Source: a virus | Strand: one strand, 5' to 3' | Length of the DNA: 25,815 nt | IMG/VR virus record: IMGVR_UViG_3300012928_000035 | Span: 1-25,815 of that record | In this document: piece after piece, positions 1 to 25,815 of the stretch | How the letters are laid out: each line of letters starts with the position of its first letter | Position numbering within the stretch: the stretch's first letter is position 1 | Translations under genes and position numbers: made by a program | Notes under the pieces: generated by a model | What the model was told of the DNA's origin: nothing | The model's database searches: none | Seen by the model: only the letters and a program-made list of their open reading frames with translations

Positions 1-83
1 AATAGTATACTATACTACTCTTGCGTATGCAGGGTGTTAATCCACCAATCTATTCAATACGACGAATACTACGAGTCAAATTT

Positions 84-962
84 ATGACATTCGCTAATCT
101 AAAAAAACAATCTCGCATGGGGAGTCTTACTTCCAAACTAACCACCGAGATAGAAAAAATGAACAAGGGAGGCACTGGCGGTGCTGACGAAAGGCTATGG
201 AAATTGGAAGTAGACAAGGCAGGTAACGGTTATGCCGTTATTCGCTTCCTACCTGCACCAGAGGGTGAGGAGTTACCTTGGGCAAAGGTATGGTCACATG
301 CATTTCAAGGACCAGGTGGTTGGTACATTGAGAATAGTCTTACTACTCTTGGTGGTAAAGATCCTGTCTCTGAGTACAACAGATTACTTTGGAACAGTGG
401 GAATGATGCTGACAAGGATCTAGCACGTAAGCAAAAGCGTAAGCTTAGTTACATCAGCAACATCTATGTTGTAAAAGATCCAACTAACCCACAGAATGAG
501 GGTAAGGTATTTTTATACAAGTTTGGTAAAAAAATCTTCGATAAGATTACTGCAGCAATGCAACCTGAATTTGAAGATGAGGAAGCAATCGATCCATTCG
601 ATTTCTGGGCAGGTGCAAACTTCAAATTAAAAGCAAAAAATGTGGCGGGATATCGCAATTACGATAGTAGTGAATTTGCTGCTACTGGTGCTCTACTGGA
701 AGATGATGATGCATTAGAAGCATTGTGGAAGAAGCAGTACTCACTCTCTGAGTTTACTGCTGCTGATCAATTCAAATCATATGATGAATTGCAGAAACGT
801 TTAGACCAAGTGCTAAATGCTACCAGACCAAATGTTGCACCTGAGGTCGCTGATGAAGAGGAAGAAATAGTCACTGCAAAACCTGAACCAGTGGCAGTTC
901 CTGCTGGTAGTGCAAGTGATGACGATGCACTGTCATACTTCCAGCGTCTAGCAGAAGAGTAA
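84..962 (+). CDS. 32: gp32 single-stranded DNA-binding protein
   Basis: Homologue of T4 gp32, which coats single-stranded DNA cooperatively during replication, recombination and repair. The core block WKLEVDKAGNGYAVIRFLP, the WYIE segment, NIYVVKDP and NEGKVFLYKFGKKIFDKI follow the T4 protein closely. The N-terminus is basic (KKQSRMGSLTSKL), as expected for the cooperativity domain, and the C-terminus is acidic (DEEEE, ASDDDA), as expected for the partner-binding tail. The frame is open from a TTG at 21, but the ATG at 84 fits the homologue's N-terminus (MTFANLKKQ), so I use it; this gives 292 aa against 301 in T4. The protein has no cysteine at all, so the Cys ligands of the T4 zinc site are absent. 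It is followed by a strong terminator and converges with gp53. Confidence 0.95.
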   Translation: MTFANLKKQSRMGSLTSKLTTEIEKMNKGGTGGADERLWKLEVDKAGNGYAVIRFLPAPEGEELPWAKVWSHAFQGPGGWYIENSLTTLGGKDPVSEYNRLLWNSGNDADKDLARKQKRKLSYISNIYVVKDPTNPQNEGKVFLYKFGKKIFDKITAAMQPEFEDEEAIDPFDFWAGANFKLKAKNVAGYRNYDSSEFAATGALLEDDDALEALWKKQYSLSEFTAADQFKSYDELQKRLDQVLNATRPNVAPEVADEEEEIVTAKPEPVAVPAGSASDDDALSYFQRLAEE

Positions 963-992
963 TATATACAGGCAAAATCGACTTTTAGTTTC

Positions 993-1024
993 AAAATACC
1001 CCGAAAAAAAATTCGGGGTATTTT
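993..1024. terminator. Bidirectional rho-independent terminator between gp32 and gp53
   Basis: AAAATACCCCGAA (993-1005) and TTCGGGGTATTTT (1012-1024) are exact reverse complements separated by an A-only loop (1006-1011). A T run follows on the + strand and the flanking A run gives a U tract on the - strand. It lies 31 nt after the gp32 stop and 16 nt after the gp53 stop in its own direction, so it can end both converging transcripts. Confidence 0.92.
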
Positions 1025-1039
1025 TTTGCCTATAGGTTT

Positions 1040-1693
1040 TTATATTCTTATGTTATCTCCTGTTTTTGTTTTTCTATCGATATATTGAGAACTGTCCTTA
1101 TATGTCATTATTTCTCTTAGATCCTCTATTATCATATCAAGGTAATTTGACCTTACAACAAAAATATCTCTTTTCGAGTCATTTTTCTTAGTCTCAAAAT
1201 CATAGTATGTGAATGAATTCAAGATATTTGAACCAGATAAAGAATAGTTAGTTCCGTCCTGTGAGTAATTAAACGTAAAATTGGCATCAACAGTCAATCC
1301 TGCTTCTAAAATTAGAATCTCCTGATCATCTCTGACTTCTTTTGTCTCATAATGATGTATTTGAGTTAATTGTTCAGCATCGTACTTATTGTTGAGATAT
1401 CTTTGAAAATCATATTGACTCATAGGCCACTCATCTCTAACATTCAATATATTATTAGATATGAGAACAACCCAGTCTAATTCAGAATCTCCATATATTT
1501 CCTCTGCAACATTATCTGGTCTATCGTCACCCACAACAAGATATTTCTCAAAAGCAACTGCATTTTGGAAAAAGTCTTCTCTAATTTTACCTCTCTTGAA
1601 AAGATTTTTTGTTATATAAGAATCTCTACTCGAATTTCTACTCGGAGAAAATGATGGGAGAATTAAGTTTGGGTGTTGGTCAAAATAAGCCAT
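1040..1693 (-). CDS. 53: gp53 baseplate wedge protein
   Basis: Likely homologue of T4 gp53, the wedge subunit that lets six wedges join around the hub. The N-terminal half (YFDQHPNLILPSF, then AFEKYLVVGDDRPDNVAEEIYGD, then LDWVVLISNNILNVRDEWP) is the characteristic gp53 pattern, also resembling LysM-like baseplate proteins of other contractile systems. It has 217 aa against 196 in T4. It is the last gene of the leftward operon, starting one base after the gp48 stop and ending at the shared terminator. The start is ATG at 1693. Confidence 0.88.
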   Translation of the reverse strand: MAYFDQHPNLILPSFSPSRNSSRDSYITKNLFKRGKIREDFFQNAVAFEKYLVVGDDRPDNVAEEIYGDSELDWVVLISNNILNVRDEWPMSQYDFQRYLNNKYDAEQLTQIHHYETKEVRDDQEILILEAGLTVDANFTFNYSQDGTNYSLSGSNILNSFTYYDFETKKNDSKRDIFVVRSNYLDMIIEDLREIMTYKDSSQYIDRKTKTGDNIRI

Positions 1694-1694
1694 T

Positions 1695-3320
1695 TTAGAA
1701 TCCTATGTCTTGATCTGTAATACTGTTTGTACCTTGTATATTTCTTCCTAAATCCAACAAACTAGGATCTTCACCTCCATCCTCATAATCATCATGAAAT
1801 ATGGGTGTCAACTCTGTGAATGTAAGAGTCATAAAACTCCTAACTGGCATTGATATTGCTTTTGAATCTTCGTATGCTTGATACACATTTTCTGGAGTGA
1901 AATTAATTTCACATGATGTCAACGCACAGATTTTGAAAATATTTAAACCTTTTATTCTTTTTCCATCATTTTTATAACATAATCTGTATACGTGTGGCGA
2001 ACCTAGATATAATCTATCACCATTACTACTTGTGTCCTTTGAGGGTAACATGCCTTGCTTGAAAAATCTTTGTATCTTTCTTGTTTTCACGGCATCTTCT
2101 TCAGTATCGGGTGCGAATTGAAATACAAATGTAAAGGTTCTAAGTTTAGGCGATGAAAATAATAATTCTAAGTTTGGGTTGATTGCCATGCCAGTGGATC
2201 TTGCGATCATCTGACTTGGATCGACATTCAATCCTACTTGTTGTAACACAGTTCTTGAGAGAACTGATGATATCAGTTGTCCAGATTGTCCTCTCCCTAT
2301 TTCTGGTAATTTTTCAAAAGTTTCTTTGAGTCCATCTACTCCAGATTTTAGAGCACCTGCTAGATTTTGGTTTCCACCAAGAACATTTGATATTTGATTT
2401 TGAACTCCTAAAAAGGCACCTGCTTCTAAAGCGTTTACTCTAGCTTCTCCCCAATCAACTCCATTGCTTGATTTTATAGCGTTTGGTATTGGTAGTTTTA
2501 CTGTGCCTCTCAAGTCTTTTTTATTAGCATTTTGACCTCTTCCTAAACCAGTACTGACAGTATTAGCAAAACCATACTTTTTTTGTGTTTCTGGAGAACG
2601 AGTATCAACGTTTTTATATTTCTGTTGATTTTTTTTATTAAAACCACTTCCTCTTTTATTTCTCGCAGATCTATTCGGAGAATTAGAAGAACCTGAAGTT
2701 AAAACCTGCTTATTTTGTCTCAGAGCTTCTGTTTGAGGTGCAGTGTATTCAAAAGACTCTATGAGGATATAATCCTGTTTTGTTGTTAAGTCATCTGGAT
2801 ACCAAAGATGTTCAACAGGTTTATTATTTTTTTTAGTATTTGTTGCTAGACCAGCAACGGTGGTACTACTACCTTGAGTATCTTCCTCTGTTACGGTATT
2901 ATCGACAAATTTTGTTTTGTCTGGAAATTCTGTTCCTGTATGTGATTTATCACCATTTGCAATATCAAACATTCCAGATTCACGTAAAGCATTTTGATGA
3001 GTAACTACATTACTCAATGCTTGTTTTCCTGATAATACTTCTAAATCAGTCATGGTATTTCTATAAGTATTCCCCCTTACACCATCTGCATCTGCAGCAA
3101 TTGCTTCGCCTATTGTACTATCTGGACTTACTAAGTTCCAATTATTACCCCCTTGACCAGTTTTTTTGTATATTACTCTATCTGTTTTACCATAAGTACC
3201 ATTTTGAACGTCTAAATCTATACTTTCTCTTATTGTTACATTTCTTCCATTAACCTTGACATTATATTGAAATTCTTGAGTCATTCTACCACTGTCAAGA
3301 ATTGATATTTTTTCAGACAT
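1695..3320 (-). CDS. 48: gp48-like baseplate tail-tube cap protein
   Basis: Probable gp48, which with gp54 caps the hub and nucleates the tail tube. The C-terminal third (about residues 385-510) shows a tube-fold pattern: LRTFTFVFQFAPDTEEDA, IQRFFKQGMLP, a central LNIFKICALTSCEINFTPE, and a final MTLTFTELTPI strand. At 541 aa it is much longer than the T4 protein (364 aa). The excess is a polar, Lys/Asn/Ser-rich N-terminal half, partly low complexity (residues about 205-245). Its ATG overlaps the stop of the upstream gene (TAATG on the minus strand), and gp53 follows one base after its stop. Position between gp4 and gp53 supports a baseplate role. The gp48 name rests on the C-terminal domain and synteny. 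Confidence 0.75.
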   Translation of the reverse strand: MSEKISILDSGRMTQEFQYNVKVNGRNVTIRESIDLDVQNGTYGKTDRVIYKKTGQGGNNWNLVSPDSTIGEAIAADADGVRGNTYRNTMTDLEVLSGKQALSNVVTHQNALRESGMFDIANGDKSHTGTEFPDKTKFVDNTVTEEDTQGSSTTVAGLATNTKKNNKPVEHLWYPDDLTTKQDYILIESFEYTAPQTEALRQNKQVLTSGSSNSPNRSARNKRGSGFNKKNQQKYKNVDTRSPETQKKYGFANTVSTGLGRGQNANKKDLRGTVKLPIPNAIKSSNGVDWGEARVNALEAGAFLGVQNQISNVLGGNQNLAGALKSGVDGLKETFEKLPEIGRGQSGQLISSVLSRTVLQQVGLNVDPSQMIARSTGMAINPNLELLFSSPKLRTFTFVFQFAPDTEEDAVKTRKIQRFFKQGMLPSKDTSSNGDRLYLGSPHVYRLCYKNDGKRIKGLNIFKICALTSCEINFTPENVYQAYEDSKAISMPVRSFMTLTFTELTPIFHDDYEDGGEDPSLLDLGRNIQGTNSITDQDIGF

Positions 3321-3721
3321 TATTGAATCCTCTCTCTACTTATGGGTATCTCAATACTTCCGAGATCTCTCACGAACTCTTCAATAGGTAAATTAAGGGC
3401 TGTTTGCCATTCTTCCATTGCTATATCTAAATATGGAGATTGTACATAGGATTTTATATATTTATGGTAACCCTTAGGAAGTTCTGCTGGATTAGATTCA
3501 TCTATCCACTCCATGATCATTTCTCTTTCATCGGGAGCATAGTAATGTAAGTTTACACCGTAGAATACTGCTCCTTGTGATGCAATAATATAACATAAAG
3601 GATTTCTATCATAATATCTAAGTTTTTCTGCAGTTTTAGCACCATATTGAAATAACATCAAACGACCAGGCGAGGGCGTACCTACAATTTTTGATTTTGG
3701 GAAAGTGTTTCTAAATTCCAA
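3320..3721 (-). CDS. Small conserved phage protein of unknown function, TTG start
   Basis: A 133-aa protein of a type I have the impression of seeing in T4-like phages but cannot name with confidence. Visible pattern: SPGRLMLFQYGAKTAEKLRYYD, then NPLCYIIASQ, FYGVNLHYYAPDEREMIM, and a C-terminal VRDLGSIEIPISRERIQ. The start is a TTG at 3721 inside the last codons of gp4 (11-nt overlap). No in-frame ATG occurs before residue 22, which would cut into the PGRLMLF block, so a non-ATG start is likely. A GGAAAAAG stretch just upstream could serve as a weak ribosome site. It lies in the gp4-gp48-gp53 operon, so a head-completion or baseplate role is possible but unproven. Confidence 0.75.
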   Translation of the reverse strand: MEFRNTFPKSKIVGTPSPGRLMLFQYGAKTAEKLRYYDRNPLCYIIASQGAVFYGVNLHYYAPDEREMIMEWIDESNPAELPKGYHKYIKSYVQSPYLDIAMEEWQTALNLPIEEFVRDLGSIEIPISRERIQ

Positions 3722-4145
3722 GTTCTTTTTCCGTTAGTATCTGAAACTTCCATCTTCTATCTTTACAAAATTCTTTTGCTGCCTCCCATTTTGCATTGTT
3801 TACCGCATATTTCATCACTTCAGTAACATATTTTTTAGTTCTTGTTTTTTGTATTTTTGGTTCTTTTACTTCTTTAGCAGGTTTGACTTCAATTAACTTT
3901 TCAAGTATTTTTCCTCTTACATCTTTGTACTTGACATAAAAATCTGGAAAATATCTATGTGGTCTATTGTCGATTGGTGATCTGTATGGTATTATTATTT
4001 CCTCCGATGACCATGTTATGATGTTTTTGTTATTGTCGCAATAATTCATGAATTTTAGTTCCCAAAGTGATCTGTAAACAATATCACTTGAGTTGCCCTT
4101 ATATTTTTTACGATTCTTTGGTCTAAACTTGCCTTTATATGACAT
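3711..4145 (-). CDS. 4: gp4 head completion protein with PD-(D/E)XK nuclease motif
   Basis: Homologue of T4 gp4 (also called gp50), needed to finish the DNA-filled head before tail joining. MSYKGKFRPKNRKKYKG, IVYRSLWELKFMNYCD, WSSEEIIIPYRSP and HRYFPDFYVK match the family. The arrangement E29 (in LWELKF), D68 (in FPDFYV) and E86-V-K88 (LIEVKP) is an intact PD-(D/E)XK active-site pattern like that of TnsA-type endonucleases, so nuclease activity is plausible. The frame is open upstream to 4232, but the ATG at 4145 gives the family N-terminus and 144 aa, close to T4 (150). It is the first gene of the leftward operon and faces the gp54-like gene across a 38-bp gap. Confidence 0.9.
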   Translation of the reverse strand: MSYKGKFRPKNRKKYKGNSSDIVYRSLWELKFMNYCDNNKNIITWSSEEIIIPYRSPIDNRPHRYFPDFYVKYKDVRGKILEKLIEVKPAKEVKEPKIQKTRTKKYVTEVMKYAVNNAKWEAAKEFCKDRRWKFQILTEKELGI

Positions 4146-4183
4146 ACATAGTATATAACTAAGCACTTTATATTTAGAGAGGT

Positions 4184-4909
4184 ATGGGATTACTAGCAGA
4201 TGCCGTAAGTACAAGAAGATTTTATTTACCAACTACAGAATTATACGAAAGTGGATCGAAGTTTGGTAGTAATGTCCCTGCCTTCAACAATATTTACGAT
4301 GTGTTTATAAATTTTAGTGCGAGTCCAAAATTATCTAATTATGTTGAACAACATAATTTGCACTATAATCAAGAGACAGTAGGATCTTCCCTTGCTTTGT
4401 ATTGTTCTGAAGCACTCTTGCCTGGTTCAAATATTCAAACATCAACAGTTGATGGTATAAGACAGGGTATGTCTCAACATTATGCTACATTTAGGAGGTT
4501 TCCTGATATTACACTTACTTGGTATACTCAGCAAAACTATATGACAAATGATGTATTCAATGCTTGGATGGAATTTATCTCTCCAAATAAAGTTCAAGAT
4601 AGATTGAACTCTTTCAGAAAAATGACATATCCTGAATTTTATAAAATTCCCATGGAAATAACTGCATTTAGTAAGGATGTAATAGGACCTCCTGATAGAT
4701 TGACAAAAGATCCAGATGTAAGGACACCTAGTAGCATAACTTATAAAATCGAGCAAGCATTTCCCACTTCCATAATAGCAGCACCATTAAGATATGGTAA
4801 AGCAGAACTAATAAAAACATCAGTTACCTTTAAGTACGAAAATTACACTATTCTACGAACTTCTAGAACAGGAGAAATTAAATCAAGTAGACCCACCGTA
4901 GCACTATAA
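4184..4909 (+). CDS. 54: gp54-like baseplate/tail-tube initiator
   Basis: A 241-aa protein with a tail-tube-like pattern: NNIYDVFINFSASPKL near the N-terminus, YCSEALLPGSNI, then a central RFPDITLTWYTQQNYMTND followed by VFNAWMEFISP, and a final AELIKTSVTFKYENYTI strand. This matches the gp54/gp19 class, which extends the hub and starts tube polymerisation. Its position directly before gp26 and opposite gp48 supports the gp54 call; T4 gp54 is longer (320 aa). AGAGAGGT sits immediately before the ATG, closer than an ideal Shine-Dalgarno site. The stop codon lies inside the late promoter of the next gene. A tube-related protein other than gp54 remains possible. Confidence 0.65.
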   Translation: MGLLADAVSTRRFYLPTTELYESGSKFGSNVPAFNNIYDVFINFSASPKLSNYVEQHNLHYNQETVGSSLALYCSEALLPGSNIQTSTVDGIRQGMSQHYATFRRFPDITLTWYTQQNYMTNDVFNAWMEFISPNKVQDRLNSFRKMTYPEFYKIPMEITAFSKDVIGPPDRLTKDPDVRTPSSITYKIEQAFPTSIIAAPLRYGKAELIKTSVTFKYENYTILRTSRTGEIKSSRPTVAL

Positions 4910-4912
4910 ATA
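4905..4912 (+). promoter_or_regulatory. T4-type late promoter (TATAAATA) before gp26
   Basis: Exact match to the T4 late -10 consensus in the 24-nt gap before gp26. The TAA stop of the upstream gene (4907-4909) is part of the element. Predicted transcription would start about 15 nt before the gp26 ATG. Confidence 0.75.
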
Positions 4913-4933
4913 AAGCCACTGAAGTGAATTACT

Positions 4934-5659
4934 ATGCCATTACCTAAGGTCGTAGCACCTACATTTGAATTAAAACTAATTTCTACATCGAAAACAGTAA
5001 AATACAGACCATTTCTTGTAAAAGAGGAAAAGGCTCTTTTGATTGCGATGGAAAGTGGTAATGATAAAGATATTACCGCTACAATCAAAGAAGTTCTAAA
5101 GTCATGTATTTTATCCCGTGGAATAAAAGTTGAAGAGTTACCCAGTTTTGAATTAGAGTATTTGTTTTTGAATATTAGAGGTAAGTCTGTTGGTGAAAAA
5201 GTTGAACTTTTAGCGACTTGTCAAGATGACGGAGAAACTAAGGTTCCATTAACCATAGCATTATCTGACATAAAATTAGATGTCCCTGATGAACACACTG
5301 ACACGATAGAATTGGATGGTGGTATTTCTGTCAAAATGAAATATCCATCAATGAAACAATTTCTAGATACTAATTTTAGTATTGCTGGAAACGATAAAGA
5401 TAGAATTAGCGAAGCATTCAAAGCAGTTGCTGACTCTATTGATCAAATATACACTGCAGAAGAATCATGGTCTGCAAGTGATTGCACTAACAAAGAGTTA
5501 GTGTCATTTATTGAACAACTAAGTTCGGCACAGTTTCAAAAGATTGAAGAATTTTTTGCAACCATGCCTAAGTTACAGTATAAAGGAACTATCACTAATC
5601 CAAAAACAGATGTAGAATCTGAGGTCGTAATTGAGGGATTAGCAAATTTTTTCGCATAA
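4934..5659 (+). CDS. 26: gp26-like baseplate hub protein / tail assembly chaperone
   Basis: Resembles the T4 base plate protein family that includes gp26. Landmarks are VAPTFELKLISTSKTVKYRPF, LVKEEKALLIAMES near the N-terminus, and LPSFELEYLFLNIRGKSVGE at about residues 68-87. Length is 241 aa (T4 gp26 208 aa). In T4, gene 26 is followed by gene 51 and then the hub and tape-measure genes, and the same order is seen here. The stop overlaps the next ATG (TAATG). Six codons before the stop is an A AAT TTT heptamer in the correct phase for a -1 shift into the next ORF, which would give a 305-aa fusion. Position and possible frameshift are like the lambda G/GT tail chaperones. I am fairly sure of the family, less so of the exact role. 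Confidence 0.78.
   Translation: MPLPKVVAPTFELKLISTSKTVKYRPFLVKEEKALLIAMESGNDKDITATIKEVLKSCILSRGIKVEELPSFELEYLFLNIRGKSVGEKVELLATCQDDGETKVPLTIALSDIKLDVPDEHTDTIELDGGISVKMKYPSMKQFLDTNFSIAGNDKDRISEAFKAVADSIDQIYTAEESWSASDCTNKELVSFIEQLSSAQFQKIEEFFATMPKLQYKGTITNPKTDVESEVVIEGLANFFA
5644..5650 (+). promoter_or_regulatory. Candidate -1 programmed ribosomal frameshift site (A AAT TTT)
   Basis: In the gp26 frame the codons read GCA AAT TTT TTC GCA TAA, so the bases A-AAT-TTT form a canonical X-XXY-YYZ slippery heptamer. Both tRNAs could re-pair on AAA and TTT. The -1 frame continues TTT CGC ATA ATG straight into the gp51-like ORF without a stop. Possible pairing downstream: GATGCT (5680-5685) with AGCATC (5714-5719) enclosing AAGCA/TGCTT (5693-5697/5703-5707), but this starts about 30 nt from the site, farther than usual. 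AT-richness could also produce the heptamer by chance. Confidence 0.45.
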
Positions 5660-5850
5660 TGTTATATCATACCAGCATTGATGCTATGATGGAAGCAAAT
5701 TTTGCTTTGATGCAGCATCATAACTGGAGTCTAAGTGATATTGAGTCTATGATACCTTGGGAAAGAGAAGTTTATGTTGGATATCTCGTTAAGTTCCTAG
5801 AAAAACAAAAGTTAGAAGCACAACAAGCACAGCATGCAAACTCCTGGTAG
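5659..5850 (+). CDS. Small gp51-like hub assembly protein / chaperone second frame
   Basis: A 63-aa ORF whose ATG overlaps the gp26 stop (TAATG). It holds the motif NWSLSDIESMIPWEREVYVG followed by YLVKFLEKQKLEAQQAQ, a pattern of hydrophobic helix, PWER and a Lys/Gln-rich tail reminiscent of the second reading frame of tail assembly chaperones. In T4, gene 51 (hub assembly catalyst, 249 aa) sits here, so position suggests gp51, but the protein is far shorter and I cannot claim clear homology. It can be made by reinitiation after gp26 or as the extension of a -1 frameshift product. Its last 17 bases overlap the next gene. Confidence 0.6.
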   Translation: MLYHTSIDAMMEANFALMQHHNWSLSDIESMIPWEREVYVGYLVKFLEKQKLEAQQAQHANSW

Positions 5851-7705
5851 AGCAATAGAACCACAGACTTCTATGATTCCTTTGGAACGTAGAATGGATT
5901 CTGCCTATGAGAGAATGTTGGTTAGAGTGCAGGATGGCACTCCAGTAGAAAGACCTCAGATAAGAGGTTTAGGTAGGGTTGTTCTTGAGATGGAGCAACT
6001 CAACAATAACATGAAAAGTATCCAATCTGAGATACAAAGTGATATAAGAGCAAGACGTAAATATTTTGAGGAAGAGCAGAAATTGCTCAAAAAAGATATA
6101 CAACAGCAGCAAGGATTTCAGACTGGTGCTCTTTTTGATCTACGTAAGATAGTAGGACTAGCATCATTCGGTATTGCTGCAAATGAACTTGCTCAGGGTG
6201 ATATCGCAGGTGCAGCACAAGGTATTGGATTAGGAACTGCTGCATTTTTACCAGAGATTGCACAGGGTGTGGTTGGAATATTAGCTGCAAGAGGACTTAT
6301 AGGAGGTGCTGGTGGAGCATTACGTGGAAGTGGAATGGTTGCTGGTGGACTTGGAATGTTGGGAGGTGGTAAAGCAAAGGCTATCTTAGGGTTAGCAGCT
6401 CTTGGTGGATTATTGCTGACAGGAGGTGCTTTAGCATCTAATGACTCAGATAATAGGAGAAGACAAAGCATTATAGAAAATGTAAAAGGGGATGATACTA
6501 TTAATGCACCTGATGTTGTAAGATTTAGATCACAACTCACAACAGCAGATGCCATATTGGGTAGTGTGAAAGATACTACTCCAGAAAAAACCTCAGGTGG
6601 TGATAACACACTAAATCTTGACACTACTGAAGAACAGGTAGCAAAACTTCTAAAAAATCCTATGAAAGGTGCAAAACCTGCTGATGCACCCACTGCAGAG
6701 GTCGAGAAAAAGTCAACAATAGTTCCTAAAATTGATGAAGATGAGAAAACTGTTGAACAAAAGGTAGGATTCTTCAATAGATTTTTTGGATCACCTGCCC
6801 AAGCTGGAACTTTAGATGAGTTTATTGCTCAAGGTGGTGTTTTGCCTGATCAATCAACTTTTGATTTGACAGGAGCTTCTCAAGATATCATAGGAGACGA
6901 TGTAGAGTTTATTGAGGCAATAAAAAAATTATCTAAAAAGAGACAGATAAACCCTGCTGAATTACTCGGATTGATAGCATCGGAATCTTCATTAGACCCT
7001 AAAGCATTCAATGAAGACACAGGTGCAGCAGGGTTGATGCAGTTTTTACCTCATATTGCAGAGGGTTTAGGAACAAATACAGATGAAATATTGAAGATGA
7101 GTAGAGCTCAACAAGTAGATCTTATTGATGAGTATTTTGAGAGGAATAAACTACCAAATAATCCAACTGTTGGTCAATTGAAAACAAATGTTCTGATGCC
7201 ATTCCATACAGATGAAAGTGATGATTATGAGTTGATGACTAAATTTGATAAATTTACTGACGGTTATCAAGGTTTTCCATACGTTTATGATGCAAATAAA
7301 GGTTTAGATTATAACAAAGATGGTTTTGTCACTGTTGCTGAGGCAGGGGAGAGTATAACAAGAAAAATGGATGAATTTGGTATTTTGGACTTGACTAATA
7401 TGTTGTCTGATGTAGAAAAGAAGAAAGTAAATATTGATGGTAAAAGTTCAAGTAAAAATCAGTGGTGGGATTTTATGGATTTGTTTCCCAATAAAAAGGA
7501 GCAATCAATAGAACCAGTTGAGACCAATAAAAGTAGTACAGAACCTGTCATAATAAATGAAGGTGGAAAAATTCAGGAAATGACCACCCCTCCACCAGTG
7601 CCTAATAATGCTACAGGAGATGTGAACGTGTCAACAATATTTGAAGGATCTATAGACAAACTTGAGTCTGCATATTCATTAAAAACTTACGCTGCCTTTG
7701 GATAA
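5834..7705 (+). CDS. Tape-measure-like virion protein with lytic transglycosylase domain
   Basis: A 623-aa protein in the tape-measure position. From the N-terminus it has a predicted coiled coil (about 45-93, rich in E, K, Q), a long Gly/Ala-rich hydrophobic stretch (about 97-201), a polar linker, and a soluble lytic transglycosylase-like domain (about 354-510). There E384 (LIASESSLD) is the likely catalytic acid and G400-L-M-Q403 (GAAGLMQFLP) is the second typical motif. Residues 492-503 (DYNKDGFVTVAE) form a canonical EF-hand calcium loop. A Pro-rich linker leads to a short C-terminus. It probably travels in the tail and helps DNA cross the cell wall by cleaving peptidoglycan. The ATG at 5834 overlaps the preceding gene and has no clear ribosome site, so translation may be coupled. 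Confidence 0.72.
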   Translation: MQTPGRAIEPQTSMIPLERRMDSAYERMLVRVQDGTPVERPQIRGLGRVVLEMEQLNNNMKSIQSEIQSDIRARRKYFEEEQKLLKKDIQQQQGFQTGALFDLRKIVGLASFGIAANELAQGDIAGAAQGIGLGTAAFLPEIAQGVVGILAARGLIGGAGGALRGSGMVAGGLGMLGGGKAKAILGLAALGGLLLTGGALASNDSDNRRRQSIIENVKGDDTINAPDVVRFRSQLTTADAILGSVKDTTPEKTSGGDNTLNLDTTEEQVAKLLKNPMKGAKPADAPTAEVEKKSTIVPKIDEDEKTVEQKVGFFNRFFGSPAQAGTLDEFIAQGGVLPDQSTFDLTGASQDIIGDDVEFIEAIKKLSKKRQINPAELLGLIASESSLDPKAFNEDTGAAGLMQFLPHIAEGLGTNTDEILKMSRAQQVDLIDEYFERNKLPNNPTVGQLKTNVLMPFHTDESDDYELMTKFDKFTDGYQGFPYVYDANKGLDYNKDGFVTVAEAGESITRKMDEFGILDLTNMLSDVEKKKVNIDGKSSSKNQWWDFMDLFPNKKEQSIEPVETNKSSTEPVIINEGGKIQEMTTPPPVPNNATGDVNVSTIFEGSIDKLESAYSLKTYAAFG

Positions 7706-9676
7706 ATGGACTTAACACCGATAGTAACAAAAAATAAAAGAACCTCTAATGCTTTACTAAGAGATATAAGTAGAAGATCTTCTCTCAATAGAACGTATGA
7801 GAAGAAAACTTTAGAGTTATTAAAGAAATCAATAGAGCAAAGAAATAAAACATATAATGCTTTATCAAAGAGAGATAAGGAGGGTGGTGGAATATTAGGT
7901 AATCTTCTTGGAGGTTCACTACTTCTAAGAAGATTTAGGGGTCGTGGAGGTCGTGGTTTTGGTCAAGGTGGTATCGGACGTAGAGGTATTCCACCTAAAA
8001 CACCTAGAGGTGGTGGCACAATAGGTGGCGGTGTTGGTAGATTTGGTAGATTTGGTAGAATCGGACCGTTAGCAATATTAGGCACAGGATTAGATTTTGC
8101 AGGTAGAATAGGTAGTGGACAGAATTTAGCACAAGCAACTATTGGTGCTGGTGGAGGACTAGCAGGTGCTCTTGCTGGTGGAAAAATTGGTGCTGCAATA
8201 GGTACAGCAATATTGCCAGGTGTGGGAACTATTGCTGGTGGATTGCTTGGTAGTGGTATAGGTGCTGTTACAGGTGGTAATATAGCAGATACACTCACAG
8301 GATTAGGTTCTGATACAAGAAGACAATTACAAACAACTATCCAAAAAAGGAGAGGAGATAAGACTTTATTCTCAGGTGCATTAGATCAATTTGATGGCAC
8401 CTTAAGAACTTTAGAGGAAGATACTGCACCTACCTTGATGACATTCAAGAAGTTTGGTAGGTCTGATGATGATGGTGGTGGTGGTCCTATGGGTGTAGGA
8501 CGTTTTCCTACAACTGCACCTACACAACCATTCTTTACTGCTGGTAGAATTGCTGATATTGTTTTTCTAACTTTAGAATTAGGATTACTTGCTGGTGCAA
8601 TTGTTTTTCCTGGTGATGCAGTTGCTGGAGATGTCGCTGCTGCAGGACTTGTAGCAAGGAGACTTGCTAAACTTAGATTATTAAGAAAATCATCAAAATT
8701 TCTTGATTTTTCTAAGAGAGCATCTGAAATAACAAAAAAAACTAAACAGATAGAAAATGCTCGTATTCTATTCAAGAGAAACTTAAAGACAAGAATATTC
8801 AGACAAAGATCGATAAGTAAAAACTCTAAAATGAATAAATTTTTTAGAGATACACCTGATATAATATTTGATTCTAATTTACCTGCTGTGTCTAGAGGAG
8901 GAAGGGTCAGAAGACAGGGTGCTAACGAATTATTACAGACAAGAATTGATAATGTATTGGATTCTATACGCACTCCAAAATCCAAACTCAAAAAAGTGGA
9001 ACAACTAGATCTTTTAGATGATTTGCTTGGAAACGCTGCAATGCGAGATAGATTGGGAGCGTTGGGTGATGCCTCAAGACCAGATAAATTAGTTAGGGAA
9101 GCACTAAAAACTGGTAAAATAGAAAGTGCAGCTCAACGAGATGCAGTGGAGGCATTTTTTGATTTTTTCTCAGATAATTATATTACAAAAAGTGGTGCTT
9201 CCTCTACTAGACAAATCAAGAAATTATCTGTATCTCCAGTTGGTAAATTACTTAATAGATATAAAAATTTGCAACAGAAATCAAGAATTAATAAAAAGAG
9301 GATTCCTAGAGAAAATATCGAAGAGTTACTTAAAAAATCAGATGATATTCCTGATGAACTTATAGACCTGAATATGCCGTTGTCGATTCCGTCATCTGTT
9401 AAAATACCTGGATTAGCAGAAGGTGGTAGAGTTGAGGCAGGTACACCATACTTTGTTGGTGAGGTAGGAAAGGAATTATTTGTGCCTGATGTGAGTGGTG
9501 ACATTGTGCCTAATGATGACTTAGGACCAGCGATAATTGCCATGACTAGAGATCCTGATACTATCATAAAATCATCAGGTGGTGGGGATAGTTCTAATCG
9601 CACTGTTGTTGTGCCAGCAAGTTCATACGATGTTGTCGCTAAATATGCACAGATGACGGGATTGTTTACGGTATAA
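7706..9676 (+). CDS. Tail tape measure protein (gp29 position)
   Basis: A 656-aa protein starting directly after the preceding stop (TAAATG). It has a basic, helical N-terminus, Gly/Arg-rich segments (about 70-125), and Gly/Ala hydrophobic stretches (about 125-200 and 280-315) with the alternating G-x-x-x-G style of tape measures. Helical Lys/Arg-rich regions follow. Near the C-terminus (about 571-603) is the widespread tape-measure motif EGGRVEAGTPYFVGEVG followed by KELFVPDVSG and IVPND. This motif and the location between gp26/gp51 and gp27 make it the best candidate for the functional equivalent of T4 gp29 (590 aa), which sets tail length and passes through the hub. Its ending overlaps gp27 (TAATG). 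Division of labour with the preceding transglycosylase protein is unknown. Confidence 0.7.
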   Translation: MDLTPIVTKNKRTSNALLRDISRRSSLNRTYEKKTLELLKKSIEQRNKTYNALSKRDKEGGGILGNLLGGSLLLRRFRGRGGRGFGQGGIGRRGIPPKTPRGGGTIGGGVGRFGRFGRIGPLAILGTGLDFAGRIGSGQNLAQATIGAGGGLAGALAGGKIGAAIGTAILPGVGTIAGGLLGSGIGAVTGGNIADTLTGLGSDTRRQLQTTIQKRRGDKTLFSGALDQFDGTLRTLEEDTAPTLMTFKKFGRSDDDGGGGPMGVGRFPTTAPTQPFFTAGRIADIVFLTLELGLLAGAIVFPGDAVAGDVAAAGLVARRLAKLRLLRKSSKFLDFSKRASEITKKTKQIENARILFKRNLKTRIFRQRSISKNSKMNKFFRDTPDIIFDSNLPAVSRGGRVRRQGANELLQTRIDNVLDSIRTPKSKLKKVEQLDLLDDLLGNAAMRDRLGALGDASRPDKLVREALKTGKIESAAQRDAVEAFFDFFSDNYITKSGASSTRQIKKLSVSPVGKLLNRYKNLQQKSRINKKRIPRENIEELLKKSDDIPDELIDLNMPLSIPSSVKIPGLAEGGRVEAGTPYFVGEVGKELFVPDVSGDIVPNDDLGPAIIAMTRDPDTIIKSSGGGDSSNRTVVVPASSYDVVAKYAQMTGLFTV

Positions 9677-10959
9677 TGGCAAAAAAGTACCTATGGTCTA
9701 CTGGTCATATCATAAAAAGATTTGATGTAATACCTGCAGGAGGTGGTCAACCCACCAATTTGATGGGACAAGTTGCTGGAATAAAATATTACGAGGATGT
9801 TATTGATTCAAGTATCCATGTTGAGATATTTTGTTATGATACTTATGGATTTCTAAATGAACTTCCAATTAGAAGTGGGATGACAGTGCACCTAGCTGTA
9901 GAGCATCCTAGTCAAGAGGAACAATTTAGATGGGATGAAGATACAGAACCATTAGTCATAACCAATATATCATCTAACACATCAGATACCAAAAGAGAAT
10001 TATTTTCACTAACTCTTGCAACAAAACATGCAGTATCAAATCACACAACAAGAGTTTGGGAGAAATATACAGGTAAGATATCAGATATTGTAAAAAAAAT
10101 TTTGAAAGATAAGTTAGAGATAACGGAGAGAATGGATGTGCATGATACGAAAAACGAAACTGAGTTTACGGGTAATTATAGAAGACCTCTTTTTATGATA
10201 GGTAATTTGTGTGCTAAATCAATTCCGTCTACATCAGATGGAGATAAACCATCAAAAGGGAGTTCTGGATACTTATTTTTTGAGACACAAGATGGATACA
10301 ATTTCCATAGTATTGATAAAATATTTGATGATGCTGAAAAGGAAGATAATATAAAGTATGTACTACCAGCAGAGAAAAGCACATTAGATCCAAACAACAA
10401 CTTTTATTTTGTGTCAGCACCCAGATGGGTAGAAAGTCATGATCTGCTGAAAAAATTGAGAACAGGGGCATACAGGGCAGCAAATTATTACTATAATATA
10501 CAGACGAGAGAACCAATTTTTTCTGAATATAGTTTGACAGAAAGTCTCAGGAAATACCTGAAACTATCAAACGATGAAGAAAATATTCCAGCAGTATATT
10601 CTGAATTTTATTCAAGAATAACTTTTGGAATCCTTGATAATGCAACCATGACACCTCCTGTGGAAGGTCAGGATGCAGAAACTCCGCAAGATCAAGCTAA
10701 TTTTCAAGCACAATCGAGTGCTAGGTATTCGGCATTATTTTCTCAAATGTTGAATATTAGTGTCCCTATGAACTTGAGTCTAAGGGCAGGTCAAGTTATT
10801 TTCTGTGAGTTTCCTAAGCTAAATATTGAGAAACCAACGAGAAAAGGTAAAAACCCTGCCTCTGGTCTTTATATGATAGCAAGATTGGCACATGAGTTTG
10901 GTGATAAATCATACACTGGACTCACCCTCGTTAGAGATTCATTCCAAACAAACGAATAA
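9676..10959 (+). CDS. 27: gp27-like baseplate hub protein
   Basis: A 427-aa protein matching the gp27 hub pattern (T4 391 aa), the trimeric ring that connects the gp5 spike with the tube. Seen are an N-terminal strand-rich domain (GQVAGIKYYEDVIDSSIHVE, IFCYDTYGFLNELPI, SGMTVHLAVEHP), a mid region SGYLFFETQDGYNFHSIDKIF, and a C-terminal domain with NISVPMNLSLRAGQVIFCEFP and SGLYMIARLAHEFGDKSYT, typical of hub proteins including the gpD/gp44 class. It lies before gp5 as in related hubs, although a small CP12 gene is placed between them. Start overlaps the preceding stop (TAATG). Confidence 0.82.
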   Translation: MAKKYLWSTGHIIKRFDVIPAGGGQPTNLMGQVAGIKYYEDVIDSSIHVEIFCYDTYGFLNELPIRSGMTVHLAVEHPSQEEQFRWDEDTEPLVITNISSNTSDTKRELFSLTLATKHAVSNHTTRVWEKYTGKISDIVKKILKDKLEITERMDVHDTKNETEFTGNYRRPLFMIGNLCAKSIPSTSDGDKPSKGSSGYLFFETQDGYNFHSIDKIFDDAEKEDNIKYVLPAEKSTLDPNNNFYFVSAPRWVESHDLLKKLRTGAYRAANYYYNIQTREPIFSEYSLTESLRKYLKLSNDEENIPAVYSEFYSRITFGILDNATMTPPVEGQDAETPQDQANFQAQSSARYSALFSQMLNISVPMNLSLRAGQVIFCEFPKLNIEKPTRKGKNPASGLYMIARLAHEFGDKSYTGLTLVRDSFQTNE

Positions 10960-10960
10960 C

Positions 10961-11188
10961 ATGAAAACAATCGAAGATCACATCGCAAAGGACAAAGAGA
11001 TTCTAAAAGATCCAACAATCTCTGAACCCACAAGACATCATATAGAAGATGAGTTGCACGACTTAGAGGAGTATGCAGAGCATCACAAAGATGAAATTGC
11101 AGCAGGTGATCATCACGATCCCAATGTATTAGAGGTATTTTGTGACGTTCACCCAGACGAACCAGAATGCCTAGTTTATGATGACTAA
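10961..11188 (+). CDS. cp12: CP12, Calvin cycle regulator (host-derived metabolic gene)
   Basis: A 75-aa acidic, His-rich protein whose C-terminus, VFCDVHPDEPECLVYDD (C61 and C70, eight residues apart), is the diagnostic CP12 ending. CP12 is a redox-controlled, partly disordered protein that locks GAPDH and phosphoribulokinase into an inactive complex, slowing carbon fixation. Cyanophages are known to carry it, probably to divert carbon toward the pentose phosphate pathway during infection. Only the C-terminal Cys pair is present; the N-terminal pair of many plant and some cyanobacterial forms is missing, and the central W-containing AWD-VEEL motif is replaced by EDELHDLEEYAEH. An upstream in-frame start at 10892 would run inside gp27; the ATG at 10961, two bases after the gp27 stop, is right. 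It ends in a TAATG overlap with gp5. Confidence 0.88.
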   Translation: MKTIEDHIAKDKEILKDPTISEPTRHHIEDELHDLEEYAEHHKDEIAAGDHHDPNVLEVFCDVHPDEPECLVYDD

Positions 11189-13509
11189 TGCTTGAATCTA
11201 GTAAAGTTGGTATAAATTTTGCAGGTAAAGACGGTTTTTACTGGTTCATTGGACAGGTAACCGCAGATTACGCATGGCGTGATAAAAATAATCAAAACGT
11301 AGAATTAGGATATAGAGCAAAAGTAAGAATACTTGGTCATCATCCACCAGAGTCAGCAGCAGAGGGTGGTATTGATGACGAAGATTTACCATGGGCTCAT
11401 TTTCTTCTATCACCTCAGTTCGGTTCTGGACATAATAGAGGTGGTACAAGTTTTGCATTGCAGGGCGGTGAGACTGTTTTTGGATTTTTCTTAGATGGTG
11501 AGGAGGGACAACAACCCGTAGTTCTTGGTTTATTTCATGCAAATTCTTCTATAGAACCACTAAAAACTTGGGAGAAAGTATTATCAGGAAAGAGTTCTGG
11601 ATTTGCCCCTTTCACTGCTGACAAGAGTATAGAACCAAATAAAACGATAGATCTCACCAATGGAGATAAATCAGGTGAGTATGGAGTGATAAACAGTAAT
11701 GATGACTCACTGGGGGGTGAAGGTGACAATGTTAAGAAAGAAGGTGAATCATCGAATCAGTATAATACAAGAACCAAAGAAAATGCAAAAAAACATGGTT
11801 ATAAACCAACAATAAATCAATTTTATAATGACAAAACAGAGACTGTTGAAGTAGCACAAAAATGTATTTCACCTGGCGGTGCAATGGGAGAAGTGGCAAA
11901 AGTTCTCCAAGCTTTTGTTGATGAGGTAAGTGGACTTGAAAAGTTTCAGGACAAGCATATAGACCCCACGCTCAATAGAGTAGTTGACATGGATAAATTG
12001 ATAACAAAAGCATCTAATAAAATTGCTGGTGGATTTTCAGCAACTATTAGAGAAGCAAGGAAAGAGATGTTGAAAGAAGTTGATGATCAAGTTAGTAAGG
12101 CAATTAGTTTTCTAGACCCATCACATCTTATAAAGAATCTAGAAGTAAGAAAACAAACTGATCGAATTTATTGTTTGATAGAGAATGTTATAAATGGTTT
12201 GAAAAATTTTATTGGTGATTTTTTGAAGGGAATGATAGGTAACTTACTTCAGTTTCCACTTTGTGCAGCAGAGCAGTTTCTTGGCGGTCTCATTTCAAGT
12301 ATCACTGATAAAATTCAAGGTTTGATAGGACCTGCAATAAGTTCAATATCAAGCATTGGTGGTGGTATTTCTTTACCACCATTTGGAGACATGATGAGTA
12401 AAGCATTAAAAATTGCTCAGGTAGGTCTTGCTTTACTTGAGTGTGAAGGTAATGAGTGTGAGCCAGAACCATTAGATTGGAAAATAAATGTAGGTGCAGA
12501 TCCTAAAAAGAAATTAGATTTTGGTAGAATGATTAGTCTTGCCAGTGGATTGAGTTCTTTTGGTGGATTGGGAGACGCATCTCAAAATCCATTAGGTGCT
12601 CTTAGTGGTATGTTTCCTGGCATTGATAATATTACTGGAGCAATTAGTCAAGTACAAGGAGTTGCAGGTACAGTATCTACATTGACAGGTGGTTTATCAG
12701 GTGGTGTACCTGGTGGCATGAAGAGTTTGGTTGGTGGATGTGATCCATTTACTAAAAACTGTGGATCACCTAAAGTTTCAATTTTTGGTGGTGGAGGTTC
12801 TGGTGCAGTAGGAAAAGCTGTTATAAACTCCATAGGAAAAGTTATTGGGGTCAACATGTCTAGTTTTGGATCTGGTTTCACATCACCTCCATTTGTTACT
12901 ATTACTGATAATTGTGATAATGGTAAGGGTGCTACTGCAACTGCTGATGTTGACCTAGATGAAAATTCTCCTACTTTTGGTCAAATAACAGATATTATCA
13001 TAACAAATCCTGGTGGGGGATATGTAGGACCAGGTGTCATCGACACTATAATAGATGTTGAAACTGGTGAGGAAACAACTGTTCCCACTGGCACAACAAC
13101 TTTACCTGATGGAACTGTAGTTCCCATAGGAGATATAGGAACAGACATAGGAACAGACATAGGAACAGGGACATCGGATGATGATGGTATTGATGTTATA
13201 GGTGAGATTGGTGGAGTTCAAATAGTAACACCTGGTATTGGATATCAACCAGGCGATACAATTACCACACCTAGTGGGGGTGTGATAATTCCCATACTCG
13301 ATGATAAGGGTAGAATTTTAGGATCTGATCCTAATACAAAAGTTGATGTTGGTTTAGTTGACTTACCTAAACTCACCATTAACACAAGCACAGGGTTTGG
13401 TGCTATAATAAGACCGATCACTAAGTTTACTAAGGTTCAGGATTATGAAGATCCAATTGTTCCAGACGCTAAACTTATTAGAGTTATTGATTGTCCTAGA
13501 GGTTTCTAA
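11188..13509 (+). CDS. 5: gp5-like baseplate hub/spike protein without lysozyme domain
   Basis: A 773-aa protein. Residues about 13-115 form the gp5/VgrG-type OB fold: FYWFIGQVTADYAWRDKNN, LGYRAKVRILGHHP, LPWAHFLLSPQFGSG and ETVFGFFLDGEEGQQPVVLG. No T4-lysozyme domain is seen after it. Instead there is a long helical region (about 205-400), Gly-rich hydrophobic stretches, Cys-containing segments (LLECEGNECEPEP, GGCDPFTKNCGSP), and a C-terminal region of GSGY-type repeats (about 558-620 and 675-690) with a short GTDI repeat (about 650-660). The next gene supplies a spike-like beta-helix, so T4 gp5 functions appear spread over separate genes. The hub assignment rests on the OB fold and the position after gp27. 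Confidence 0.78.
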   Translation: MLESSKVGINFAGKDGFYWFIGQVTADYAWRDKNNQNVELGYRAKVRILGHHPPESAAEGGIDDEDLPWAHFLLSPQFGSGHNRGGTSFALQGGETVFGFFLDGEEGQQPVVLGLFHANSSIEPLKTWEKVLSGKSSGFAPFTADKSIEPNKTIDLTNGDKSGEYGVINSNDDSLGGEGDNVKKEGESSNQYNTRTKENAKKHGYKPTINQFYNDKTETVEVAQKCISPGGAMGEVAKVLQAFVDEVSGLEKFQDKHIDPTLNRVVDMDKLITKASNKIAGGFSATIREARKEMLKEVDDQVSKAISFLDPSHLIKNLEVRKQTDRIYCLIENVINGLKNFIGDFLKGMIGNLLQFPLCAAEQFLGGLISSITDKIQGLIGPAISSISSIGGGISLPPFGDMMSKALKIAQVGLALLECEGNECEPEPLDWKINVGADPKKKLDFGRMISLASGLSSFGGLGDASQNPLGALSGMFPGIDNITGAISQVQGVAGTVSTLTGGLSGGVPGGMKSLVGGCDPFTKNCGSPKVSIFGGGGSGAVGKAVINSIGKVIGVNMSSFGSGFTSPPFVTITDNCDNGKGATATADVDLDENSPTFGQITDIIITNPGGGYVGPGVIDTIIDVETGEETTVPTGTTTLPDGTVVPIGDIGTDIGTDIGTGTSDDDGIDVIGEIGGVQIVTPGIGYQPGDTITTPSGGVIIPILDDKGRILGSDPNTKVDVGLVDLPKLTINTSTGFGAIIRPITKFTKVQDYEDPIVPDAKLIRVIDCPRGF
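13135..13170 (+). repeat. Short 12-bp tandem repeat inside gp5
   Basis: Three consecutive copies of ATAGGAACAGAC (last ends CAGGG) encode the IGTD repeat. It is in frame and lies in a low-complexity linker between GSGY-type modules. Confidence 0.8.
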
Positions 13510-14063
13510 TGGCGAATGTACCACCAATTATAATTCAACATCCTGAAGATGGTGTGTTCACTATTGGAAGAGAAAGAAGAGATGATGTAAGAAGAATAAA
13601 GGATATTGGATTACATGGATCATCTAGTGCAGGTATGCGTATTTTTCATGATGGAGGATTTGAACTAAGATCAAGTGATGATGCTACTGCCATACAGGGA
13701 TCACAGATAATTCAAAAATGTGATGGAGCACCTTTGATTTTAAAATCTGCAGGGGATATACTTATTGAATGTGATGGTAGATTTTCTGTCGTAGCAAATG
13801 ACATAAGAATGTCAGCAAAAAATGCTGATGAGGGTGATATCACACTCAAAGCAAAACACGATATAAACATTGATGCAGACAATCGTATCATTGCTCAGTC
13901 AGAGAATGTTGTGCTAAGTGCAAAAGATAAGGTTCTTTCTTTTTCTAAAGGATGGAACGTTATGGTTGGAAATGTTGTTCGTATTCATGAACCAACATCT
14001 CAATTGATACCACCTGTACTGGGTGATTATCTTGATTCTCAAACTAAAACACTGAAAAACTAA
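13509..14063 (+). CDS. Beta-helical spike-like baseplate protein
   Basis: A 184-aa protein whose middle (about 75-150) is a run of short strands with a regular period: APLILKSAGDILIECDGRF, SVVANDIRMSAKNA, GDITLKAKHDINIDADNRI, IAQSENVVLSAKDKVL. This resembles the C-terminal triple-stranded beta-helix of T4 gp5 and VgrG needles. Since the gp5-like protein upstream has the OB fold but no such needle, this may be the separate spike needle. The N-terminus (PPIIIQHPEDGVFTIGRE) is unlike T4 gp5. It is joined to both neighbours by TAATG overlaps. The spike role is inferred from repeats and position. Confidence 0.6.
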   Translation: MANVPPIIIQHPEDGVFTIGRERRDDVRRIKDIGLHGSSSAGMRIFHDGGFELRSSDDATAIQGSQIIQKCDGAPLILKSAGDILIECDGRFSVVANDIRMSAKNADEGDITLKAKHDINIDADNRIIAQSENVVLSAKDKVLSFSKGWNVMVGNVVRIHEPTSQLIPPVLGDYLDSQTKTLKN

Positions 14064-14872
14064 TGGCTGGATTTAGAGACATAGAATCTGGTAAAATCTA
14101 CATTGGTGTAGAGGAACCAGCAAAATTAGATCAGGCAGTTGAAACCCTGAATGGCGATAAACCTTACGATGGAACTCTAGTCGCTACTGGACCTTCATTT
14201 TTAGGTGCTCATAAAGGTGGTTTTGCAAAAGCAACTTTGAATGTAGGGACTGCACTTGGAGATTGGAGTCCTGGTGTAAGTGGTAGAGCAGTTCAAGTAG
14301 AAGGTGATGTTGAAGTAATCGGTGAAGAAGCAACAAATGCAGTTTATATTGATGGTGATGTTTTTGTCACAGGTGCTGTTGATTGCTTGAATAAGGGTAG
14401 ACTTGCTTCAAGATTTGGAACTGCTGATTCACTTGGTAAGTCTTTTGATATTAAACACCCCACTAAAGAGGGATATAGACTGAGATATGCATGTATTGAA
14501 GGTCCAGAGGTAGCAATATATCACAGAGGTAGATTAAAAGATTCTAATACGATTGAATTACCAGATTACTGGAAGAATATGGTGTATGAAGATAGTATTT
14601 CAGTGCAGATTACACCTATCGGTAAGCAAGAAGACATTTATGTCAAGTCATTTGATAGTGAGAAAATTGTGTTAGAATCTGATTCAGACATTGATTGTTT
14701 CTATCATGTATATGGTGAGAGAAATGATATAAACCCACTTATTGTAGAGTATGAAGGTGAGACATGGGAAGATTATCCTGACCCCAACCTCAAACTTGAT
14801 CCCTCTGATAAAGATAGAAATATTAAGGATCCTAATTATGATACTGGACAAAATACAAAAACTGTGGTATAG
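14063..14872 (+). CDS. Fibre/baseplate structural protein with IELP-TPIG domain
   Basis: A 269-aa protein. Its N-terminal half contains short beta turns such as VQVEGDVEVIGEEATNAVYI and DGDVFVTGAVDCLN, suggesting a beta-helical shaft. Then comes KSFDIKHPTKEGYRLRYACI with EGPEVAIYHRGR, a signature found in fibre-type proteins of marine T4-like phages, followed by a small domain (about 155-222: IELPDYWKN, SVQITPIG, DIYVKS, CFYHVYGERND). The C-terminal tail is polar and Asp-rich. The small domain is duplicated as the next gene. It is the last gene joined by a TAATG overlap to the hub operon. I judge it a virion protein near the baseplate, exact part unknown. Confidence 0.6.
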   Translation: MAGFRDIESGKIYIGVEEPAKLDQAVETLNGDKPYDGTLVATGPSFLGAHKGGFAKATLNVGTALGDWSPGVSGRAVQVEGDVEVIGEEATNAVYIDGDVFVTGAVDCLNKGRLASRFGTADSLGKSFDIKHPTKEGYRLRYACIEGPEVAIYHRGRLKDSNTIELPDYWKNMVYEDSISVQITPIGKQEDIYVKSFDSEKIVLESDSDIDCFYHVYGERNDINPLIVEYEGETWEDYPDPNLKLDPSDKDRNIKDPNYDTGQNTKTVV

Positions 14873-14887
14873 TAAAAATAAAAAATC

Positions 14888-15145
14888 ATGGAAACACGTG
14901 GTATAGTAAGTGTTGATGGTATTATTGAGTTACCAGAAACTTGGATAGGAAATATTGAACCTGAGACTATTCATGTTCAACTTACTCCTATTGGAGTATA
15001 TCAAGAATTATTTGTCAGCAGCATACAGTATGGTGCAAAAGTTATTATTCGCAATAATGCTGGTGGATCTATCAAAGCATTTTATGAAGTGACTGCCGAC
15101 AGTAAAGATCTACCAGTTGTGGACGACGTTACTTGCGATATCTGA
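14888..15145 (+). CDS. Free-standing copy of the IELP-TPIG domain
   Basis: An 85-aa protein that aligns through nearly its whole length with residues about 155-222 of the preceding protein: RG at the start, then IELPETW, VQLTPIG, ELFVSS and FYEV in the same order and spacing. It appears to be a duplicated single domain, probably beta-rich. There are 15 nt between the genes, A-rich and without a clear ribosome site. Function unknown; it could cap or mimic the larger protein's domain in the virion. Confidence 0.7.
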   Translation: METRGIVSVDGIIELPETWIGNIEPETIHVQLTPIGVYQELFVSSIQYGAKVIIRNNAGGSIKAFYEVTADSKDLPVVDDVTCDI

Positions 15146-15161
15146 ATACATATGCTATAAT
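15133..15161 (+). promoter_or_regulatory. Sigma70-type extended -10 promoter
   Basis: TTGCGA (15133-15138, 4 of 6 to the -35 consensus), 17-bp spacer, TATAAT (15156-15161, perfect) preceded by TG at 15153-15154. It overlaps the end of the preceding gene and would start transcription about 15 nt before the ATG at 15182. It differs from the TATAAATA late elements and suggests early expression of the two small genes that follow. Confidence 0.62.
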
Positions 15162-15181
15162 GGGATGAATTACAAAACATC

Positions 15182-15382
15182 ATGGCACAACAAAAACTAG
15201 AGTTTGAAGAGTTTGTAGATGAGGTTAGAGTCAACCTTGCTGCAAGAAAATTTGAGATTTTTGGTTCTCATGGTAATTATCAATGTGTTCAGTGTGACAC
15301 AACTGATGAGTTTATGTCAGTATTACAAGTTGTAAGAAGTGCTGATGGAATAGATGAGGAACTAGATATATTATACGTATGA
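15182..15382 (+). CDS. Small protein of unknown function
   Basis: A 66-aa acidic protein that I do not recognise. It has a CVQC pair in the middle (NYQCVQCDTTDEF) and an acidic C-terminus (DGIDEELDILYV). No signal or membrane segment is seen. It follows the sigma70-type promoter and overlaps the next gene by four bases (ATGA), so the two are probably made together. Confidence 0.7.
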   Translation: MAQQKLEFEEFVDEVRVNLAARKFEIFGSHGNYQCVQCDTTDEFMSVLQVVRSADGIDEELDILYV

Positions 15383-15720
15383 CATACATGCCTAAATTTC
15401 CACTATCGGATATAAAATTTCATGAAATTCCAGTTTTAGGAAGTTTTTACACTAAGAAAGAGGTAGATGCTCTTATTGCTGACGCTCTTGCTAAAGCAAA
15501 AGCTATTGATGAGGAGTCAATGCGTAAGCATAATAGAGACGCAACTGTGATTAGTATGATACTTGGATTTACCTGTTTAGCATTATTTGTAGATGGATTA
15601 CTTCGCATACTTGGCATCGTTCCACCATTCGCAGGTCTTGATGTTAATATTATCGATGAGATTGTGGAGAAAGTTGAAACAGATATCTATCCATTAGTCC
15701 AGAAGATACCACGAATCTGA
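15379..15720 (+). CDS. Small single-pass membrane protein, unknown function
   Basis: A 113-aa protein with a charged helical region (about 26-55, KKEVDALIADALAKAKAIDE) followed by one hydrophobic segment (about 57-82, VISMILGFTCLALFVDGLL then RILGIV) and a C-terminal acidic helix. One membrane span between two soluble helices is likely. A holin-type role is conceivable from the membrane segment alone, but nothing specific supports it. Starts in the ATGA overlap with the preceding gene; the late promoter for the fibre gene follows. Confidence 0.68.
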   Translation: MTYMPKFPLSDIKFHEIPVLGSFYTKKEVDALIADALAKAKAIDEESMRKHNRDATVISMILGFTCLALFVDGLLRILGIVPPFAGLDVNIIDEIVEKVETDIYPLVQKIPRI

Positions 15721-15725
15721 CAGGG

Positions 15726-15733
15726 TATAAATA
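15726..15733 (+). promoter_or_regulatory. T4-type late promoter (TATAAATA) before the 1893-aa fibre gene
   Basis: Exact TATAAATA, in the 45-nt gap after the membrane-protein gene. An AGGA about ten bases before the ATG could be the ribosome site. Confidence 0.78.
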
Positions 15734-15765
15734 AGTTGAAGAGATGGTGTCAGGATTAATAAGTA

Positions 15766-18700
15766 ATGCCACTAAGCAGACTTGAAAATTTTCTAAAAAA
15801 TGTTCAGGGTAACGTTATATACGTGAACCCTGAGGAACTTGATGCAACGGATGATATCAGCAATACTGGTAATTCTAGAACTCGTCCGTTCAAAACTATA
15901 CAAAGAGCACTCATAGAGTCTGCGAGATTCTCATATCAATTAGGGAAAGATAACGATAAGTTTGACAAGACAACTATACTAGTATCGCCTGGTGTACACT
16001 ATATTGATAATAGACCAGGTTACCAAATTGACAGCGATGGAAATATAACTGATGTTAATGGAACTTCTCAAAGTATAACTGAATTTGGTATTGGTACTAA
16101 TTTTGATGTACAGAATGTAGATAACGTATTATATCATTACAACTCTATTCATGGTGGTGTAATCTTACCAAGAGGTACATCCATTGTTGGTCAAGATATA
16201 AGAAAAACTAAAATAAGACCAAAATATATTCCAGATCCCCTCAATGACAGTATACCAAGTTCTGCTATCTTTAGAGTAACAGGAGCTTGCTTTTTTTATG
16301 GATTTAGTATTTTTGATGGAGAGGGTTCTGATAGAACATTCAAAGATTTTACTGAAAATGTTTACGCACCTAATTTCTCACACCATAAACTAACCTGCTT
16401 TGAATATGCTGATGGTAACAACACTGTAGCAGGTAAGGGTAATACCGACCTTGACATGTATTATGCTAAACTAACTTTAGCATATGGTACGAACAGTGGT
16501 AGAGCACTTCCATCATATCCTACTAACGACGACTTTGAGAAACTCATAGATGAGAACAGGATAGTTGGTGCTATATCAGAATTAGGTGATGTTGAGATTG
16601 ATGACATATACTCAGGAATAGACCCATCATCTTCTACACCAACATCTATTGTTACAGTAAAAACTAAAACTACACATAGACTTGCGGTAGGAACACCTAT
16701 TTTAGTATTTGGTGTAAACAATTCTGAATATGATGGCAGTCATGTTGTATCACAAGTGGTTAATGATACTCAGTTCAGCTACACTGTTGCAAACACACCG
16801 ACAAGCACAGCGACTCCAAGTCTTAGTGGACTTACTCCTGTAGTAACAATAGAGAGTGACACCGTAACATCATCTTCACCTTACATATTCAACTGCTCTA
16901 TCCGATCAGTCTTTGGATTATGTGGTCTGCATTGTGATGGAGACAAGGCAACTGGTTTCAAATCCATGTTGGTTGCTCAGTTTACTGGAATATCTTTACA
17001 GAAAGACGACAACGCATTTGTAAAATACAACACTACATCTGGTGCTTGGGAGGATCAAGCAACATTAGGAACTACAACAACACTACACACTGACAGTTTA
17101 GCAAGATATAAACCAAAATTTGAATCCTACCATATAAAAGCATCTAACAATTCTGTGATGCAATTGGTGTCTGTCTTTGCCATTGGGTATGGTCAGCATT
17201 TCAAGGCAGTTGCTGGTGGTGATATGTCAATCACCAACTCTAATTCCAACTTTGGTTCTAAAGCATTGGAATCTGATGGATTTAGAAAAGAGGCATTTAT
17301 TAAGGATGATAAGGCGTTCATAACCAGTATCGTACCACCTAAGAAGAATTTTAGTAATATTGATGATATAAATTGGCAATCTATAGATGTAGAAAAAACT
17401 GTTGGAATATCTACGGATACTAAACTATTCATATTTGGAAATGCACAAAAGGATAAAGTTCCAAATAAAACTGCTAGTGGATTTACTATTGGTAATAAGA
17501 TAAACGATAAGTTATTCTGCACGATAGAAAATACAACTTTTGGTGCTGACATATTGATGCCTGGACCAGGTAGTAACACTGATTTATATGCGTCTGGTAA
17601 AAAAGAAGTATTTGTTGGTAGTAACACTGGTATCAATTCTATTACTAGTAATATCTTTACCTTAGAAGAATCTCATAACTTTTTACCAGGTGAAAATGTA
17701 AAAGTATTCTCTCAGACAGGAGATTTACCAGATGGTATAGAATACAATAGAGATTATTTTGTGATAAGTTCTGGTCTAAATGCAGATCAAATTAAACTTG
17801 CTACGACATTTAACAATGCAATAGCAGGTAGTAGTCTTAGTGGAATAAACAATCTTGGTGGTAAGTTACGAATAGTTTCTACCGTAGAATCTAAAAATCC
17901 TGGTCAACCTGGTCATCCAATGCAGTATGAGGATGGCACTGGTTGGTACATTACCGTTGGTGCTGGCAACTCACTTAGATCTGCGATAGTAACTAATCAG
18001 TCCAAGATTACACCTAGAACTGTCAATACATTTGTTCAAAGAAGTTCCGATGGTAGAAAAGATTTAGAAAAAATTTACAGAGTAAGATACGTAGTCCCTG
18101 ATGATTCATCACTAGCATCACCGCCTACTAATGGATTCTCTATTACTGAGTCTGGATCATTCCCTGATGATGTAAGTTATAAAAATGATTCCACAGTCAT
18201 TTCATCTACAACTAATCTTAGAATTGACAGTGTGATTGTGGATGCTAGTTGGAGTTCTGGTTCTAATGCTGGTATTATAACATCACAATTCCCACATAGA
18301 CTATCTGTAGGACAAGGTGTCGAGATAAGAAGACTTAGAAGTACAAACAATACTGATGGCACTGCAAATAGTGGATACAATGGATTGTTTGATGTTTTAG
18401 CGATAGATGATGCTAGAACATTTAGAATTGGTATAAACACAAATCCAGGTGGTATATCAACTATCACTACAAATGTTCCATACACACTACATGATCAATC
18501 AATAGTTGGTTCAGGTAGAACCTTTGCTCCATTTTTCAATAAACGTGATTTTGGAAGAGCGTATCAAATATACACAAATGAAGAGATACAAGAGTATAAG
18601 AGAAATTTACAGGATGGTGTTTATGATGTAACTTTACTTTCATATCTTGCACAACCCTCAATATCTCCATTCTCAACTGCTTCTAATTTCTTCCCACAGA

Positions 18701-21447
18701 ATGTAAATGATTTACGTCCTAAAGTAAGTGTAGATAATCCTGTTGTTGATCCACCAGCTTCAGTATCATATGCTAGGAGAGATGATATTGGTATTGTACA
18801 AACGAATGATCCTGCAAATAGTATCTCTAGAGAAGGAATTGATTCTTTCCTAGAAAAAACTAATCTTGGTATCGGTGTAACAGGTGCGAGTGTTTCTGGT
18901 TCTACTCTTAGATTAGATGGTGCAGTAGAACATGGGTTCAATGCAATTCTAACTGTAACTGACCTCAATGGTGGTACTAACTATACTCCATCTACTTCTT
19001 GGTTCAATGTAGATTTGATCGGGGGGACAGGTAAAGGTGCTACTGCTGATGTCACTGTTAATTCAAGTGGTGTCATAACCAGTATTGACATAAACAATCA
19101 CGGATCAGGGTACAGTGTCAACGATGTTGTTACTGTTAGGGGAGTTCCTTTCGCTTCCTCTGGATCAGATGCAACTGTTAGAATAGATGCAATCAATAAT
19201 AATATTGGTGATGCTATTCAAGTTGTTGGTGTGGGTAGTGATGGATATAATGGTATTTACAGAATAACTGGAGTAGATGAAGCTCAAAGAGTTTCTTACA
19301 CAGGCACTGCGGATGATAGCAGTAGTGGTGGATTTATATACCATGTGGGTGTTACCACTGCTATCAATAATATAGAATATGATATAACAAGCGGTATTGC
19401 TACTGTCACACTACACTCTGATATTGGTTTGAGAAGAGGTGATCAGATTGTTATCAATAATGCAAATACAGAATTCAATGGCACATTCTTCATTACAGAT
19501 AGAATTGGTTATGGTTCTTCAGTAAATGTAAGTATGGGTGCTCTAGGTAGCACTCCCACATTTAGCGGTGCTACTGCTTATGCACATGGTGCTGGTATAT
19601 CAGCAAGAGGTAATAATCAAACTATTCCAATATACGGTGGAGTTACCACACCACTAACGACAGGTCTTACTACAACAACATCATCTATATCGGTGCTTGA
19701 GAAGAGTTTACTTCGTAGAGGAGACTATCTTCAGATAGAAGATGAGATTGTAAGAATATCTAATAAAGATTGTGACTCAATCATAAGGGGTGTATTGGGA
19801 ACCAATGCAACAAATCATGACAAGAATGTTGCGGTACAAAGAATTAAAATATTACCTGTAGAGTCAAGAAGATATTCTACTATACGTGCATCTGGACATA
19901 CATTTGAATATGTTGGGTTCGGACCAGGTAATTATTCTACTGCAATGCCATCGGCACAAGATAGAATACTTTCGGACGAGCAACAATTAGTTGCACAATC
20001 AGTTCAAACAAGGGGTGGATTGGTAGTCTTTACAGGTATGAATGATAAGGGTGAGTTTTATGTTGGACGTAATAGGACAGACGCTGTTACTGGTGAGAGT
20101 AATAGCACAATAGATGAGTTTGATACCGCACCAACAGGATCATCTTTACCTAAGTCTCTTTTACTCAACTCCGTAACTTCGGATGATTTAGCAGTAAATG
20201 AAAACCTTTATAGTAATGGTAATACTGATGTAGTTGATCTAAAACTTAGAGGTAACAGAGCAGGAACACAAGGTGTTGTATTCCTTGGTGTTCAATCATC
20301 AGAACCCACTCAAACACAAGCACAAGACAATATATTATTCGCAACAAACCACACGCCTGGTGGTTACATTGGATGGGTTAGAACATCTGGGGTTGGAACT
20401 AATAGGTGGCAACAGTTCGGACCTATCTCTACAGAGAGTGGTGTAGAGGCATATGCATTTGAAAAATTAGCAGTGGGTCAATCCTCTGTTGATTCAGGTG
20501 AGGTTCTTAGTGTAACTGGAAATGCAAGTGTTGACAGTATAAAGGTTGACGACCTCACATCTGGTCGTTTAGTTCTTGTTGGCACTAGTGGTGAGTTACA
20601 GGATAGTTCAAGTTTCACATGGTCTGGTTCAACCCTAACAATACACACTGCAGCAGTTACCAACAACATAACTGTTGGTGGTGCAAGTTCAGTTACAGGT
20701 GACTCTTATACTGGAGGTTCACTCACTGTAGATGGTGGAGTAAAAGCTGCAGGTGTGTGTACTGCTACATCTTTTGCTGGTAATGGTATCATACCTATAG
20801 GTGGTATCATTATGTGGTCAGGAACTGATGGTAATGTTCCATCAAACTGGCAGTTATGTGATGGAACTAATGGTACACCAAATCTTATTGATAGGTTTAT
20901 AGTTGGTCGTGGTAGTGCTTACTCAGCAGGAGAGACTGGAGGTCAGACTGATCAAATAGTTGTCTCTCACGAGCATACAGTTAGTACATTCATTAGTGAT
21001 TCAGGTCACTCACATACTAATACACTTAGTGGTGGAACTCACTCTCACGCAAACACACTCGGAGGTGGAGATCACTCACACAGTGTAACAAGTTCTGCAC
21101 ACAACCATGAGATGAGTCACACTCATGCTTATAGTGCATCTGATGGTAATGAGAGTGTTACTACTTCTGGTGGTGCATCTAACGTTGGTAATGATGTTCA
21201 ATCAGGAACAACAACAGGGTTGAGCACATCATTTACTGATGATGCAACAGTCAGTTCTTTTGCTAACACAAATAATGCTGCTGTTACTATAACAAATGCT
21301 TCTGCAGACGCTGGCGTAAGTATAACAAACGTTACTGCTACAACAGGAATTGGGGTCACAGCTTCCACGGATACTCAAGGCTCAACTGGCACTAATAAGA
21401 ACTTACCACCATTTTATGCAATTGCCTATATTATGCGTATCAGTTGA
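15766..21447 (+). CDS. Giant fibre/baseplate protein with beta-helix start and tail-collar C-terminus
   Basis: An 1893-aa virion protein. The N-terminal part (about 1-480) has a pectate-lyase-like beta-helix signature: GNSRTRPFKTIQRALIESAR, TTILVSPGVHYID, LPRGTSIVGQDI, CSIRSVFGLCGLHCDGDKA. The middle carries at least five copies of a beta module (H-x-L-x-x-G ... YNG ... ) near residues 304, 637, 844, 1056/1149 and 1219, plus a GSGY module (about 1066-1145). A distinct segment LLRRGDYLQIEDEIVRIS leads to IIRGVLGTNA. The C-terminus (about 1676-1893) is a phage tail-collar domain: IPIGGIIMWSG, NWQLCDGTNGTPNLIDRFIVG, and the typical ending PPFYAIAYIMRIS. It contains six H-x-H motifs (1735-1787), as in the metal-binding head of T4 gp12. 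Likely a receptor-binding or baseplate-rim protein; no single T4 homologue. Confidence 0.78.
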   Translation: MPLSRLENFLKNVQGNVIYVNPEELDATDDISNTGNSRTRPFKTIQRALIESARFSYQLGKDNDKFDKTTILVSPGVHYIDNRPGYQIDSDGNITDVNGTSQSITEFGIGTNFDVQNVDNVLYHYNSIHGGVILPRGTSIVGQDIRKTKIRPKYIPDPLNDSIPSSAIFRVTGACFFYGFSIFDGEGSDRTFKDFTENVYAPNFSHHKLTCFEYADGNNTVAGKGNTDLDMYYAKLTLAYGTNSGRALPSYPTNDDFEKLIDENRIVGAISELGDVEIDDIYSGIDPSSSTPTSIVTVKTKTTHRLAVGTPILVFGVNNSEYDGSHVVSQVVNDTQFSYTVANTPTSTATPSLSGLTPVVTIESDTVTSSSPYIFNCSIRSVFGLCGLHCDGDKATGFKSMLVAQFTGISLQKDDNAFVKYNTTSGAWEDQATLGTTTTLHTDSLARYKPKFESYHIKASNNSVMQLVSVFAIGYGQHFKAVAGGDMSITNSNSNFGSKALESDGFRKEAFIKDDKAFITSIVPPKKNFSNIDDINWQSIDVEKTVGISTDTKLFIFGNAQKDKVPNKTASGFTIGNKINDKLFCTIENTTFGADILMPGPGSNTDLYASGKKEVFVGSNTGINSITSNIFTLEESHNFLPGENVKVFSQTGDLPDGIEYNRDYFVISSGLNADQIKLATTFNNAIAGSSLSGINNLGGKLRIVSTVESKNPGQPGHPMQYEDGTGWYITVGAGNSLRSAIVTNQSKITPRTVNTFVQRSSDGRKDLEKIYRVRYVVPDDSSLASPPTNGFSITESGSFPDDVSYKNDSTVISSTTNLRIDSVIVDASWSSGSNAGIITSQFPHRLSVGQGVEIRRLRSTNNTDGTANSGYNGLFDVLAIDDARTFRIGINTNPGGISTITTNVPYTLHDQSIVGSGRTFAPFFNKRDFGRAYQIYTNEEIQEYKRNLQDGVYDVTLLSYLAQPSISPFSTASNFFPQNVNDLRPKVSVDNPVVDPPASVSYARRDDIGIVQTNDPANSISREGIDSFLEKTNLGIGVTGASVSGSTLRLDGAVEHGFNAILTVTDLNGGTNYTPSTSWFNVDLIGGTGKGATADVTVNSSGVITSIDINNHGSGYSVNDVVTVRGVPFASSGSDATVRIDAINNNIGDAIQVVGVGSDGYNGIYRITGVDEAQRVSYTGTADDSSSGGFIYHVGVTTAINNIEYDITSGIATVTLHSDIGLRRGDQIVINNANTEFNGTFFITDRIGYGSSVNVSMGALGSTPTFSGATAYAHGAGISARGNNQTIPIYGGVTTPLTTGLTTTTSSISVLEKSLLRRGDYLQIEDEIVRISNKDCDSIIRGVLGTNATNHDKNVAVQRIKILPVESRRYSTIRASGHTFEYVGFGPGNYSTAMPSAQDRILSDEQQLVAQSVQTRGGLVVFTGMNDKGEFYVGRNRTDAVTGESNSTIDEFDTAPTGSSLPKSLLLNSVTSDDLAVNENLYSNGNTDVVDLKLRGNRAGTQGVVFLGVQSSEPTQTQAQDNILFATNHTPGGYIGWVRTSGVGTNRWQQFGPISTESGVEAYAFEKLAVGQSSVDSGEVLSVTGNASVDSIKVDDLTSGRLVLVGTSGELQDSSSFTWSGSTLTIHTAAVTNNITVGGASSVTGDSYTGGSLTVDGGVKAAGVCTATSFAGNGIIPIGGIIMWSGTDGNVPSNWQLCDGTNGTPNLIDRFIVGRGSAYSAGETGGQTDQIVVSHEHTVSTFISDSGHSHTNTLSGGTHSHANTLGGGDHSHSVTSSAHNHEMSHTHAYSASDGNESVTTSGGASNVGNDVQSGTTTGLSTSFTDDATVSSFANTNNAAVTITNASADAGVSITNVTATTGIGVTASTDTQGSTGTNKNLPPFYAIAYIMRIS
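20965..21129 (+). repeat. H-x-H array region in the collar domain
   Basis: Codes for HEH, HSH, HSH, HSH, HNH and HTH at residues 1735, 1748, 1759, 1770, 1779 and 1785, separated by Ser/Thr/Gly-rich spacers. In T4 gp12 similar H-x-H motifs chelate a metal along the trimer axis. Confidence 0.75.
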
Positions 21448-21453
21448 TAAATA
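21446..21453 (+). promoter_or_regulatory. T4-type late promoter (GATAAATA), one mismatch
   Basis: Seven of eight bases match TATAAATA. It overlaps the TGA stop (21445-21447) of the giant gene. A GGAG at 21464-21467 lies ten bases before the next ATG, a good ribosome site. Confidence 0.6.
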
Positions 21454-21477
21454 CACATACGACGGAGTAGTTAGTAG

Positions 21478-23502
21478 ATGGCTTCAGTAAATAAAAAGTT
21501 TGCTGTAGAAAAAGGTTTAGAGGTCGGTGATCAGGCTCTGATTGTCGATGCCGATAATAATCTTACAGGTATTGGTAAAACAGATGCCAAGTATGGACTT
21601 GACGTAGCATCAAGTACAGCAAATTTTGATGGTATTGTAGCAGCAGCTAACGTAGGTATAGGTAGCACACAACCTCAAAGAAATCTTGATGTTGTAGGCA
21701 CTGCAAGAGTTACTGGGCAGTTTTATGATTCAAATAATGCTGCTGGTAATAATCAAGACGTTTTAATATCTGTTGGCACAGGTGTATCTTGGACTGATAA
21801 TTTCCAGAACGCATCGGATGGGGTTGACTCTGTACAATTCAAGAAATCAAATAATAGATTTGGTGGTGCATCTAATTTTGTATTTGATCCTACAAATAAA
21901 CGAGTAGGTATAGGTAGTACACTTCCAGAATACTTATTACAAGTAACACGTAATGGTAGTGATACTTCTAACGGTTTTGTTCAGATAGGTGGCACGTTCT
22001 TAGATAGTAATGCAACTATCGGTGTTGCAGCATCAATACTATCTGCTGATAGTGATGGAGAACTCATTTGGGTTAGAAATACTGGTAGTCAGATAAACAA
22101 TATAATATATGTAAATGAGAGTGGTAACGATAGTAATGATGGATTGACTGAGGGAGCAGCAAAACGAACTATTGAGGGTGCTACGGCAATATCTGCTGCT
22201 GGTAATGTCATAAGGGTTGCGAGTGGTATATACACTGAAAATAATCCTGTAACAGTGCCACCAAATGTCACGATTGACGGGGATGAACTCAATAATACTC
22301 AGGTAGTTCCATCAAATGCAGGGGCAGACTTATTTGAACTAAAGAATGGTTCTATGATACAGAACCTATCATTCATCGGTGCTGCGAGCACTGGTTCAAT
22401 GGTTTGCTTTGCTCCATCTGGAGTTGGTATTGTAACTCAGTCTCCACTGGTTAGAAATTGTACTAACTATGTTCCTAATAGTATAGGATTGAAAGTGGAT
22501 GGTAATCATGCAGAGGGAGAGAAGTCCATCACTGCTGACTCTTACACAATGTACAATCAAGGTGGTATAGGTGTTACAGTCTCAAACGATGGTCATGCAC
22601 AACTCAATTCAGTTTACAGTATTTGTAATCAGGCTGCTATCACTTGTGTCACGGGTGCAACTGCAGACGTTCACAGTTCTGAAGCATCTTTTGGTACTTT
22701 TGGTCTTATCTCTTCTGGGGTAGGCACTGTACATCAATCTGGTATTCTTACTGCTACTGTATCAACTGATAACAATATCATCAATGTTGCTAACCTAACA
22801 ATCAGACCTTACTCTGGACAGGTCTTATATTTGGGTGAGTTATTCAATGAAGTAACAAGTATTTCTATAACTTCTGCTGGATCAGGATATACTGCGACGA
22901 ATCCACCAACTGTAACCTTTGGTGATCCGTCAGGGACAAATGGTATAACTGCTGAAGGTAGTGCTGTTATAAGCGGATTTGGTTCTATTACCTCGATAAA
23001 CATAACAGGTAAAGGATCACAATATCGGTCTGCACCAGCAGTGACTATATCAGCTCCTTCGTCGGGGGTCACTGCTACTGCAACCGCTTCATTATCGCCT
23101 ACTTATCATACTATAAATAGTGCGACCCCTGTTGTATCTGGCATATCGACGATTACTCTCGATAAGTCTGTACCTGCAACTGTAGGTGTAGGATCAACAG
23201 TGCCTTTTGCTAAACAATCATTTATCAACGCCTCATCATATGTTTTTGAGCATGTTGGATCTGGTTTAGCAATTGATTCTGCCCGTCCTATAAAGGGAGG
23301 TGTCTCAGTTCCTGAGAACCAAACTGTATCAGAACAAGGAGGTAAAATTATCTACTCATCGACTGATGAGAAAGGTAATCTAAAGTTAGGTGATAACTTT
23401 GTAGTCAATCAACAAACAGATAAGATTACAGGTGACACTTTTGATAAGAGCGTACAGTCAACTCTCACACCACTATTAATAGCATTAGGAGGCAATTTAT
23501 AA
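21478..23502 (+). CDS. Beta-helix virion protein with GSGY modules
   Basis: A 674-aa fibre-type protein. The start (MASVNKKFAVEKGLEVGDQA) and GLDVASSTANFDGIVAAANV / VGIGSTQPQRNLDVVG repeats are of the shaft kind. Residues about 207-420 look like a right-handed beta-helix of the pectin-lyase type: IIYVNESGNDSNDGLTEG, KRTIEGATAISAAGNVIRVA, IYTENNPVTVPPNVTIDGDE. Two GSGY-type modules follow (about 464-485 and 508-540: ITSAGSGYTATNPPTVTFGD, INITGKGSQYRSAPAVTIS). The C-terminus ends in VQSTLTPLLIALGGNL. It resembles the first part of the 1893-aa protein in fold but not closely in sequence. Probably a side fibre or baseplate-rim component; it may bind host surface sugar. No catalytic motif identified. 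Confidence 0.68.
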   Translation: MASVNKKFAVEKGLEVGDQALIVDADNNLTGIGKTDAKYGLDVASSTANFDGIVAAANVGIGSTQPQRNLDVVGTARVTGQFYDSNNAAGNNQDVLISVGTGVSWTDNFQNASDGVDSVQFKKSNNRFGGASNFVFDPTNKRVGIGSTLPEYLLQVTRNGSDTSNGFVQIGGTFLDSNATIGVAASILSADSDGELIWVRNTGSQINNIIYVNESGNDSNDGLTEGAAKRTIEGATAISAAGNVIRVASGIYTENNPVTVPPNVTIDGDELNNTQVVPSNAGADLFELKNGSMIQNLSFIGAASTGSMVCFAPSGVGIVTQSPLVRNCTNYVPNSIGLKVDGNHAEGEKSITADSYTMYNQGGIGVTVSNDGHAQLNSVYSICNQAAITCVTGATADVHSSEASFGTFGLISSGVGTVHQSGILTATVSTDNNIINVANLTIRPYSGQVLYLGELFNEVTSISITSAGSGYTATNPPTVTFGDPSGTNGITAEGSAVISGFGSITSINITGKGSQYRSAPAVTISAPSSGVTATATASLSPTYHTINSATPVVSGISTITLDKSVPATVGVGSTVPFAKQSFINASSYVFEHVGSGLAIDSARPIKGGVSVPENQTVSEQGGKIIYSSTDEKGNLKLGDNFVVNQQTDKITGDTFDKSVQSTLTPLLIALGGNL

Positions 23503-23503
23503 A

Positions 23504-23842
23504 ATGGCAGCAGCTCCAACAAATCAATTCAAGACTGTTACACATACTCTAACCACTAGTGCGGTTGGAATCTATACATGTCCTGCAGGGGTTTCTGCAC
23601 TGGTCATCTATGGTAATGTAGCTAATGTCGGCACATCATCTTCAGTGACTTCATTTACTGCTTCTCTTAGTAGAGACTCAGTTGACACTCCTATCGTACA
23701 ACTTGGTAGGATTCCACATCAAGACTCAATGACATTCATTGAAGGTAGATTAGCACTAGAATCAGGCGATATCCTAAAAATTCAAGGTGATGTTGCTAAT
23801 ACTCAGAAATGCATAGTTAGTATACTGGAGAATGCTAAGTAA
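23504..23842 (+). CDS. Small beta-rich virion protein
   Basis: A 112-aa protein of alternating strands: FKTVTHTLTTSAVGIYTCPA, VSALVIYGNVANVGTSSS, ALESGDILKIQGDVANTQKC. The pattern is that of a small beta-sandwich virion protein. It lies one base after the preceding stop and its stop overlaps the next gene (TAATG). No T4 counterpart recognised; location between two fibre genes suggests an adaptor or decoration role. Confidence 0.68.
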   Translation: MAAAPTNQFKTVTHTLTTSAVGIYTCPAGVSALVIYGNVANVGTSSSVTSFTASLSRDSVDTPIVQLGRIPHQDSMTFIEGRLALESGDILKIQGDVANTQKCIVSILENAK

Positions 23843-25674
23843 TGGGAAGACTTCTTTCAGGCAGAGTTGGTGTAACCAGCTACTCAGGTTTATCGACGTT
23901 TAGAAAACAGACTGATGGTTTTCCATCATTCCTTGGTTTGGAAGAAGCTGAACCCAATCTAGGGTTACCAGGTAATAATGATTATATGTTGATGGGTGAC
24001 ATTGATGGAACTCGTCGATGGGAAGAAAAATATTTTACTGGTATAGGAACTATAAATGGTCTTGATGTTCAGGTTGAGGGTGTAACTCCTACTGGATTTG
24101 CTGGATCTATCACAAAATTTAATTTTACTGGTAATCAGGTAAGCATATCACAAACCAAACAAACTTTTAGTGGTAATGAGATAGGTGTTGCTACTATAAC
24201 TCTGAATAGAACACCATTTGATTTTCAGGATAAGGCAGGCTTCACGCCAATAACAGGTGTTACAACAATAAGAGTTGGTTTAGGATTGTCGTTCAGAGAG
24301 CTGCCGATAGGTGACACAAATTCAGGTATTGTATCAATATTCGCAGAGACTTCTGGTAAGATACAGACTCAAGATAGCACAGGTAACGTAGCATTTTCAG
24401 AAGTAGACACATTACGTGTTGGTTCTGGTCTAACAGTAACTCAACCTTCTGCAGGTATTGCATCCATATCACCGACTGGACAGTTTGAGTATATAAATGT
24501 CAGTGGTATCAGCACATTAGGTGCAGCAGAGGGCGTATTTACAGGAGCACTCACAGGTAATGTTACAGGTAATCTTACAGGTAATGTAACTGGAGATCTA
24601 ACAGGAAATTCAGCAGGTACACATACTGGACCAGTTGTTGGTGACGTAACAGGAAGTCATCTTTCTGGTAATATAAACTCTGGTTTAGGTACGATAACTC
24701 AGGTTCATGCTACCACAATAGATGCAACTGGTATTGTGACGGCAATGTCATTCAAAGGTCCGTTGCATTCAGCTGGGATATCAACCGCCATCATTCTAAA
24801 GAGTGATAATATTGATGCTACTGGTATTATAACTGCTGCAAGTGGATTTGTTGGTAATATAACTGGTGATGTTACTGGTAAAGTAACTGGTGATCTATAC
24901 TCTGTAGGATTCTCAACTGCATCGGTGCTTGACGCAGTAAGAATAGTTGTAAGCGATCAATTACAATGTGATGGTGTAAAGTCTACTGGTATCATAACTG
25001 CTACTACTTTTGATGGAGCATTTGCTGGAGCAGCAAGCAGTATAACAGTCTCAACTGAAAATTCTGACACTACAAACTATGTCGTTTTTGTCAACGATGT
25101 AAACGGTGACTATGTAGCAAAGGTTAATACGGCACTTAGATATGATGCACAAAACAGCACGTTACATGCTACAGAATTTGCGGGATCAGGTTTATCACTA
25201 ACAGACATACCTGGCAGTGCAATCACAGGTTCACTAAATGCAACCACAGTAACACTAACTGCTACAGATACTACCAACGCATCCCATTATATTACCTTCA
25301 CTGATTCTGCAACTGGCAATGAAGCTGTAAGGACAGATAGTTCTCTAACATATAATCCAAGTTCAAACACTCTAACTGCTGCTACGTTCGCAGGTGATGC
25401 AACAGGATTGACTGGTTCTCCTACTATATCAGTTGCTGCCATCACTGCAGCAGGTAATATAGTTCCGTCTGCTCATTCTACATATAATCTTGGATCTAAT
25501 AGTGTGAGATGGAACAATATCTACACAATGGATATGCACTTCTCTAACAAGGGTAGTCAAAATGATGTGGATGGTACTTGGGGTGATTGGACACTTCAAG
25601 AGGGTGATGAGAATATATTCATGAAAAATAATCGGACGGGCAAAAAATACAAGATAAACCTGACCGAGGTATAA
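23842..25674 (+). CDS. Tail fibre-type protein with TGN/TGD and TGIITA repeats
   Basis: A 610-aa fibre protein. The N-terminal 200 residues look like an attachment region (GRLLSGRVGVTSYSGLSTFR, GYRRWEEKYF-like MGDIDGTRRWEEKYFTG). The middle has two blocks of four-residue TGN-V/TGD-V repeats (about residues 238-257 and 337-352). Around them is a repeating unit of the form DATGIVTA.SFKG, DATGIITAASGF, KSTGIITATTFDG, ending with HATEFAG and LTAATFAGDATGL. The C-terminus carries YNLGSNSVRWNNIYTMDMHF then NDVDGTWGDWTLQEGDENIF and ends GKKYKINLTEV, a conserved ending I associate with marine T4-like fibre proteins. It is joined to the preceding gene by TAATG, and its stop is inside a late promoter. 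Confidence 0.72.
   Translation: MGRLLSGRVGVTSYSGLSTFRKQTDGFPSFLGLEEAEPNLGLPGNNDYMLMGDIDGTRRWEEKYFTGIGTINGLDVQVEGVTPTGFAGSITKFNFTGNQVSISQTKQTFSGNEIGVATITLNRTPFDFQDKAGFTPITGVTTIRVGLGLSFRELPIGDTNSGIVSIFAETSGKIQTQDSTGNVAFSEVDTLRVGSGLTVTQPSAGIASISPTGQFEYINVSGISTLGAAEGVFTGALTGNVTGNLTGNVTGDLTGNSAGTHTGPVVGDVTGSHLSGNINSGLGTITQVHATTIDATGIVTAMSFKGPLHSAGISTAIILKSDNIDATGIITAASGFVGNITGDVTGKVTGDLYSVGFSTASVLDAVRIVVSDQLQCDGVKSTGIITATTFDGAFAGAASSITVSTENSDTTNYVVFVNDVNGDYVAKVNTALRYDAQNSTLHATEFAGSGLSLTDIPGSAITGSLNATTVTLTATDTTNASHYITFTDSATGNEAVRTDSSLTYNPSSNTLTAATFAGDATGLTGSPTISVAAITAAGNIVPSAHSTYNLGSNSVRWNNIYTMDMHFSNKGSQNDVDGTWGDWTLQEGDENIFMKNNRTGKKYKINLTEV
24553..24612 (+). repeat. 12-bp tandem repeat block encoding TGN-V/TGD-L
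   Basis: Five in-frame units: ACAGGTAATGTT, ACAGGTAATCTT, ACAGGTAATGTA, ACTGGAGATCTA, ACAGGAAATTCA. The first three are nearly identical, so the block probably arose by slippage or recombination. Confidence 0.85.
24850..24897 (+). repeat. Second 12-bp tandem repeat block in the fibre gene
   Basis: GTTGGTAATATA, ACTGGTGATGTT, ACTGGTAAAGTA, ACTGGTGATCTA, in frame, encoding GN-I/TGD-V/TGK-V/TGD-L. Related to the block at 24553-24612 about 300 bp upstream. Confidence 0.8.
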
Positions 25675-25677
25675 ATA
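25670..25677 (+). promoter_or_regulatory. T4-type late promoter (TATAAATA) before the last partial gene
   Basis: Exact TATAAATA. It includes the TAA stop (25672-25674) of the fibre gene and lies about 32 nt before the next ATG. Confidence 0.76.
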
Positions 25678-25709
25678 CCAAAGATAGGAATTTCTAATAG
25701 TGGAACGTT

Positions 25710-25815
25710 ATGTCAAGAGCTAGAGAGTTAGCCAAGGTTGGTGGACTACAACAAACAATTTCTGGAGTTAGTACTCACGTTGGTATCTCTACCTTTGCTT
25801 CCGATGTATTCATAC
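25710..25815 (+). CDS. Start of a fibre-type virion protein (runs off window)
   Basis: Open from the ATG at 25710 to the window edge (35 codons, no stop). It begins MSRARELAKVGGLQQTISG and contains VGISTFASDVFI, a motif of the same style as the GIST/TGIITA repeats in the preceding fibre. Headed by a late promoter. Only the N-terminus is seen, so the call is limited to probable structural protein. Confidence 0.6.
   Translation, partial: MSRARELAKVGGLQQTISGVSTHVGISTFASDVFI

Follow-up and report, generated by a model that had tools for sequence, protein, structure and literature searches.

The locus analysed here raises the question of whether gp26 and the small open reading frame (ORF) behind it, named gp51 in the annotation of relatives, are two genes or a single gene from which a -1 frameshift makes two tail assembly chaperones. 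Such a programmed -1 frameshift is known from the lambda G/GT genes (Xu, Hendrix and Duda 2004, as cited in PMC3711429; summarized in PMC5009743), and G-T frameshifting has been described as conserved "except T4" (Atkins et al. 2016, PMC5009743). In this study, the window refers to the whole stretch of viral DNA that was analysed (25,815 nucleotides, record IMGVR_UViG_3300012928_000035).

The gp26 gene occupies positions 4934-5659, ends with a TAA stop codon at 5657-5659 and encodes 241 amino acids, which matched the T4_baseplate family PF12322 over the full length and above the family cut-off (E 5.8e-69; 232.5 bits, cut-off 24.5). Its 3' end reads GAG GGA TTA GCA AAT TTT TTC GCA TAA. The small ORF (63 aa, 5659-5850) lies in the -1 frame relative to gp26 and its ATG overlaps the gp26 stop codon (TAATG), and the -1 frame is open starting 22 nt 5' of that stop. 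A preliminary description of this DNA had predicted a shifted product of 305 aa against 241 aa unshifted, with the -1 frame open from the slip site, and the same lengths were computed here: 240 plus 65 residues, in which the gp26 residues are followed by RIMLYHTSID...NSW (junction ANFF-RIMLYH). The small ORF also matched the C-terminal end of phrog_150 weakly, which was a first sign that both halves form one protein in other phages. Along the locus, the tail tube gene is followed by gp26/51, the gene of an SLT-domain protein and a tape-measure-like gene, which places gp26 between tail tube and tape measure. The features of the locus are as follows.

4184-4909, plus strand: tail tube-like gene, upstream of gp26 (PF23849, E 5.9e-16; phrog_45)
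4934-5659, plus strand: gp26, putative short tail assembly chaperone of the gpG or TAC-N type (PF12322, phrog_150, AF2 model)
4934-5850, plus strand: predicted frameshift product of 305 aa, gpGT or TAC-NC type
5633-5637, plus strand: Shine-Dalgarno (SD)-like GAGGG, 9 nt 5' of the heptamer and probably stimulating the -1 slip from the 5' side
5647-5653, plus strand: slippery heptamer T TTT TTC (NNT TTT TTN in 112 of 112 representatives, in one phase)
5653-5850, plus strand: T domain, the continuation in the -1 frame, of 65 codons and a stop (phrog_634, E 6.6e-22)
5654-5752, plus strand: possible 3' stimulatory RNA structure, a prediction only in the window's clade (z -2.3 over 102 nt)
5834-7705, plus strand: next gene, overlapping the T domain, with an SLT transglycosylase domain (PF01464, E 3.5e-9)
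7706-9676, plus strand: tape-measure-like gene (phrog_794, E 2.5e-10; phrog_167, E 8e-9)

With an SLT gene at 5834-7705 and a tape-measure-like ORF at 7706-9676, the tail-length function may be split between two proteins.

A total of 272 gp26 loci were gathered from viral contigs and isolates, of which five Ackermannviridae-type loci were left out, and the remaining 267 were counted. From these loci, 112 representatives with less than 80% amino-acid identity to each other were used; they were gathered by similarity searches with mostly cyanophage-like queries and are related, so that the counts are not independent events. Vibrio 6E35 and Vibrio 1.244.A, used as queries for related loci, returned no relatives. 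An in-frame NNT TTT TTN at most 20 codons from the stop, together with a -1 frame open past the stop, was found in 266 of the 267 loci. The lone exception, a Menderavirus locus (L200), has five T's plus C, which destroys the layout, while the near-identical L199 has six; the missing T is most easily explained by a sequencing error in the homopolymer or by recent variation.

All 112 T-runs begin at codon position 3 and comprise 6-8 T's. The codon before TTT was AGT, AAT, TCT, GAT, GCT, CGT, CAT, ACT or GGT, representing eight amino acids, and the codon after it was TTC in 89 representatives, TTT in 15, TTA in 7 and TTG in 1 (Phe or Leu); the nucleotides of the slip site are kept while the encoded amino acids vary. 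GAT TTT TTC is kept even in phages of 54-56% GC (Mendera, V45v66 and PhiW-14). Elsewhere in gp26 genes, NNT TTT TTN occurred at 15 of 26,065 positions, that is, about 0.012 expected per 20-codon window, and the occurrence of the slip site is not a matter of chance. A naive calculation for a third-base T in 112 of 112 preceding codons gave log10 P = -24.7, a value that ignores relatedness and is not to be taken as a significance.

The heptamer named in the preliminary description was a different one, A AAT TTT, which is indeed present at 5644-5650 in the gp26 phase. T TTT TTC overlaps it one codon downstream, and a slip on either would give an identical protein. A AAT TTT was present in only 16 of the 112 representatives, compared with all 112 for the T TTT TTC-type site, and was rejected as the conserved slip site. 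When the junction was aligned across relatives as had been proposed, the phase and the -1 ORF proved conserved together with a heptamer, which was T TTT TTN and not A AAT TTT.

The alternative that survives best, although improbable, is that the 63-aa gp51 is a protein of its own, translated solely through termination-reinitiation at TAATG, with the T-run incidental. The window and its closest relatives carry TAATG or TGATG, the overlapping ATG is kept in most sequences of the window's own clade, and databases annotate two genes. Whenever two ORFs overlap by TAATG or ATGA, the second one is in the -1 frame, and the phase by itself would therefore prove little. However, a TAATG-type overlap was found in only 16 of 112 representatives, and in 41 of 109 the first ATG past the slip comes only at codon 9 or later, often at codon 18-19 and there within the conserved domain of the -1 ORF. 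No SD-like sequence preceded any of the 68 earlier ATGs of the -1 ORF, and the invariant phase of the T-run and the in-frame fusion in T4 gp51 (see below) also argue against reinitiation as the only route. Within the window's clade, reinitiation at TAATG may add a separate 63-aa protein to the products of the frameshift. Databases have given the T domain arbitrary internal starts in several loci, yielding proteins of 34-48 aa from which the first part is lost (L082, 3250-3393; L091, 3184-3324; L089, 3188-3292).

An SD 4-mer about 9-10 nt before the heptamer (GGAGG or GAGGG) was present in 100 of the 112 representatives, compared with 8% in other windows. At this site the Glu of Glu-Gly pairs is encoded by GAG in 71 of 92 cases against a background of 30%, and the Gly codon is GGG in 9 of 21 cases after GAA against 8 of 71 (Fisher P 0.003, relatedness ignored). 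A second alternative is that RNA polymerase rather than the ribosome slips on the T-run and so yields the -1 product. A run of 6-8 T's is always there, but 97 of the 112 runs have merely 6 T's, the SD-like element at its constant distance acts on ribosomes, and the start at codon position 3 in every representative is needed by tandem tRNA slippage and not by a polymerase, all of which makes this alternative very improbable. A third alternative, that the run simply follows from the conservation of a Gly-Leu-x-x-Phe-Phe terminus in AT-rich genomes and plays no part in decoding, would agree with the conservation of GLxxFF, T4 gp26 included, and with a TTT fraction of 0.67 among the Phe codons of gp26 genes, but it is scarcely credible given the third-base T in 112 of 112 preceding codons, the slip pattern in only 3 of 117 Phe-Phe pairs elsewhere (mostly TTC TTT), the persistence of the run with Leu as second residue and at 54-56% GC, and the TTC TTT of T4, where no slip is needed.

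The RNA 3' of the slip site was predicted to be more structured than control stretches (mean z -1.2 to -1.5 versus -0.1 to -0.4). In a sister clade of the window's, A3 (33 sequences, with L012, L015, L027, L045, L058 and L272 among its members), an 11-bp stem lies 5 nt past the heptamer and carries compensatory changes: changes on both sides were seen in 17 cells versus 4.4 after shuffling (0 of 500 shuffles reached this number), and pairing was lost when the stem was slid to other registers. The stem was first spotted in the same sequences, so that this covariation test was not blind. A stem-loop is likely to be the 3' stimulator in the sister clade. For the window itself a structure is predicted (z as listed above), but no covariation was found in the window's own clade, where the pairs do not vary. 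RNAalifold returned no pairs across 38 diverse sequences.

A structural comparison of gp26 with tail chaperones was made, as had been suggested, and the match was moderate. The two best solved matches of the gp26 AF2 model (pLDDT 91.8) were 2OB9, the tail assembly chaperone of HK97 (Z 7.9), and 3KLU, which is YqbN (Z 7.1), over the N-terminal 86-88 residues, and the matches from rank 4 down scored Z 4.4 or less. Z scores below 8 may reflect a common structural arrangement. A Foldseek search of the model against the PDB gave nothing significant, with the HK97 chaperone ranking third, and a PDB sequence-profile search with gp26 gave chance-level matches only. Both 2OB9 and 3KLU are termed phage tail chaperones (PMC9603447), and the modelled likeness of the gp26 N-terminal fold to them is supportive, not decisive. 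Fold likeness and gene order together support gp26/51 as chaperones of the G/GT type.

The arrangement in T4 provides a further line of evidence. T4 gp26 (208 aa) consists of PF12322 alone, while in T4 gp51 (249 aa) residues 1-201 belong to PF12322 and are followed by a C-terminus like the -1 extension, colinear with it from the slip Phe-Phe at 31% identity. T4 gp51 is PF12322 plus the T domain in frame and is thus the equivalent of the frameshifted protein; by sequence comparison, T4 has a separate gene for each of G and GT, 26 for the short and 51 for the long form. The T4 lineage had been characterized beforehand as having separate genes 26 and 51, which holds as to the two genes, but gp51 is not the stand-alone equivalent of the small ORF. 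The proteins are homologous to those of the window, T4 gp26 corresponding to the short form and T4 gp51 to the short domain with the T domain; T4 differs in that its two genes lie on opposite strands and lack a slip site, where the window has one gene with a slip site.

PF12322 was present in two copies in the records of T4, RB43 and Krischvirus and in one copy in the other 19 records tested, five of which have Ackermannviridae-type ends. The 13 complete genomes with the window's layout or a close one contain one copy each. The window record also has one copy, but it is a 25.8-kb fragment and a second copy elsewhere in the genome is possible. In the short genes of the two-copy phages the slip is gone, the spot reading GAG TTC TTT, AGT TTC CTT or GCG TTT TTA. 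Aeromonas phage CC2 (L290; Straboviridae, Emmerichvirinae) has a single PF12322 copy ending in AGT TTT TTC GCA TAA and an open, unannotated -1 ORF. This frameshift layout within the Straboviridae suggests that the switch occurred inside T4's own family. T TTT TTN is carried by Kyanoviridae, Emdodecavirus, Menderavirus, Ionavirus and the Emmerichvirinae phage CC2, and we consider it likely that a slip at gene 26 is widespread and ancestral for the two chaperones of T4-related phages, and that the T4 branch swapped in a gene duplication. In that duplication, the first copy would have retained the short form while losing its slip site, and the second would have become an in-frame fusion. If this is true, a pair of genes replaced recoding inside a single family, and the contrast between T4 and CC2 offers a natural experiment on gene duplication replacing recoding.

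Conservation, phase, missing starts, stimulators, fold and the T4 arrangement together give strong support to the core of the earlier proposal, namely that gp26 and gp51 of marine T4-like phages form a chaperone pair of the lambda G/GT type, linked by -1 frameshifting ahead of the tape measure. As judged from sequence comparison, a frameshift of this type at gp26 very probably makes a short and a long tail chaperone. In the proposed mechanism, for which we infer the actual slipping, its rate, the chaperone function and the binding partners, most ribosomes would terminate at 5657-5659 and release the 241-aa short form, while a minority would undergo tandem slippage back by one nucleotide at T TTT TTC and continue through the T domain, giving the 305-aa gpGT-type (TAC-NC) protein. 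The SD-like GAGGG would pair with the 16S rRNA tail and hold the ribosome, and the downstream RNA structure may help. By analogy with lambda, the tape measure protein would be the binding partner of both products, and the T domain would serve to bring in tail tube subunits.

The slip heptamer of lambda is G GGA AAG. Lambda G/GT and gp26 share one gene with a short and a long product, a -1 shift near its 3' end and a place between tail tube and tape measure, and the modelled N-terminal fold of gp26 bears a moderate resemblance to the HK97 chaperone. There is, however, no sequence similarity between gp26 and lambda G, and T TTT TTC differs from the lambda heptamer; the PF12322 protein is larger than that of lambda, no solved counterpart was found for its second half, and the window belongs to a contractile-tailed T4-like phage, unlike lambda. 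Escherichia coli dnaX shifts to the -1 frame on A AAA AAG, which has an SD-like element some 10 nt before it and a stem-loop on its 3' side. It shares with gp26 the homopolymer heptamer and the upstream SD-like element, but it is a cellular gene with a 3' stem-loop, whereas the stem-loop of the window is a prediction only. In Vandenendeviridae and Andersonviridae, tail chaperone frameshifting occurs at GTTTTT (PMC12846349). There too a poly-T slip ends the short chaperone gene and the -1 frame lacks premature stops; the site differs from T TTT TTN of gp26, and the likeness noted here is one of slip layout.

According to papers citing it, Vladimirov et al. 2022 identified gp26/gp51 as the T4-like tail chaperones (PMC10885494, PMC12846349), and these papers state that in some T4-like phages one short gene and one long, fused gene stand in place of the frameshift (PMC10885494) and that T4-like TAC-N genes are known to have poly-T slip signals (PMC12846349). 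The kind of frameshift is already known, and the cyanophage case is probably known too. In the literature searched, which covered Vladimirov et al. 2022 through these citing papers only, we did not find the constancy of the phase across 112 lineages, the covarying stem, the SD-like element, or the one- and two-copy pattern including CC2; the measured breadth and the stimulators of the gp26 frameshift may be new.

T4 has been listed as an exception to tail-chaperone frameshifting (PMC5009743), and its marine relatives appear to use it. T4 genes 26 and 51, long assigned to the "baseplate hub" with unclear roles, would be the two separated chaperone products. In public genomes, gp26 is annotated as "baseplate hub", and the T domain either appears as a gene of its own, frequently with an arbitrary start, or is absent; one gene with a slip would be the better annotation.

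Ackermannviridae-type phages and similar Vibrio and Aeromonas phages (gp26-like 3' ends in L086, L089, L090, L092, L093, L282-L286, L291 and L292) keep a T-like domain in the -1 frame and lack T TTT TTN. Their T-like domain often has no start codon, as in CBA120, K751 and phiMAM1, where it is unannotated. These phages probably use a different slip site. Most have N NTT TTY at the conserved spot (ATT TTC, CTT TTC or GTT TTT; Vibrio YC has GCT TTC), which recalls T7 gene 10 or the Vandenendeviridae site GTTTTT.

Follow-up and report, generated by a model that had tools for sequence, protein, structure and literature searches.

The window analysed here, a viral DNA fragment of 25,815 nt, carries a short cp12 gene between two baseplate hub genes. 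The upstream gene (9676–10959, + strand; T4-GC 15 of cyanophages) matches PHROG 350, "tail protein", and its predicted structure, built from a 13-sequence alignment with a mean pLDDT of 74, matched T4 gp27 (1k28_D) in Foldseek with an E-value of 1e-15 and TM-scores of 0.61/0.70 at 9% identity; this fold likeness justifies the label gp27. The downstream gene (11188–13509, + strand) is of the gp5 type and matches PHROG 1922, "baseplate hub subunit and tail lysozyme". Between them, cp12 (10961–11188, + strand) encodes a protein of 75 aa. A single C separates the gp27 stop codon TAA (10957–10959) from the cp12 ATG at 10961, leaving a gap of 1 nt, and the last A of the cp12 stop codon TAA (11186–11188) is the first base of the gp5 ATG at 11188 (TAATG). 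The preliminary description of this DNA had given the same arrangement with both junctions, and its coordinates, 10957–11192, are correct to within a few bases. As dozens of other contigs show the same gene order and junctions, the cp12 reading frame is not a chance frame. An N-terminally extended CP12, which a 98-aa reading frame from 10892 would permit, was also considered, but extensions longer than CP12 occurred only 3 times over 31 rows, and this one is therefore taken as chance.

The encoded protein matches the CP12 domain (Pfam PF02672) with 45.8 bits at a cut-off of 22.7, and it ends in a C-terminal cysteine pair and tail, CDVHPDEPECLVYDD (C-x8-C), from which binding to GAPDH can be predicted. 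The N-terminal cysteine pair and the AWD_VEE core are missing in the window, and cyanophage CP12s that depart from the classical pattern in such ways are among those described in PMC3906501; going by its sequence, we therefore assign the protein to the tail-only CP12s and not to the classical ones. The same pattern runs through the slot between gp27 and gp5: in our codon and class dataset of 254 distinct loci (186 with cp12 and 68 empty), C-x8-C-x2-aromatic is present in all 186 in-slot CP12s, the AWD motif is absent from all 186, the window included, and 184 of them have only two cysteines. Two mutually unlike forms of the protein, A and B, occupy the slot, and within the gp27 clade of the window one has replaced the other at least seven times, which makes the slot a place of repeated exchange between two CP12 forms. 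Form B (P-SSM2 type, 89 aa) has the C-x8-C tail of the window protein and, in the window's nearest relatives, the same slot and the same junctions, but its Pfam CP12 match is confined to the C-terminal part. In P-SSM2 itself the form B gene lies elsewhere in the genome and the gp27–gp5 slot is empty. From the lengths given in PMC3037559, form B would correspond to T4-GC 63.

The position of cp12 had been regarded as odd, and this is not borne out: the gp27–gp5 slot is a usual cp12 site in marine T4-like viruses. Of 80 viral-contig CP12 loci, 64 have the gene there, as do 16 of the 22 isolates inspected, a count that leaves aside the single-cell virus records AG-345-F15 and AG-345-D19 and the methylophage Melnitz-1, which were inspected as well; a location "near gp5" was already published by Sullivan et al. 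in 2010 (PMC3037559). The site is thus documented as an ordinary one, as the preliminary description had allowed for, but this applies to the position and not to the embedded promoter proposed below. Cultured cyanomyoviruses with cp12 in the slot have the same gene and the same neighbours as the window, and cp12 is either alone there (S-SSM7, S-SM2, ACG-2014e, ACG-2014h, S-CAM4, Sf-FS3, S-CAM9, and S-SCSM1) or accompanied by further genes (Syn9, S-SM1, P-SSM7, P-TIM40, S-RIM2, ACG-2014b, ACG-2014d, and P-RSM1). In S-SM2, cp12 overlaps gp5 by one base, exactly as in the window. Most of these isolates, however, have a gap of 9–97 nt before cp12, usually with a late-type word at the gp27 stop codon, whereas the gap is 1 nt in the window and the word lies inside gp27.

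Phage cp12 genes are usually preceded, 28–42 nt upstream, by the T4-late-type motif [AC]TAAATA. After removal of duplicates and short ends, our first set comprised 48 distinct loci in which cp12 is coupled to gp27 (the window itself is L001) and 15 distinct gapped loci, and the motif stands 28–38 nt before cp12 in all 15 of the latter. It is found at −28 to −42 in 67 of 81 gapped hold-out loci, close before cp12 in 11 of 14 in-slot isolates, and before cp12 in 16 of 16 loci outside the slot. In this comparison of first set and hold-out, 16 and 24 loci, respectively, lacked an upstream gp27, and 36 and 11 were left out as duplicates. Class counts cover the loci with 400 nt or more of upstream sequence, 178 with cp12 and 68 empty; [AC]TAAATA is in none of the three scored places in 24 of the 178, so some lineages do without it. 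The variant words [GT]TAAATA, counted in loci lacking the main word, occur at no fixed place in 3 of 24 loci with cp12 and 13 of 68 empty ones. The motif was found in none of the 68 distinct junctions without cp12 (up to 400 nt from gp5) and in none of 78 such loci when the last 790 nt of gp27 were scanned (80 loci, 2 of them with incomplete gp27). This contrast is confounded by ancestry, since on the gp27 tree the slot has switched state only twice, and a test of slot against motif on independent pairs had just 2 pairs and was not significant.

In the gp27 clade of the window, which we call the in140 class, the motif lies inside gp27, 128–154 nt before cp12. The window has GCTAAATA at 10818–10825 (+ strand; [AC]TAAATA word at 10819–10825), across gp27 codons 382–384 (Leu-Asn-Ile) and 142 nt before the cp12 ATG; it is a TATAAATA-like box in the CTAAATA form known from Aeh1 (PMC1524935). 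Among the distinct coupled loci, 39 of 48 have the motif inside gp27; synonymous shuffles gave 9.1 on average, and 39 was not reached in any of 200. The hold-out loci with a window-type gp27 gave 23 of 24; the one exception is a contig that ends 103 nt upstream of cp12. All in140 rows, 31 in number, fall into a single clade and have the motif, and no other 6-mer of the codon alignment is as conserved as TAAATA (present in 31 of 31 rows; next best, 25 of 31). The residue at the site switches between Leu (18 rows) and Ile (13 rows), but the codons are fixed: Leu is CTA in 31 of 31 cases (14.5% at other positions of these genes), Ile is ATA in 25 of 25 (48.5%), and Asn is AAT in 56 of 56 (75.7%). 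Proline 380 and asparagine 383 next to the site are conserved residues of gp27, so part of the word is constrained by the protein, and the predicted structure places the site in a loop of low confidence. Across these counts, the box holds a conserved place upstream of cp12 beyond what the protein demands. The words are also directional, with 284 sense and 11 antisense occurrences of ATAAATA and 114 and 10 of CTAAATA, and other words of the same composition show at most a 2.8-fold bias, but an equally strong strand bias is seen in some unrelated 7-mers. A second class, in240 (19 loci), has the motif at −215 to −275; we keep it as weaker evidence: in 9 of the 19, the protein context of the word is itself conserved (LN type). 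Among the isolates, S-SCSM1 (word at −40) and S-SSM7 and Sf-FS3 (both at about −240) combine a coupled cp12 with an embedded word, but none of those inspected is of the window's own class. The idea that the word serves a small reading frame or a gp27 fragment was dropped, as no start position was common to all 12 rows printed, and RNA structure in the cp12 leader was set aside at a z of −1.1.

These data suggest that the window holds an ordinary tail-only cyanophage CP12 at its usual site, with a T4-late-type promoter embedded in gp27, and we consider this reading probable. The earlier statement that cp12 has no room for a promoter of its own is right for the junction, but its premise is probably wrong, as a conserved late-type motif lies within gp27. 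A simpler account would leave cp12 to read-through of the late hub operon and to coupling with gp27, and would ascribe TAAATA to gp27 constraint and ancestry. It fits the tight TAA-C-ATG and TAATG junctions, the conserved Pro and Asn, and the predicted late promoters TATAAATA before gp26 (4905–4912, + strand; assigned to the hub operon) and GCTAAATA before gp27 (9638–9645, + strand), the latter in the 3′ end of the preceding gene, 37 nt before the gp27 ATG, and matched by a motif 34–39 nt before gp27 in 40 of 44 in140 loci. Most coupled cp12 genes, moreover, lack a Shine-Dalgarno sequence: a sequence resembling one precedes cp12 in 17 of 56 loci with an embedded motif (thus absent from 39), as compared with 71 of the 81 whose motif is close by; translation of a short transcript may therefore be inefficient. 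Read-through alone does not explain, however, why the codons stay fixed while the residue changes, why the observed count so far exceeds the shuffles, or why cp12 has a box close by wherever it is gapped, also outside the slot, and we regard this account as rather unlikely, if the most substantial of the alternatives.

An unrecognized promoter within gp27 had been named as a way out for early expression, and the comparative evidence does favour a predicted box there, but one of the T4-late type rather than an early sigma-70 promoter. An early or middle promoter of the host type, driving cp12 ahead of the hub genes, would agree with a review table that lists the in-slot cp12 of Syn9 as co-expressed in early infection (PMC6359870), and with the placing of P-HM2 cp12, which lies elsewhere in that genome, in a middle RNA-seq cluster (PMC5082946). 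Sigma-70-like sites are no more frequent around cp12 than chance predicts, however (5 found, 6.7 expected), TATAAT is missing from the final 200 nt of gp27 in all 48 coupled loci (3.2 expected), and P-HM2 cp12 is itself preceded by the late-type word CATAAATACT. We rejected the sigma-70 promoter on the scan and the missing TATAAT, and hold it to be very improbable. Scarcely any weight is left for the notion that the word serves as some other DNA or RNA element, such as an RNA processing site, a regulator site or a recombination site through which CP12 forms are exchanged: that exchange has happened repeatedly and the word is short and AT-rich, but the identical word recurs at the spacings given above before gapped cp12 and before gp27, and it matches published late promoters.

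If the embedded box works as a promoter, it would, in the lineage with a closed gp27–cp12 gap, replace the usual box at the gp27 stop codon. RNA polymerase with a late sigma factor of the gp55 type would start near 10831 (+ strand), as predicted from T4 geometry with the box at −13 to −6, and the transcript would have a leader of about 130 nt, cp12 first, and then continue into gp5. Such a factor belongs to the virus group of the window; its gene is not in the 25,815-nt fragment. Transcripts running through from the boxes before gp26 and gp27 would be a further source of cp12, in which case its translation would depend on re-initiation at TAA-C-ATG. CP12, whose family inhibits GAPDH and PRK, may then bind host GAPDH with its C-terminal tail and dampen the Calvin cycle. 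A more far-reaching idea, to which we give little credence, is that the slot was selected for making CP12 with the hub: late CP12 would join gp27–gp5 or the virion, enter the next host, and act before phage expression begins. This would explain both the repeated exchange of unlike CP12 forms into one coupled place and the retention of a late-type box by a gene whose action is expected early. The analysis yielded no evidence for a part of CP12 in the virion or for a new function of the protein.

If the promoter is real, marine T4-like viruses retain separate control of a metabolic gene by means of a fixed DNA word imposed on a structural protein gene, and the timing of phage CP12 expression becomes directly testable. 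Promoter searches under the rule given in PMC3037559, which takes intergenic DNA plus 10 nt of the upstream gene, would miss embedded sites. In its word and its direction relative to the genes, the box agrees with T4-type late promoters, namely TATAAATA, NATAAATA as published for S-PM2 (PMC2984593), and the CTAAATA of Aeh1, and their usual distance to the gene start is matched at other genes here; the next predicted late promoter, TATAAATA before the 1893-aa gene at 15766 (15726–15733, + strand) served as comparison site. In contrast to these promoters, the box of the window lies within an upstream structural gene and ahead of a metabolic gene, at 128–154 nt from the start instead of the roughly 28–47 nt seen at other genes.

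The cp12 gene of the window (10961-11188) lies between the tail baseplate hub genes gp27 and gp5 and is coupled to both, as the preliminary description had stated: a single C separates the gp27 stop codon TAA (10957-10959) from cp12, and the cp12 stop and the gp5 start share a TAATG overlap. The product of 75 aa matches PF02672 with 45.8 bits, the gp5 product matches PHROG 1922, and the gp27 model (mean pLDDT 74) resembles T4 gp27 in a fold check (1k28_D, TM 0.61/0.70). The window, a virus record of 25,815 bases, has 37% G+C and a gene order as in a T4-like cyanophage. At its divergent genes 3711-4232 (-) and 4184-4909 (+), the annotated starts overlap, and both genes probably begin more internally than annotated. 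Residues about 149-228 of the 14063-14872 product also match the next downstream reading frame in many loci, and this sequence likeness suggests that a small tail-associated gene was duplicated long ago, giving 14063-14872 and the next ORF.

The position of cp12 had been regarded as odd, but it turned out to be an ordinary one. CP12 of the window's type is encoded in 362 records of the phage collection, and in the inspected records of 22 named cyanophage isolates, cp12 directly follows a gp27-like gene in 16 (S-SM1, P-SSM7, Syn9, P-TIM40, S-RIM2, ACG-2014b, ACG-2014d, ACG-2014e, ACG-2014h, S-SSM7, S-SM2, S-CAM4, Sf-FS3, P-RSM1, S-CAM9, and S-SCSM1), standing alone between gp27 and gp5 in 8 of these; it is not located after gp27 in P-TIM68, P-SSM2, P-HM2, S-SKS1, MED4-213, and S-PM2. 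Among the best 80 CP12 loci of viral contigs, 64 adjoin gp27 and/or gp5, and 16 lie elsewhere. The gp27-gp5 position is already known, and a passage in Sullivan et al. (2010; PMC3037559) describes variable positions of talC and cp12, near gp5 among them. In P-SSM7 the slot also contains cpeT and pcyA, and in P-TIM40 cpeT, ndhI, speD, and several small genes; its use as an insertion site for host-type genes extends beyond cp12.

When a spacer precedes cp12, the T4-late-type promoter motif [AC]TAAATA is found at the gp27 stop, 28-42 nt upstream of cp12, in 15/15 distinct loci of a first set and 67/81 loci of a hold-out set. It has this position in 11 of 14 isolates as well, and the motif is present at all 16 cp12 loci elsewhere in the genome; cp12 of P-HM2, beside talC, carries CATAAATACT. 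The late motif is given as NATAAATA in a published account of S-PM2 (PMC2984593), and as CTAAATA in one of Aeh1 (PMC1524935). Across 254 loci, ATAAATA occurs 284 times in gene sense versus 11 times antisense and CTAAATA 114 versus 10 times, whereas the strand bias of same-composition words is otherwise at most 2.8-fold, although some unrelated 7-mers equal [AC]TAAATA in this respect. In the window, TATAAATA is found at 4905-4912, 22 nt from the gp26 start, and again 33 nt from the start of the gene at 15766, and a further word, at 9638-9645, precedes gp27, as it does at 34-39 nt in 40/44 loci. Some gapped leaders (L043, L051, L062, L066-L068, L077-L080, and L084) carry a near-constant TGTACATACTGTACGGAGG just upstream of cp12, a small hairpin GTAC-ATACT-GTAC directly 5' of the Shine-Dalgarno sequence.

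In the window's clade, the motif is embedded in gp27. None of 48 distinct coupled loci has it in the final 100 nt of gp27, but in 39 it occupies a fixed position, 132-150 nt upstream of the gp27 stop (synonymous-shuffle mean 9.1). The window's copy is GCTAAATA at 10818-10825. The L016/L022 group accounts for the remaining nine; in L016, L022, L033, and their relatives, cp12 follows gp27 after 3-7 nt, and the cp12 flanks examined, up to 3.6 kb long, contain no [AC]TAAATA. Later-fetched loci with window-type gp27 had the word in 23 of 24 cases, the miss being a contig that ends 103 nt before cp12. Overall, 178 in-slot loci had sufficient sequence upstream of cp12; the word is near cp12 in 81 of them, placed as in the window in 54, deeper inside gp27 in 19, and missing in 24. 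The group of 19, at -215 to -275, is weaker evidence. In a tree of 168 gp27 proteins trimmed of their last 80 residues, all rows that have the word where the window has it group into one clade of 31, which includes the window and in which no row lacks the word. TAAATA is the top-conserved 6-mer in the gp27 codon alignment of this clade (31/31; runner-up 25/31), while the first residue at the site varies (Leu 18, Ile 13): the Leu codon is always CTA (14.5% elsewhere in the same genes) and the Ile codon always ATA (48.5% elsewhere). In the gp27 model, the site falls within a loop flanked by strands 374-378 and 397-408.

Junctions without cp12 served as the control. In 80 loci with P-SSM2-type gp27, gp5 directly follows gp27 wherever both are readable. 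Among the 78 whose gp27 end is complete, none has the word in the last 790 nt of gp27, and none of 68 distinct loci has it within 400 nt of gp5. This contrast is confounded by ancestry: the tree shows just two switches of slot state, and the paired test of slot state against word comprises 2 pairs only.

With T4 geometry, late-type transcription would start near 10831 and give an RNA with cp12 first and gp5 next. The words before gp26 and gp27 would yield longer transcripts, on which cp12 would be translated after gp27 by re-initiation. Translation of the short transcript is the weak point of this mechanism, because a Shine-Dalgarno-like sequence precedes cp12 in only 17/56 embedded-word loci, compared with 71/81 close-word loci. 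No sigma-70 site stands out around cp12 or in the last 200 nt of gp27. A review table lists the in-slot cp12 of Syn9 as co-expressed in early infection (PMC6359870), and a late-type word therefore need not imply late-only expression.

The slot is conserved, but the resident CP12 is not. At the same place and with the same junctions, the nearest gp27 relatives of the window have another CP12 form, about 89 aa long, in which the Pfam CP12 match is limited to the C-terminal part. On the gp27 tree, the CP12 form switches at least 14 times overall and at least 7 times inside the window's clade. In searches of one open-access library, we found no report of such repeated exchange, or of an embedded cp12 promoter like the one predicted here in gp27. 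The C-x8-C tail is kept in all 186 distinct in-slot CP12s and the AWD motif is present in none; judged by sequence, the in-slot CP12s are thus tail-only CP12s. GAPDH would be their expected target, and tail-only CP12s have been described for cyanophages (PMC3906501).
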